Below the pieces are notes generated by a model that searched no databases, was not told where the DNA came from, and saw only the letters and a list, made by a program, of their open reading frames with translations. 52,690 bases of DNA from assembly GCA_037379885.1 (NCBI GenBank), contig JARRJC010000009.1, positions 1 through 52,690 on the forward strand, given 5' to 3'. Source of the DNA: Limibacillus sp. Lineage in GTDB: Bacteria; Pseudomonadota; Alphaproteobacteria; Kiloniellales; CECT-8803. Positions 1-52,690 of the stretch are shown piece after piece (positions within the stretch are counted from its first letter, which is position 1; each line of letters opens with the position of its first letter). A program made the position numbers and the translations under genes.

Positions 1-2
1 GC

Positions 3-809
3 CTGATGATCGACCCGAAGGAGGGCGTCCTCGCCCTGATCGCCAAGCTGGAGCCGCGGCCCGACGTGGTCTTCAACGCGCTGCACGGCCGCTGGGGCGA
101 GGACGGCTGCATCCAGGGCCTCCTGGAGCTGCTGGAGCTGCCCTACAGCCATTCAGGCGTGCTGGCCTCCGCGCTGGCCATGGACAAGGTCATGGCCAAG
201 GAGATCTACGCCCGCCACGGCCTGCCGGTGGCCGAAAGCGTGGTCGCGACCCGCGAAGCGGTGCTCGCCGAGGACGTGATGGAGCGCCCCTACGTGGTGA
301 AGCCGGTCGCCGAGGGCTCAAGCGTCGGCGTGAAGATCATCCTGCCGGGCGCCAACGCCGCGATTCTGGACGAGGAAAGCTGGCCTTACGGCGACGAGGT
401 CATGGTCGAGCGTTACGTTCCGGGACGCGAACTGACCGTCGCCGTGATGGGCGACCGCGCCCTGGCGGTGACCGAGATCAAGCCGCGCGAGGGCTTCTAC
501 GACTACCGCGCCAAGTACACCAGCGGCGTGGCCGACCACTTGATCCCGGCCCCCATCGAACCTGAGATCGAAGAGGCGGTGAAGGCCATGGCCGTGACGG
601 CCCACCGCGCGCTCGGTTGCCAGGGCGTCAGCCGGTCCGACTTCCGTTGGGACTCGGACAAGGGCAAGGACGGCCTGGTGATCCTGGAAACCAATACCCA
701 GCCCGGCATGACGCCCCTGTCGCTGGTGCCCGAGCAGGCCCAGCACATCGGGGTTTCCTTTGCCGAGCTGGTCGACTGGATGCTGGAGGACGCGCTATGT
801 CGGCAGTGA
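3..809 (+). CDS. ddl: D-alanine--D-alanine ligase, 5'-partial
   Basis: This cytoplasmic ATP-grasp enzyme joins two D-alanines to make the dipeptide ending the peptidoglycan stem peptide. The frame is open to the left edge of the window, and the usual N-terminal glycine-rich start of Ddl is missing, so the gene begins outside the window and the first ATG at 6 is internal. Visible family signatures are [12 protein letters not shown], the serine-containing PYSHSG segment, the ATP-grasp core ([14 protein letters not shown]), and the C-terminal ETNTQPGMT, whose Glu and Asn bind magnesium. It overlaps ftsQ by 13 bases, the usual position of ddl at the end of the dcw cluster. Identity is secure; only the N-terminus is unknown. 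Confidence 0.95.
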
Positions 810-1642
810 CCCAGCAGAACCCCCGCGCCAAGCCCCGCATGACTCTCCGTGGTCTGGCCGCGCGCATCGGCTGGCGCCGGATCGCCAAGTCCGTGGCGCT
901 TCTCGTCTTTGCCATCGGCAGCGGGCTGATCTGGCGCTCGGGCTTGCCGCAGTCGATCTGGGCCGACCTTGAACGCCATGCCGTGCGGGAAAGCGCGGAG
1001 GCCGGTCTGGTCCTGGAGGACCTGCTGGTGACCGGCCGCAAGCGCACGGAACAGGCGACCCTGATCGACGCACTGGGCGTTCGGCGCGGCCAGCCGATCC
1101 TGACCTACGACCTTGAAGGGCTGCGTCAGCGCCTGGAAGCGCTTCCCTGGATCGCCTCCGCGCGTGTCGGGCGGCAACTGCCGGGCAGCCTCACGATCCA
1201 ATTGGTCGAGCGCGAGCCGCTCGCCGTCTGGCAGCACCGTGGCCGCCTGACCCTGATCGACCACCAGGGCGCCCCCATCGCGATCGAGGATCTGCGCCCC
1301 TACGCGCACCTGCCGCTGGTGGTTGGACCGGACGCGCCGCAGCACGCGGGGCAGCTCGTGGCGCTCCTGGCCCGCGAGCCTGACCTCAGCAGCCGCGTGG
1401 TGGCGGGCGTGCGCATCGGCGGGCGCCGCTGGAACCTGCGGCTCATCGGCGACATCGACGTTCAGCTGCCCGAGCAGAAGCCCGAGGCGGCCTACAGCCA
1501 GCTGGCGCGCCTGGCGCGCGAACACGGACTCCTGGAGCGCGATCTGCGGGTCATCGACCTGCGGCTGCCGGATCAGATGATCCTGCACGGCGTGCCCCAG
1601 GGCGGGGGAGAAGAGGGAGAGGCGAGCGGTCAGGCGACCTGA
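797..1642 (+). CDS. ftsQ: Cell division protein FtsQ
   Basis: FtsQ is a bitopic inner-membrane divisome protein that links early and late division proteins through its periplasmic domain. I chose the ATG at 797 (281 residues) because it gives a short basic cytoplasmic tail (R/K-rich residues 10-30), one hydrophobic helix at about residues 31-47, and then a POTRA domain from about residue 70. The longer frame starting at 617 runs deep into ddl. The segment [17 protein letters not shown] is the typical POTRA/FtsQ junction motif. It lies between ddl (13-base overlap) and ftsA (34-base gap), consistent with one dcw transcript. The C-terminal tail (about 15 residues) is Gly/Glu-rich and probably disordered. 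Confidence 0.93.
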
Positions 1643-1676
1643 CCTGCTCCGCCAATGGAGAGGTAATGGAAAGACC

Positions 1677-2990
1677 ATGAAGCGAGCACCGGGTACAAAC
1701 CGCAACGGACTGATAGCCGCGCTGGACGTCGGCTCCAGCAAGGTCTGCTGCTTTATCGCCGAGCCGGGGGGCAACGGCGCGGTCCCTCGCGTGCTCGGCA
1801 TCGGCCAGCAGGCCAGCCGGGGCATCCGAAACGGCGCGATCGTGGACATGGAGGCCGCCGAGGCCGCCGTGCGCAACGCCGTGCATGCCGCCGAGCAGAT
1901 GGCCGGCGACACCATCGAGCGCGTCATCATCGCGCTTTCCGGCGGCAAGCCCGCATCCCGGCAGATCGCCATCGAAGTGGCGCTGGACGGCCAGCAGGTG
2001 AGCGAGCGGGATCTGCGCCGCGCCCTCTCCCTGGGCCGCGAGCCGACTTACCTCAACGGACACATCGGCGAAGGCCGGGAGCTGATCCATTCCATCCCGC
2101 TGGCCTATGCCGTGGACGGCAGCCGCGGGATCCGGGATCCGCGCGGCATGGTCGGCGAGCATCTGGCTGTCGATCTGCATCTGATCACAGCGACCTCCGG
2201 ACCCGTGCGCAACCTCGCCGGCTGCGTCGAGCGCAGCCATCTGGAGGTCGGCGGCTTCGTGATCTCGCCCTACGCTTCCGGTCTGTCGGCCCTGGTCGAG
2301 GACGAGCGGGAGCTCGGCGTCACCTTGATCGACATGGGCGGCGGCACGACCTCCATCGCCGTGTTCTTCGAGGGCAAGGCCATCCACACAGATGTGGTGC
2401 CGGTCGGCGGCATCCACGTCACGACGGACATCGCGCGCGGGCTTTCCACCCCCGTCGCGCACGCCGAGCGCATCAAGACGCTCTACGGCCACGCCATCGC
2501 ATCGAGCGGCGGCGACCGGGAAATGATCGACGTGCCCCAGGTCGGCGAGTACGACGAGGGCAGCGTGCAGCAGGTCCCGCGGTCCCTTCTGAACGGGATC
2601 ATCCAGCCGCGCCTGGAGGAAACCTTCGAACTGGTCCGCTCGCGCCTGGAGCAGAGCGGCATGTACCAAGTCGGCGGCCGCCGGGTGGTGCTGACGGGCG
2701 GCGCCTGTCAGCTGCCGGGCGTCCCGGACATGGCGTCGCTGATTCTAGACAGGAAGATCCGCATCGGCCGGCCCCAGGGCATTGGCGGATTGGCGGACTC
2801 CACGGCCGGCCCCGCCCACGCGGTCGCCGCCGGTCTTATCCGTTACGCCGTCGAAAGCGAACGCTCGATGGAGCCGCAGCCCGCGTCTCCGCCGGTCGTG
2901 CAGCAGACGAACGGTATGGGAGCCGACGAGGGAGCGGCTCTGCCCGGCTTTGTGGGCCGGTTGGGTCACTGGTTCCGGGAGCACTTTTAA
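1677..2990 (+). CDS. ftsA: Cell division protein FtsA
   Basis: FtsA is an actin-fold ATPase that anchors FtsZ to the inner membrane. The 437-residue product is of usual length. Phosphate-1 (AALDVGSSKVCC, about residues 14-25), phosphate-2 (LIDMGGGTTSIAVF) and the adenosine motif (VVLTGGACQLPG) are all visible, with the 1C-domain insertion typical of FtsA between the first two. The C-terminus ends in GFVGRLGHWFREHF, an amphipathic helix of the kind that serves as the membrane-targeting sequence. The start is an ATG shortly after a GGAGAGG-like ribosome binding site (AATGGAGAGGTAATGG). It is followed by a structured leader before ftsZ. Confidence 0.96.
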   Translation: MKRAPGTNRNGLIAALDVGSSKVCCFIAEPGGNGAVPRVLGIGQQASRGIRNGAIVDMEAAEAAVRNAVHAAEQMAGDTIERVIIALSGGKPASRQIAIEVALDGQQVSERDLRRALSLGREPTYLNGHIGEGRELIHSIPLAYAVDGSRGIRDPRGMVGEHLAVDLHLITATSGPVRNLAGCVERSHLEVGGFVISPYASGLSALVEDERELGVTLIDMGGGTTSIAVFFEGKAIHTDVVPVGGIHVTTDIARGLSTPVAHAERIKTLYGHAIASSGGDREMIDVPQVGEYDEGSVQQVPRSLLNGIIQPRLEETFELVRSRLEQSGMYQVGGRRVVLTGGACQLPGVPDMASLILDRKIRIGRPQGIGGLADSTAGPAHAVAAGLIRYAVESERSMEPQPASPPVVQQTNGMGADEGAALPGFVGRLGHWFREHF

Positions 2991-3067
2991 AGAGCGCGAT
3001 CAAGCGCCCGGAACCGAGAAGAGAAGCATTCGAGGAGGTCCCGCCTCGCGCCACGGGACGAAGCGAA

Positions 3068-3117
3068 GCCCGGTTAGAGACCACCGGGCATTTTAGGAGG
3101 CCCCGGACCCCCCGGGG
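3068..3117 (+). promoter_or_regulatory. Tandem hairpins in the ftsA-ftsZ leader
   Basis: Two GC-rich hairpins lie between ftsA and ftsZ. The first pairs GCCCGGT (3068-3074) with ACCGGGC (3083-3089) and is followed by ATTTTA, so it looks like a weak intrinsic terminator or attenuator. The second pairs CCCCGG (3101-3106) with CCGGGG (3112-3117) and ends just before the ftsZ Shine-Dalgarno at 3122-3128. The pairing is read directly from the sequence; any role in setting the FtsA:FtsZ ratio is inference. Confidence 0.45.
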
Positions 3118-3131
3118 GAATGGAGGAGAAA

Positions 3132-4940
3132 ATGCCGTTGAACCTTAGCGTCCCCAGTGACGAGAAAACGCACCTGAAGCCGCGTATCACGGTTGTCGGC
3201 GTCGGTGGCGCCGGCGGAAACGCCGTGAACAACATGATCACCAGCAAGCTTGAAGGCGTGGAGTTCGTGGTTGCGAACACCGACGCCCAGGCGCTGGAGC
3301 ATTCCCAGTGCGAGCGCCGCATCCAGCTCGGCCGGCACATCACCTCCGGCCTTGGCGCCGGGTCCCGCCCCGATGTCGGCCGGGCCGCCGCCGAGGAGGC
3401 GATGGACGACATCCTGGAGCATCTCGAAGGCTCCAACATGGTCTTCATCACCGCCGGCATGGGCGGAGGCACCGGCACCGGTGCTGCCCCGGTCATCGCC
3501 CGCGCGGCGCGCGAGCAGGGCATCCTGACCGTGGGCGTCGTGACCAAGCCCTTCCAGTTCGAGGGCATCCATCGCATGCGCATGGCCAGCAACGGCCTGG
3601 AGGAACTCCAGCAGTTCGTCGATACCCTGATCATCATCCCCAACCAGAACCTCTTCAGGGTCTGTGACGAGCGCACCACCTTCGCCGACGCCTTCAAGAT
3701 GGCCGACGACGTGCTGCACGCGGGCGTGCGCGGCGTGACCGACCTGATGGTCATGCCGGGCCTGATCAACCTGGACTTCGCCGACATCCGCACGGTCATG
3801 TCGGAGATGGGCAAGGCCATGATGGGCACCGGCGAGGCGGAAAGCGACGGCCGCGCCGTGGCCGCCGCGGAAGCCGCGATCTCCAACCCGCTTCTGGACG
3901 ATGTTTCGATGCGCGGCGCGCGCGGCGTGCTGATCAACATCACCGGCGGCATGGACATGACGCTGTTCGAGGTCGACGAGGCCGCCAACCGCATCCGCGA
4001 GGAAGTGGATCCGGAAGCCAACATCATCTTCGGCTCGACCTTCGATGAATCCATGAACGGCCTGATGCGGGTCTCCATCGTGGCGACCGGCATCGACGTG
4101 GAGGAGGGCGAGCGCCCGCAGCCGCTGACCCAGCCGGTCCGCACCGCGGCGATCGCATCGGCCAAGGCGGCCGAGGAACTGCGCCTGACCGCTGCTTCCG
4201 CTGCGCCGGAAGAGGAGGTCGAGGAGCTGGAAGTCGCCGAGATCGAGGAGACTCCCGTTGAGGATATCCCGGTCGAGGAGACCCCGGAGGAGCTTCCCGT
4301 CGCCGCCGAGCTCGAAGAGGCCGACGAAAGCGGTTTCGACGAGCGCGAGGAGTTCGATCAGGCGGTCGCCGCCTTCGAGGCGCGCCAGAACGGCGCCCGC
4401 GAAGCGACCGGCGGCAGCCAGGCCGGACCGGAACTCTCCGGCGAACCGCGCCGGGCCGTGCCGCGCATGGACGACGCCTTCATCCCGCCCGAGCCGGTCG
4501 AATCGCCGCGCCGTCCGGTGATGGAGCAGGCCGCCAAGCCTGAGCCCTTCGCCGAAGCGGCCATGACCAACGGCGGCGGGACCGGTAAGGGCCCCAAGGA
4601 AGCGCCGATCGCCAAGCGCAGCCGCAGCGCGACGCTGTTCGGTCTGATGACCGGCGCCGCCAAGGCCATCCACAACGCTGAGAAGAAGGTGGAGAAGACC
4701 GTCACCGGCGTTTCTGAGGACGCCAAGGCGCCGCAGGCCTCCGTCACCCGACGGGAGCCGCAGATCGAACGCCGGACCCAGCGCAGTGAGCCGGTGGCCG
4801 AGACGCCGAAGCCGGCGCGCCAGGAGGAGCCTGCCCAGCAGAGCCTCTCCGGCGTCGAGACCAAGGAGCGCAAGGCCGAGAGCGACATGGACGAGGATCT
4901 CTTCGAGATTCCGACCTTCCTGCGCCGCCAGGCCAACTGA
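3132..4940 (+). CDS. ftsZ: Cell division protein FtsZ, long-linker type
   Basis: FtsZ is the tubulin-like GTPase that polymerises into the Z ring. I start it at the ATG at 3132 (602 residues), 3-4 bases after a strong GGAGGAG; the ATG at 3120 lies upstream of that site. The GTP-binding tubulin signature GGGTGTG is at about residues 111-117, and the T7-loop region ([11 protein letters not shown]) is present. After the globular domain (about residue 315) comes a roughly 270-residue linker, first strongly acidic with repeated Glu-Glu/Pro runs, later mixed and basic. The end is [14 protein letters not shown], the conserved peptide that binds FtsA and other partners. Long linkers are known in Alphaproteobacteria. 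Identity is certain. Confidence 0.98.
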
Positions 4941-4955
4941 CCAACGCCGAAGTCA

Positions 4956-4990
4956 GCCGGAGAGGGGGATCAACGGCCCCTCTCTCCGGC
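4956..4990 (+). terminator. Hairpin after ftsZ, possible terminator without a T tract
   Basis: A 13-bp stem (4956-4968 with 4978-4990, one G-T pair) with a 9-base loop lies 15 bases after the ftsZ stop. No run of T follows it, so it may be a 3'-end-stabilising structure or a Rho-assisted stop rather than a classical intrinsic terminator. Confidence 0.4.
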
Positions 4991-5013
4991 GGCGTTGAAC
5001 GATCTCGGGGGAG

Positions 5014-5071
5014 CAAGCCCGCTCGCCGGACCGCGAATCGAAGGGGTGCGGTCCCATGGCGAGCGGGCTTG
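5014..5071. repeat. Long imperfect inverted repeat between ftsZ and lpxC
   Basis: A perfect 14-bp outer stem (CAAGCCCGCTCGCC at 5014-5027 with its complement at 5058-5071) encloses a second 7-bp stem (GGACCGC at 5028-5034 with GCGGTCC at 5048-5054). The right side has a 3-base bulge (CAT, 5055-5057) and the loop is 13 bases. This 21-pair hairpin is too strong to be chance. It could be a dispersed palindromic element, a processing signal or a transcript-end structure. No second copy is obvious in this window. Confidence 0.7.
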
Positions 5072-5312
5072 TCTATCCAGGCGCCGGGATCCACGTCTTT
5101 TCGTGGAAAAAACAAAGCCGCGCTGCTCTCCCGCAAGGCGGCGGAAATCAGCCGTTTTTCGGCGTAACATGCTGTAACAAACAGTGATTTCACACTAGCT
5201 GCAGCGCAGCATATCTTAGACGGATGCCGAGTAGCTTTAATCCAACTGCGGGTCGGCACCAAATTAACAGATCAATAAAGGCCGAACGGTCGGCCGGTGG
5301 GGTCATCAAGCC
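5072..5312 (+). promoter_or_regulatory. AT-richer lpxC upstream region, promoter candidate
   Basis: This stretch is clearly richer in A and T than its surroundings and has no convincing gene. A possible promoter is TTTCAC (about 5190) and TATCTT about 18 bases later (near 5214), overlapping a short GCTGC/GCAGC palindrome; the fit to consensus is poor. A small GCCG-TTTTT-CGGC hairpin lies near 5153. The long leader suggests lpxC has its own promoter rather than relying only on ftsZ read-through. Confidence 0.3.
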
Positions 5313-6254
5313 ATGTCAACGCTCTCCCAGCATACTCTGAAAAATCCGATCCATTGTTCGGGCATCGGTGTTCACAGCGGTCTTCGGGTCTCCATGACCT
5401 TGAATCCGGCTGAAGCCGACAGCGGTATCGTGTTCCGCCGCACCGACGTCGAAGGCGTCGAGTTGCAGGCGCATTGGAAGAACGCGGTTGAGACGCCGCT
5501 CTGCACGACCCTTGTCGCAGAGAATGGCCAGAAGGTCAGCACCATCGAGCATCTGATGTCGGCCTTCGTCGCCTGTGGCATCGACAACGCGCTGGTCGAG
5601 ATCAGCGCCGAGGAAGTGCCGATCATGGACGGCTCCGCCGCTCCCTTCGTGTTCCTGATCGAATGCGCCGGCCGCGCGCGTCAGGATGCGCCGCGCCGCG
5701 CCATCCGCATCTTGAAGGATGTCTCGGTCGAGGAGCCGCATCGCGCCGCCTCCTTCGTGCCCGGCGAAGGCTTCACGGTGGACTTCGACATCGATTTCGA
5801 CAACGACTTGGTTTCCCGCCAGAGCTGGTCGGGCGCGATCACCGAGGAGACCTTCAAGTCCGAGATTTCCCGTGCCCGCACCTTCGGCTTCCTGCATGAG
5901 GTGGAGCAGCTCCGCAAGATGGGGCTGGCCCGTGGCGGGTCGCTGGACAACGCCGTGGTGATCGACGGCGACAAGGTCATGAACGAAGGCGGGCTGCGCT
6001 TCAAGGACGAGTTCGTGCGCCACAAGGTGCTGGACTCGATCGGCGACCTCTATCTCGCCGGTGCTCCGATTCTCGGCCACTTCACCGGTCACAAGGCGGG
6101 CCACGCCTTGAACCTGCGCCTGCTGGTCGAGCTGTTCTCCGACCAGGACGCCTGGGAGTGGGTGGAGATGACCGAGGACGACCTGGAGCCGGGCATCATC
6201 GCCGCTGCTGGCAACGCGCTTCCCTCTATCCGCGCCGCCGCCGCCAGCGTTTGA
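5313..6254 (+). CDS. lpxC: UDP-3-O-acyl-N-acetylglucosamine deacetylase LpxC
   Basis: LpxC is the zinc-dependent deacetylase that commits UDP-3-O-acyl-GlcNAc to lipid A synthesis in the cytoplasm. The 313-residue protein has the family's first zinc histidine in STIEHLMSAF (His80), the MDGSAAPF segment, and the second metal site HKVLDSIGD with its His and Asp near residue 240. The catalytic HxxGH-like segment near the end (FTGHKAGHALN) is also present. It follows ftsZ on the same strand, as in many proteobacteria, and is followed by a strong intrinsic terminator, so it closes the dcw transcript. The ATG at 5313 gives the canonical short N-terminus (QHTLKNPIHCSGIGVHSG). Confidence 0.97.
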   Translation: MSTLSQHTLKNPIHCSGIGVHSGLRVSMTLNPAEADSGIVFRRTDVEGVELQAHWKNAVETPLCTTLVAENGQKVSTIEHLMSAFVACGIDNALVEISAEEVPIMDGSAAPFVFLIECAGRARQDAPRRAIRILKDVSVEEPHRAASFVPGEGFTVDFDIDFDNDLVSRQSWSGAITEETFKSEISRARTFGFLHEVEQLRKMGLARGGSLDNAVVIDGDKVMNEGGLRFKDEFVRHKVLDSIGDLYLAGAPILGHFTGHKAGHALNLRLLVELFSDQDAWEWVEMTEDDLEPGIIAAAGNALPSIRAAAASV

Positions 6255-6291
6255 TATCCGCCGCCACGCGCGGCAGGAACAGAGCCTCTTT

Positions 6292-6352
6292 AAAAAGGCC
6301 CCTCATCAAGTCCCGCAAAGCGTCGGGGCGGCTTGAGGGGCCTTCTTCTTTT
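6292..6352 (+). terminator. Intrinsic terminator after lpxC
   Basis: GGCCCCTCA (6297-6305) and CAAG pair with CTTGAGGGGCC (6332-6342) around a GC-rich loop, with an A run before and TTCTTCTTTT after. It lies about 40 bases after the lpxC stop and separates the division/lipid A genes from bamD. Confidence 0.85.
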
Positions 6353-6418
6353 GCCCTATAGTCATCGCGGCAAACGCCCGAAGCGGCGATTCTCTTCTTG
6401 GGATTAAGAGGCATAAAA

Positions 6419-7285
6419 ATGAGGCGACAGCCAAACGGCCCCCATACCTGGACTGCGACGCCGCGGCGCGGGCGGCTCTTCCTGCGGGTCCTGGCGCCGA
6501 TCGTTCTGGTCCTGCCGCTGCTCGCGGCCTGTTCGTCCGATGATGAGGTGGCGCCCTATGTGGAGCGGCCCGTTGAACAGCTCTACAACATCGCCGCCGA
6601 CACCTTGGCCGCGGGCGAGGACTACGAGCTGGCCGGTCAGCAGTTCGAAGAGGTCGAGCGTCAGCATCCCTATTCCGTCTGGGCCGCCAAGGCCCAGCTC
6701 ATGGCCGCCTATTCCTACTATCTGGCGAACCGCTACGACGCGGCCGTCAACGGCCTGGACCGCTTCGTCGCGCTGCATCCGGGCAGCCCGGACGTCGCCT
6801 ACGCCCTCTACCTGAAGGGGCTCTGCTACTACGAGCGCATCTCCGACGTGCACCGGGACCAGAAGATGACCCAGGATGCTCTCGACGCTCTTGGCGAGGT
6901 GGTTAGGCGCTTTCCCGACAGCCAGTACGCCCGCGACGCGCGCTTGAAGATCGACCTGGCGAACGACCACCTGGCCGGTAAGGAAATGACGATCGGGCGC
7001 TTCTATCTTCAGCGGAAGAACTATCTGGCCGCGCTGAACCGTTTCCAGGCCGTGGTGCGCGACTATCAGACCACCACCCATGTCCCCGAAGCCCTGCATC
7101 GCCTGGTGGAGGTCAATCTGGCGCTGGGCATCGACAAGGAAGCGCAGGCGACCGGGGCTGTCCTGGGCTACAACTTCCCGGGCAGCGACTGGTACCTCGA
7201 CAGCTATGCGCTTCTGACCGGGGAGGACCTGAGGCCCGAAGCGCAGGAAGACTCCTGGATCGGCTCTGTTTGGAACATCTTCTGA
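6419..7285 (+). CDS. bamD: Outer membrane protein assembly factor BamD (lipoprotein)
   Basis: BamD is the essential TPR lipoprotein of the BAM complex that inserts beta-barrel proteins into the outer membrane. The chosen ATG at 6419 follows an AAGAGG site at good spacing and gives a basic N-region, a hydrophobic stretch (about residues 21-38) and a lipobox LLAAC, with Cys about residue 40 as the lipidated residue. The ATG at 6398 has no ribosome binding site. TPR-like helices follow: YNIAADTLAAGEDYELAGQQFEEVERQHPYS is broken here only by my splitting, and FPDSQYARDARLKID is typical. The roughly 288-residue length fits the family. It precedes recN by 31 bases. Confidence 0.93.
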   Translation: MRRQPNGPHTWTATPRRGRLFLRVLAPIVLVLPLLAACSSDDEVAPYVERPVEQLYNIAADTLAAGEDYELAGQQFEEVERQHPYSVWAAKAQLMAAYSYYLANRYDAAVNGLDRFVALHPGSPDVAYALYLKGLCYYERISDVHRDQKMTQDALDALGEVVRRFPDSQYARDARLKIDLANDHLAGKEMTIGRFYLQRKNYLAALNRFQAVVRDYQTTTHVPEALHRLVEVNLALGIDKEAQATGAVLGYNFPGSDWYLDSYALLTGEDLRPEAQEDSWIGSVWNIF

Positions 7286-7316
7286 TCCCGCGCGGCGGGG
7301 AGGCTAAGTAGACGCG

Positions 7317-12008
<4,692 letters not shown>

Positions 12009-12009
<1 letters not shown>

Positions 12010-12326
12010 TGCAGGAATTCGAGGAAGAGCGCGGCGCGGTCTGGACCCAGGGCCCCTCCGGCGAGCGGCAGGAGGTGCACGAATATCTGGGCGGCGACTA
12101 TGGCCTTTTGGATGTCGCGGAGCTGTTCCAGTTGGGGCGGGGGCATCTGGACGAGGCCGAGCAGGAAGTCCTGGACATCACCGCCGCTGAGCTTGATAAG
12201 CTGAAAATTCAGGCAGATGCCTATTCCTTCGACTACGAGGAAGGGCTGATCGCGCTCTGTCTGGATCTGCACCGCTATGCTCAGGCGCGGCCGCAGCAGA
12301 GCTATCGCTTCATCGCCGACTTCTAG
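12009..12326 (+). CDS. Conserved-looking small acidic protein of unknown function
   Basis: I do not recognise this 105-residue protein. It is acidic, soluble (no membrane segment or signal peptide), rich in Glu, Leu and aromatic residues, with a likely helical core (LDEAEQEVLDITAAELDKLK) and a C-terminal aromatic patch ending YRFIADF. Its ATG shares a base with the dehydratase stop (TGATG), so it is almost certainly translated by coupling, and codon use matches its neighbours. It may act with the dehydratase, but that is only inferred from the coupling. The real-gene call rests on coding character and spacing. Confidence 0.7.
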
Positions 12327-12355
12327 GACGCCCGCGTCGAGCCGGAAGGGGAACC

Positions 12356-13294
12356 ATGCAAGCCGTCATCAACGTTGTGCTGCCGGTCTTCGGGATCATT
12401 CTCGCAGGCTACGTGACGGGGCGCGCCGGCCTTTTGGGCGAGGACTCGAGCAGAGCGCTGAACGGCTTCGTCTTCTATGTCGCGCTGCCCGCGCTCTTCT
12501 TCATCTCCATGGCCCGCGTCGATCTCTCCGATCCGAACCTCGTGCCCTACATGATCGCGGTGGGCGGCGGGATGGTGGCGACCTTCGTGCTGGCCGTCGC
12601 CATCGCCAAACCCGTGCTGAAGTACGGCCTGGGCGAAGTCACGATGCACGGGCTTTCCGGCGTCTTCGCCAACACCGGCTACATGGGCATTCCCCTGCTG
12701 CTGACCGCTTACGGCAGCGAGGCCCTGCTGCCGGGCGTGATCGCGACGGTCTTCAACGGAGCCGTGGTGATCGGCCTCGGCTCGGCGATCATGGAGATCA
12801 ACAAATCGGCGAGCCGCGAACTCTGGCCGGTGGTCAAGCGGGCCTGGCGCGGTCTGTCGCACAATCCCCTGGTGCTCTCCGCCGTCGCCGGGCTGATCTG
12901 GGGCATCCTCTCGCTGCCCTTGCCCGCGCCTCTGGTGACCTTCTGCGAGCTGCTGGCGGATTCCGTCGGGCCCTGCGCGCTCTTCGCCATGGGGCTTTTC
13001 CTGGTCGGGCGCTCGGTCACCCGCGGCGCCCTGGAGGTCGCCTGGCTGACGGTTCTGAAGCTGCTGATCCATCCGGCCATCACCTTCGTGATCGCCTTCT
13101 GGTGGCTCGATCTCGATCCCTTCTGGGCCGCCTGCGCGGTAATCCTCGCGGCGCTGCCGCTGGGCGCGCTGACCTTCGTTCTGGCCCAGCAGTATCAGGT
13201 CTACATTCAGCGTGCGGCGGCGGCGATCCTGATTTCCACCGTGGTCTCGGTGGCCACGCTCTCCGCGCTCATGGCCTATCTGGGCGTTCAGTAA
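12356..13294 (+). CDS. AEC family transporter (auxin efflux carrier type)
   Basis: This 312-residue integral membrane protein belongs to the AEC family, proton- or sodium-coupled carriers for small organic acids. It has two halves of about five hydrophobic helices separated by a short polar loop around residues 135-165. Typical features are the N-terminal LPVFGIILAGYVTGRAGLL, the conserved FANTGYMGIPL motif at about residues 102-112, and the second-half NPLVLSAVAGLIWG. Bacterial members carry malonate, malate or related acids, but the substrate is not predictable here. It follows the small unknown gene by 29 bases and overlaps the helicase end by 7 bases in convergent orientation. Confidence 0.87.
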   Translation: MQAVINVVLPVFGIILAGYVTGRAGLLGEDSSRALNGFVFYVALPALFFISMARVDLSDPNLVPYMIAVGGGMVATFVLAVAIAKPVLKYGLGEVTMHGLSGVFANTGYMGIPLLLTAYGSEALLPGVIATVFNGAVVIGLGSAIMEINKSASRELWPVVKRAWRGLSHNPLVLSAVAGLIWGILSLPLPAPLVTFCELLADSVGPCALFAMGLFLVGRSVTRGALEVAWLTVLKLLIHPAITFVIAFWWLDLDPFWAACAVILAALPLGALTFVLAQQYQVYIQRAAAAILISTVVSVATLSALMAYLGVQ

Positions 13295-16065
13295 CCGGTC
13301 AGGAAGTCGCGGGTCTCCGCGACCGCCTCGGCCAGGCCGCAGCGCCGCACCTCCACCCCCTCCGGAAAGGCCCCGAGCAGGCGCGAAGGCATCATGGGGT
13401 CGAGCAGCACGAAGACGCCGTGATCTTCCGCCCGGCGCACCAGCCGCCCGAAGGCCTGCTTCAAGCGCAGCCGCGTCAGCATGTCGTCGTAGCGCTTCTT
13501 GCCGAAGTGCTCGCGCCGCGCCCGATGCACCAGAGAGGGGCGGGGCCAGGGCACGCGGTCGAAGACGATGAGGCGCAGGGCGCGCCCCGGTACGTCCACG
13601 CCGTCGCGCACGGCATCGGTCCCGAGGAGACAGGAATCGGCCTCGGCCCGGAAGATCTCGACCAGGGTCGAGGTGTCCAGACGGTCGACATGCTGGGCGT
13701 AGAGCGGCAGTCCCGCCTCCTCCAGCTCGGCGGCGATCTTCTGCTGCACGGCCTTCAAGCGGCTGATCGCCGTGAAGAGGCCGAGCGCGCCGCCGCCCGA
13801 GGCCTTGAAGAGCGCGCGGTAGGCGGCGGAGACCTGGATCAGGTCGTCCTTGCGCACGTCATTGACGATGAAGACCTTGGTCTGGGCCGGATAGTCGAAG
13901 GGGCTCGGCATCTGGGCGCGCCAGGCTGCCTCCTCCAGATGGATCGTGCCGGACCGCTGCTCGGCGGCGCGCCAGTCCTCCTCCACCTCGCCGCTGCCGT
14001 CGGTCAGCGTCGCCGAGGTCACCATCAGCCCGTGCGCCTTCTTATAGACGGCCTCGGCCAAGGGCGCGGTCGGGTCGATGAAGTGGCGGTGTGCGCCCAT
14101 GTCCAGCTCGCGGCCCTCAATGCGTTCCACCAGGAAGGAATCGACGAAGGCGCCGGGCGTCTCCCCCTCCAGCAGGTTCTCCAAGAGAGAGCCCCAGGCA
14201 GAGAGCGGCAGCAGGCAGCGCCGCTCCAGGCTGCGCACCAGGGAATCGATGCGCCGCCGCGCTTCGCTCTCCAGCTCGTCGGCCTCCTCCTCGCCCAGGC
14301 GCTGGGCGAGCCGCTTGGCGATCTGCGTTAGAGGGCGCTCCAGCTCGGCCAGGGCGTCGCGCAACCGCTCGGCCGCCACCGCGACATCGGGGTTCAGCGG
14401 ATAGGGTTCGCACTCAACGGAATAGGGGTCGCCGACCCGCTCGCTGCGGGCGAAGACCTGAGTGCGCAGGGCGGCCAGAAAACCTTCCAGCGGCCCCTGT
14501 GGCTGGCCTTCCAGCACGCGCTTGTGCCAGCCGTTGGCGGGCAGGGCGCGGGCGGCGCGCAGCGCCTCCTCCAGCCATTCCAGGTCTTCGGGCCGATCGA
14601 CGATCAGGTCCTCGACGCGGCGTTTCAGGCCGCGCAGCCGCCCGGCCGTGCGGCCGCTGGCGTCGGCGCCCAGGAGCCAGCGGCGCAGCTCTCTGGTCTC
14701 CAACCCGGTCAGGTGGGCTGCAAAGGCGCTGTCGGCGGCATCGAAGAGGTGGTGTCCCTCGTCGAAGACGTAGCGCGTGGGCAGACGCCCCTCGTCCCCG
14801 CCGCCGAGCGCCGCCTGCACCATCACCAGGGCATGGTTGGCGATGACGATGCGCGCGCGCCGGGCGCGGCGCACCGATTTCTCGATATAGCAGCGCGAAT
14901 AGTGCGGGCAGGCCGAATAGATGCACTCGCCGCGCCGGTCGGTGAGGCCCAGGGTGCGCGCCCTGCCGGCGAGATCGGGCAGCCAGCCCGGAAAATCGCC
15001 GCCCACCATGTCGCCGTCGCGCGTGGCCGCCGCCCAGCGCGCCATCAGGCCGACGGCCACCACCTCCTGCGGGCGGGCGGGCAGCTGCGCGACCGCCTCC
15101 TCGTAGTTCAGCAGGCAGAGGTAGTTCTCGCGGCCCTTGCGCACCACGACGCGCCGCGCCTTGGTGGCGGCGTCGGGATAGAGGCGGTCCAGCTCGCCGT
15201 CGATCTGCTGCTGCAGGTTGCGGGTGAAGGTGGAGATCCAGACGCTGCCGTCGTTCTTCTCGGCCCAGAGGCTGGCGGGCGCCAGATAGCCCAGGGTCTT
15301 GCCCACCCCGGTTCCCGCCTCGGCCAGCAGCGCGCGCGGCCTGTCGGGCGCCTCGCGCGGTTGAAAGACCTCGGCGGCGGAGGCGGCGTAGTCGGACTGC
15401 TGGCGGCGCGGCTCGGCGTCCTCGCCCAGCATTTCGGAGAGCCGCTCGCGCGCTTCCTCCGGCGAGACGGAGAGCTGACCGGGCGGCGGTTCGGGCGCAT
15501 GTTCCGACCACTGGCCGAGCTGCTCCCAGACCGCGAACCCCCGGTTGCCGTCGGTACCGCCGATTTGCTGGTCGCGTCCGTAACCCAAGGCCGCAAGGAC
15601 GTAGGGCCCCCATAGCCAGCCGCCCCGGGCCATGGTCCAGGCGACGGCGGCGGCCTGCCGGCGCGCCTTGGCCTCCTGCGCGGCCAGTTCGGTCAGCAGC
15701 GCCTCGGCGGCGCGCGGCAGGGTGAGCGCCTGTTCCTCCAGGCTGTGGGGCGCGGGGAGCCCCAAGACCGCGGCCAGGCCGCGCGGCGTCGGGGCGGCGG
15801 TGCGCGCCGGGCGCACGAAGGCGAAGAGTTCGAGCAGGTCGTAGGCCTCGATACGCTCCAGCCCCACCCGCCGCGCCGAGGCGGGCGCATGGCAGAGCAA
15901 CGGCGGCTGCTTGGCCGTGCGGCGCTGGACCTCCAGGCGGTCGAGATGCTCCACCTCACCATCGGGCGTCAGCCAGACGGCTTCGCTGAACCCGGCAACC
16001 AGAGCAGGCGCCGGCGGCAGGCCGGGCCGGCTGTCGGGGGGAGGGGGAGAGGCGGGATGAACCAT
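13288..16065 (-). CDS. DinG/Rad3-like iron-sulfur superfamily 2 DNA helicase
   Basis: This 925-residue protein is an XPD/DinG-type 5'-3' helicase. Walker A is EAGTGVGKT at about residue 250; the DEAH-like Walker B is DEGHH. Between them four cysteines (two in CIYSACPHYSRC with the flanking Cys in this and the earlier CLLNYEE region) match the 4Fe-4S arch of XPD/DinG. Motifs V/VI near the C-terminus read GVDVPGRALRLIVFDRVPW and QAFGRLVRRAEDHG. The first 200 residues resemble no domain I can name firmly; they may be a degenerate exonuclease-like region, as in other DinG relatives. It is transcribed away from the ECF sigma gene. Identity as a helicase is strong, exact role in repair or R-loop removal is inferred. 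Confidence 0.9.
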   Translation of the reverse strand: MVHPASPPPPDSRPGLPPAPALVAGFSEAVWLTPDGEVEHLDRLEVQRRTAKQPPLLCHAPASARRVGLERIEAYDLLELFAFVRPARTAAPTPRGLAAVLGLPAPHSLEEQALTLPRAAEALLTELAAQEAKARRQAAAVAWTMARGGWLWGPYVLAALGYGRDQQIGGTDGNRGFAVWEQLGQWSEHAPEPPPGQLSVSPEEARERLSEMLGEDAEPRRQQSDYAASAAEVFQPREAPDRPRALLAEAGTGVGKTLGYLAPASLWAEKNDGSVWISTFTRNLQQQIDGELDRLYPDAATKARRVVVRKGRENYLCLLNYEEAVAQLPARPQEVVAVGLMARWAAATRDGDMVGGDFPGWLPDLAGRARTLGLTDRRGECIYSACPHYSRCYIEKSVRRARRARIVIANHALVMVQAALGGGDEGRLPTRYVFDEGHHLFDAADSAFAAHLTGLETRELRRWLLGADASGRTAGRLRGLKRRVEDLIVDRPEDLEWLEEALRAARALPANGWHKRVLEGQPQGPLEGFLAALRTQVFARSERVGDPYSVECEPYPLNPDVAVAAERLRDALAELERPLTQIAKRLAQRLGEEEADELESEARRRIDSLVRSLERRCLLPLSAWGSLLENLLEGETPGAFVDSFLVERIEGRELDMGAHRHFIDPTAPLAEAVYKKAHGLMVTSATLTDGSGEVEEDWRAAEQRSGTIHLEEAAWRAQMPSPFDYPAQTKVFIVNDVRKDDLIQVSAAYRALFKASGGGALGLFTAISRLKAVQQKIAAELEEAGLPLYAQHVDRLDTSTLVEIFRAEADSCLLGTDAVRDGVDVPGRALRLIVFDRVPWPRPSLVHRARREHFGKKRYDDMLTRLRLKQAFGRLVRRAEDHGVFVLLDPMMPSRLLGAFPEGVEVRRCGLAEAVAETRDFLTGY

Positions 16066-16112
16066 GGTGACAAGGAGACTAGCCCTCCGCTCCGTTGCCT
16101 GTCATCACGCCG

Positions 16113-16143
16113 TGAGGGATGTTTTTCGCCGCCGACCCGTATC
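16113..16143 (+). promoter_or_regulatory. Candidate ECF-type autoregulated promoter
   Basis: TGAGGGATG (16113-16121) is followed, after a 16-base spacer, by CGTATC (16138-16143), about 35 bases before the sigma gene. The spacing and the -10 CGT/GT character resemble ECF sigma promoters. The motif has not been compared with other targets. Confidence 0.35.
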
Positions 16144-16177
16144 AAGAGCTTATCGGCGCGCCTATAGTAGAGAGGCC

Positions 16178-16735
16178 ATGACCAAGGGCCCAATCTGGAG
16201 CGAAAACGAGATCCAAGAACTGATGACCGGCGGCAAAGGGCTGTGGGATCGCTTCGTGCGCGACCATGCCCCGCTGATCTATGCCGCCGTGCAGCGCAAG
16301 CTGGTGCCCGCCGGGCGTAGCCAGGACCGCGAAGACGTCGCCCAGGATGTCTTCATCCGGCTCATCAAGAACGATTTCAAGCTGCTGAGGTCCTTCGACG
16401 CCTCGCGCGCGAAGCTTTCGACCTGGCTGACCATCGTCGCCAGCTCCACGGCCATCGATCATCTGCGGCGCAACGCGCGGCCCACCACGGACATCGACGC
16501 GCTTCCCGAGGGACTGCTGAGCGAGCCGGGCAAGGAATACACCTGGATCAACATTCCCGAGGGTCTGTTGTCCGAGCGCCAGGCGCTGGTCCTGGAACTG
16601 CTCTATCAGAAAGACATGGAGGTGGCCGAAGCGGCGGAATTCATGGCGGTCGATCCGCAGACGGTCCGCTCCATGCACCACAAGGCGCTGACCAAGCTGA
16701 GGGCGCATTTCGAAGCCGAGCAAGAAGCGATCTGA
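16178..16735 (+). CDS. ECF-type RNA polymerase sigma factor
   Basis: This 185-residue protein has only sigma regions 2 and 4. Region 2 spans about residues 25-100 (REDVAQDVFIRLIK, then LSTWLTIVASSTAIDHLRR, the -10-recognition helices). Region 4 (about 125-180) carries the helix-turn-helix EVAEAAEFMAVDPQTVRSMHHKAL. I place the start at the ATG at 16178, after an AGAGG site; the frame extends to 16064 but that part is Arg-rich and lacks family similarity. The next gene is a membrane anti-sigma and the third a periplasmic sensor, so this is a classical cell-surface signalling ECF operon that probably controls itself and targets elsewhere. Confidence 0.9.
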   Translation: MTKGPIWSENEIQELMTGGKGLWDRFVRDHAPLIYAAVQRKLVPAGRSQDREDVAQDVFIRLIKNDFKLLRSFDASRAKLSTWLTIVASSTAIDHLRRNARPTTDIDALPEGLLSEPGKEYTWINIPEGLLSERQALVLELLYQKDMEVAEAAEFMAVDPQTVRSMHHKALTKLRAHFEAEQEAI

Positions 16736-16796
16736 CGGGGATGAAGCAGCGGCGGGCTGCGTAGAAGAAACACAAGAGGGCTAAAGGAAAAAAGAA

Positions 16797-17300
16797 ATGA
16801 CCGAAGAAACCCAAAAGAACCGAGAAGCAGCCGCTCTCTGGCGGGAGGCGCGGACTGCTTGGAGCGAAGAGCGGACGGAGCGGAAGCCTGAAGATGCGGG
16901 CGCCGATGCCATGCTGCTGGCCGCCTACCTCGACGGCGGACTAGGCGAGGCGGAGAGCGCCGGGCTGGAAGCGCGGCTCGCCCGCGACCCGGCACTGCTC
17001 GAAGAGCTCCTGGCGCTGAAGGAGCTGGAGCCGGTGGAGCCGCCCATCAACCTGATCCTGAGGGCCCAGGGCTTGGTGCGCGAGGCGCCGAGGACGGCGC
17101 AGCCGGCTAAGAAGCAAGGTTGGTTTGCCGGCGGACTCCTGCAGCCTCTCGGCTGGGCAGGCGCGCTGGCCGCTCTGGTTGTGGTCTGCAGCCTTTCCTT
17201 CGAGTTGGGCCGTGAAGGCTGGGCCGCGGCGAGCGAGTTGGAAAGCGCCTCGGCCTCGGTCGAGACGCCCTTCGACGGCACCGCCGATTTTCCGCTTTAG
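16797..17300 (+). CDS. Putative anti-sigma factor, single membrane span
   Basis: The 167-residue product has an acidic cytoplasmic N-terminal half with a short anti-sigma-domain-like helical bundle (AAYLDGGLGEAESAGLEARL, a pattern common in anti-sigma factors), one hydrophobic helix at about residues 113-135 (LGWAGALAALVVVCSLSF) and a short periplasmic tail. No HxxxCxxC zinc site is present, so it would be a zinc-less type. It lies 61 bases after the sigma gene and 15 bases before the sensor-like gene, with a good AAGGAAA ribosome binding site. Role is inferred from context and topology; sequence similarity alone is modest. Confidence 0.72.
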   Translation: MTEETQKNREAAALWREARTAWSEERTERKPEDAGADAMLLAAYLDGGLGEAESAGLEARLARDPALLEELLALKELEPVEPPINLILRAQGLVREAPRTAQPAKKQGWFAGGLLQPLGWAGALAALVVVCSLSFELGREGWAAASELESASASVETPFDGTADFPL

Positions 17301-17315
17301 GAAGGGTCCTTGGCG

Positions 17316-17795
17316 ATGAACAAGAGCCGCATCCTCTGGGTCGTTCTGATCTTCTCCCTGCTCGCCAACGTCTTCCTTCTGGGCGGGGCGCTCTATACCC
17401 GTCACATCATGGAGGGCTACCGGGACGGCGAGCCGCAGGTCGAACGGATCGTCGAGGAGCTCGACTTGACCGCCCCGCAGCAGGCCAAGCTGCAAGGGGT
17501 CGCAAAGGAAATGCAGGCCTGGCGCGCGGAACGGAACGAGAGACGCGAGGAAGGCAGCGACGAGACCCGTGAGGAGATGTTTGCACTGCTCATGGTTCCC
17601 GAGTTCGACGAAGCGCGCCTTCGCGAGTTGCTGCAAGTCCGACACGCCGAACGCAACGAGCGTTTCGTCATGATGGGCCGCGAGATGCATGGCTTCATGC
17701 AGACGCTTAGCGCCGAACAACAGGCCAAGGCGCTGGAGATGATGCGCGACCGCAGCTTCTGGCGTTACATCATGGGCGGACGCGGCCGGCGTTGA
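17316..17795 (+). CDS. Periplasmic CpxP/CnrX-like (Metal_resist-type) sensor protein
   Basis: The 159-residue protein has an N-terminal uncleaved signal or anchor (WVVLIFSLLANVFLLGGALY) and a long helical periplasmic part. Its LTAPQQAKL and LSAEQQAKALEMM segments are LTxxQ-type repeats found in CpxP, Spy, ZraP and the CnrX heavy-metal sensors; charged Arg/Glu-rich helices with several His and Met residues follow. I prefer the ATG at 17316, nine bases after GGAAGGG, to the TTG at 17310. By analogy with CnrYXH it would relay a periplasmic signal (metal or envelope stress) to the anti-sigma factor. No efflux pump is adjacent, so the signal is unknown. Confidence 0.75.
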   Translation: MNKSRILWVVLIFSLLANVFLLGGALYTRHIMEGYRDGEPQVERIVEELDLTAPQQAKLQGVAKEMQAWRAERNERREEGSDETREEMFALLMVPEFDEARLRELLQVRHAERNERFVMMGREMHGFMQTLSAEQQAKALEMMRDRSFWRYIMGGRGRR

Positions 17796-17868
17796 CCTAG
17801 CGGCTTTCTGGACATAGCTTCTGCGCCGACTTGAACTCCCTGAAGCCTGGGTTGGAAGGAACGGCGCG

Positions 17869-19467
17869 ATGTCGGAACAGCAGGTGCTTGCCGAGCGGCA
17901 GTTGGCGGAAGAGGCGCGGGCCTGGCCCTTTGAGGAAGCGCGCAAGCTGATCGCGCGCACCGGCGGCAAAACCCCCGAGAAAGGCTACGTCCTGTTCGAG
18001 ACCGGCTACGGCCCCTCCGGCCTGCCGCATATCGGCACCTTTGGCGAGGTGGTCCGCACCACGATGGTGCGTCAGGCCTTTCAGCGGCTTTCCGACATAC
18101 CGACCCGGCTGTTCTGCTTTTCCGACGACATGGACGGGCTGCGCAAGGTGCCCGACAACGTGCCCAACAAGGAGCTTCTGCAAAAGCACCTGCACAAGCC
18201 CCTGACGCAGGTGCCCGATCCCTTCGGCACCCACGAGTCCTTCGGACACCACAACAATGCGCGGCTGCGCGCCTTTCTGGATTCCTTCGGTTTCGAGTAC
18301 GAGTTCCAGTCTTCGACCGACTGGTACAAGTCCGGGCGTTTCGACGAGGCTCTGCTTCAGGTGCTGCGCTGCTACGACGAGGTCATGGCGATCATGCTGC
18401 CGACCCTCGGCGAGGAGCGGCGCGCGACCTACAGCCCCTTCCTGCCGGTCAGCCCCAAGAGCGGCCATGTGCTGCAGGTGCCGATCCTGGAGCACGACGC
18501 CCAGGCCGGGACCGTCGTCTTCGAGGACGAGGACGGGACCAAGACAGAGCTGCCGGTGACGGGCGGCAACTGCAAGCTCCAGTGGAAGCCCGACTGGGGC
18601 ATGCGCTGGTACGCGCTGGGCGTCGATTACGAGATGTCGGGCAAGGACCTGATCGATTCCGTGAAGCTCGCCAGCCGCATCTGCCAGACGCTGGGCGCTC
18701 AGGCCCCCGAGGGCTTCAACTACGAGCTCTTCCTGGACGAGAACGGCCAGAAGATCTCCAAGTCCAAGGGCAACGGCCTGACCGTCGACGAGTGGCTGAC
18801 CTACGCCCCGGCGGAGAGCCTGTCGCTGTTCATGTACAACAAGCCGCGCGCGGCCAAGAAGCTCTACTTCGACGTCATCCCAAAGACAGTGGACGACTAT
18901 CTGACCTTCGTGGAGAAGTTCTCGGAGGAGGAGCCCGCAAAGCGGCTTGAGAACCCGGTCTGGCACATCCATGACGGCCAGACGCCGGACACGGCCTCGC
19001 CGGTCTCCTTCGCGCTGCTCCTGAACCTGGCGAGCGCTGCCAACAGCGAGGAAGCCTCGGTCCTCTGGGGTTTCATCGAGCGCTACAACCCCGGCATCAC
19101 GCCCGAGACCTCGCCCATGCTGGCGCGGCTGGTCGAGTTCGCGCTGGTCTACTACCGGGACTTCGTGAAGCCCAACAAGTCCTACCGCGCGCCCAACGAT
19201 ATGGAGCGGGCCGCGCTTGAGGACCTGAAGGCGGAGCTGGAGGCCCTGCCCGCCGACGCGGACGCCGAAGCCATCCAGTTCCAGGTCTACGAAGTCGGCA
19301 AGCGCCATGAGTTCGAGAGCCTGCGCCATTGGTTCAAGGCGCTCTACGAGATCCTTTTGGGCCAGGAACAGGGGCCGCGCATGGGCTCCTTCATCGCGCT
19401 CTACGGCAAGGAGAACTTCCTGGACCTCTTGAAGCGCGCGCTGGCGGGCGAGGACCTGAGCGCCTGA
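17869..19467 (+). CDS. lysS: Lysyl-tRNA synthetase, class I (archaeal type)
   Basis: This 532-residue enzyme charges tRNA-Lys with lysine. Unlike the common class II LysRS it has the class I Rossmann signatures: the HIGH motif as PHIGT (about residues 53-57) and KMSKS as KISKSKGNG (about 294-302). Class I LysRS is typical of Archaea and is also known in Alphaproteobacteria and spirochaetes, a useful lineage marker. The ATG at 17869 follows a strong GGAAGGA. It stands alone after the ECF operon and is followed by palindromic repeats. No class II lysS is in this window; whether the genome has one cannot be seen here. Confidence 0.95.
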
Positions 19468-19493
19468 GGCAGGACGCCCGGACGCCCTTGCGC

Positions 19494-19552
19494 CGGCTGC
19501 CCATCCTTCGAGACGGACCCTCGCGGGCCCTCCTCAGGATGAGGATGGAGGG
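19494..19552. repeat. Dispersed palindromic repeat, copy 1
   Basis: First of three related units in the 307-base gap between lysS and moaE. It runs from CGGCTGCCCATCC through GAGACGGACCCTCGCGGG and CCTCCTCAGGATGAGG to GATGGAGGGG. Inner complementary blocks (CCCATCCTT / GGATGG; CCTCA / TGAGG) can fold. Such elements are common between genes in Alphaproteobacteria. Confidence 0.75.
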
Positions 19553-19575
19553 GGAGAAGGCTCACGCTCGTGCGG

Positions 19576-19635
19576 CGGCTGCCCATCCTACGAGACGGAC
19601 CCTCGCGGGTCCTCCTCAGGATGAGGATGGAGGGG
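19576..19635. repeat. Dispersed palindromic repeat, copy 2
   Basis: Nearly identical to copy 1 (differences such as CCTACG for CCTTCG and GGTCC for GGCCC) and in the same orientation, starting 82 bases after it. The tandem arrangement suggests duplication at this site. Confidence 0.75.
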
Positions 19636-19702
19636 ATCGGCGTTGCGAGGGCTGCTGAAAGCCGCAACTTCTCTCCCTGTCGCCAGCCCCGCCCCTTGGC
19701 TC

Positions 19703-19750
19703 GACCCTCATCCTGAGGAGGCCGCCAAGGCGGCCGTCACGAAGGATGGG
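19703..19750. repeat. Dispersed palindromic repeat, copy 3 (inverted, diverged)
   Basis: GACCCTCATCCTGAGGAGG and, 20 bases on, CACGAAGGATGGG are the reverse of the ends of copies 1 and 2; the middle (GCCGCCAAGGCGGCC) is a different perfect palindrome. The unit lies between the lysS and moaE 3' ends, where it could serve as a bidirectional transcript end. Confidence 0.65.
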
Positions 19751-19774
19751 CCGCAAGCGATCAGCCGCGAAAGG

Positions 19775-20224
19775 CTACTTCTTCCAACGCTGGGCGGCCT
19801 TGTCGTCGCTGTCGCGGGCTTCGACCCATTCCGCGCCGCTTTCCTTGTCCTCCAGCTTCCAGAAGGGCGCTTGCGTCTTCAGCCAGTCGATCAGGAAGTG
19901 GCAGGCCTCGAAGGCCGCTTCGCGGTGCGGGGAGGCGGTGGCGACGAGCACGATCTGCTCGCCCGGCTCCAGCCGTCCGTAGCGGTGGATGATGAGGCTC
20001 GCCTCCAGGGGCCAGCGCTGCTTCGCCTCGGCCTCGATCCGCTCCAGCATCTTCTCGGTCATGCCGGGGTAGTGCTCCAGCGTCATGGCGCCGATCTGCT
20101 CGCCGCCGGCCATGTCGCGCACCAGCCCGACAAAGCTGCACAGCCCGCCGATCTTAGGGTTCCCGGCGGTGAGCGCCGCCAGTTCGGCGCCAAGATCGAA
20201 GTCGTCGCGCTGGACGCGAATCAT
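19775..20224 (-). CDS. moaE: Molybdopterin synthase catalytic subunit MoaE
   Basis: MoaE, with MoaD thiocarboxylate as sulfur donor, turns precursor Z (cPMP) into molybdopterin. The 149-residue length matches the family. Recognisable features are the GGLCSFVGLVRD segment near residues 25-40, the LEHYPGMTEKML segment, HRYGRLEPGE, and the conserved SPHREAAFEACHFLIDWLKTQ segment followed by PFWKLE, which holds the active-site lysines. It is the last gene of the minus-strand pgsA-mobB-moeA-moaD-moaE series, 13 bases after moaD. Confidence 0.95.
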   Translation of the reverse strand: MIRVQRDDFDLGAELAALTAGNPKIGGLCSFVGLVRDMAGGEQIGAMTLEHYPGMTEKMLERIEAEAKQRWPLEASLIIHRYGRLEPGEQIVLVATASPHREAAFEACHFLIDWLKTQAPFWKLEDKESGAEWVEARDSDDKAAQRWKK

Positions 20225-20237
20225 GGAAGAAGCCTCC

Positions 20238-20489
20238 TCAGCCGCCGGTCACGGGCGGGAACAGGGCGATCTCATCACCCTGGGCCACGGGGTCGCTTTC
20301 CTTGGCGTACTCCTGATTGACGGCGATGCGCAAGGCACCGCGGTCGGAAAGCGCCTCGGCGTAGCCGGGGCCGCGGGCGGCCAGCCAATCGACCAGTTCG
20401 CCCACGGTTGCGACGTTGTCGGGCAGCGTTACTTCCTCCTCCCCGACTCCGGTCTTCTGTCTCAACCAGGCGAAATAGAGAATCTTCAT
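20238..20489 (-). CDS. moaD: Molybdopterin synthase sulfur carrier subunit MoaD
   Basis: MoaD is a ubiquitin-fold protein whose C-terminal Gly-Gly is adenylated and converted to a thiocarboxylate for MoaE. The 83-residue product starts MKILYFAWLRQKTG and ends FPPVTGG, with the essential diglycine exactly at the end. The longer reading frame, extending to 20678, runs into moeA and is not the real gene. It starts 2 bases after the moeA stop and ends 13 bases before moaE, so the three are one transcript. Confidence 0.95.
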   Translation of the reverse strand: MKILYFAWLRQKTGVGEEEVTLPDNVATVGELVDWLAARGPGYAEALSDRGALRIAVNQEYAKESDPVAQGDEIALFPPVTGG

Positions 20490-20491
20490 GT

Positions 20492-21745
20492 TTAGAGAAC
20501 CTCGCTGAACGGAAGGAAATCGACCAGGGCCCCGGGCTCCAGCAGGGTCATGTCCTCGGGCAGCTCGACAAGCCCGTCGCTCTCCACCAGGGACGAGAGG
20601 ATGCCCGCACCCTGCCGGGAGAACTTCTGCGCGGCGAAGCCGCCGTCCGGCAGAGCGACCAGGGAGGCGCGGACCCATTCGCGCCGCTCGGCCTTCTTCT
20701 TGTGGGTGAAGTCGGAACGCACGAGGAAGCGCCGGGCCGGCAGCATCTCCGCGCCCATCAGGCGCAGGATCAGGGGGCGCACGATGGTCAGGAAGGTCAC
20801 CATCACGGCCACCGGGTTGCCTGGCAGGCCGACGAAGGGCACGCGCGCAATCTGGCCGAGCGCGATGGGCCGTCCCGGCTTGATGGCGAGCCGCCAGACA
20901 TGAAGGTTGCCGAGCGTCTCCACGGCCTGCTTCACGTGGTCTTCCTCGCCGACGGAGATGCCGCCTGAGGTGATCACCAGATCGTGGGCCGCAGCCGCCT
21001 CGGCCAGCGCCGCTTCGATGCCCTTAGCCTTGTCCCGCAGGATGCCGAGGTCGGTCACGGCGCAGCCAAGGCCGGTCAGCAGCCCGGAAAGCACCGCGCG
21101 GTTGGAATCGTAGATGGTCCCGGCCTCCAACGGTTCGCCGGGTTGGCGCAGCTCGTCGCCCGTGGAGAAGAGGGCGACACGCAAGGGGCGGTAGACGGAG
21201 AGTTCGGTCAGGCCGCAAGCCGCCGCCTGTCCCAGGTCCTGGGGCCGCAGACGCCGGCCCTGCGGCACCAGAAGGTCGCCCGTCTTGAAATCCTCGCCCC
21301 GCTTGCGGCGGTTCGAACCCTGCTTGATGCCGGGTGCGATCACCACGCTGTCGTCTTCCTCGCGGCAGTCCTCCTGCATCATCACGGTGTCCGGGCCCTC
21401 GGGCATGGCCGCTCCGGTGAAGATGCGGATCGCCTCGCCGCGCTTGCCCGGGCGGTCCAGTGCGTGGCCGGCGGCGACCCGCGCGCCGATCGGCAGGCGG
21501 GTTTCGCTCCCGGCGTTCAGGTCCTCGAAGAAGACCGCGTAGCCATCGACCGCCGAGTTGTCGTGCGGCGGCACGTCGAAGGGCGCGACCAGCGGCTCGG
21601 CCAACACCCGGTCCAGACAGGCGGCGAGCGGGCGGGTCTCGGGCGCGGTCACCGCTTGCGTGCGCTCGGCCAGCAGCTCAAGCGCCGCCGCCACCCGCAT
21701 CAGCGGGCCGCCATGGGCAAAGCAGTCGTCGCTCAGTTGGGCCAT
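20492..21745 (-). CDS. moeA: Molybdopterin molybdenumtransferase MoeA
   Basis: MoeA inserts molybdate into adenylylated molybdopterin. The 417-residue protein shows the family's PPHDNSAVDGYAV (about residues 58-70), GAAMPEGPDTV, FSTGDEL and SGGISVGEEDHV motifs and the C-terminal domain IV after VGLPGNPVAV. Domains and length are as in E. coli MoeA. It begins 5 bases after the mobB stop and ends 2 bases before moaD. No separate mogA is in the window. Confidence 0.95.
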   Translation of the reverse strand: MAQLSDDCFAHGGPLMRVAAALELLAERTQAVTAPETRPLAACLDRVLAEPLVAPFDVPPHDNSAVDGYAVFFEDLNAGSETRLPIGARVAAGHALDRPGKRGEAIRIFTGAAMPEGPDTVMMQEDCREEDDSVVIAPGIKQGSNRRKRGEDFKTGDLLVPQGRRLRPQDLGQAAACGLTELSVYRPLRVALFSTGDELRQPGEPLEAGTIYDSNRAVLSGLLTGLGCAVTDLGILRDKAKGIEAALAEAAAAHDLVITSGGISVGEEDHVKQAVETLGNLHVWRLAIKPGRPIALGQIARVPFVGLPGNPVAVMVTFLTIVRPLILRLMGAEMLPARRFLVRSDFTHKKKAERREWVRASLVALPDGGFAAQKFSRQGAGILSSLVESDGLVELPEDMTLLEPGALVDFLPFSEVL

Positions 21746-21750
21746 GGCCG

Positions 21751-22266
21751 CTACGCGCCTTTTCGCTGAGGCAGGCCGCAGTGGGCCAGGATGAAGTCCG
21801 CGAGACCCGCGATGTCGTTGAGGTCGAGGCGCGGCACCGGCAGCCCCTCCAGCGCCTCGTCGCTGGCGACCGCGACGATCTTGGGGTCGTCGGGTTGCAG
21901 CAACGGCTTGCCGACGCTGGGACGGTGGATCTCAAGCTTTTCGTGATCTTCCTTCTTGAAGCCCTCGATCAGGATCAGGTCCACGGGGCTCATCTGTTTC
22001 ACCAGTTCGGCGGCGCTGGGCTCCGGCTGGCCGCGATGCTCATGCATCAGCGCCCAGCGGTTGGCGGAGGAGACCATCACCTCGGTGGCGCCCGCTTCGC
22101 GATGTTCGTAGGAGTCCTTTCCGGGCTTGTCCACGTCGAAGGCATGGTGGGCGTGCTTCATGGTCGAGACGCTGTACCCGCGCCCCACGATTTCCGGCAG
22201 GAGCCGGGTCATCAAGGTGGTCTTGCCGCTGCCGCTCCAGCCGGCCAGGCCGAAGATCTTTGTCAC
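21751..22266 (-). CDS. mobB: Molybdopterin-guanine dinucleotide biosynthesis protein MobB
   Basis: MobB is a P-loop GTP-binding protein that assists MobA in making the guanine dinucleotide form of molybdenum cofactor. The Walker A motif is GWSGSGKTTL near the N-terminus; STMKHAHHAFDVDKPGKDS and the DLILIEGFKKE segment are typical. I prefer the GTG at 22266, which follows AAGGAAG at good spacing and gives the usual MTKIFGLAGWSG start; an ATG at 22287 would add seven residues with a poorer ribosome site. MobA is not in the window. Confidence 0.9.
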   Translation of the reverse strand: MTKIFGLAGWSGSGKTTLMTRLLPEIVGRGYSVSTMKHAHHAFDVDKPGKDSYEHREAGATEVMVSSANRWALMHEHRGQPEPSAAELVKQMSPVDLILIEGFKKEDHEKLEIHRPSVGKPLLQPDDPKIVAVASDEALEGLPVPRLDLNDIAGLADFILAHCGLPQRKGA

Positions 22267-22363
22267 GCCGCTTCCTTTTGCTTCCATCCCTTTGATTCCC
22301 TTGCCTAGAAGAAAGGCACGGGCGGGCGGAAAGTCAATGCAGGAAAGGCCCGGAAAGAGAGGC

Positions 22364-22921
22364 TCAAGAAACGCCGAGATGGGGCAGCGCGCCGCGCAGG
22401 TAGGTCCAGCCCGTGATCGCCGTCAGGCCCGCTGCGATCCAGATCAGGACGATGCCGATCTCGTTGCCCATCCAGGCGGCGGGCAGGCCCGGCGCCAGGA
22501 TCAGCGCGCCCTGTGCGACCATTTGGGCGGCCGTCTTCCACTTGGCGAGCTTGGTCACGGGCAGTGCGACGGACTTCTGGCCCAGGTACTCGCGCAGGCC
22601 CGAGACGATGAATTCGCGGCCCAGAATCACCAGGACCGGCACGAGATTCCAGCCATCCAGGTGGCGCCCCGCGACCAACAGGATCAGGACCGCGGCGACC
22701 AGCAGCTTGTCGGCGATGGGATCGAGGAACTTGCCGACGTCGGAGACCGAGCCCCACTTGCGGGCGAGATAACCGTCCAGCCAATCGGTCAGGCCCGCCG
22801 CCACGAAGATCACGAAGGCGCCCCAGGCCGCCCAGGGCTTGTCGATGGTCATGAAGGCGGCCAACGGCACGATCGCGAGGATGCGCAGCAGCGTTAGATG
22901 ATTGGGAATGTGGCTCGCCAT
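22364..22921 (-). CDS. pgsA: CDP-diacylglycerol--glycerol-3-phosphate 3-phosphatidyltransferase
   Basis: PgsA makes phosphatidylglycerol phosphate, the committed step to phosphatidylglycerol and cardiolipin, in the inner membrane. The 185-residue protein carries the full CDP-alcohol phosphotransferase motif: Asp46, Asp49-Gly, Ala53-Arg54, Gly63, Asp67 and Asp71 with the correct spacing, plus several hydrophobic helices. It leads the minus-strand molybdenum-cofactor gene series, 76-97 bases upstream of mobB; this neighbourhood is often kept in Alphaproteobacteria, though no functional link to molybdenum is known. Confidence 0.94.
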   Translation of the reverse strand: MASHIPNHLTLLRILAIVPLAAFMTIDKPWAAWGAFVIFVAAGLTDWLDGYLARKWGSVSDVGKFLDPIADKLLVAAVLILLVAGRHLDGWNLVPVLVILGREFIVSGLREYLGQKSVALPVTKLAKWKTAAQMVAQGALILAPGLPAAWMGNEIGIVLIWIAAGLTAITGWTYLRGALPHLGVS

Positions 22922-23016
22922 GTCAGAGGGTCTCTTGAGGGCCGATGAAAGGGTTAGTCCCTAAAACAACTGTGATTAATCGTCATAAGAGCAGCTTGGG
23001 GCTGTGCTGTCACGTA

Positions 23017-23595
23017 TCAGACCGGGCCGTAACGCAAGAATAACAGCTTGGCCTTGCCGTAGCGCCGCTCCTCCAGAAGGGTGAAACCCTCCGGCGGCTC
23101 CAGGTTCTCGCTCCGGTCGCATTCCAGCACCGTCAGGCTCTCCGGTCCGATCCATCCGGCTTTCGCCAGCGCCAGCAGCGCCGGTGCGCCCAGGCCCTTA
23201 TTATAGGGCGGGTCCAGCAGCACGATATCGCAAGCGCGCTCCGCTGTTGGCGGATTGGCGACATCGGCGGGCACCACGCGGCCCTGCCGCTCCAGCCCGC
23301 AGTGCTTCAGGTTGCCCCTCAACAGCTTCAAGGCGCCCGCATCCTTCTCCATGAAGAAGGCCTCCGTCGCGCCGCGCGAGAGCGCTTCGATGCCGAGCGC
23401 TCCGGTGCCCGCGAAACCGTCCAGCAGGCGCGCGCCGATCAGGGGATTGCCGCCGCCCGCCGCCTCCCTGGCCACGCGGCCCTGGGTCAGAAGATTGAAC
23501 AGCGACTCCCGCGCGCGGTCGGAGGTCGGTCGAAGCTGGCCGCCTTCCGGCGCTTCCAGTCGCTTTCCCTTAAGGCTTCCGCCGACGATCCGCAT
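23017..23595 (-). CDS. rsmD: 16S rRNA (guanine(966)-N2)-methyltransferase RsmD
   Basis: RsmD methylates N2 of G966 in 16S rRNA using SAM. The 192-residue protein begins with the diagnostic MRIVGGSLKGKRL and RPTSDRARESLFN, has the SAM-binding LLDGFAGTGALGIEALSRGA motif and the N6/N2-methylase DPPY motif in VLLDPPYNKG. It overlaps the end of the pseudouridine synthase gene by 26 bases, so both rRNA-modification enzymes are coupled. Confidence 0.95.
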   Translation of the reverse strand: MRIVGGSLKGKRLEAPEGGQLRPTSDRARESLFNLLTQGRVAREAAGGGNPLIGARLLDGFAGTGALGIEALSRGATEAFFMEKDAGALKLLRGNLKHCGLERQGRVVPADVANPPTAERACDIVLLDPPYNKGLGAPALLALAKAGWIGPESLTVLECDRSENLEPPEGFTLLEERRYGKAKLLFLRYGPV

Positions 23596-24421
23596 TGGGG
23601 GCTCCCTGGCTTCTCACCTTGCGGCGGCCGGGCTTGACCGGCTTGGGTTTCGCCTTGGCGAAGCCGGTTCGGTCTTTCACCTGCGGGCCGATGCCGAGTT
23701 GGTCGCGCATCTGGCTCTTGGGCACCTCCAGCAGCCCGCGCTTGGGCAACTCGCCCAGCAGGAAGGGGCCGTAGGAGACCCGGATCAGCCGGTTCACCCT
23801 CAGGCCGAGATGCTCCAGCACCTTGCGGATTTCCCGGTTCTTGCCTTCGCGCAGGCCCAGGGTCATCCAGGCGTTCGCGCCATCGCCACGGTCCAGCGTC
23901 GCCTCGATGGGGCCGTAGTTTACGCCCTCGACCGTGATGCCTTCCTTGAGCCGGTCCAGCGTCGCCTGTTCGATGCGCCCGTAGGCGCGCACGCGGTAGC
24001 GCCGCAGCCAGCCGGTCGAGGGCAGCTCTAGCCGCCTCTTCAACTCGCCGTCGTTGGTCAGCAAAAGCAGGCCTTCGGTGTTGATGTCCAGGCGTCCGAC
24101 CGCCTGAAGGCGCGGCAGCTTTTCCGGCAAGAGATCGAAAACCGTGTCGCGGCCCAGTTCGTCGCTCGCCGAGACCACGTAGCCCGCCGGCTTGTGGAAC
24201 CGGAAGAGGCGCGGCGGCTCGGCCTCGGGAAGAGGCTTTCCGTCCACTGCGACCTTGTCGGCCTCGGTCACGTTGAAGGCGGGGGAGGTCTGGAGCTGGC
24301 CGTTCACCGTGACGCGGCCCGCTTCGATCCAGGTTTCCGCCTCGCGGCGCGAGCAGAGACCGGCGCGCGCCATCACCTTGGCCAGGCGCTGTCCGGGGTT
24401 CGCGGTCTGCTCTTCGCTCAT
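23570..24421 (-). CDS. 23S rRNA pseudouridine synthase, RluB/RsuA family
   Basis: This 283-residue enzyme converts uridine to pseudouridine in rRNA. It has an N-terminal S4 RNA-binding domain (RLAKVMARAGLCSRREAETWI), the catalytic Asp in AVGRLDINTEGLLLLTNDG and the family motif GKNREIRKVLEHLGL. The C-terminal 30 residues are Lys/Arg/Pro-rich and likely bind RNA. I start it at the ATG at 24421; the open frame extends to 25006 but only through gluQ/tadA antisense. RluB, RluE, RluF and RsuA are close paralogues, so the exact target site is not assigned; RluB-like is most likely. Confidence 0.9.
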   Translation of the reverse strand: MSEEQTANPGQRLAKVMARAGLCSRREAETWIEAGRVTVNGQLQTSPAFNVTEADKVAVDGKPLPEAEPPRLFRFHKPAGYVVSASDELGRDTVFDLLPEKLPRLQAVGRLDINTEGLLLLTNDGELKRRLELPSTGWLRRYRVRAYGRIEQATLDRLKEGITVEGVNYGPIEATLDRGDGANAWMTLGLREGKNREIRKVLEHLGLRVNRLIRVSYGPFLLGELPKRGLLEVPKSQMRDQLGIGPQVKDRTGFAKAKPKPVKPGRRKVRSQGAPNADRRRKP

Positions 24422-24538
24422 GATCCTTGGCTTTCGGGCCGGTGGTGGAAAGGCGCGGCACTCTAGGCCCAGCCCAGGCGGCGCGCAAGCCGCCGCGCTT
24501 GACCGCAAGCGGCTTTTGAGCGCAGTTTCGCCGCCGTC

Positions 24539-24997
24539 ATGAAGGCCAGGGCCGATCATATGGAAAGCGCGCTGGAAGAAGCGCGGGCCGCCGCCGAGGC
24601 GGGCGAGGTGCCGGTCGGCGCCGTCCTGGTGGATTCGGTCAGCGGCGAGGTGCTGGCGCGCGCCCACAACCGGGTCGAGCGGGACCATGATCCCACTGCC
24701 CATGCCGAGCTTCTTGCGATCCGCGAGGCCGCGCGGAAGCTGGGCGAGGCGCGCCTGACATCGGCGGACCTCTACGTCACGCTGGAGCCTTGCGCCATGT
24801 GCGCCCAGGCCATCGCCTTCGCGCGGCTGCGCCGGGTCTACTTCGGCGCCTACGACCCCAAGGGCGGGGGCGTCGAGCACGGCGCGCGGATCTTCAGCCA
24901 GCCGACCTGTCACCATAGGCCCGAAGAGGTCCTGGGCGGCCTGAAGGAGCGGGCCGCCAGCGAGCTGCTTCAGGGTTTCTTCAAGGCGCGGCGCTAG
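24539..24997 (+). CDS. tadA: tRNA-specific adenosine deaminase TadA
   Basis: TadA deaminates A34 to inosine in tRNA-Arg(ACG). The 152-residue protein has the cytidine-deaminase-fold zinc motif: HAE (in DPTAHAELLAIREA, with catalytic Glu) and PCAMC (two zinc cysteines, about residues 86-91), with EVPVGAVLV before them. The ATG at 24539 is used; an ATG at 24560 is also possible. It is divergent from the pseudouridine synthase gene and convergent with gluQ, which it overlaps by 4 bases. Confidence 0.94.
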   Translation: MKARADHMESALEEARAAAEAGEVPVGAVLVDSVSGEVLARAHNRVERDHDPTAHAELLAIREAARKLGEARLTSADLYVTLEPCAMCAQAIAFARLRRVYFGAYDPKGGGVEHGARIFSQPTCHHRPEEVLGGLKERAASELLQGFFKARR

Positions 24998-25833
24998 TCC
25001 GGCCAACCGGCGAGGGCGCGCACCTCGGCGGGACTGCGGCCCGCCTCGCGCAGATCACGCAGGGTCTTGGCGCTGTCGCGCTTTGCGAAGCGCTTCCCCT
25101 CGGCATCGGTCAGCAGTCCGTGGTGCCGCCAGCGCGGCACCGGAAGGTCCAAGAGCTTCTGAAGCAAGCGGTGGACAGACGTGGCGGGTATCAGGTCCTC
25201 CCCCCGGGTCACCAGGGTCACGCCCTGGGCGGCGTCGTCCAGAGTGACGGCGAGGTGGTAGCTGCCGGGGGCGTCCTTCCGGGACAGCACGACATCGCCC
25301 AGCAGTTCTGGTTGGGCGCGCTGCTCGCCACGCTCCAGATCGGTCCAGGTGAGGGGGCCCGCGCGCCTTGCCGCCGCGGCCATGTCCAGGCGCAGGGCGT
25401 GGGCCTCTCCGGCGGCAAGCCTCTCCGCGGCCTCGGCCTTGTCGAGCTGGCGGCAGGTGCCGGGATAGAGCGGACCCTCGGGCCCCTGCGGCGCGCCGCC
25501 GGCGGCCTCGATCTCCGCCAGGATTTCCTTGCGGGTGCAAAAGCAGGGGTAGAGCAGACCGTCGCCCGACAGCCGGTCGAGCGCCTGGCCATAGAGCGGC
25601 AGACGGTCGGACTGGCGCAGCAGCGGTTCCTCCCACCGCAAGCCCAGCCAGGCCAGGTCCTCCAGGATCGCCGCTTCGAACTCTGGCCGGCAGCGCCCCT
25701 GGTCGATGTCTTCGATGCGCAGCAGGAAGCGCCCGGCCTCGCCCGCCGCCCGCGCGGCGAAGAGCGCGGAGTAGGCGTGGCCGATATGGAGCAGGCCGGT
25801 GGGGGAGGGCGCAAAGCGCGTGGTTTCGGTCAT
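24994..25833 (-). CDS. gluQ: Glutamyl-Q tRNA(Asp) synthetase GluQ
   Basis: GluQ (GluQRS) is a short paralogue of glutamyl-tRNA synthetase that attaches glutamate to queuosine-34 of tRNA-Asp. The 279-residue protein has FAPSPTGLLHIGH (class I HIGH motif at residues 16-19), LRIEDID, the zinc-type cysteines in CFCTRKE and GTCR, and a KMSKS-like GKRFAKRDSAKT. It lacks the anticodon-binding domain of GltX, which marks it as GluQ. I place the start at the ATG at 25833; the longer frame uses a GTG at 25857. Q-tRNA synthesis genes are not in the window. Confidence 0.93.
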   Translation of the reverse strand: MTETTRFAPSPTGLLHIGHAYSALFAARAAGEAGRFLLRIEDIDQGRCRPEFEAAILEDLAWLGLRWEEPLLRQSDRLPLYGQALDRLSGDGLLYPCFCTRKEILAEIEAAGGAPQGPEGPLYPGTCRQLDKAEAAERLAAGEAHALRLDMAAAARRAGPLTWTDLERGEQRAQPELLGDVVLSRKDAPGSYHLAVTLDDAAQGVTLVTRGEDLIPATSVHRLLQKLLDLPVPRWRHHGLLTDAEGKRFAKRDSAKTLRDLREAGRSPAEVRALAGWPD

Positions 25834-25878
25834 GGGAATGGCTTGCCGCGAAATCACCTCAGGCTCAAGCGGGTTTAT

Positions 25879-25908
25879 TTGGACCTTTGAGTGAGGGTCC
25901 CATAAGAT
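25879..25908 (+). promoter_or_regulatory. Candidate sigma-70 promoter for the cyclase gene
   Basis: TTGGAC (25879-25884) and TAAGAT (25903-25908) are 18 bases apart in the short gap between divergent gluQ and the cyclase gene; the start codon is 24 bases further on, after GGGGAGA. Confidence 0.45.
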
Positions 25909-25931
25909 TCGGCGTATCGGGGAGAAAACTC

Positions 25932-27677
25932 ATGGGACGTCGTCTTGCAGCGGTATTGGCCGCTGACATGGTGGGCTTCAGCCGCCTGATGGAGCGTGAC
26001 GAAGGCGGCACCATCGCGCGCCAGAAGCACTACCGCGAATCCCTGATCGATCCCAAGATCGCGCAGTACGGCGGCCGCATCGTGAAGACTACCGGCGACG
26101 GTCTTCTGGTGGAGTTCCCGAGTGCCGTAGACGCCGTCCTCTGCGCCGCTGAGGTGCAGCAGGCCATGCGCAGCAACGAGCAGGACGAGCCGCCGGAAAC
26201 GCGCATCCAGTACCGCGTCGGGGTCAATGTCGGCGACATCGTGATCCAGGAGGACGATATCCTGGGCGACGGCGTCAACGTGGCCGCCCGTCTTGAAGGC
26301 CTGGCCGAACCCGGCGGCCTTTGCATCTCCGACGTCGTGCATCAGTACCTCCAGGGAAAAAGCGATCTGGGCTTCACGGACCTGGGCATGCAGTCCCTGA
26401 AGAACCTTGAGCGCCAAGTCCGCGCCTGGAGTTGGCAACCCGGTCAAGGCAAGACGCAGGCACCCGAAGTATCCGCAGCGAAGGAAAAGCCCTCCATCGC
26501 CGTTCTGGCGCTGGACAACATGTCAGGCGACCGGGAAGAGGACTTCCTCGCCGACGGCATCAGCGAGGACCTGATCACCGCGCTTTCCAAGGTGCGCTGG
26601 CTGATGGTGATCGCGCGCAACAGCACCTTCACCTACAAGGGCCAGGCGGTCGACGTGAAGCAGGTCGGGCGCGAACTGGGGGTGCGCTACGTGTTGGAAG
26701 GCAGCGTCCGCAAGGCGGGCAACCGGGTCCGGGTGACGGTGCAGCTTCTGGACGCCCTTACCAGCCACCACGTCTGGGCGGAGCGTTATGACCGGGAGAT
26801 CACCGACATTTTCGAACTCCAGGACGAGATCTGCCAGACCATCGTCGGGTCGCTGGAACCGGAGCTCTCGGCGGCGGAGCGCGAGCGGGTGCGCACGAAA
26901 TCACCCGACAGCCTGGACGCCTGGGAGACCTATCAGCGCGGGCTCTACCACATGTGGAACTACGACCTGGAAGGCCATCCAAAGGCGCGGAAGTTCCTGG
27001 AGAAGGCGACGCAGCTGGATCCGAACTTCGCCCCCGCGCACGCCTACCTCTCCTATGTCCACTATCAGAGCGTGATCATGGGCTGGGCGGAGGACTCGCA
27101 GGCGGCTCTGGCGTCCGGCTACGCCTTGGCGCAGCGCGCGCTCAAGATCGACGACAAGGACCCGCTGCCCTACTTCGCGAGCGGTCGCATCCTCATGATG
27201 CGCGGGGAGCACGACGCCTCGATCGCCGCTTTGCGGCGTTCGATCTACCTGAACCCCAGTTTTGCTCAAGCCCATCACGGATTGGGCATGGCGCTGGTCC
27301 TGGCCGGCGAACTGGAGGAAGCAAAGCAGGCCCTGGAGATGGCCGAACGCCTGAGCCCCCTCGACCCCATCCTCTGGGCCTCCACGGTGGTGCATGCGCT
27401 CGCCGACGTGCTCAGCGGGGATACCGCCCAGGCGCTGGAATGGGCGCAGAAGACGCTGCGCAATCCCCGCGCCAAGGGCTACTGGCCCCATGCGGTCTAC
27501 GCCGCGGCCCTGGTCCAGGCGGGCCGTCTGGAGGAGGCGAAGAGCGCCGTGCAGGACGCGGTCCGCGAACTGCCGGGCCTCTCGGTCGACTATCTCGTCA
27601 CCACCCTTCAGACCAAGCATCCGGGTGGACTGGATCCCTATGTCAATAACCTCCGCAAGGCCGGCCTTCCGGAATGA
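25932..27677 (+). CDS. Class III adenylate/guanylate cyclase with TolB-like and TPR domains
   Basis: This 581-residue protein joins a class III nucleotide cyclase domain (about residues 1-165), a TolB N-terminal/FlgO-like beta domain (about 180-310: PSIAVLALDNMSGDREEDFLADGI) and C-terminal TPRs (about 330-560). In the cyclase domain the metal-binding Asp in AAVLAADMVGFSRLM and the GDG turn in TTGDGLLVEF are present, as is the transition-state pair in GDGVNVAARLEG, so it is probably active as a cyclase. Such proteins lack a membrane anchor and are common in rhizobia and related groups. I start at the ATG at 25932 after GGGGAGAAA; the frame is open far upstream by antisense to gluQ. Signal sensed is unknown. 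Confidence 0.88.
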   Translation: MGRRLAAVLAADMVGFSRLMERDEGGTIARQKHYRESLIDPKIAQYGGRIVKTTGDGLLVEFPSAVDAVLCAAEVQQAMRSNEQDEPPETRIQYRVGVNVGDIVIQEDDILGDGVNVAARLEGLAEPGGLCISDVVHQYLQGKSDLGFTDLGMQSLKNLERQVRAWSWQPGQGKTQAPEVSAAKEKPSIAVLALDNMSGDREEDFLADGISEDLITALSKVRWLMVIARNSTFTYKGQAVDVKQVGRELGVRYVLEGSVRKAGNRVRVTVQLLDALTSHHVWAERYDREITDIFELQDEICQTIVGSLEPELSAAERERVRTKSPDSLDAWETYQRGLYHMWNYDLEGHPKARKFLEKATQLDPNFAPAHAYLSYVHYQSVIMGWAEDSQAALASGYALAQRALKIDDKDPLPYFASGRILMMRGEHDASIAALRRSIYLNPSFAQAHHGLGMALVLAGELEEAKQALEMAERLSPLDPILWASTVVHALADVLSGDTAQALEWAQKTLRNPRAKGYWPHAVYAAALVQAGRLEEAKSAVQDAVRELPGLSVDYLVTTLQTKHPGGLDPYVNNLRKAGLPE

Positions 27678-28327
27678 GCGCCGCCCCGGCAAAGCCCCCC
27701 GCCCCGGCAAAGCCCGACCAGACCCTGCGTCCGGCGCTGGAGGCGCTCGCCTCGGCCGACCCGCTCTTCGCCGAGGCCTATGAGCGTTGCGGCCTGCCGC
27801 CTGAGCGGGGGCATCCGCCGGGCTTCGACGGCCTGGTGCGGATCATCGCCGCTCAACAGGTTTCAGCCGGGGCCGCGCGAGCCATCGTGGCGCGGCTCGC
27901 CGAGCGTTTTCCTGCGCTGACGCCGGAGGCCGCGCTGTCGGCAGGCCCGGAGGGCTTGCGCGCCTGCGGCCTCTCACGCCCCAAGGTCGCCTATTGCCTG
28001 GGTCTGGCCGAGGCGAGCCAAACCGGCGCGCTGGACTTCGCGGCGCTGGAGCGGATGGAGGACGAGGAAGCGATTTCCGCGCTCGTTTCGGCAAAGGGGG
28101 TCGGGCGTTGGACGGCGGAGGTCTATCTGCTGTTCAGCCTGAAGCGCCCGGATGTCTTCCCGGGCGGCGATCTCGCCCTGCAGGCGGGCGTGCAGCGGCT
28201 CCTGAACTTGACGGAGCGGCCCGGTCCCGAAGCGGCGGCTGAGGTCGCCGCGGCGCGCTGGCGGCCGCACCGCTCGGCGGCGGCGCGTTTCCTCTGGCAC
28301 TACTATCACCACGAGGCGGGTTTCTAA
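27674..28327 (+). CDS. DNA-3-methyladenine glycosylase II, AlkA-like (HhH-GPD)
   Basis: This is a base-excision glycosylase of the HhH-GPD superfamily that removes alkylated bases. The helix-hairpin-helix is in LVSAKGVGRWTAEVYLLF, and the catalytic Asp is Asp166 in FPGGDLALQ. AQQVSAGAARAI resembles the first helices of AlkA, but the N-terminal beta domain of E. coli AlkA is absent (217 residues), as in many bacterial AlkA-like enzymes. Its ATG overlaps the cyclase stop (ATGA), so translation is coupled. The N-terminal 15 residues are an Ala/Pro/Lys repeat and look disordered. Confidence 0.9.
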   Translation: MSAAPAKPPAPAKPDQTLRPALEALASADPLFAEAYERCGLPPERGHPPGFDGLVRIIAAQQVSAGAARAIVARLAERFPALTPEAALSAGPEGLRACGLSRPKVAYCLGLAEASQTGALDFAALERMEDEEAISALVSAKGVGRWTAEVYLLFSLKRPDVFPGGDLALQAGVQRLLNLTERPGPEAAAEVAAARWRPHRSAAARFLWHYYHHEAGF

Positions 28328-28402
28328 GTCGGCCCTCGACAACGCGGGCACAGCCTCTAGACTGCGCGGCGTTTTCAATCGTGGACAAGGAAGAGCGAAG
28401 GC

Positions 28403-29080
28403 ATGGCGGAAGAGACACTCGAAGGCCCGCGTCAGGAACCCAAGTCCGGCGGACCGGCCAAGGCGCTGGTCGTGCTGCTGCACGGCTGGGGCGCGGACGG
28501 CAACGATCTGATCGGGCTCGCGCCGCTTCTGGGGCAGGTGCTGCCCGATGCCGCCTTCGTCGCGCCCAACGCCCCGGACCCCTGCGAGATGAACCCGGCG
28601 GGCCGTCAGTGGTTCTCGCTCCAGGACCGCACGCCAGCCGAGATGGAGGCGGGCGCCGCCGCCGTCGCCCCCAAGATCGACGCCTACATCGACAAGGAGA
28701 TGAAGCACTACGGCCTGACCGCCGACAAGGTGGTGCTGCTGGGCTTCAGCCAGGGCACCATGATGGCGCTCTACGTCGGCCCGCGCCGCGAGGAGCAGTT
28801 GGCCTGTATCCTGGGATATTCCGGGGCGCTGCTGGCGCCCGACGCCATGGCCGAAGCGGTCAAGAGCAAGCCGCCGGTGCTGCTGATCCATGGCGAGGAC
28901 GACCCGGTGGTGCCGGCCGCCGCCCTGACGGCTGCCGCCCAGGCGCTTCTCCACATGGACTTCGAGGTCTATTCCGACCTGCGGCCCGGCGTGCAGCACT
29001 CCATCGACGAGGAAGGGCTGAAGCTCGGCTGCGCCTTTCTCTACCGTCAGCTCATCGGAGAGATTCCGAAGGAGGCCTGA
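28403..29080 (+). CDS. Alpha/beta-hydrolase, phospholipase/carboxylesterase family
   Basis: This 225-residue soluble enzyme is a carboxylesterase of the acyl-protein-thioesterase/phospholipase group. The catalytic triad is Ser116 in GFSQG, Asp in GEDDPVVP and His in GVQHSID; LLHGWGADGND forms the oxyanion loop. Closest to YpfH/EstB-like esterases. Substrate is not predictable. It follows alkA by 75 bases, with AAGGAAGAGCGAAGGC before the start as a ribosome site. Confidence 0.88.
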   Translation: MAEETLEGPRQEPKSGGPAKALVVLLHGWGADGNDLIGLAPLLGQVLPDAAFVAPNAPDPCEMNPAGRQWFSLQDRTPAEMEAGAAAVAPKIDAYIDKEMKHYGLTADKVVLLGFSQGTMMALYVGPRREEQLACILGYSGALLAPDAMAEAVKSKPPVLLIHGEDDPVVPAAALTAAAQALLHMDFEVYSDLRPGVQHSIDEEGLKLGCAFLYRQLIGEIPKEA

Positions 29081-29185
29081 TGCGCCGCCCCCGGCTTTTC
29101 GCGGGGCGTTGACTCACCGAGGGCCTCCAAGGTTAGGGTTCTGTTCCAGGCGCTTTACAAATCTATGAAGAGTATAGCGGCCAAC

Positions 29186-29201
29186 CTACAACATCTTGTA
29201 G
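29186..29201. promoter_or_regulatory. Short perfect inverted repeat upstream of the HNH gene
   Basis: CTACAA-CATC-TTGTAG is a perfect 6-bp palindrome in an AT-richer 194-base gap. It could be an operator or a small hairpin; nothing else supports a function. Confidence 0.3.
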
Positions 29202-29274
29202 CGAAGCCGGGCTTGGAGTAAAACTGAATGAGGAAAGGGCCACGAGGGCGTCTTCAGGCGGACGCAGAAGAAGG

Positions 29275-29829
29275 ATGCAGCCGAACCAATTTCTTACCCT
29301 GGTGTTGAACGCGGACTTCCGCCCGCTCAGCTACTTTCCGCTCTCCGTCTGGTCCTGGCAGGACGCGGTGAAGGCGGTCTTCCTGGACCGCGTGAACATC
29401 ATCGCCGAGTACGAGCAGGCCATACACTCTCCTTCCTTCGAGATGCAGCTGCCCAGCGTGATTTCGCTGAAGGAATACGTGCGTATGGACCGCCGTCCGG
29501 CCTTCACACGCTTCAACGTCTTCCTGCGCGACGGCTTCACCTGCCAGTACTGCGGCGACCGCTTCCAGACAGAGGTCTTGACCTTCGATCACGTGATGCC
29601 CCGCTCGCGCGGAGGGCGCACGACCTGGGAGAACGTGGTCGCGGCCTGTCAGTCCTGCAATCTGAAGAAAGCCAACCGCACGCCGCGGGAATGCGGCATG
29701 CCCATCCTGCGCCCGGCGAGGGTCCCGTCCACGATCGAGCTGCAACGGAACGGGCGGAAATTTCCGCCTAATTTTTTGCACGAAAGCTGGAACGACTATC
29801 TCTATTGGGATAGCGAGCTGGAGGAGTAG
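29275..29829 (+). CDS. HNH endonuclease family protein
   Basis: The 184-residue protein has a C-terminal HNH domain: zinc cysteines in CQYCG and CQSCN flank the LTFDHVMPRSRGG motif (His of HNH) and NVVAAC. The N-terminal 70 residues (LVLNADFRPLSYFPLS) match a widespread alpha/cyanobacterial HNH group often annotated only as HNH endonuclease, found singly in chromosomes. Whether it cuts DNA is not established from sequence. The AGAAGG ribosome site is immediately next to the ATG, so an upstream alternative start is possible. It is convergent with coq7. Confidence 0.88.
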   Translation: MQPNQFLTLVLNADFRPLSYFPLSVWSWQDAVKAVFLDRVNIIAEYEQAIHSPSFEMQLPSVISLKEYVRMDRRPAFTRFNVFLRDGFTCQYCGDRFQTEVLTFDHVMPRSRGGRTTWENVVAACQSCNLKKANRTPRECGMPILRPARVPSTIELQRNGRKFPPNFLHESWNDYLYWDSELEE

Positions 29830-29862
29830 GTCCAGGCGCCGCCGACCTTATACCCGCCGGCC

Positions 29863-30429
29863 TCAAACCCGTTCGGAAAGCCAGATCGCGAGTTTGGAGC
29901 CGCGCTTGATGGCGGCGCTCAACAGAGGGTAGGCGGGGGCATCCTCGGCGCCTTCCTCGAGCCCGGTGTCGCGGTGCTCGAGTTCCTCCTCCCGGAATTT
30001 CTCGATGGTGGCCTTCAACTCGGCCTCTTCCGCGTCGCCTTCCAGCGCCGTGGCCTGGGCCGAGTAATGCTCGTCGATCGCTTCTTCCACCGCGACCGTG
30101 CAGGCCATGGCCGCCTTCTCGCCCATCAGCGCGGTGCCGGCGCCCAGAAGGAAACCCGCAACGTGCCAGACCGGCTGCAGCGCGGTCGGGCGCACGCGCC
30201 GGGCCACCACCATCTCGTCGAAGGTCTTCAGGTGGTTCAGTTCCTGTTCGTACATGTGACGGATCAGGGGGCCGGACGGGCTCTTGCCCAGGACGGCGAG
30301 CTGGCCTTCGTAGATACGGCGCGCGCCGTACTCACCGGCCTGGTCCACGCGGACCATGCGTTCGATCAGGGCGTCCCGGCCGGGGTCTCCCGGCAGGCGG
30401 CGCTTTCTTGGGGTCGGTTCTTTCTTCAT
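29863..30429 (-). CDS. coq7: Demethoxyubiquinone hydroxylase Coq7
   Basis: Coq7 is the diiron hydroxylase that adds the last hydroxyl in ubiquinone synthesis. The 188-residue protein shows the ferritin-like ligands: Glu33 in DQAGEYGA, ExxH in EQELNH (Glu63, His66), Glu in EEAIDEHY and the final EELEH. Coq7 substitutes for flavin-type UbiF in Alphaproteobacteria. It follows dsbB by 13 bases on the minus strand, so yqaA-dsbB-coq7 is likely one transcript. Confidence 0.95.
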   Translation of the reverse strand: MKKEPTPRKRRLPGDPGRDALIERMVRVDQAGEYGARRIYEGQLAVLGKSPSGPLIRHMYEQELNHLKTFDEMVVARRVRPTALQPVWHVAGFLLGAGTALMGEKAAMACTVAVEEAIDEHYSAQATALEGDAEEAELKATIEKFREEELEHRDTGLEEGAEDAPAYPLLSAAIKRGSKLAIWLSERV

Positions 30430-30442
30430 GACAAAGGCTAAT

Positions 30443-30940
30443 CTAGCGCCCGGACACCCGCCCGGCCAGCCATAGCGTGAAACCCGCCAGAACGACCGAG
30501 GCCAGGAAGTTGTATCCGGCCATGGAAACGCCGAAGAGGGTCCAGGCCGGTTCGTCGCAGGGCACCACCTTCTCGCGGCCCATGATGGCCTCGCGCATCT
30601 GGTCGAGCGTCATGTCGGTGAAGGAGGGTGCGGAGCAGCCCGGCAACCCCTCCCACCACTTCTGTTCGACGCCGACGTGAAAGCCCGCGAGGGCGGCCCC
30701 GGCGGCGAAGGTCAGCGCGGCCAGCAGCAGACAGGAAAGACGCAGGCCGCGCGGCAGGGGCAGGGCCGCCAGCAGTCCCAGCGCGATGGTCACCACATAG
30801 GGCGCGCGCTGATAGAGGCAGAGCTGGCAGGGCTCCAACCCGCCCCAGTATTGCGAGGCGAGCGCGCTGCCGAGAATGGCCGCGGAGAGCAGGGCGATCA
30901 GCAGGCCCGCTCCGGCGGCGGTGCTTGAACGGTCGGTCAC
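30443..30940 (-). CDS. dsbB: Disulfide bond formation protein DsbB
   Basis: DsbB is the four-helix inner-membrane enzyme that reoxidises DsbA using quinone. The first pair is Cys38-x2-Cys41 (EPCQLC) and the second is Cys102 and Cys128 in the longer periplasmic loop, the standard arrangement. Length (165) and four hydrophobic segments fit. It lies directly before coq7, a quinone-synthesis gene, which may be a functional pairing by shared need for quinone but could be chance. No dsbA is in the window. Confidence 0.92.
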   Translation of the reverse strand: MTDRSSTAAGAGLLIALLSAAILGSALASQYWGGLEPCQLCLYQRAPYVVTIALGLLAALPLPRGLRLSCLLLAALTFAAGAALAGFHVGVEQKWWEGLPGCSAPSFTDMTLDQMREAIMGREKVVPCDEPAWTLFGVSMAGYNFLASVVLAGFTLWLAGRVSGR

Positions 30941-30976
30941 GGTGTTTCCGGTCCTTCTGGTTCTCGAAAAAACCTG

Positions 30977-31558
30977 TCAGAGAAGATACTTGAGCGCCAC
31001 GAAGCCGCCGATCAAGAGCAGGAAGGAGAGGCCAGCCACGAGACCGAGGCGCTTTTCGACGAAAGCGCGGACCGGTGGGCCGAAGTACCAGAGGATCGCC
31101 GCCTCCAGAAAAAACCGGGCCGAGCGGGACAGCGCGGAGGCGATACCGAAGATCACGAGATCGAGCTGCGTCACGCCCGAGGCGATGGTGATCACCTTAT
31201 AGGGCAGCGGCGTGAAGCCGGCGGCGGCCACGAACCAGGCGCCCCATTCGTTGAAGAAGGCCTGAACCTGATCGAATTTCTCCTGATAGCCATAGAACTC
31301 CAGCAGCGGCAGGCCCACCGCGTCGAAGAAGAGGTAGCCGATCAGGTACCCGAAGAATCCCCCCAAGACGGAGAAGACCGACGCCACCGCCGCGATGCGC
31401 CAGGCCTTGGTGCGGTCGGCCACGATCATCGGGATGATCATGGCGTCGGGCGGGATCGGGAAGAAGGAGGACTCGATGAAGGCGACCCCTGCCAGCACGC
31501 GAGTCGCGCCGGGCCGGGCCGACATTTCCAGGGTCCAGTCGTAAAGCCGTCTCAGCAT
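30977..31558 (-). CDS. YqaA/DedA-like (VTT domain) membrane protein
   Basis: The 193-residue protein belongs to the SNARE-associated/VTT (DedA-like) superfamily, closest to the YqaA branch. The ESSFFPIPPDAMIIPM motif near the N-terminus and the second reentrant-loop-like GFTPLPYKVITIASG motif near residue 130 are diagnostic. Several hydrophobic helices follow. DedA members act in lipid or ion transport across the membrane; the YqaA branch is not well characterised. It starts the yqaA-dsbB-coq7 series. Confidence 0.85.
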   Translation of the reverse strand: MLRRLYDWTLEMSARPGATRVLAGVAFIESSFFPIPPDAMIIPMIVADRTKAWRIAAVASVFSVLGGFFGYLIGYLFFDAVGLPLLEFYGYQEKFDQVQAFFNEWGAWFVAAAGFTPLPYKVITIASGVTQLDLVIFGIASALSRSARFFLEAAILWYFGPPVRAFVEKRLGLVAGLSFLLLIGGFVALKYLL

Positions 31559-31630
31559 CCGGGAATCGCACCGATCGGGGGTTGGCGGAAAGCTGGTTTC
31601 TGCTAGCAGGCGCCGGGCGGCGCGTCCAGC

Positions 31631-31668
31631 AAAAGAACCCCGGCCCGGCCGGTCGGGCCGGGTCGGGG
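31631..31668 (-). terminator. Intrinsic terminator after the methyltransferase-like gene
   Basis: On the minus strand a 13-bp stem (31656-31668 with 31638-31650, one mismatch) and a 5-base loop end in TTCTTTT, 30 bases after the stop of the 31698-32462 gene. It separates that gene from yqaA. Confidence 0.8.
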
Positions 31669-31697
31669 CACGGCCCCTCGGTGCGGCGGTCCTTCGC

Positions 31698-32462
31698 CTA
31701 GGAGAGGTACCTGTCGCTCTTCACATCGGGGTAGATGTTCAGGGTCGGATAGCCAAAGCGCGGCGCCTCGCTGATGCGCAGGCCGGGAAAACGCCCGGGA
31801 AGCTCGCTCTTCAAGTGCGCAAACATCGCCTCGGCGTAGCCGATGTGGGCGAGCAGCAACTTGTTGCAGGTAAAGGCGATGGGGATGAAACGGGGCAGGC
31901 TGTTCAGGTAGAGCCTCACCGTGCCCTCCTGCACGCCGGGCCAATCCTGGTTGTAGTAGTCGTCGAGCAGGATGAGGCCGCCCGGCTTGGTGAGCTCCAT
32001 GGCGATCTGAAGGTCGTTGACCGTGTGCTCGGCCCGGTGACAGCCGTCGACGCTGAAGAGCGAGAAGCCGCCGCCGGTCGCGTCGCGGACTTCTTCGATG
32101 TCGCGTGCGGTTATGGCCATGCTGTCTACCTGCCGGATCTCCACCTTGGAGGCCTCCACGCCCGCGGCTTTCAGGTTCTCCTTGAAGATCTCGAGGTTGC
32201 CCCTGGGGCCGCCGCCCAGATTGAACTGGGTCAGGTCGAAGACATCGAAGGCGAAGTGCGGCCCGTAGGCGTCCTTGGCCAGGGCGAGGGCGGCGAAGAA
32301 CTTGCCGAGCATCACGCCGATCTCTCCGATCGGGCCGGTGACGCCTTCAGCTTCCTGCCACTCGTGGAGCGGCTGCAGCGCGTTCCAGATGTAGGGGTTG
32401 GAATACCCTCTGATCTGTTGGAAGTGACCCGACAGATAGCCGGCGACTTTTGGATTGACCAC
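31698..32462 (-). CDS. Class I SAM-dependent methyltransferase-like protein
   Basis: The 254-residue protein has a Rossmann-like methyltransferase pattern: motif I GPIGEIGVMLGKFFAALALA, the acidic residue at the end of strand 2 in FAFDVFDLTQF, and FSVDGCHRAEHTVNDL with GGLILLDDYYNQDWPGVQ, as in the Methyltransf_24/cephalosporin-hydroxylase-like families. These often modify sugars or secondary metabolites. It lies 175 bases downstream of the ABC transporter ATPase gene on the same strand; it could be read through from the riboswitch-controlled operon, but the gap could also hold its own promoter. Substrate unknown. Confidence 0.72.
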   Translation of the reverse strand: MVNPKVAGYLSGHFQQIRGYSNPYIWNALQPLHEWQEAEGVTGPIGEIGVMLGKFFAALALAKDAYGPHFAFDVFDLTQFNLGGGPRGNLEIFKENLKAAGVEASKVEIRQVDSMAITARDIEEVRDATGGGFSLFSVDGCHRAEHTVNDLQIAMELTKPGGLILLDDYYNQDWPGVQEGTVRLYLNSLPRFIPIAFTCNKLLLAHIGYAEAMFAHLKSELPGRFPGLRISEAPRFGYPTLNIYPDVKSDRYLS

Positions 32463-32637
32463 TGGATTCCCCCCAAAGGCAATTCTGACACTTCGAGATC
32501 CCCCACCGCCCCGGACCGCGTTCCACTCCCTTGCGTTTCATCGCAGGAAGGGCCGTCCGGGAAGAGGATGTCTCTTCTGGGTTTCTAGACCATAAAGTGT
32601 TGTCTGCCCAGAGCCGAAGACGCCCGGTCCGCTTGCC

Positions 32638-33375
32638 TCAGGAAAGATCGAGTTCGGAGACGATCTCCCGCTTGATCTCCTGCAACGCCTCGGCGCTGCG
32701 CTCGCGCGGACGCGGCAGGTCGACCTCGACGATCTTCGCGAGACGGCCGGGATGACCGCGCAGCACCGCGATCCGGTCGGACAGCACGGCGGCCTCCTCC
32801 AGGTCGTGGGTCACGAAGACCATGGTGAAGCGCGCGCGCTCCCAAAGCTCCAGCAGGTGCTCCTGCAGCTTCTGCCGGGTGAAGGAGTCGAGCGCGGAGA
32901 AGGGCTCGTCCAGCAACAGGATCTTCGGGTGGCGCGCCAGGGCCCGTGCGATGGAGACCCGCTGGGCCATGCCGCCGGACAGCTGACGCGGCAGCAGCTC
33001 GGCAGCCCGGTCCAGGCCGACCTGCGCCAGCACGTCGGCGATCAGTTGGTCCTGTTCCTGGCGCGGCAGGTCGAGCAGCGCCAGACGCACGTTCTCGCGC
33101 ACGGTGAGCCAGGGCATCAGACGGGGTTCCTGGAACACCATCGCGATGTCCGGGTTGGGACCGGTCACCGGCACGCCGCCGATGGTGACGGCGCCGCCGC
33201 TGGCGTGGTCCAGGCCGGAGAGGATGCGCAGCAGCGTGGACTTGCCGCAGCCGCTGGTGCCGACGAGGCTGACGATCTCATGCTCGCCGACCGACAGGTC
33301 GAAGGTGTCGAGGGCCAGCGTGCGGCCGCCGTCCGGGGCGTCGAAGGACTTTGTGACAGCGCTGATCTCAAGCAT
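32638..33375 (-). CDS. ABC transporter ATP-binding protein (SsuB/TauB-like)
   Basis: The cytoplasmic ATPase of the importer, 245 residues. Walker A is GTSGCGKST (about residues 38-46), the Q-loop is VFQEPRLMPWLTV, the signature is LSGGMAQR and Walker B is ILLLDEPFSALD, with the switch His in VTHDLEEA. FQEPRLMPW and the overall pattern are typical of the sulfonate/taurine/nitrate family. It overlaps the permease gene by 8 bases. Substrate type is inferred from the binding protein and riboswitch upstream. Confidence 0.92.
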   Translation of the reverse strand: MLEISAVTKSFDAPDGGRTLALDTFDLSVGEHEIVSLVGTSGCGKSTLLRILSGLDHASGGAVTIGGVPVTGPNPDIAMVFQEPRLMPWLTVRENVRLALLDLPRQEQDQLIADVLAQVGLDRAAELLPRQLSGGMAQRVSIARALARHPKILLLDEPFSALDSFTRQKLQEHLLELWERARFTMVFVTHDLEEAAVLSDRIAVLRGHPGRLAKIVEVDLPRPRERSAEALQEIKREIVSELDLS

Positions 33376-34240
33376 TGCCGCCTCCCTGGTTCATCTTTGA
33401 GAAGGAATCCTGCCAGCGCAGCAGCGGACGGGAGGCCAGCGCGACCGCGCCGTCGCTCGCCTTGCCGACCAGCGCGAAGAGGATGAGGCTGCAAACGATG
33501 ATGGCGGGGTGGCCGGTCATCTGGCCGTCGATCATCAGGAAGCCCAAGCCCTTGGAGGCGCCCATGAGCTCGGCGGCGATCACGAACATCCAGCCCAGCG
33601 CCAGGCCCGAGCGCAGGCCGACCACGTAGGACGGCAGCGTCGAGGGCACCAGGATGTAGCGCAGCTGCTGCCACTGGGTCAGGCGGTAGATGCGCCCGAC
33701 CTCGACCAGCTTGCGGTCGCTGTCCTGGATGGCGCTCATCAGGTTCAGGTAAACCGGAAAGAAGACGCCGACGGCGATCAGCGTGACCTTGGAGGTCTCG
33801 AAGATGCCGAACCAGAGGATGAAGAGCGGGACCCAGGCGAGCGAGGGCACGGCCTTCAGCGCCTGGATCGTCGGGTCCAGAAGCTCACGTGCGAGCCGCG
33901 AGGCGCCGGTCAGGGAGCCCAGCGCCGTCGCCACGCCGACGCCCAGGGCGAAGCCCAGGATCACGCGGTAGGTGGTGGTCCAGATGTGCTCGACCAGCAC
34001 ACCCTTGTTCCAGAGGTAGATCGCCTCGTTGGCCACCGCGGTGGGTGAGGGCACGAGGTGCTCCGCGAAGACGCCCAGGCGGCTCAAGACCTCCCAGGCG
34101 AGCAAGAGGCCCAGGGGGAAGATCAGGCCCTTCACTTTGGACAGCAGTCCGGATGCGACCCCCTGGCGGAGGCTGACGGCGGCGTCCTCGAACGCCGCCG
34201 TCTCGACCGGACGCCGTCGGATTCTTTCGACCAGCGCCAT
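33368..34240 (-). CDS. ABC transporter permease (SsuC/TauC-like)
   Basis: The 290-residue inner-membrane component has about six helices and the BPD-type EAA loop, here LVEVGRIYRLTQWQQLRYILVPSTLP (residues about 180-205 region), which docks with the ATPase. The cytoplasmic N-terminal 30 residues are charged. SLAWVPLFILWFG and FVIAAELMGASKGLG are typical of SsuC/TauC/NrtB permeases. It lies between the binding protein (27 bases) and the ATPase (8-base overlap). Confidence 0.92.
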   Translation of the reverse strand: MALVERIRRRPVETAAFEDAAVSLRQGVASGLLSKVKGLIFPLGLLLAWEVLSRLGVFAEHLVPSPTAVANEAIYLWNKGVLVEHIWTTTYRVILGFALGVGVATALGSLTGASRLARELLDPTIQALKAVPSLAWVPLFILWFGIFETSKVTLIAVGVFFPVYLNLMSAIQDSDRKLVEVGRIYRLTQWQQLRYILVPSTLPSYVVGLRSGLALGWMFVIAAELMGASKGLGFLMIDGQMTGHPAIIVCSLILFALVGKASDGAVALASRPLLRWQDSFSKMNQGGGNA

Positions 34241-34267
34241 GTCTTTGCTCCTCTCGTCTATCGTTCG

Positions 34268-35281
34268 TTACTTCGCGGCGAGGCTGGAGATGTAGGAGCT
34301 GTCGATCAGCTCGTTCACCACCTGCTCGACGTTGACTTCCGGCTTCAGCACGCCGATCGACTGCAGGACCTTGCCGGTCTCGACGAAGGTCTGGCGGTGC
34401 TCCGGACCGACCACCGGGTTGGTGATGTCGGTGCGCTCGCCAAGCTGCTTGGCGGCGACCTCGTCGGTCAGGCGGGCGGCGTCAACCAGGGCGGCGCGCA
34501 GCTCTTCCGGGTGCTCGATGGAATAGCGGCGGGCCTTCTCGTAGACGCGCAGCACGCGGGTCACCAGATCGGGATGCTCGGCCGCGAACTCCTCACGCAC
34601 GTTCAGAATGCCGTAGGTGTTGTAGTCGGCATTGCGGAAGAAGAGACGCGAACCGCTCTCCAGCTCCGCTTTGGCCATGTGCGGGTCCAGACCGGCCCAG
34701 GCGTCAACCTGCCCCTTCTCCAGGGCGCGGTAGCCGTCGGGGTGCTGCAGCAGCACGGTCTCGATGTCGCCTTCCGAAAGGCCGGCATCGGCGAGAGCGC
34801 GAAGCAGGAAGATATGCGGGTCGGTGCCGCGGGTGACGGCGACGCGCTTGCCCTTCAAGTCCTCGACCTTGGTGATCTCCGAGTCCTTGGCGGTGACCAG
34901 GGCGGTCCACTCGGGCTTGGAGTAGACATAGACCGCCTTGATGGGGATGCCGTTCGCCCTGCCGACGACAGCGGCGGAGCCGGCCGTCGAGGCGAAGTCG
35001 GCGCTGCCGCCGTTCAGGAACTCCAGCGCCTTGTTGGAGCCGAGAGAGAGCAGCCAGCGGATCTCGATATCGTCCTTGGCGAACTCCTCTTCCAGCCAGC
35101 CCTTGTTCTTCAAGAGCAGGGCGACGGGGTTGTAGTAGGCGTAGTCGACCGTGACGGTGTCCGGCAGCTCCGCCGCCGCCGCCGTGCCCGGGGTGGCGCC
35201 GAGACCGACGCCGAGGGCGAGGCCCAGGCTGAGTGCGGTGCCGGAGACAAGCTTCAGAAAGCTTCGCTTGGTGGTGTTCAT
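34268..35281 (-). CDS. Sulfonate-type ABC substrate-binding protein (SsuA/NMT1-like)
   Basis: The periplasmic solute-binding protein is 337 residues from the ATG at 35281, which follows AAGGAAG by eight bases. The N-terminus is a signal peptide (KRSFLK, a hydrophobic stretch, then cleavage near TAAAA-ELP); KRSFLK is a weak Tat-like variant. The mature protein is SsuA/NMT1-like: TVTVDYAYYNPVALLLKN, then LKGKRVAVTRGTDPHIFL and LEKGQVDAWAGLDPH, which line the ligand cleft in this family. Ligands of relatives include alkylsulfonates, taurine, nitrate and thiamin precursors. A SAM-II riboswitch in its leader points to a sulfur- or methionine-related ligand. Confidence 0.9.
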   Translation of the reverse strand: MNTTKRSFLKLVSGTALSLGLALGVGLGATPGTAAAAELPDTVTVDYAYYNPVALLLKNKGWLEEEFAKDDIEIRWLLSLGSNKALEFLNGGSADFASTAGSAAVVGRANGIPIKAVYVYSKPEWTALVTAKDSEITKVEDLKGKRVAVTRGTDPHIFLLRALADAGLSEGDIETVLLQHPDGYRALEKGQVDAWAGLDPHMAKAELESGSRLFFRNADYNTYGILNVREEFAAEHPDLVTRVLRVYEKARRYSIEHPEELRAALVDAARLTDEVAAKQLGERTDITNPVVGPEHRQTFVETGKVLQSIGVLKPEVNVEQVVNELIDSSYISSLAAK

Positions 35282-35418
35282 CGGTAGTCTTCCTTTCCAG
35301 TTACGGCGCCCCAATGGAGGCCCCTTCGGTTGATCCGAGGCTCCAAGGGCGGGAAAGGAGGTTTACCGTTTTGCTGTTGATTGCCGGGGCCGGCTTCTTG
35401 CACCTTTGCTTCAGGCAC

Positions 35419-35453
35419 AAAAAAAGACCCGGCACAGCTTTTTGCGGCGGGTC
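35419..35453 (-). terminator. Intrinsic terminator under riboswitch control
   Basis: Reading the minus strand, GACCCG (35453-35448) pairs with CGGGTC (35431-35426), followed by seven T (35425-35419). It starts three bases after the riboswitch and 138 bases before the binding-protein start, the normal place for a regulated attenuator. A competing pairing between GGGT (about 35459-35456) and ACCC within this stem could act as antiterminator. Confidence 0.8.
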
Positions 35454-35456
35454 CTA

Positions 35457-35515
35457 CCCACTCGCTTTAGCAGAATTTATAAGGCGCCCTGCAAGCTGAG
35501 CCTCAAATCAGCGCC
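35457..35515 (-). promoter_or_regulatory. SAM-II riboswitch upstream of the ABC importer
   Basis: On the minus strand this shows the SAM-II consensus in order: P1 5' strand GGCGC (35515-35511), the conserved TGATTTG (35510-35504), GCTTGCAG (35496-35489), P1 3' strand GCGCC (35487-35483), an A/T-rich linker, and CTAAAG with the preceding G (35471-35465), then a CGAGT that can pair with GCTC in the first loop to form the pseudoknot. These blocks match the published alphaproteobacterial metA/metX SAM-II RNAs in sequence, order and spacing. SAM-II folds as an H-type pseudoknot that shuts expression when SAM binds. I recalled the consensus from memory; a covariance search would settle it. Confidence 0.88.
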
Positions 35516-35523
35516 GTGAAGCG

Positions 35524-35553
35524 ATATAAGATTATCCCCGATCCAACTGTCAA
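35524..35553 (-). promoter_or_regulatory. Promoter for the riboswitch-controlled operon
   Basis: On the minus strand a perfect -35 TTGACA (35553-35548) is followed 18 bases later by TTATAT (35529-35524). Initiation about 7 bases further would fall at about 35517, that is, right at the first base of the riboswitch P1 stem, so the aptamer is at the extreme 5' end of the transcript. Confidence 0.6.
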
Positions 35554-35622
35554 CTAAAAAAACAACACGCCATTTCACCGTAAAATTTTCCTGGTGTTTT
35601 TCGTCTGGCCGCAACGCCGCTC

Positions 35623-35650
35623 TTGCGTCCGGAATGCCCCTCGCTATAGT
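35623..35650 (+). promoter_or_regulatory. Promoter of tRNA-Leu(CAA)
   Basis: TTGCGT (35623-35628) and TATAGT (35645-35650) are 16 bases apart; the tRNA begins 34 bases after the -10 box, which leaves a short leader for RNase P processing. Confidence 0.6.
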
Positions 35651-35683
35651 GCGCGGATTCCGCGCGCTGAAGCGCTCTCCCGT

Positions 35684-35770
35684 GCCCGGGTGGCGGAATT
35701 GGTAGACGCACTGGACTCAAAATCCAGCGGTAGCAATACCATGTCGGTTCGAGTCCGACCCCGGGCACCA
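35684..35770 (+). tRNA. tRNA-Leu (anticodon CAA)
   Basis: The 87-base gene folds as a class II tRNA. The acceptor stem pairs GCCCGGG (35684-35690) with CCCGGGC, followed by discriminator A and an encoded CCA. The anticodon arm is CTGGA-CTCAAAA-TCCAG, giving anticodon CAA (reads UUG, leucine). A long variable arm (CGGTAGCAATACCAT) and the T arm GTCGG-TTCGAGT-CCGAC complete it. The CCA end lies at 35768-35770. Confidence 0.97.
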
Positions 35771-35922
35771 CTCCCCCTTCCCAGTCCGGCAGTCTTTCGG
35801 GCGGTTCGAAGGCCAGAGCCGTAAGAAAGAGCTGCGACCCGGCCCCCGAGGTCCAGCCTGAAAGGCAAAGGCGCACTCATCGCCTGCTTGTCTTTTGCTC
35901 CAACAGATCAGACCCTGACTGT

Positions 35923-37032
35923 ATGCGCGCGACCCAAAAAGCACTTTTCTTATGGGGTTTCTTGATACTCCTCCTCTTTGCGGTGGCGGAAGGCTTTTCA
36001 TACTTGGTCCTCCAGGAGTTCTCAGAATCAGGGATCGTCTACGACAGGAAGACCATCGACAGAAGCTACCAGGACTATTTGGAGCGGCGCGATGCGACCT
36101 TGGGCTGGTTGCCCGGTGAGCGCGACTCCCTCGGAGCGCGGCCGGATCCATCGCTCCCTCCCGACAGCAGCGCTTGCTTGGAGGCCTACGGCGATTCCTT
36201 CACCTGGGGGGATGAGGTTGGCCACGCAGAGGCGTGGGGCAGCCTGCTTTCGGCGAGATTCGGGTGCCGCATCCTGAACTTCGGCGTCAACGGCTATGGC
36301 ACGGACCAGTCGTTGATCCGCTACCTGGAATCAGAGAACAGGCCGCCAATAGCCCTTCTCAACCACACCTCTGCGGACATCGTGCGGAACGTGAACCAGT
36401 TCCGTAACCTCATATACAAGCTCGACAATGTCGTTCTGAAGCCGCGGTTCATTCTAGAAGACGATGACCTCCGTAGGGTTGGCCTTCCTGAGTTCAGCAG
36501 CGAGGAAGCTTCCGGCTTCCTGGCGTCGCCGGAGGAGTACTTGCAGCATGAGTACTTCGCGCCGGGCGGTCCTTCAGGCTTGAAGAAGGGCCCGTCGTTC
36601 CCCTTTTCGGTCAATCTGCTGGGCTCTCTCGCCCATTACCGCATCCGCTCGTCCCTGTCCGGCGAACCCTCCTATTCGCGCTTCTATGATCCAGAGCACG
36701 ACAGCGGCGCCTTGCGCCTCACCGGGCAAATACTCCTGACATTTCAAGAGACGGCGTTGCAGCGGGATCAGCTGCCGGTCGTGACCATCATCCCGACCTG
36801 CGCCGACTTCGCCTTTTTCGCGGAAAACGGGGCATTTCCCTACCGCACGCTGTCCTCCTTCGCCGAGGAGAATCTTGAGCATTTCATCGACTTGGGACGC
36901 GAAATCCAAGGCCGTGGCCTTCGCTACCAGGACCTCTTCTTCAGTTGCCGTTCTCATTTCAATGCCGAAGGAAACGCGCTCCTCGCCCAAATACTGGAGG
37001 AGAAGCTTCGTGCTTGGGACCTTTTGCCCTGA
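35923..37032 (+). CDS. Membrane-anchored SGNH-hydrolase-like protein
   Basis: The 369-residue product has an N-terminal signal or anchor (FLWGFLILLLFAVAEGFSYL) and an extracytoplasmic SGNH-like domain. Block I is LEAYGDSFTWGDEV with the nucleophile Ser in GDSF; block II is NFGVNGYGTDQ; block V is CRSHFNAEGNALL with the His. The acidic residue normally three positions before this His is a Cys here, so the triad may be incomplete or the Asp lies elsewhere. Such proteins act on cell-surface glycans (acyl transfer or removal). The coding region is richer in A/T than its neighbours and follows a tRNA gene, so it may be acquired. Confidence 0.72.
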   Translation: MRATQKALFLWGFLILLLFAVAEGFSYLVLQEFSESGIVYDRKTIDRSYQDYLERRDATLGWLPGERDSLGARPDPSLPPDSSACLEAYGDSFTWGDEVGHAEAWGSLLSARFGCRILNFGVNGYGTDQSLIRYLESENRPPIALLNHTSADIVRNVNQFRNLIYKLDNVVLKPRFILEDDDLRRVGLPEFSSEEASGFLASPEEYLQHEYFAPGGPSGLKKGPSFPFSVNLLGSLAHYRIRSSLSGEPSYSRFYDPEHDSGALRLTGQILLTFQETALQRDQLPVVTIIPTCADFAFFAENGAFPYRTLSSFAEENLEHFIDLGREIQGRGLRYQDLFFSCRSHFNAEGNALLAQILEEKLRAWDLLP

Positions 37033-37058
37033 GCCGAGGCTTTGGCGCCGCGGCTTTT
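37032..37058. terminator. Weak hairpin between convergent genes
   Basis: AGCCG (37032-37036) pairs with CGGCT (37051-37055) followed by TTT, in the 37-base gap between the SGNH-like gene and the convergent glycosyltransferase gene. Stem is only five pairs. Confidence 0.3.
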
Positions 37059-37069
37059 GAATAGCGTTC

Positions 37070-38680
37070 CTAGTCTTTCCTCGGCTCGGCGCAATGACCG
37101 TCGCGCGCGCGCAGATAAAGCCGCGGGGTCCATTGCTCGGAGTTGTAGGGTCCGCTGGTCCAAGCCTCAAAGGACCCGGTAGACAGCCGATAGCAGTTCC
37201 TGAGGGCCCAGTTCTCCAGCGCCTCGTCACTGGGCGCGCCGACCAGCACGGCATCGGGAGCACCCTGCGCGGTGAACACCAGGTCGAGAGACTGCGGTGT
37301 AATGCCGCCTCTTTGGAGCACCTCCTCCGGCGGGTAGATGTCGCCGGAGCGGTAGAAGTAGGGACCCAGGGAAAAGGCTGCGAAGATTGGGGAGCCGGCC
37401 TCCAGCACCAGAAGGCTATGCACGCTTGCTATGGGCCCCTTGAGGCCGTTTGCGCTCATGGCGTCCTCAATCCGCTCGGCAACGCTTGTGACGGACGCCA
37501 CCGGGCGCAACTCCGGGTCGAGCAAGCGCGACAGCGTGGTCGCCATCTGGAGGGTCTGGAGCGTCAGCAAAGCGAAGCAGCCGATGATCACTCCGCGCCA
37601 GCCCGTGGCGGAAAAGCGCTGCCGGATCTCTCCGATCAGAAGCCAACTGAGCAACAAAAGGTAGGGCGTGACCGGCAGAATGTGCGGATAGAAGACCGGC
37701 GCGGGAATGAAGACGCAAAGGAAGCCAAAGGCGACAAGCAGGCCCAGCCTCCGCTTCTGCCTTCCCGACGCCGGCGGACCGGCTCCCCGCGCGCGCCGTG
37801 AGAAGAGCGCCAAGACCGGCAGCATCACCAAGGCGAGAAGCAATGTGGGGTTTCTCAGCAAATAGACGCCGATGTCATCCGCAGAGGCCAAGCGCTGCGC
37901 AAGCAGGCTCTCCGGCCCCTCCGGAAAATAGAAGGACCCCGCCGTTTCGGGGTGCAGCCGGAAGACCCCGAAGATAAAGGGGCCGGGCGCGCTCCCCAAC
38001 GCGGCAAGAGAGGGAAGGGCCCCCAGGAGCCCGCCGAGGGCCAAGGCAACAACCTCGACGGGCCGGCGCCGCTCCAGCAAGAGGAAGAGAAAGAGACAGA
38101 AAGGAACGAACGCGGCCGTCAACTTGACGCCCACCGCCAGGCCGCCCGCCGCACCCGCCAGGACCAACCAGGAAATCCCTGCGCCCGCCTTGTCGGCTTT
38201 CAGGAAGCAGAAGAGGGCCAGGAGGCAGAGGACGAGGGCGAGACCGTCATTCCGCGCCGAGACGAGGAGTGCGCCGGCCACCGGCAAGGTAATGAAAAGG
38301 AAGGTGAGGAACAGCGCCTGCCCGCGTCCCGCTCCCAAGAGACGCGCCGTCCCGTGGAAGACCAGGGCCGCCGCCAAGGCGATGACCGCGCCAAGCAGGC
38401 GCGCGGTCAGGAAATAGCCCGTTTCCAAAGGCTGGAAGAGCAGACTCATCAACCAGGATTGGATGGGCGGTTGATTGACCAGGATGCCGCTGTATAGCGC
38501 ATGGTCACGCGCCAGCGCCGCGACCGCGATATAGGCTTCTTCATCTTGATCTAGAGGGACCGCGAGTGCGTTCGCGAGAAGCAGGGGGGCGCCAAGCGCG
38601 AAGATGACCCAGGCGCCAGACGCCTTCTCCCGAGACTCCAGAAGCGCTGTCATTTCTGCGGTATCCACCGGATCGTTCAC
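37070..38680 (-). CDS. GT39/ArnT-like integral membrane glycosyltransferase
   Basis: A 536-residue protein with a dozen or so hydrophobic helices. The first external loop has the acidic pair in PLDQDEEAYI, matching the catalytic DE motif of the PMT/ArnT (GT39, GT-C fold) family, followed by YSGILVNQPPIQSWLMSLLF, where PP and conserved aromatics are typical of these polyprenyl-phosphate-sugar transferases. It would move a sugar from a lipid carrier onto lipid A, a polysaccharide or a protein at the periplasmic face. Acceptor unknown. It is convergent with the SGNH-like gene, and a joint role in surface glycan decoration is plausible but unproven. Confidence 0.78.
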   Translation of the reverse strand: MNDPVDTAEMTALLESREKASGAWVIFALGAPLLLANALAVPLDQDEEAYIAVAALARDHALYSGILVNQPPIQSWLMSLLFQPLETGYFLTARLLGAVIALAAALVFHGTARLLGAGRGQALFLTFLFITLPVAGALLVSARNDGLALVLCLLALFCFLKADKAGAGISWLVLAGAAGGLAVGVKLTAAFVPFCLFLFLLLERRRPVEVVALALGGLLGALPSLAALGSAPGPFIFGVFRLHPETAGSFYFPEGPESLLAQRLASADDIGVYLLRNPTLLLALVMLPVLALFSRRARGAGPPASGRQKRRLGLLVAFGFLCVFIPAPVFYPHILPVTPYLLLLSWLLIGEIRQRFSATGWRGVIIGCFALLTLQTLQMATTLSRLLDPELRPVASVTSVAERIEDAMSANGLKGPIASVHSLLVLEAGSPIFAAFSLGPYFYRSGDIYPPEEVLQRGGITPQSLDLVFTAQGAPDAVLVGAPSDEALENWALRNCYRLSTGSFEAWTSGPYNSEQWTPRLYLRARDGHCAEPRKD

Positions 38681-38722
38681 AGGTTGCCGCTGAATTTAAT
38701 CCAGGCTGCCCGGATTTACCCC

Positions 38723-39277
38723 TCAAGCCTCCAGGCGCGAAAGCTGATAGCGCCGATTGGCTTCCTCGAAGACTGCCAGGGTCCGCTCCATCGAGTGATC
38801 GTGCGGGGTCAGCGCCTGCGAGTCCCATTCCTTGCGGGCGGTCTCATAAAAGTCCCCGCCGTAGACGTGGATGGCGCCGGTCAGCTTGTCGACCGGGTTC
38901 ATGACCGAGTGAACAACCTCCGGCCCGAGCGGCAGCACCTCGCGTTCGCGAAGCGCTCTCGCACCGGCCGCCTCGACCTTGCCGTCTTCCGTGCGGCGCC
39001 AGAAGATGTTGTCCTCGGCGCCGCCGTAGACGCCGATCACCGCCCACATTTCGTGGTTATGAGGCATGACGGACATGAAGGGCGCCCAGATGACGTTGAC
39101 GACGGTGACGTCGGGCCCGCAATAGAGCTTCTGGACCCCGGCTGCCTCAGGCTCGCCCAGGGCGGACAGGACGCCCCGCGGGTCTGCCACGGCGGCGGCC
39201 ACCAGTTCCCGGATGGCGCGCGGCCCCTCTTCAGCGGCCTGGCGGCAATCCTCGACAAAGCGCTCGCTGTCAAACAT
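38723..39277 (-). CDS. Cupin-fold thiol dioxygenase-like protein (cysteine-dioxygenase-like)
   Basis: This 184-residue protein has a cupin pattern: PHNHEMWAVIGVYGG carries the HxH metal pair, and EVVHSVMNP the third His, with HVYGGDF after it, as in cysteine dioxygenase/3-mercaptopropionate dioxygenase relatives that bind Fe(II) through three histidines. It likely oxidises a small thiol to a sulfinate, but cysteine as substrate is not proven. It sits on the minus strand 42 bases upstream of the glycosyltransferase gene. A GTTGT/ACAAC palindrome lies about 30 bases before its start. Confidence 0.7.
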   Translation of the reverse strand: MFDSERFVEDCRQAAEEGPRAIRELVAAAVADPRGVLSALGEPEAAGVQKLYCGPDVTVVNVIWAPFMSVMPHNHEMWAVIGVYGGAEDNIFWRRTEDGKVEAAGARALREREVLPLGPEVVHSVMNPVDKLTGAIHVYGGDFYETARKEWDSQALTPHDHSMERTLAVFEEANRRYQLSRLEA

Positions 39278-39421
39278 CGGACAGGCTCCTGAGTTCCGTG
39301 GGGACGTTGTTCCTGAGGATACAACAAGCGACGGGGCGAAACCATAAGGGTAAGGCTGGGCCTGCCGGGGCGGGGCCGCCTTCCGGTTCGTCTCGAATAG
39401 CCCCCTTGGGATCGCCCCGGC

Positions 39422-39907
39422 TCAGGGGACGATCTTGACCGTGTCCTCGTCGAAGCTGTCCTCGGCGGTTTCCTCCAGCTCCTGGCGGCGGCGCAGATGG
39501 GCAGCGACCAGGGTGGCGGTCAGCGCATCCTCCTGCTGGTCGCGGCGGCGGTTCTCGGCGGCCACGCTATGGCGGTTGAGCGTGAAGAGGAGTTCGCGGC
39601 GAATCTGCTCGCGCTGATCGACCCGGCGGCGAAGCGGGCGGTAGATCAGGCAGAGCAGGGAGAGGACCAGGACATCGGAAAGAAAGATAACACCGACATC
39701 GAAAGCGCCGACATAGTCCAGCAGGAAGCAGAAGATATGCGCGATCAGCAGGGTGGCGGCAATGGCCCAAAAGGGATCGCTGACCTCCTGAGGGGACTCG
39801 CGCTCAAGGACCCGCTCAACGGCCTTGTCAACTGTCGGAAAGCTGACGCCGCTGCGGAAATCGATCTCTTCCAGTACCTTGAATAGGACGTCGCCGCCTC
39901 TTTTCAT
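39422..39907 (-). CDS. Small two-helix membrane protein of unknown function
   Basis: I do not recognise this 161-residue protein. It has two adjacent hydrophobic helices (about residues 45-65 and 68-92: WAIAATLLIAHIFCFLL and DVGVIFLSDVLVLSLLCLIY) with the N-terminal 40 residues and a long C-terminal Arg/Glu/Gln-rich tail (about 95-161) in the cytoplasm or forming a coiled coil. It lies divergent from the PhaJ-like gene and its stop is 144 bases from the thiol-dioxygenase-like gene. Its start is an ATG with no strong ribosome site. Confidence 0.6.
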   Translation of the reverse strand: MKRGGDVLFKVLEEIDFRSGVSFPTVDKAVERVLERESPQEVSDPFWAIAATLLIAHIFCFLLDYVGAFDVGVIFLSDVLVLSLLCLIYRPLRRRVDQREQIRRELLFTLNRHSVAAENRRRDQQEDALTATLVAAHLRRRQELEETAEDSFDEDTVKIVP

Positions 39908-40040
39908 GGAACTCCAACCAATTGAGGGTCCTTCTACGATCTATTGCACGAAAAGCGTTAACGTCAGCTTAACACAACTCTAGACTCGTTCTTCAAGGCA
40001 AGTTCTGCAATCAGTGAGGGAGTTGCCGTGAAAAGCAGCC

Positions 40041-40100
40041 TTGCAATCGGCAAGAATCTCTCGCTAGAGTGCAGTGCAACAAAACTCTATTGCGCCGCAA
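40041..40100 (+). promoter_or_regulatory. Promoter with TGC/GCA palindromes before the MaoC hydratase gene
   Basis: TTGCAA (40041-40046) and TAGAGT (40065-40070) are 18 bases apart. Immediately over the expected start lies TGCAGTGCA (40070-40078), and 12 bases on TTGCGCCGCAA (40090-40100). Such TGC-Nx-GCA palindromes resemble binding sites reported for the PhaR repressor upstream of phasin and PHA genes in Alphaproteobacteria. The match is by eye. Confidence 0.4.
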
Positions 40101-40205
40101 AATAACAAAGCACAGCGATACCGCCGGGGAGAGGCATCAGGATCCTGTATGGCGCTGAATTGAGGGCTGGCAGCCCTTTGACCGAGACCAAAGAGGAACG
40201 AGTCC

Positions 40206-40676
40206 ATGCAGGAACTACACGGCTACTACATCGAGGATCTTAAACCCGGCATGACGGCGGTCTATGCGAAGACCGTCACCGAGGCGGACATCGCCCTTTT
40301 CGCCGGGGTATCGGGTGACACCAACCCGGTGCATCTGAACGAGGAGTTCGCGGCCTCCACCATGTTCAAGGAGCGCATTGCCCACGGCATGCTTTCCGCC
40401 AGCTTCATCTCCACGGTATTCGGCACCCGGCTGCCGGGTCCGGGCTGCATCTATCTGAGCCAGACCCTGAACTTCAAGGCGCCGGTGATGATCGGCGACA
40501 CCGTGGTCGCGCGGGTCACGCTTCGTGAGGTCGACACGGATAAGAAGCGCATCCTGGTCGATACGGTCTGCAGCGTCGGCGAGAAGGTCGTGCTGGACGG
40601 TGAAGCCAAGCTGATGGTGGCCAGCCGCGCACGGCTGCACGCCAGCAACGAGGAGAAGACCGTCGCCGCCGAATAG
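40206..40676 (+). CDS. MaoC-like (R)-specific enoyl-CoA hydratase (PhaJ-type)
   Basis: This 156-residue hot-dog-fold enzyme hydrates enoyl-CoA to (R)-3-hydroxyacyl-CoA. The (R)-hydratase motif is clear: Asp38 and His43 in AGVSGDTNPVHLNEEFA and the following RIAHGMLSASFIS. Length and simple domain match PhaJ, which feeds polyhydroxyalkanoate synthesis from fatty-acid oxidation. It stands alone, with its own promoter and terminator, and the promoter palindromes suggest control by PhaR. No PHA synthase is in the window. Confidence 0.88.
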   Translation: MQELHGYYIEDLKPGMTAVYAKTVTEADIALFAGVSGDTNPVHLNEEFAASTMFKERIAHGMLSASFISTVFGTRLPGPGCIYLSQTLNFKAPVMIGDTVVARVTLREVDTDKKRILVDTVCSVGEKVVLDGEAKLMVASRARLHASNEEKTVAAE

Positions 40677-40723
40677 GCCGGACGGGAACATCGGCCCTCG
40701 GCCTGTTCTGACTACCAGAAACG

Positions 40724-40752
40724 CGGCTCCGCTCTCCGGCGGGGCCGTTTTC
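40724..40752 (+). terminator. Intrinsic terminator after the MaoC hydratase gene
   Basis: CGGCTCCGC (40724-40732) pairs with GCGGGGCCG (40739-40747), one T-G pair, with a 6-base loop and TTTTCTTTC after. It lies 48 bases after the stop. Confidence 0.8.
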
Positions 40753-40770
40753 TTTCGCCCCGGCCCTCAA

Positions 40771-40784
40771 TTGATCCATCGCAA
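40771..40784 (+). promoter_or_regulatory. FNR/FixK-like box upstream of ccoG
   Basis: TTGAT-CCAT-CGCAA resembles the FNR/FixK consensus TTGAT-N4-ATCAA; the left half is perfect and the right half matches three of five. It lies 117 bases before ccoG, in a region where oxygen control of cbb3 assembly genes is expected. Confidence 0.5.
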
Positions 40785-40900
40785 TGCAGCAAAGCACCCA
40801 GCGACTAGTCTTCGAATGACAATGAAGACGCTGTTCCCGCGCTGAGGCGCCGGCAAGGCGTCCGCCATGCCACGACCGGAGAGAGGCACGGGATTACGTC

Positions 40901-42385
40901 ATGAGCGAAGCGAGCAAGGTCGAAGACATCGACGTCTTGTCGCGCAAGGAACAGCGGGCCGAGGGCAAAGTCGACCTGCCGCTCTACGCCGACCGGGTCA
41001 AGGTCTATCCCAAACGCATCTGGGGAACCTTCCGCAAGCTGAAATCGGCGGCGCTGGGTTTGCTGCTCGCGATCTACTATCTCGCGCCCTGGATCCGCTG
41101 GGACCGGGGCCCGAACGCGCCGGACCAGGCGATCCTCGTCGACATGCCGGGCCGCCGCCTCTACTTCTTCTGGATCGAGCTCTGGCCGCAGGAAATCTAT
41201 TACCTGACCGGGGTTCTGATCCTGGGTGCCGTCGGCATCTTCCTCATAACCAGCCTGCTGGGCCGCGTCTGGTGCGGCTATGCCTGCCCGCAGACCGTCT
41301 GGACCGACCTCTATCTTTTCGTCGAACGAAAGGTCGAGGGCGACCGCAACAGCCGCATGAAGCTGGACCAGGGGCCGCTCACCTTGGAGAAGGTCCGGAA
41401 GAAGGTGATCAAACACGCCATCTGGCTGCTGATCGCCTTTGTCACCGGCGGCGCCTGGATCATGTACTTCACCGATGCGCCGACCCTGGTTCAGGAGTTC
41501 TTCGTCGGTCAGTCTTCCACGGCCGTTTACGGCTTCACGGCCCTTTTCGCCGCGACGACCTATCTTCTGGCCGGCTGGGCGCGCGAGCAGGTCTGCACCT
41601 ACATGTGTCCCTGGCCCCGCTTCCAGGCGGCGATGATGGACGAAGACAGCCTCATCGTGACCTACCAGAAGTGGCGCGGGGAGCCGCGCGGCAAGCCCTC
41701 CAAGGATCCTGCCAAACAGGCTGAACTGGGCGATTGCGTTGACTGCAAGCTCTGTGTGGCGGTCTGCCCCACGGGCATCGACATCCGCGATGGCGTGCAG
41801 TTGGAATGCATCGGCTGTGCGCTCTGCATCGACGCCTGCAATTCGGTCATGACCAAGCTCGACCGCGAGCCGAACCTCATCGCCTACGACACGGAATACA
41901 ATCAGGCCGCCCATGCCGCGGGCGGGACACCGAGGATTCGCCTGATCCGGCCGCGCACCATCGTCTATGGGCTTATCCTCTTGATGGTGGCTGGCTTCAT
42001 GATCATGACGCTGGCGCTGCGCGCGACCACGGACATCTCGGTGCTGCACGACCGCAACCCCCTTTTCGTCAAGCTGTCGGACGGGTCGATCCGCAACGGC
42101 TACACCGTCAAGATCCTCAACATGCGGCGCGAGGCGCGCAGCTACGACCTCGTGATCGAGGGCCTCAGCGGCGCGGAAGTCTCGGTGGTCGGCGCGGGAG
42201 AGGTGGAGGGCGCCTCGGCGGTGCTGCCCGCCGCGCCCGACGATGTGGCCACCTATAAGCTTTACCTGTCGGTGCCGCCGGGAACTTTGGACAGCGGCAT
42301 CGAAGATGTAACCTTCGTACTGACCAACCAGGCAACCGGAGAGACCGTGCGGCGCGAAACCGTGTTCCGCGGTCCGGAGCAGTGA
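40901..42385 (+). CDS. ccoG: Cytochrome c oxidase accessory protein CcoG (FixG/RdxA)
   Basis: CcoG is an inner-membrane ferredoxin-like protein that reduces copper during cbb3 oxidase assembly. The 494-residue protein has about five hydrophobic helices, a WCGYACPQTVW motif and CTYMCPWPRFQ, then two 4Fe-4S clusters: CVDCKLCVAVCPTGIDI and CIGCALCIDAC. The C-terminal immunoglobulin-like part is periplasmic. It leads the ccoGHIS series; its GTGA end overlaps the ccoH region. The ccoNOPQ structural genes are not in the window. Confidence 0.95.
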   Translation: MSEASKVEDIDVLSRKEQRAEGKVDLPLYADRVKVYPKRIWGTFRKLKSAALGLLLAIYYLAPWIRWDRGPNAPDQAILVDMPGRRLYFFWIELWPQEIYYLTGVLILGAVGIFLITSLLGRVWCGYACPQTVWTDLYLFVERKVEGDRNSRMKLDQGPLTLEKVRKKVIKHAIWLLIAFVTGGAWIMYFTDAPTLVQEFFVGQSSTAVYGFTALFAATTYLLAGWAREQVCTYMCPWPRFQAAMMDEDSLIVTYQKWRGEPRGKPSKDPAKQAELGDCVDCKLCVAVCPTGIDIRDGVQLECIGCALCIDACNSVMTKLDREPNLIAYDTEYNQAAHAAGGTPRIRLIRPRTIVYGLILLMVAGFMIMTLALRATTDISVLHDRNPLFVKLSDGSIRNGYTVKILNMRREARSYDLVIEGLSGAEVSVVGAGEVEGASAVLPAAPDDVATYKLYLSVPPGTLDSGIEDVTFVLTNQATGETVRRETVFRGPEQ

Positions 42386-42390
42386 GCGCC

Positions 42391-42912
42391 ATGCAGAGTC
42401 TGTTCTTCCGTGCGGGCAAGCCGCATCACAAGAGAGAGCGTCAGAAAAGCTTCTGGATCCCTTACGTCTTCTTTGGAATGTTCGGCGTCATCATCGCTGT
42501 CAATGGCGCGCTCATCTACTGGGCGACCGCCTCCTGGCCGGGGCTTTCCAGCGATAACCACTACGAACGTGGGCTGGAGTACAACGAGGTGCTGGAAGCC
42601 AAGCGCCAGCAGGCGGCGCTCGGGTGGAGCATCCAGGCGGACCTGGGCCAGCCTCTCGACGGCAAGGCGGATCTGATCGTTTCTCTGACCGGCAAGACCG
42701 GCCAGCCGCTCTACGCCGACAACGTCACGGCCGAACTGCGCCGCCCGGCCGTGGAGGGCTTTGACAGCCGCATGCAGCTTGTCTCCCTCGGGGAAGGCCG
42801 CTACCGGGGCGAGGCGGCGCTGCCGCAGCCGGGCGTCTGGGACCTCGTCCTGCTGATCGAGCGCGGCGCCGACCAGCACGTCAGCAAGCAGCGACTTTAC
42901 GTGAAGCCTTGA
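42391..42912 (+). CDS. ccoH: Cytochrome oxidase assembly protein CcoH (FixH)
   Basis: CcoH is a small membrane protein required for cbb3 oxidase stability. The 173-residue product has one N-terminal helix (about residues 22-42: YVFFGMFGVIIAVNGALIYW) and a periplasmic beta domain with GWSIQADL and the late PGVWDLVL typical of FixH. I prefer the ATG at 42391 after GGAG; a GTG at 42382 is also possible. It lies between ccoG and ccoI with short spacing (13 bases to ccoI). Confidence 0.9.
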   Translation: MQSLFFRAGKPHHKRERQKSFWIPYVFFGMFGVIIAVNGALIYWATASWPGLSSDNHYERGLEYNEVLEAKRQQAALGWSIQADLGQPLDGKADLIVSLTGKTGQPLYADNVTAELRRPAVEGFDSRMQLVSLGEGRYRGEAALPQPGVWDLVLLIERGADQHVSKQRLYVKP

Positions 42913-42925
42913 GGAGCGGCGGGAC

Positions 42926-45205
42926 ATGACTGAGGCGACAGAGGCGCTCTCGCCCGCGAACATCGAGTCCGCGCCGCCCCGGCCGGGCGACGTCGCGCCC
43001 TATCTGCGGGAGGCGGCGGACGGCAGCAAGCTGCTGCATCTTCTGGTCGAAGGCGTCCATTGCGGCGGCTGCATCAGGAAGATCGAACGCACGCTGGGCG
43101 CCGAGCCGGACGTCACCCAATGCCGCCTCAACTTCACCACCCGCCGCCTGACCCTCGCCTGGCGGGGCCCGGCTTCGCGCGGGAACGAACTGCTGGAGGC
43201 CCTGTTCGCGCTGGGCTACACGGCCGTTCCCTACGATCCCGAGCGCCTGGGCCGCCAGGAAAAGCAGGACGAGAAGGACCTGCTGCGCTGCCTCGCCGTG
43301 GCGGGCTTCGCCGCCGCCAACGTCATGCTGCTCTCGGTCGGCGTCTGGGCGGGCGCCTTCGAGGGCATGGGGCCGGCCACCCGGGGGCTGCTGCACTGGT
43401 TCTCCGCGCTGATCGCGTTGCCCGCGATCCTCTATGCGGGTCGTCCCTTCTTCCGCTCTGCTCTGGGCGCGCTTTCCAAGGGCCGCACCAACATGGAGGT
43501 GCCGATCTCCCTCGCCGTCCTGCTGGCGGGGGGCATGAGCCTCTTCGAGGTGATCCGGGGCGGGGAGCACGCCTACTTCGATTCCGCCGTCACCTTGCTC
43601 TTCTTCCTGCTGATCGGCCGTTATCTCGACCGCCGTGCGAGAGGACAGGCCCGCTCAGCCGCCGAGCGCCTGCTGGCGATCCGGGGCGAGGCCGTCACCT
43701 TGCTGCTGCCGGAAGGCGGGACGCGGGTGGTTCCGGCCGAGCAGGTTCTGCCGGGCATGCGCGTGCTGGTCGCCGCCGGAGAACGGCTGGCGGTCGATGG
43801 GGTCGTGCGCGAGGGCCTTTCCGACATCGACGCCAGCCTCATCACCGGGGAAAGCCTGCCTCAGACCCTGGGCCAGGGCGCCCTGCTTCATGCCGGAACC
43901 CTGAACCTGACCGCGCCGCTCACCCTGGAGGTGACGGCGGTCGGCGAGGACACGCTTCTGGGGGAGATCGTGCGCTTGATGGAGGCTGCGGAGCAGCGCA
44001 AGGCGCGCTACGTCGAACTGGCGGATCGTGTCGCCCGTTTCTATGCGCCGGTCGTGCACTTCCTTGCCGCCGCCGCCTTCCTCGGCTGGTTCCTGTTCGG
44101 CGGTCTCGCCTGGCAGGAGGCGCTGATGATCGCGGTCGCGGTGCTGATCGTGACCTGCCCCTGCGCCCTGGGGCTGGCGGTGCCGGCGGTCCAGGTGATC
44201 GCCAGCGGGCGGCTGCTGCGTCAGGGGATCCTGCTGAAGTCCGGCAGCGCCCTGGAGCGTTTCGCCGAGACGGACAGCGTGGTGTTCGACAAGACCGGCA
44301 CGCTGACGCTGGGCAGCCCTCGGCTGGTCGCGGGGCAGGGGGACGGGCCGGCGCTTGCCGCCGCCGCCCGGCTCGCGGCGAACAGCAAGCATCCGCTGGC
44401 CCAGGCGCTGATGCGCGCCGCGCCGCCGGTCACGCCGCTTTCGGGCGTGCGCGAACTGCCCGGACAGGGCCTCTCCTGGCAAGACGCAGAGACGGGTGGG
44501 GAATGGCGGCTCGGGCGCGCGTCCTTCTGCGGTCTCGCCAAGGAGGTGGCGGACCGGGAGGAGGCGGGGGCCGTGGGGCCGCTGCTCTGGTTCGCCCGAC
44601 CGGGCGCCCAACCGGTCTGTTTCCGCTTTGAGGATTCTTTGCGCCGCGATGCCGCCGAGGTCGTGGCGGCGCTCAAGCGCGACGGCAAGGAGGTCGCGCT
44701 GCTGTCGGGCGACCGTCCCGCCGTGGTGGCCGCCGTGGCCCGTGATCTGGGGATTGCGCGCTGGCGCGCCGGGCTGACGCCCGCTGAAAAGGTGGAAGCC
44801 TTGGAAGAGATGGCGGCGGAAGGCCGCAAGGTGCTGATGGTCGGAGACGGCTTGAACGATGCGCCTGCGCTGGCCGCCGCTTACGCCTCGCTCTCGCCGA
44901 CGACGGCGGCCGATATCTCCCAGACGGCGGCGGATGCGGTCTTCCAGGGCCGCTTGCTGGCCCCCGTGATTGAAACCCTGACGGTCGCCGGGCGCTCGGA
45001 CGCGCTGGTGCGCCAGAACTTCATGCTGGCGATCGGCTACAACCTGATCGCCGTGCCGCTGGCCGTCTGCGGCTTCGTGACGCCCTTGGTGGCCGCGCTC
45101 TGCATGTCGGGCTCCTCCCTGATCGTCACCGGCAACGCGCTGAGGCTGGCGCTTGGGTCGAAGTCCGCCAAACCGTCCCCGGCTCTGAGGGAGCAGGAGG
45201 CGTGA
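42926..45205 (+). CDS. ccoI: Copper-translocating P1B-type ATPase CcoI (FixI)
   Basis: CcoI exports copper for insertion into cbb3 oxidase. The 759-residue protein has an N-terminal metal-binding domain (Cys46-x2-Cys49 in VHCGGCI), the CPC copper motif in TCPCALG at about 411-413, the phosphorylated Asp455 in DKTGTLT, the ITGESLP and HP (NSKHPLAQ) motifs and the hinge GDGLNDAPAL. Domain order is complete. Its stop overlaps the GTG of ccoS (GTGA). Confidence 0.95.
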   Translation: MTEATEALSPANIESAPPRPGDVAPYLREAADGSKLLHLLVEGVHCGGCIRKIERTLGAEPDVTQCRLNFTTRRLTLAWRGPASRGNELLEALFALGYTAVPYDPERLGRQEKQDEKDLLRCLAVAGFAAANVMLLSVGVWAGAFEGMGPATRGLLHWFSALIALPAILYAGRPFFRSALGALSKGRTNMEVPISLAVLLAGGMSLFEVIRGGEHAYFDSAVTLLFFLLIGRYLDRRARGQARSAAERLLAIRGEAVTLLLPEGGTRVVPAEQVLPGMRVLVAAGERLAVDGVVREGLSDIDASLITGESLPQTLGQGALLHAGTLNLTAPLTLEVTAVGEDTLLGEIVRLMEAAEQRKARYVELADRVARFYAPVVHFLAAAAFLGWFLFGGLAWQEALMIAVAVLIVTCPCALGLAVPAVQVIASGRLLRQGILLKSGSALERFAETDSVVFDKTGTLTLGSPRLVAGQGDGPALAAAARLAANSKHPLAQALMRAAPPVTPLSGVRELPGQGLSWQDAETGGEWRLGRASFCGLAKEVADREEAGAVGPLLWFARPGAQPVCFRFEDSLRRDAAEVVAALKRDGKEVALLSGDRPAVVAAVARDLGIARWRAGLTPAEKVEALEEMAAEGRKVLMVGDGLNDAPALAAAYASLSPTTAADISQTAADAVFQGRLLAPVIETLTVAGRSDALVRQNFMLAIGYNLIAVPLAVCGFVTPLVAALCMSGSSLIVTGNALRLALGSKSAKPSPALREQEA

Positions 45206-45378
45206 GCGTCCTCGTCTACCTGATCCCGATAGCGATCTTCCTGGGGCTCTTGGGGTTGGCCGCCTTCCTCTGGTCTCTCAGGAGCGGCCAGTACGACGAC
45301 CTGGACGGCGCCGCAGAACGCGTCCTCTTCGACGATGAGGAAGAGGAAAGCCGCAAGGACCGGTCGGACAGGCCGTAA
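45202..45378 (+). CDS. ccoS: Cytochrome oxidase maturation protein CcoS (58 residues, GTG start)
   Basis: CcoS is a tiny membrane protein needed for cofactor insertion in cbb3 oxidase. The GTG at 45202 overlaps the ccoI stop (GTGA) after GCAGGAGG, and the product MSVLVYLIPIAIFLGLLGL begins a single helix ending at LWSLRSGQYDDLDG. That GQYDDLDG junction is the conserved CcoS signature. The tail (about 20 residues) is Asp/Glu/Arg-rich. Short length and GTG start mean it is often missed. It is convergent with the indolepyruvate oxidoreductase gene. Confidence 0.93.
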   Translation: MSVLVYLIPIAIFLGLLGLAAFLWSLRSGQYDDLDGAAERVLFDDEEEESRKDRSDRP

Positions 45379-45405
45379 GGACGCGTCCAGCTACGACGCG
45401 CCCGG

Positions 45406-48400
45406 CTACTCTGCCGCGCTGGCGGCGGGGGCCGGTGAGGTGAAGCGGGCCAGCAGCTCGGCTTCCTTCTTCTTCACCTTGGCGACGGCGGCTTCCTTCA
45501 CGTGGCCGAAGCCCCGGACCTCCTGCGCGAGGGACGCCAGCTCGACCGCCGCTCCATGGTTGTCGGCGTTCAGCTTGGGCAGCATCACCTCTTCGATCTG
45601 CGCCAGGTAGTCGTCGCGAAGCTGGCGTTCCATGCGCCGTTCCTCGCTGCGCCCGAAGATGTCGAGCGGCCCGCCGCGCAGGCCCTTCAGCTTGGCCAGA
45701 ACGCCGAAGGCCTTCAGCATCCAGGGGCCGTAGGCCTTCTTCTTCAGGTGCCCGGTCGTGGGGTCGCGTTTGGCGAGCAGGGGCGGGGCCATGTGGAAGG
45801 TCAGCTTCATGTCCTTGCCCTCGAAGGTCTCGCCCAGGGCTTCGGCGAAGCTGCCGTCGGTGTAGAGCCGCGCGACCTCGTACTCGTCCTTGATCGCCAT
45901 CAGCTTGAAGGCGCCGCGCGCCACGGCCTCGGACAAGGCGTCGCTGCCTGGCGCCGCCTTCGCCTCGGCCGCGCGGACCTTGGTAACGAGCTCCGCATAG
46001 CGCTTGGCGTAGGACGCGTCCTGATAGGCGGTCAGGAAGTCCACCCGGCGCTCGATCAGCTCGTCCAGCGTTTCGGAGAGCTTGCGGTCGCTGATCTCGT
46101 GCTCCGGCTTGGCGATTTCCTTCACCCGCTCCGGGTCGTGGGCCATGCGGCGGCCCCAGGTGAAGGCCTTCTTGTTGAACTCGACGGCCACGCCGTTCAG
46201 CTCGATGGCCCGCTCCAAGGCTTCGTGGGAGACCGGCACCAGACCCTTCTGCCAGGCATAGCCCAGCAGGAAGAGGTTGGCCGCGATGGAATCGCCCAGA
46301 AGCGCCGTGGCGACGGCGGTGGAGGGGATGAATTCGGCGGCGTCGGGACCCACGGCCTTGTCGATCAGGTCGTGCAGCTCCTCGCCCGGAATCCTGTACT
46401 CGGGATCGCTGGTGAAGAGGCCGGTGATGGTCTCCTCCGTGTTGACGATCGCCTTGGTGTAGCCGCGGCGCATCTTGGCGCGGGAGTCCTCAGCCGCGGT
46501 GGTGACGAGGTCCGCCCCCAGGATCAGCCGTCCGCCGCCCGCGGCGAGCCGCACGGCGTGGATGTCCTCGGGCGTCTCGGCGATGCGCACGTGGCTGGTG
46601 ACCGCTCCGCCCTTCTGGGCGAGCCCGGCCTGATCGAGGATCGAGACGCCCTTGCCTTCGATATGCGCGGCCATGCCGAGCAGCGCGCCGATGGTGACGA
46701 CGCCGGTGCCGCCGATGCCGGTGATGAGGATGCCGTAGGGCTCCTTCAGGCCGGGCAGCGCGGGTTCGGGCAGCACTTCCCAGATATCCTCCGACCCGGC
46801 GGCGGCCTTGCGCTTCTTCGGCTTGGCGCCGGACACGGTCACGAAGGAGGGGCAGAAACCCTCGACGCAGGAGAAGTCCTTGTTGCAGGAGGACTGGTCG
46901 ATCTTGCGCTTGCGCCCGAACTCGGTCTCCAGCGGTACCACGGAGACGCAGTTGGACTTCACCCCGCAGTCGCCGCAGCCCTCGCAGACCAGTTCGTTGA
47001 TGAAGACCCGCTTGTCGGGGTCGGGGAAGGTGCCGCGCTTGCGCCGGCGCCGCTTTTCCGCCGCGCAGGTCTGGTCGTAGATGATGGCGGTGACGCCGGG
47101 AACCTCTCGCAGTTCGCGCTGGATGGCATCCAGTTCGCTGCGGTGGTGGACCGTGACGCCCTTGGCCCAGTTGTAGCCTACGGGATACTTCTCGGGCTCG
47201 TCGGACACGGCGACGATGCGCTTCACGCCTTCGGCGTAAAGCTGGTGTGAGATCATGGCCGGATCGAGCGGGCCGTCCACGTGCTGGCCGCCGGTCATGG
47301 CGACCGCGTCGTTGTAGAGAATCTTGTAGGTGATGTTGGCGCCCGCGCCGACCGCCGCGCGGATCGCGAGCAGGCCGGAGTGGAAGTAGGTGCCGTCGCC
47401 CAGGTTGGCGAAGACATGCTTGGTCTTCGAGAAGGGCTGCTGGCCGATCCAGGTGGCGCCTTCGCCGCCCATCTGGGTGAAGGTTTCGGTCTCCCGGTCC
47501 ATCCAGAGCACCATGTAGTGGCAGCCGATTCCGGCCACCGCCCGGCTGCCCTCGGGGACGCGGGTGGAGGTGTTGTGCGGGCAGCCCGAGCAGAAGTAGG
47601 GGATCCGCGAGGTCGCGCTCTTCTCCACCTTCAGCGAGGCTTCCTTCTTCGCCAGGAAGTCGAGACGCTCGGCGATGGCGGGGCTGTCATGGAACTTGGC
47701 GATGCGCCCGGCGATGACCCGCGCGATGCGCGCGGGCGTCAGTTCGCCGTGCGAGGGGAAAAGCGGCTCACCCGTCTCCTCGAACTTGCCGACGATGCGC
47801 GGGCGCTTGTCGGCGTGCCAGTTGTAGAGCTGTTCTTTCACCTGGTTCTCGATGAGCGCGCGCTTCTCCTCGATCACCAGAACCTCGTCCAGGCCTTCGC
47901 AGAACTCGCGGATGCCCGTGCGCTCAAGGGGCCAGACCATGGCGACCTTGTAGAGGGAAAGGCCGATCTCGGCGGCCATCTCCTCGTCGATGCCCAGGTC
48001 GTCCAGCGCCTGCCGCACATCCAGGTAGGACTTGCCGGTGGTGATGATGCCCAGGCGGCGCTTTTCCTTGTTGTCGATGACGCGCCGGTCGAGGCGGTTG
48101 GCCCGTGCGAAGGCCAGCGCGGCATAGAGCTTGTGGCGCATCAGGCGCTCTTCCTGCTCCATCCGGTCGTCCGGCCAGCGGATGTTGAGCCCGCCCTCCG
48201 GCATCTGGAAATCCGTCGGCGTCTGGATCTGCACGCGGTGCGGATCGACGTGGACGGAGGCCGAGGTCTCGACCGTCTCCGCCAGGGTCTTGAAGGCGAT
48301 CCAGCAGCCGGAGAAACGGCTCATGGCCCAGCCGTAGATGCCGAGGTCCAGGAACTCCTGCACGCCCGAGGGGTTCAGGACCGGGATCATGGCGTCCATG

Positions 48401-48903
48401 AACGCGTATTCTGTCTGGTGGGCGACCGTCGAGGACTTGGCCATGTGGTCGTCGCCGGCCAGCGCGATGACGCCGCCGTGCTTGGCCGTGCCCGCCATGT
48501 TGGCGTGCTTGAAGACGTCGCCCGAGCGGTCCACGCCCGGCCCCTTGCCGTACCAGATCGAATAGACGCCGTCGTAGTTGAAGTCGCCGAAGATGTCGCC
48601 CTGCTGGCTGCCCCAGATGGCGGTGGCCGCAAGGTCTTCATTGACGCCCGGCTGAAACTTGATGTGGTTCTTTTCGACGAAACGCTTGGCGTGTTGCAGT
48701 TGCTGGTCGAAGGCGCCGAGCGGCGAGCCGCGATAGCCGGAGATGAAACAGGCGGTGTTGAGCCCCGCCGCCAGGTCACGCTGGCGCTGCATCATCGGTA
48801 GGCGGACCAGGGCCTGCGTGCCGGTCAGGAAGACGCGGCCCGATTCAAGCTCGTACTTGTCGTCGAGCGAAACCGCGTTCATCGAAACAGCATCTTGCGC
48901 CAT
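45406..48903 (-). CDS. Indolepyruvate ferredoxin oxidoreductase, fused alpha/beta type
   Basis: This 1165-residue enzyme oxidatively decarboxylates 2-oxo acids such as indolepyruvate or phenylpyruvate to acyl-CoA with ferredoxin as acceptor. From the N-terminus: an alpha-type half (GDDHMAKSSTVAHQTEYAF), a thiamin-diphosphate half (CSGCPHNTSTRVP and GIGCHYMVLWM with GGEGATWIGQQPF), a ferredoxin-like cysteine cluster (CEGCGDCGVKSNC then further Cys), and a C-terminal gamma domain (GIGGTGVVTIGALLGMAA). This fused form is the one found in Proteobacteria. The start ATG follows GGGAGG. It is convergent with ccoS and divergent from lemA. Confidence 0.93.
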   Translation of the reverse strand: MAQDAVSMNAVSLDDKYELESGRVFLTGTQALVRLPMMQRQRDLAAGLNTACFISGYRGSPLGAFDQQLQHAKRFVEKNHIKFQPGVNEDLAATAIWGSQQGDIFGDFNYDGVYSIWYGKGPGVDRSGDVFKHANMAGTAKHGGVIALAGDDHMAKSSTVAHQTEYAFMDAMIPVLNPSGVQEFLDLGIYGWAMSRFSGCWIAFKTLAETVETSASVHVDPHRVQIQTPTDFQMPEGGLNIRWPDDRMEQEERLMRHKLYAALAFARANRLDRRVIDNKEKRRLGIITTGKSYLDVRQALDDLGIDEEMAAEIGLSLYKVAMVWPLERTGIREFCEGLDEVLVIEEKRALIENQVKEQLYNWHADKRPRIVGKFEETGEPLFPSHGELTPARIARVIAGRIAKFHDSPAIAERLDFLAKKEASLKVEKSATSRIPYFCSGCPHNTSTRVPEGSRAVAGIGCHYMVLWMDRETETFTQMGGEGATWIGQQPFSKTKHVFANLGDGTYFHSGLLAIRAAVGAGANITYKILYNDAVAMTGGQHVDGPLDPAMISHQLYAEGVKRIVAVSDEPEKYPVGYNWAKGVTVHHRSELDAIQRELREVPGVTAIIYDQTCAAEKRRRRKRGTFPDPDKRVFINELVCEGCGDCGVKSNCVSVVPLETEFGRKRKIDQSSCNKDFSCVEGFCPSFVTVSGAKPKKRKAAAGSEDIWEVLPEPALPGLKEPYGILITGIGGTGVVTIGALLGMAAHIEGKGVSILDQAGLAQKGGAVTSHVRIAETPEDIHAVRLAAGGGRLILGADLVTTAAEDSRAKMRRGYTKAIVNTEETITGLFTSDPEYRIPGEELHDLIDKAVGPDAAEFIPSTAVATALLGDSIAANLFLLGYAWQKGLVPVSHEALERAIELNGVAVEFNKKAFTWGRRMAHDPERVKEIAKPEHEISDRKLSETLDELIERRVDFLTAYQDASYAKRYAELVTKVRAAEAKAAPGSDALSEAVARGAFKLMAIKDEYEVARLYTDGSFAEALGETFEGKDMKLTFHMAPPLLAKRDPTTGHLKKKAYGPWMLKAFGVLAKLKGLRGGPLDIFGRSEERRMERQLRDDYLAQIEEVMLPKLNADNHGAAVELASLAQEVRGFGHVKEAAVAKVKKKEAELLARFTSPAPAASAAE

Positions 48904-49025
48904 GTATATAAAACCTCCCGCACCGGCTGCCTGAAGAGCGTGCGCTGCAGCGGGTGCTCCCTTGAAGCCTAACGGTCTTCCGGCCGCTTCTTCCAGACCT
49001 TATATGGGGCTTTCGCCGCCCCGCG

Positions 49026-49055
49026 TTGAGGGGCGCGATATAGGTAAGCTATACT
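49026..49055 (+). promoter_or_regulatory. Candidate sigma-70 promoter for lemA
   Basis: TTGAGG (49026-49031) and TATACT (49050-49055) are 18 bases apart in the 235-base gap between the divergent oxidoreductase and lemA genes; the start codon is 84 bases further on. Confidence 0.45.
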
Positions 49056-49138
49056 GACCTAATTTTCAAGCTCAAACCTTTGGCCCTCCGGATGGTAAGC
49101 TCGCTGTCAGCAAGACAAGAAAAAGGCGAGGTGAGAGC

Positions 49139-49720
49139 ATGAGTACAGGCGTTGTCGTCCTGATCGTGATCGCGGTTCTGGCGCTGATCCTCTATTGGCT
49201 TTACGTGAAGGTGATCTCGACCCGGAACCGGGCGCTGGAGGCGCTGAGCTCCATCGATGTGCAGCTGCGCAAGCGCTACGACCTGCTGCCGAATCTCCTG
49301 AAGCTGGCGCAGCGCTACATGGATCACGAGCGCGAGCTGCTGGAGGACGTCACCAAACTGCGCAGCCGTTTCCAGGAAACCGAGCGACCCAAGACCACGG
49401 AGCAGGCGAGCGAGCATCTGGGCGTCATCCAGGCGCTGGAAGGCAAGCTCGGCCGCCTGATGGTTCAGGTCGAGGCCTACCCCGACCTGAAGGCCGAGCA
49501 GCCGGTTCAGGAAGCCATGACCCAGTTCGGCGAGGTCGAGGGACACATCTCCGCGGCGAGGCGCTTCTACAATTCCGCCGTCACGGACCTGAACAACCTC
49601 GTCCAGATCTTCCCGACCTCCGCCATCGCCCGCATGGTGAACGTCCGGGAGATGCCCTACTACGAGGTCGAGGAAGCCGCCGCCCGCGAGCCGGTGAACG
49701 TCGACGACCACATGCGGTGA
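49139..49720 (+). CDS. LemA family protein
   Basis: LemA proteins have one N-terminal membrane helix and a helical-bundle cytoplasmic or periplasmic domain. The 193-residue product has the helix at residues 5-25 (VVLIVIAVLALILYWLYV), then the family's NRALEALSSIDVQLRKRYDLLPNLL, AYPDLKA and the ARRFYNSAVTDLN...FPTSAIA pattern. Its role is poorly defined. It is followed after one base by a DUF3137-type gene, a common pairing. Confidence 0.92.
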   Translation: MSTGVVVLIVIAVLALILYWLYVKVISTRNRALEALSSIDVQLRKRYDLLPNLLKLAQRYMDHERELLEDVTKLRSRFQETERPKTTEQASEHLGVIQALEGKLGRLMVQVEAYPDLKAEQPVQEAMTQFGEVEGHISAARRFYNSAVTDLNNLVQIFPTSAIARMVNVREMPYYEVEEAAAREPVNVDDHMR

Positions 49721-49721
49721 C

Positions 49722-50669
49722 ATGCAGAGCTTCGACGAACTGGGCGAGCGCTTCCAGGGCATGGAGAGACTCTGGCGCGAAACGATCGAGCCCGCCCTGG
49801 CCGACCAGAAGAAGCGGCGCGAGCGCAACCTGATCCTTTTCGGCCTGCTGGTCATCGTGACCGGGGCGCTGCTCTATTGCTCCTATCTCTTCGCGCCGCA
49901 GGACGAACCCGTCTCGGTGCCCATAATCGTCGGGGCTTTCATCGTCTTCGGCATGGGCTTCGGCTACCTGATGAACGACCTGAAGACGCGGGAGCAGGCT
50001 TGGATCACCAAGGCCATGGAAGGCCTCGGCCTGATCTACGCCACGGAGCCGGCGGACTTTCCGCTTGGCCGCTTCCGGCAGATGGGCGTGATTCCGAGCT
50101 ACGACCGCAGTGCGCTGGAAGACCACATCCGCGGCGAGCACCAGGGCGTCGCCTTCGAGCTGTGCGAGGCGGAGTTGAAGGAAAAACGCACCACCAGTTC
50201 CAAGAACGGCACGAAGACCACCTACGTCACGGTCTTCGACGGGCTTCTGATCCGCTGCGGATTCAAGCGCTCCTTCACCGGGATCACCCGGATAAAAAGG
50301 GACGGCGGGTTCCTGGGAAACCTCTTTTCCAGTGGCAAGCAGGACCGGGTGCGGCTGGAGGACCCGGAGTTCGAGAAGGCCTTCGAAGTCTACTCCGACG
50401 ATCAGGTGGAAGCGCGCTACCTGCTGAACCCCGGCTTCATGCAGCGGCTGCTGGACCTCGACCGGCACCTGGGATCAGGCAATCTGGCCCTGACCTTCCA
50501 TGAGCAGGAGGTCTGGCTCTCGCTGCGGCAGAAGGGGGACTCCTTCCGCATGGGCGGGCTCTTCAAGGCCTATAGCCGGGAAAGCGTCGCCGAGTTCTTC
50601 AAGGGCCTGGCGGACCTCTTCCATATCATCGAGGAGTTGAACCGCCGCGAGCGGCGGCCCGGCGCCTGA
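49722..50669 (+). CDS. DUF3137-family membrane protein
   Basis: The 315-residue protein has a charged N-terminal 35 residues, two hydrophobic helices (about 40-58 and 65-86) and a large cytoplasmic beta-rich domain (about 90-300), with YVTVFDGLLIRCGFKRSFTG and the RLEDPEFEKAFEVYSDDQVEARYLL stretch (the latter a recurring signature of this group, given here by its positions around 225-250). It starts one base after the lemA stop and ends 3 bases from the convergent acyl-CoA synthetase gene. Function unknown; it probably acts with LemA. Confidence 0.82.
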   Translation: MQSFDELGERFQGMERLWRETIEPALADQKKRRERNLILFGLLVIVTGALLYCSYLFAPQDEPVSVPIIVGAFIVFGMGFGYLMNDLKTREQAWITKAMEGLGLIYATEPADFPLGRFRQMGVIPSYDRSALEDHIRGEHQGVAFELCEAELKEKRTTSSKNGTKTTYVTVFDGLLIRCGFKRSFTGITRIKRDGGFLGNLFSSGKQDRVRLEDPEFEKAFEVYSDDQVEARYLLNPGFMQRLLDLDRHLGSGNLALTFHEQEVWLSLRQKGDSFRMGGLFKAYSRESVAEFFKGLADLFHIIEELNRRERRPGA

Positions 50670-50672
50670 TCC

Positions 50673-52466
50673 TCACTTCTTGTTGTAGAGCGCTTCCAAG
50701 GTGGCGCCGTAGCGCTCCTTGATAACGTGGCGCTTGATCTTGAGAGTCGGGGTCATCATGCCGTTCTCGGTGGAAAAGGGCGCATCGGCGATGGTGAAGC
50801 GGCGGACCTTCTCCAGCATCGAAAGCGACTTGTTGACCTGATCGATCACGCCGGAGAGGGACTTTGCCAACGCAGGGTCGTCCGCCAGCGCGGAGAGGTC
50901 GTTGGGCTTGCCGTTCGCCTTGGCCCATTCGGCCAGCCAGTCCGGGTCGGGGACCAAGAGCGCGACCAGCGCGGGACGTTTGTCGCCATAAACCATCGCC
51001 TGGGCGATCTCCGGCTGGAGCGTCAGGAAGCCTTCCACGCGGGCCGGTGACACGTTATCGCCGCCAGATAGCACAATGATGTCCTTCTTGCGGTCGGTGA
51101 TCTCCAGATAGCCGTCCTCGTCGAACCGGCCGATATCGCCGGTGTGCAGCCAGCCGTCCTGGATCGCCGCGGCGGTGGCCTCTTCATCGTTCCAGTAGCC
51201 CTGCATCACCAGTTCGCCGCGCACCAGGATCTCGCCGTCCCCGGCGATCTTGACCTCGACCCCCTTCAGCGGCAGGCCGACCGTGTGGATCTTGACCTTG
51301 CCCGGCGGGTTGGCGGAGATGACCGGCGAAGCCTCGGTCTGCCCATAGCCCTGGAGCAGGCGCAGGCCGAGCGCGGTGAAGAAGACCCCGATATCGGGGT
51401 TGAGCGCGGCCCCGCCCGAGACGAAAGCCTTCAGACGCCCGCCGAAGCGTTCGCGCACCTTCGCGCGCACCAGCCGCTCGCAGAGGATGTCGAGGAGCTT
51501 CTCCTTGAGCGTCAGGGAGCCCGGATCCTTGTAGCGCTTGGTGCCGATCTCCACCGCCAGATTGAACAGCTTCTCCTTGAAGCCGCCCTGCTTTTCCACG
51601 CCCCGGCGGATGCGCTGGTGCATGGCCTCATAGAGTCTCGGCACCGCCGTCATGATGGTGGGCCGGACCTCCGCCAAGTTGGTCAGGAGGCTCTCCACGC
51701 CCTCTGCGTAGTAGATCTGCGCGCCGATGGTGATGGGGAAGTACTGGCCCGCCGTGTGCTCGTAGGAATGGGACAGCGGCAGGAAGGAAAGGAAGACCTC
51801 CTCCCCGAGCCCGAAGGACTTCAAGAGGTCGTAGGCGCCCATGCAGTTGCACAGAAGGTTGCCGTGCGAGAGCATCACCGCCTTGGGCGTGCCGCCGGTG
51901 CCCGATGTGTAGATGAAGCAGCAGACGTCGTCGCGCTTGGCCTTGGGAACCAGGTCGAGAGCATCCTTGCCGCTCTGACGGCCCTTCTCCATCACCTCGT
52001 CCCAGAGATGGACCTCCAGCGGACCCGACTGCGCGAACTTGGTGTCCTCCATGGAGATTGCCCATTCGCACTTCGGCGCGTCGAGCGCCGCCGGGAAGAG
52101 GTTGCGGGACAGGGCCTTGGTGGAAACGATGGCGCCCACCGAGCCTGAATGGTTCAACACGTGCTTGTGGTCGCGCACCCGGTTGGTGGTGTAGGCGGGC
52201 ACCGTGATCGCCCCGGCCGTGACGATCGCAATGTCGGCGATCAGCCATTCGGGCTGGTTGTCGGATACCAGGGTCACGCGGTCGCCCGGCTTCACGCCGA
52301 GTTCGCGCAGACCCAGCGACAAGGCCTTTACCCGCTCGGCGACCTCGTTCCAGGACATCGGCTGGTAGACCTTGTCGACCTTGCGCCAGAGAAAGGGGCT
52401 GTCGCCGAGCTCCTCGACCTTCTCGTAGAAGGCCTGGGTGACACTCTGGTATTCACTGTATTCCAT
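50673..52466 (-). CDS. Long-chain acyl-CoA synthetase (AMP-forming, FadD15-like)
   Basis: This 597-residue enzyme activates fatty acids to acyl-CoA by way of an acyl-AMP. The AMP-binding P-loop is IYTSGTGGTPKAVMLSHGN (about residues 188-206), followed by LPLSHSYEHT, GYGQTEASPV and HTGDIGRFDEDGYLEITDRKK, with the hinge Asp and the catalytic-lysine region LSGGDNVSP. Its N-terminal FLWRKVDKVYQPMSW resembles the FadD15/long-chain group rather than E. coli FadD. Chain-length preference unknown. It is divergent from the partial gene at the right edge. Confidence 0.9.
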   Translation of the reverse strand: MEYSEYQSVTQAFYEKVEELGDSPFLWRKVDKVYQPMSWNEVAERVKALSLGLRELGVKPGDRVTLVSDNQPEWLIADIAIVTAGAITVPAYTTNRVRDHKHVLNHSGSVGAIVSTKALSRNLFPAALDAPKCEWAISMEDTKFAQSGPLEVHLWDEVMEKGRQSGKDALDLVPKAKRDDVCCFIYTSGTGGTPKAVMLSHGNLLCNCMGAYDLLKSFGLGEEVFLSFLPLSHSYEHTAGQYFPITIGAQIYYAEGVESLLTNLAEVRPTIMTAVPRLYEAMHQRIRRGVEKQGGFKEKLFNLAVEIGTKRYKDPGSLTLKEKLLDILCERLVRAKVRERFGGRLKAFVSGGAALNPDIGVFFTALGLRLLQGYGQTEASPVISANPPGKVKIHTVGLPLKGVEVKIAGDGEILVRGELVMQGYWNDEEATAAAIQDGWLHTGDIGRFDEDGYLEITDRKKDIIVLSGGDNVSPARVEGFLTLQPEIAQAMVYGDKRPALVALLVPDPDWLAEWAKANGKPNDLSALADDPALAKSLSGVIDQVNKSLSMLEKVRRFTIADAPFSTENGMMTPTLKIKRHVIKERYGATLEALYNKK

Positions 52467-52597
52467 TTATGCGTTTCCCCCGCAGATGCTCAGACGTCCG
52501 ACCGGTAGCGCCCCCGCTGGCCCGAGTCTGTCTTTTCTGACCGCCCCCGTCCATCATGGCATAGGTGTTTTCAGCCTGAGGGCCGCTAAAACGCGGC

Positions 52598-52626
52598 TTG
52601 GATAAGAGCTTTTTCGGGACTATATG
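52598..52626 (+). promoter_or_regulatory. Candidate sigma-70 promoter for the right-edge gene
   Basis: TTGGAT (52598-52603) and TATATG (52621-52626) are 17 bases apart, 26 bases before the start codon at 52653. Confidence 0.6.
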
Positions 52627-52652
52627 CTTGCCTAACAGCAGATGAGGAGTCC

Positions 52653-52690
52653 ATGACCCGAGTTTTTACGCCCGACGACGCCGCGAAATC
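52653..52690 (+). CDS. Start of an unidentified gene, 3'-partial
   Basis: An ATG preceded by GAGGAG at good spacing opens a frame reading MTRVFTPDDAAK to the window edge. Only 12 residues are visible, so no family can be named; it is a gene because of the promoter and ribosome binding site. Confidence 0.6.
   Translation, partial: MTRVFTPDDAAK

Follow-up and report, generated by a model that had tools for sequence, protein, structure and literature searches.

The 52,690-nucleotide stretch of Limibacillus sp. DNA analyzed here (the window) carries on its minus strand a SAM-II riboswitch that most likely regulates, by transcription attenuation, an ABC importer taking up an organic sulfur source. 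The element is predicted to be an OFF switch, with SAM very probably shutting importer transcription. SAM control of the importer is well supported by comparative sequence evidence, and a putative attenuation platform between aptamer and operon, in which one RNA strand is shared by competing helices in modeled folds, is the strongest mechanistic evidence for the switch.

The aptamer and its two helices are the following.

35524-35446, minus strand: SAM-II (SAM_alpha, RF00521) aptamer, covariance-model match, Rfam 15.
35515-35483, minus strand: P1 hairpin, GGCGCU (35515-35510) pairing with GGCGCC (35488-35483), from the Rfam alignment and a fold.
35501-35460, minus strand: P2 pseudoknot, GCUC (35501-35498) and GC (35496-35495) pairing with GAGU (35463-35460) and GC (35465-35464).

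The original prediction listed a complete and ordered set of SAM-II blocks and proposed an Infernal search with RF00521 as a check, and on both points it holds. GATTTG (35509-35504), GCTTGC (35496-35491), the P1-closing GGCGCC, and GCTAAA (35471-35466) are found on the minus strand, the GATTTG, GCTTGC, and GCTAAA blocks in the order and spacing of the SAM-II core, with GATTTG and GCTTGC in the P1 loop. The cmscan match covers the full length of the model (1-79 of 79) at 36.5 bits, just 0.5 bit above the gathering threshold of 36, with an E-value of 1.1e-4 over the window and 1.3e-6 over 601 bases. The interval first proposed, 35515-35457, spans P1 to slightly beyond the pseudoknot strand. The P2 duplex in the window is calculated at -5.2 kcal/mol. 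Over 58 distinct SAM-II sequences, its mean is -4.73 versus -3.85 with shuffled partners (0 of 1000 shuffles as low), while the same shuffle within 17 importer-type sequences, with 40 of 1000 as low, is a weak test; these partner-shuffle tests, like those of the antiterminator and terminator below, ignore relatedness and are based on predicted structures. Judged by these features, the leader element is a genuine SAM-II riboswitch, and SAM binding is predicted. One family of five importer aptamers in relatives has GCTTTG in place of GATTTG, which alters an A that is invariant among aligned SAM-II sequences and possibly affects ligand recognition.

A marginal Rfam score would be compatible with a SAM-II-like sequence that arose by chance or is decaying without function. 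This candidate was considered and, at a vanishingly small probability, rejected on conservation: position, core, and platform are maintained before all close homologues of the importer in the order and beyond it. A protein search across 61 genomes of the order found 10 that encode a close binding-protein homologue, and SAM-II precedes the binding-protein gene in every one of them, 120-185 nt from the coding start. The marginal score is no sign of chance because the aptamer stands before all 10 of these homologues, eight of which have aptamers that fall below the Rfam cut-off, scoring 34.8 bits or less (two of the eight are unlisted even at an E-value of 0.5). The cut-off would thus detect SAM-II in only two of the 10. 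Most SAM-II copies before this importer lie below it and are likely to stay unannotated.

Beyond the order, SAM-II is present at 20 of 80 wider loci from a species-genome scan, all of them in Alphaproteobacteria where the records give names; the regular-expression reading of these loci was checked and extended with a covariance model (R1). The comparison of related genomes that had been proposed came out in favor of the pairing, the same importer following SAM-II in the order and at part of the wider loci. In a tree built from 87 binding proteins, SAM-II occurs in early- as well as late-branching lineages of the alphaproteobacterial portion and in 15 of the 19 members of the window's clade, and the trait needs 11 changes. 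We read this pattern as a probable old association of SAM-II and importer with repeated losses, a history that the tree does not settle. At 14 loci whose homologues lack SAM-II (cyanobacteria, Geobacteraceae, Anoxybacillus, and others), an Rfam search found no other known riboswitch. Weak partial SAM-II matches of 15 and 20 bits lie where an aptamer would be expected upstream of the binding-protein gene at two loci (L172, 4771-4812, and L188, 1034-1056) and are possibly decayed aptamers.

Downstream of GCUAAA the leader reads GCGAGUGGGUAGGACCCGCCGCAAAAAGCUGUGCCGGGUCUUUUUUU, and here two further helices, overlooked in the original prediction at 35465-35419 of the minus strand, form a candidate expression platform.

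35465-35444, minus strand: antiterminator hairpin, GCGAGUGGGU (35465-35456) pairing with ACCCGCCGC (35452-35444), one A bulged.
35453-35419, minus strand: intrinsic terminator, stem 35453-35426, followed by a U-tract of seven U (35425-35419).

The antiterminator folds at -13.8 kcal/mol (z -3.5) and the terminator at -15.4 kcal/mol (z -3.4, energy-based fold). The 3' half of P2, GCGAGU, whose partner GCUC-A-GC lies in the aptamer loop, consists of the same bases that stand within GCGAGUGGGU as the antiterminator 5' strand, and ACCCGCCGC, the antiterminator 3' strand, supplies most of the terminator 5' arm. P2, antiterminator, and terminator are thus a chain of three mutually exclusive helices. 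In folds of truncated leaders, the antiterminator is present before the terminator 3' arm is made. For the complete leader, the calculated energies put the terminator ahead even in the absence of SAM, which means that antiterminator action has to be kinetic. With a minimum-energy z-score of -0.15, the leader as a whole is unremarkable, and this value was excluded from the evidence, as was a computed gene-placement probability that disregards relatedness.

The platform is conserved along with the aptamer. A terminator was identified in 20 importer leaders, an antiterminator-type alternative pairing is possible in each, and this pairing is maintained across 18 distinct leaders. Antiterminator and terminator pairings persist despite sequence changes, with 0 of 1000 partner shuffles as stable. 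In a SAR116 leader (L129), CCCGC has become CCCAC with matching changes and both helices are retained, as they are in a leader (L121) whose sequence differs throughout. The terminator is weak or not recognized in a few importer leaders, from Azospirillum and relatives and from Xanthobacteraceae, so the platform is not universal.

These helices suggest a mechanism. At low SAM, the nascent leader would fold the antiterminator, GCGAGUGGGU with ACCCGCCGC, RNA polymerase would read through, and the importer would be made. At high SAM, the ligand would stabilize the P2 pseudoknot, which would capture the GCGAGU strand and block the antiterminator; the GACCCG strand would be released to pair with CGGGUC, the terminator would form, and transcription in the cell would end at the U-tract ~135 nt ahead of the start codon. 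The earlier expectation that the importer is shut when SAM is high is consistent with the conserved linkage and with the terminator and antiterminator, both read from sequence. The strand-sharing switch is testable by a handful of mutations.

The terminator might instead be constitutive and limit transcription whatever the SAM level, with SAM affecting translation or a small RNA derived from the leader. A partial precedent is found in the accessible text on Sinorhizobium meliloti (PMC9373788), in which no SAM response was predicted for the terminator downstream of the metA SAM-II and the terminated metA leaders are small RNAs; in the window, the terminator is already part of the minimum-energy structure of the complete leader. 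Such an arrangement is nonetheless improbable here, since the P2 strand is itself the antiterminator strand in the window and the alternative pairing recurs in the 18 distinct leaders. Direct action on translation would also have to reach far downstream: the ribosome-binding site lies ~165 nt past the pseudoknot strand, beyond the reach of direct masking. Attenuation governed by SAM remains the preferred account of the leader, whose outer signals are the following.

35553-35524, minus strand: probable promoter read from the sequence, TTGACA (35553-35548), an 18 nt spacer, and a -10-like TTATAT (35529-35524).
35295-35288, minus strand: likely ribosome-binding site AAGGAAGA, before the ATG at 35281, read from the sequence.

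A plausible promoter directly before the aptamer was part of the original prediction. Its two elements can be read in the window, and TTGACA-like elements occur in the same place upstream of the aptamer in relatives, although the promoter falls below the threshold of a consensus scan, which accepted neither a promoter nor a terminator in the window leader because its rules are strict.

The operon behind the leader consists of three genes.

35281-34268, minus strand: substrate-binding protein of the SsuA family, 337 aa (TIGR01728 and NMT1, PF09084).
34240-33368, minus strand: ABC permease (BPD_transp_1); the best NCBIfam model is SsuC at 175.7 bits, below its cut-off of 347.
33375-32638, minus strand: ABC ATPase (ABC_tran), reaching no NCBIfam cut-off among those shown.

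The permease and ATPase genes share 8 bases, the start of the latter lying within the end of the former. The riboswitch was expected to head an SsuABC- or TauABC-like importer, and an importer of the SsuABC kind does follow it: the binding protein scores 250.1 bits against the broad SsuA family model TIGR01728 (cut-off 163.5), and permease and ATPase follow. The type is assigned at this broad level, since the narrower models stay below their cut-offs, with 113.1 bits against PRK11553 SsuA (cut-off 299), 53.5 bits against the TauA equivalog (cut-off 304.25), and SsuC as given above. The operon contains binding protein, permease, and ATPase only, and no desulfonating enzyme, SsuD, or SsuE was found in it. 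The single LLM gene detected elsewhere in the genome is interrupted by a scaffold gap, and neither of the resulting fragments matches an SsuD model. The ATPase gene is followed on the same strand by a methyltransferase-like gene (PF13578; 31698-32462, minus strand); in one relative (G001), a VTT-domain gene takes its place.

In many relatives, at 13 loci and others, the ATPase gene is followed by an OsmC-family gene (PF02566) belonging to a single subfamily (MNADELRxLQAPLK...). The window's operon is without it, and a similar OsmC gene lies on another contig (C97) of the same genome. This subfamily is distinct from the OsmC-like gene found immediately after SAM-II in six relatives, which is a surprising SAM-II target with a parallel in osmC of Pelagibacter.

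The binding proteins themselves suggest that the cargo, or the way it is held, differs from that of SsuA. Among 89 aligned sequences, a set of residues unlike those of E. coli SsuA is invariant or near-invariant: D46, A48, Y50, N51, P52, G81-S-N-K, Y118, Y120-S, P123-E-W, T150, and G152-T-D. At the position of the Gln in the SsuA "GYQ" motif, the binding protein of the window has Ala48, and every one of the 89 sequences has Ala. In both TauA (Gln30) and SsuA, a Gln reportedly coordinates the sulfonate (PMC6906117), and we infer from the alignment that the "GYQ" Gln is this residue. The importer clade is likely to bind a different ligand, or to hold its ligand differently. The closest solved structures include sulfonate- and taurine-binding proteins, the best matches being 2x26 (E 3.9e-24) and 3e4r (6.1e-18). 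The genes around homologues (tauD, betC, ssuD, sfnB, OsmC) suggest that the sulfur source is organic: the homologue adjoins tauABC-betC-tauD in Azospirillum, has an LLM oxidoreductase, ssuD, and a pair of sfnB genes nearby in Rhizobium etli, and lies near LLM and aminoacylase genes and an amino-acid importer in Agrobacterium vitis.

SAM-II alone indicates sulfur or methionine supply, not which compound is carried. The cargo could be methionine or a close derivative, the importer standing in for MetNIQ, which would leave the switch mechanism unchanged. Consistent with this are the control shared with metY and metN-like genes, the Ala where the probable sulfonate Gln sits, and the finding that the MetQ lipoprotein (PF03180) has no match in the window's genome. 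This cargo is rather unlikely, however, given the SsuA-family similarity, the nearest solved structures, and the desulfonation or sulfatase genes near homologues; moreover, two genomes (G011 and G027) each have this importer together with a SAM-II-linked metN-like gene. An organosulfur compound feeding cysteine, methionine, and SAM is the favored cargo. The earlier claim of a compound that feeds methionine or SAM accords with the conserved linkage of a sulfur importer to SAM-II; the broad family assignment and the invariant Ala do not single out which compound. As a tentative proposal, the clade may be a separate binding-protein subfamily (invariant D-x-A-x-Y, then NPV, GSNK, YSKPEW, TRGTD) for organosulfur compounds other than plain alkanesulfonates, ancestrally SAM-II-controlled in Alphaproteobacteria and often accompanied by an OsmC-family protein, a SAM-gated sulfur-scavenging module. 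The riboswitch provides a physiological clue, sulfur or methionine supply, for a clade called "aliphatic sulfonate" by the broad model only.

The rest of the 3.1 Mb genome contains a single other SAM-II match, at 28.9 bits and below the cut-off, which precedes an alpha/beta hydrolase gene and then metY (O-acetylhomoserine sulfhydrylase). Because there is only this one other match, the SAM-II regulon of the genome likely comprises the metY locus and this importer. The hydrolase gene (2295-3191, minus strand, of locus L032) sits between SAM-II and metY. In relatives, SAM-II stands before genes for siroheme synthase (cysG) and PAPS reductase (cysH), placing sulfate assimilation under SAM-II (loci of this type number seven and three), and before metN-like genes at three loci; for the cysG, cysH, and metN-like assignments, one example per type was checked by profile.

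Known SAM-II systems share the switch and differ in the target. SAM-II was described before methionine and SAM synthesis genes, with terminators noted (Corbino 2005, PMC1273637). In the accessible text of Leyn 2014 (PMC4239095), SAM_alpha is confined to Rhizobiales and Rhodobacterales; metY is its sole core target, hom, metA, metX, metC, and metW are further targets, and no importer is named. The metA, metX, and metY/metZ SAM-II elements of Alphaproteobacteria likewise have the same core, P1 and P2 pseudoknot, a promoter just upstream, and in many a terminator; their targets are methionine genes, whereas the window switch targets an ABC importer. For S. meliloti metZ, SAM binding is predicted in the accessible text to form a Rho-independent terminator (PMC9373788), a terminating platform like the present one with a different downstream gene. 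A 2025 survey (PMC12452182), as far as its accessible text goes, includes SAM riboswitches in the tandem arrangements that precede ssuABC in Bacillota. There a SAM-family riboswitch precedes COG0715, COG1116, and COG0600 genes, as here, but in tandem, in another phylum, and with SAM classes pooled, so that SAM-II is not named for these genes in that text. Pelagibacter osmC is under SAM-riboswitch control, and sulfur limitation induces it strongly (PMC5069961). The SAM-V/SAM-II bhmT-osmC locus shares with the present system SAM-riboswitch control of a sulfur-limitation locus with an OsmC-family gene; its enzymes differ, and the riboswitch-controlled genes named include no importer. E. coli SsuABC and Xanthomonas citri SsuA resemble the window importer at the family level, and the window operon differs in having no SsuD, in the Ala at the sulfonate Gln, and in scoring below the narrower cut-offs. 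In the open-access literature, SAM-II paired with this importer in Alphaproteobacteria was not found described; subscription journals or databases may differ. What is new here is the importer as a target, the riboswitch class being a known one, and SAM-II regulation is thereby widened from methionine synthesis to the uptake of sulfur sources, in lineages for which the accessible text of Leyn 2014 reports no SAM_alpha.
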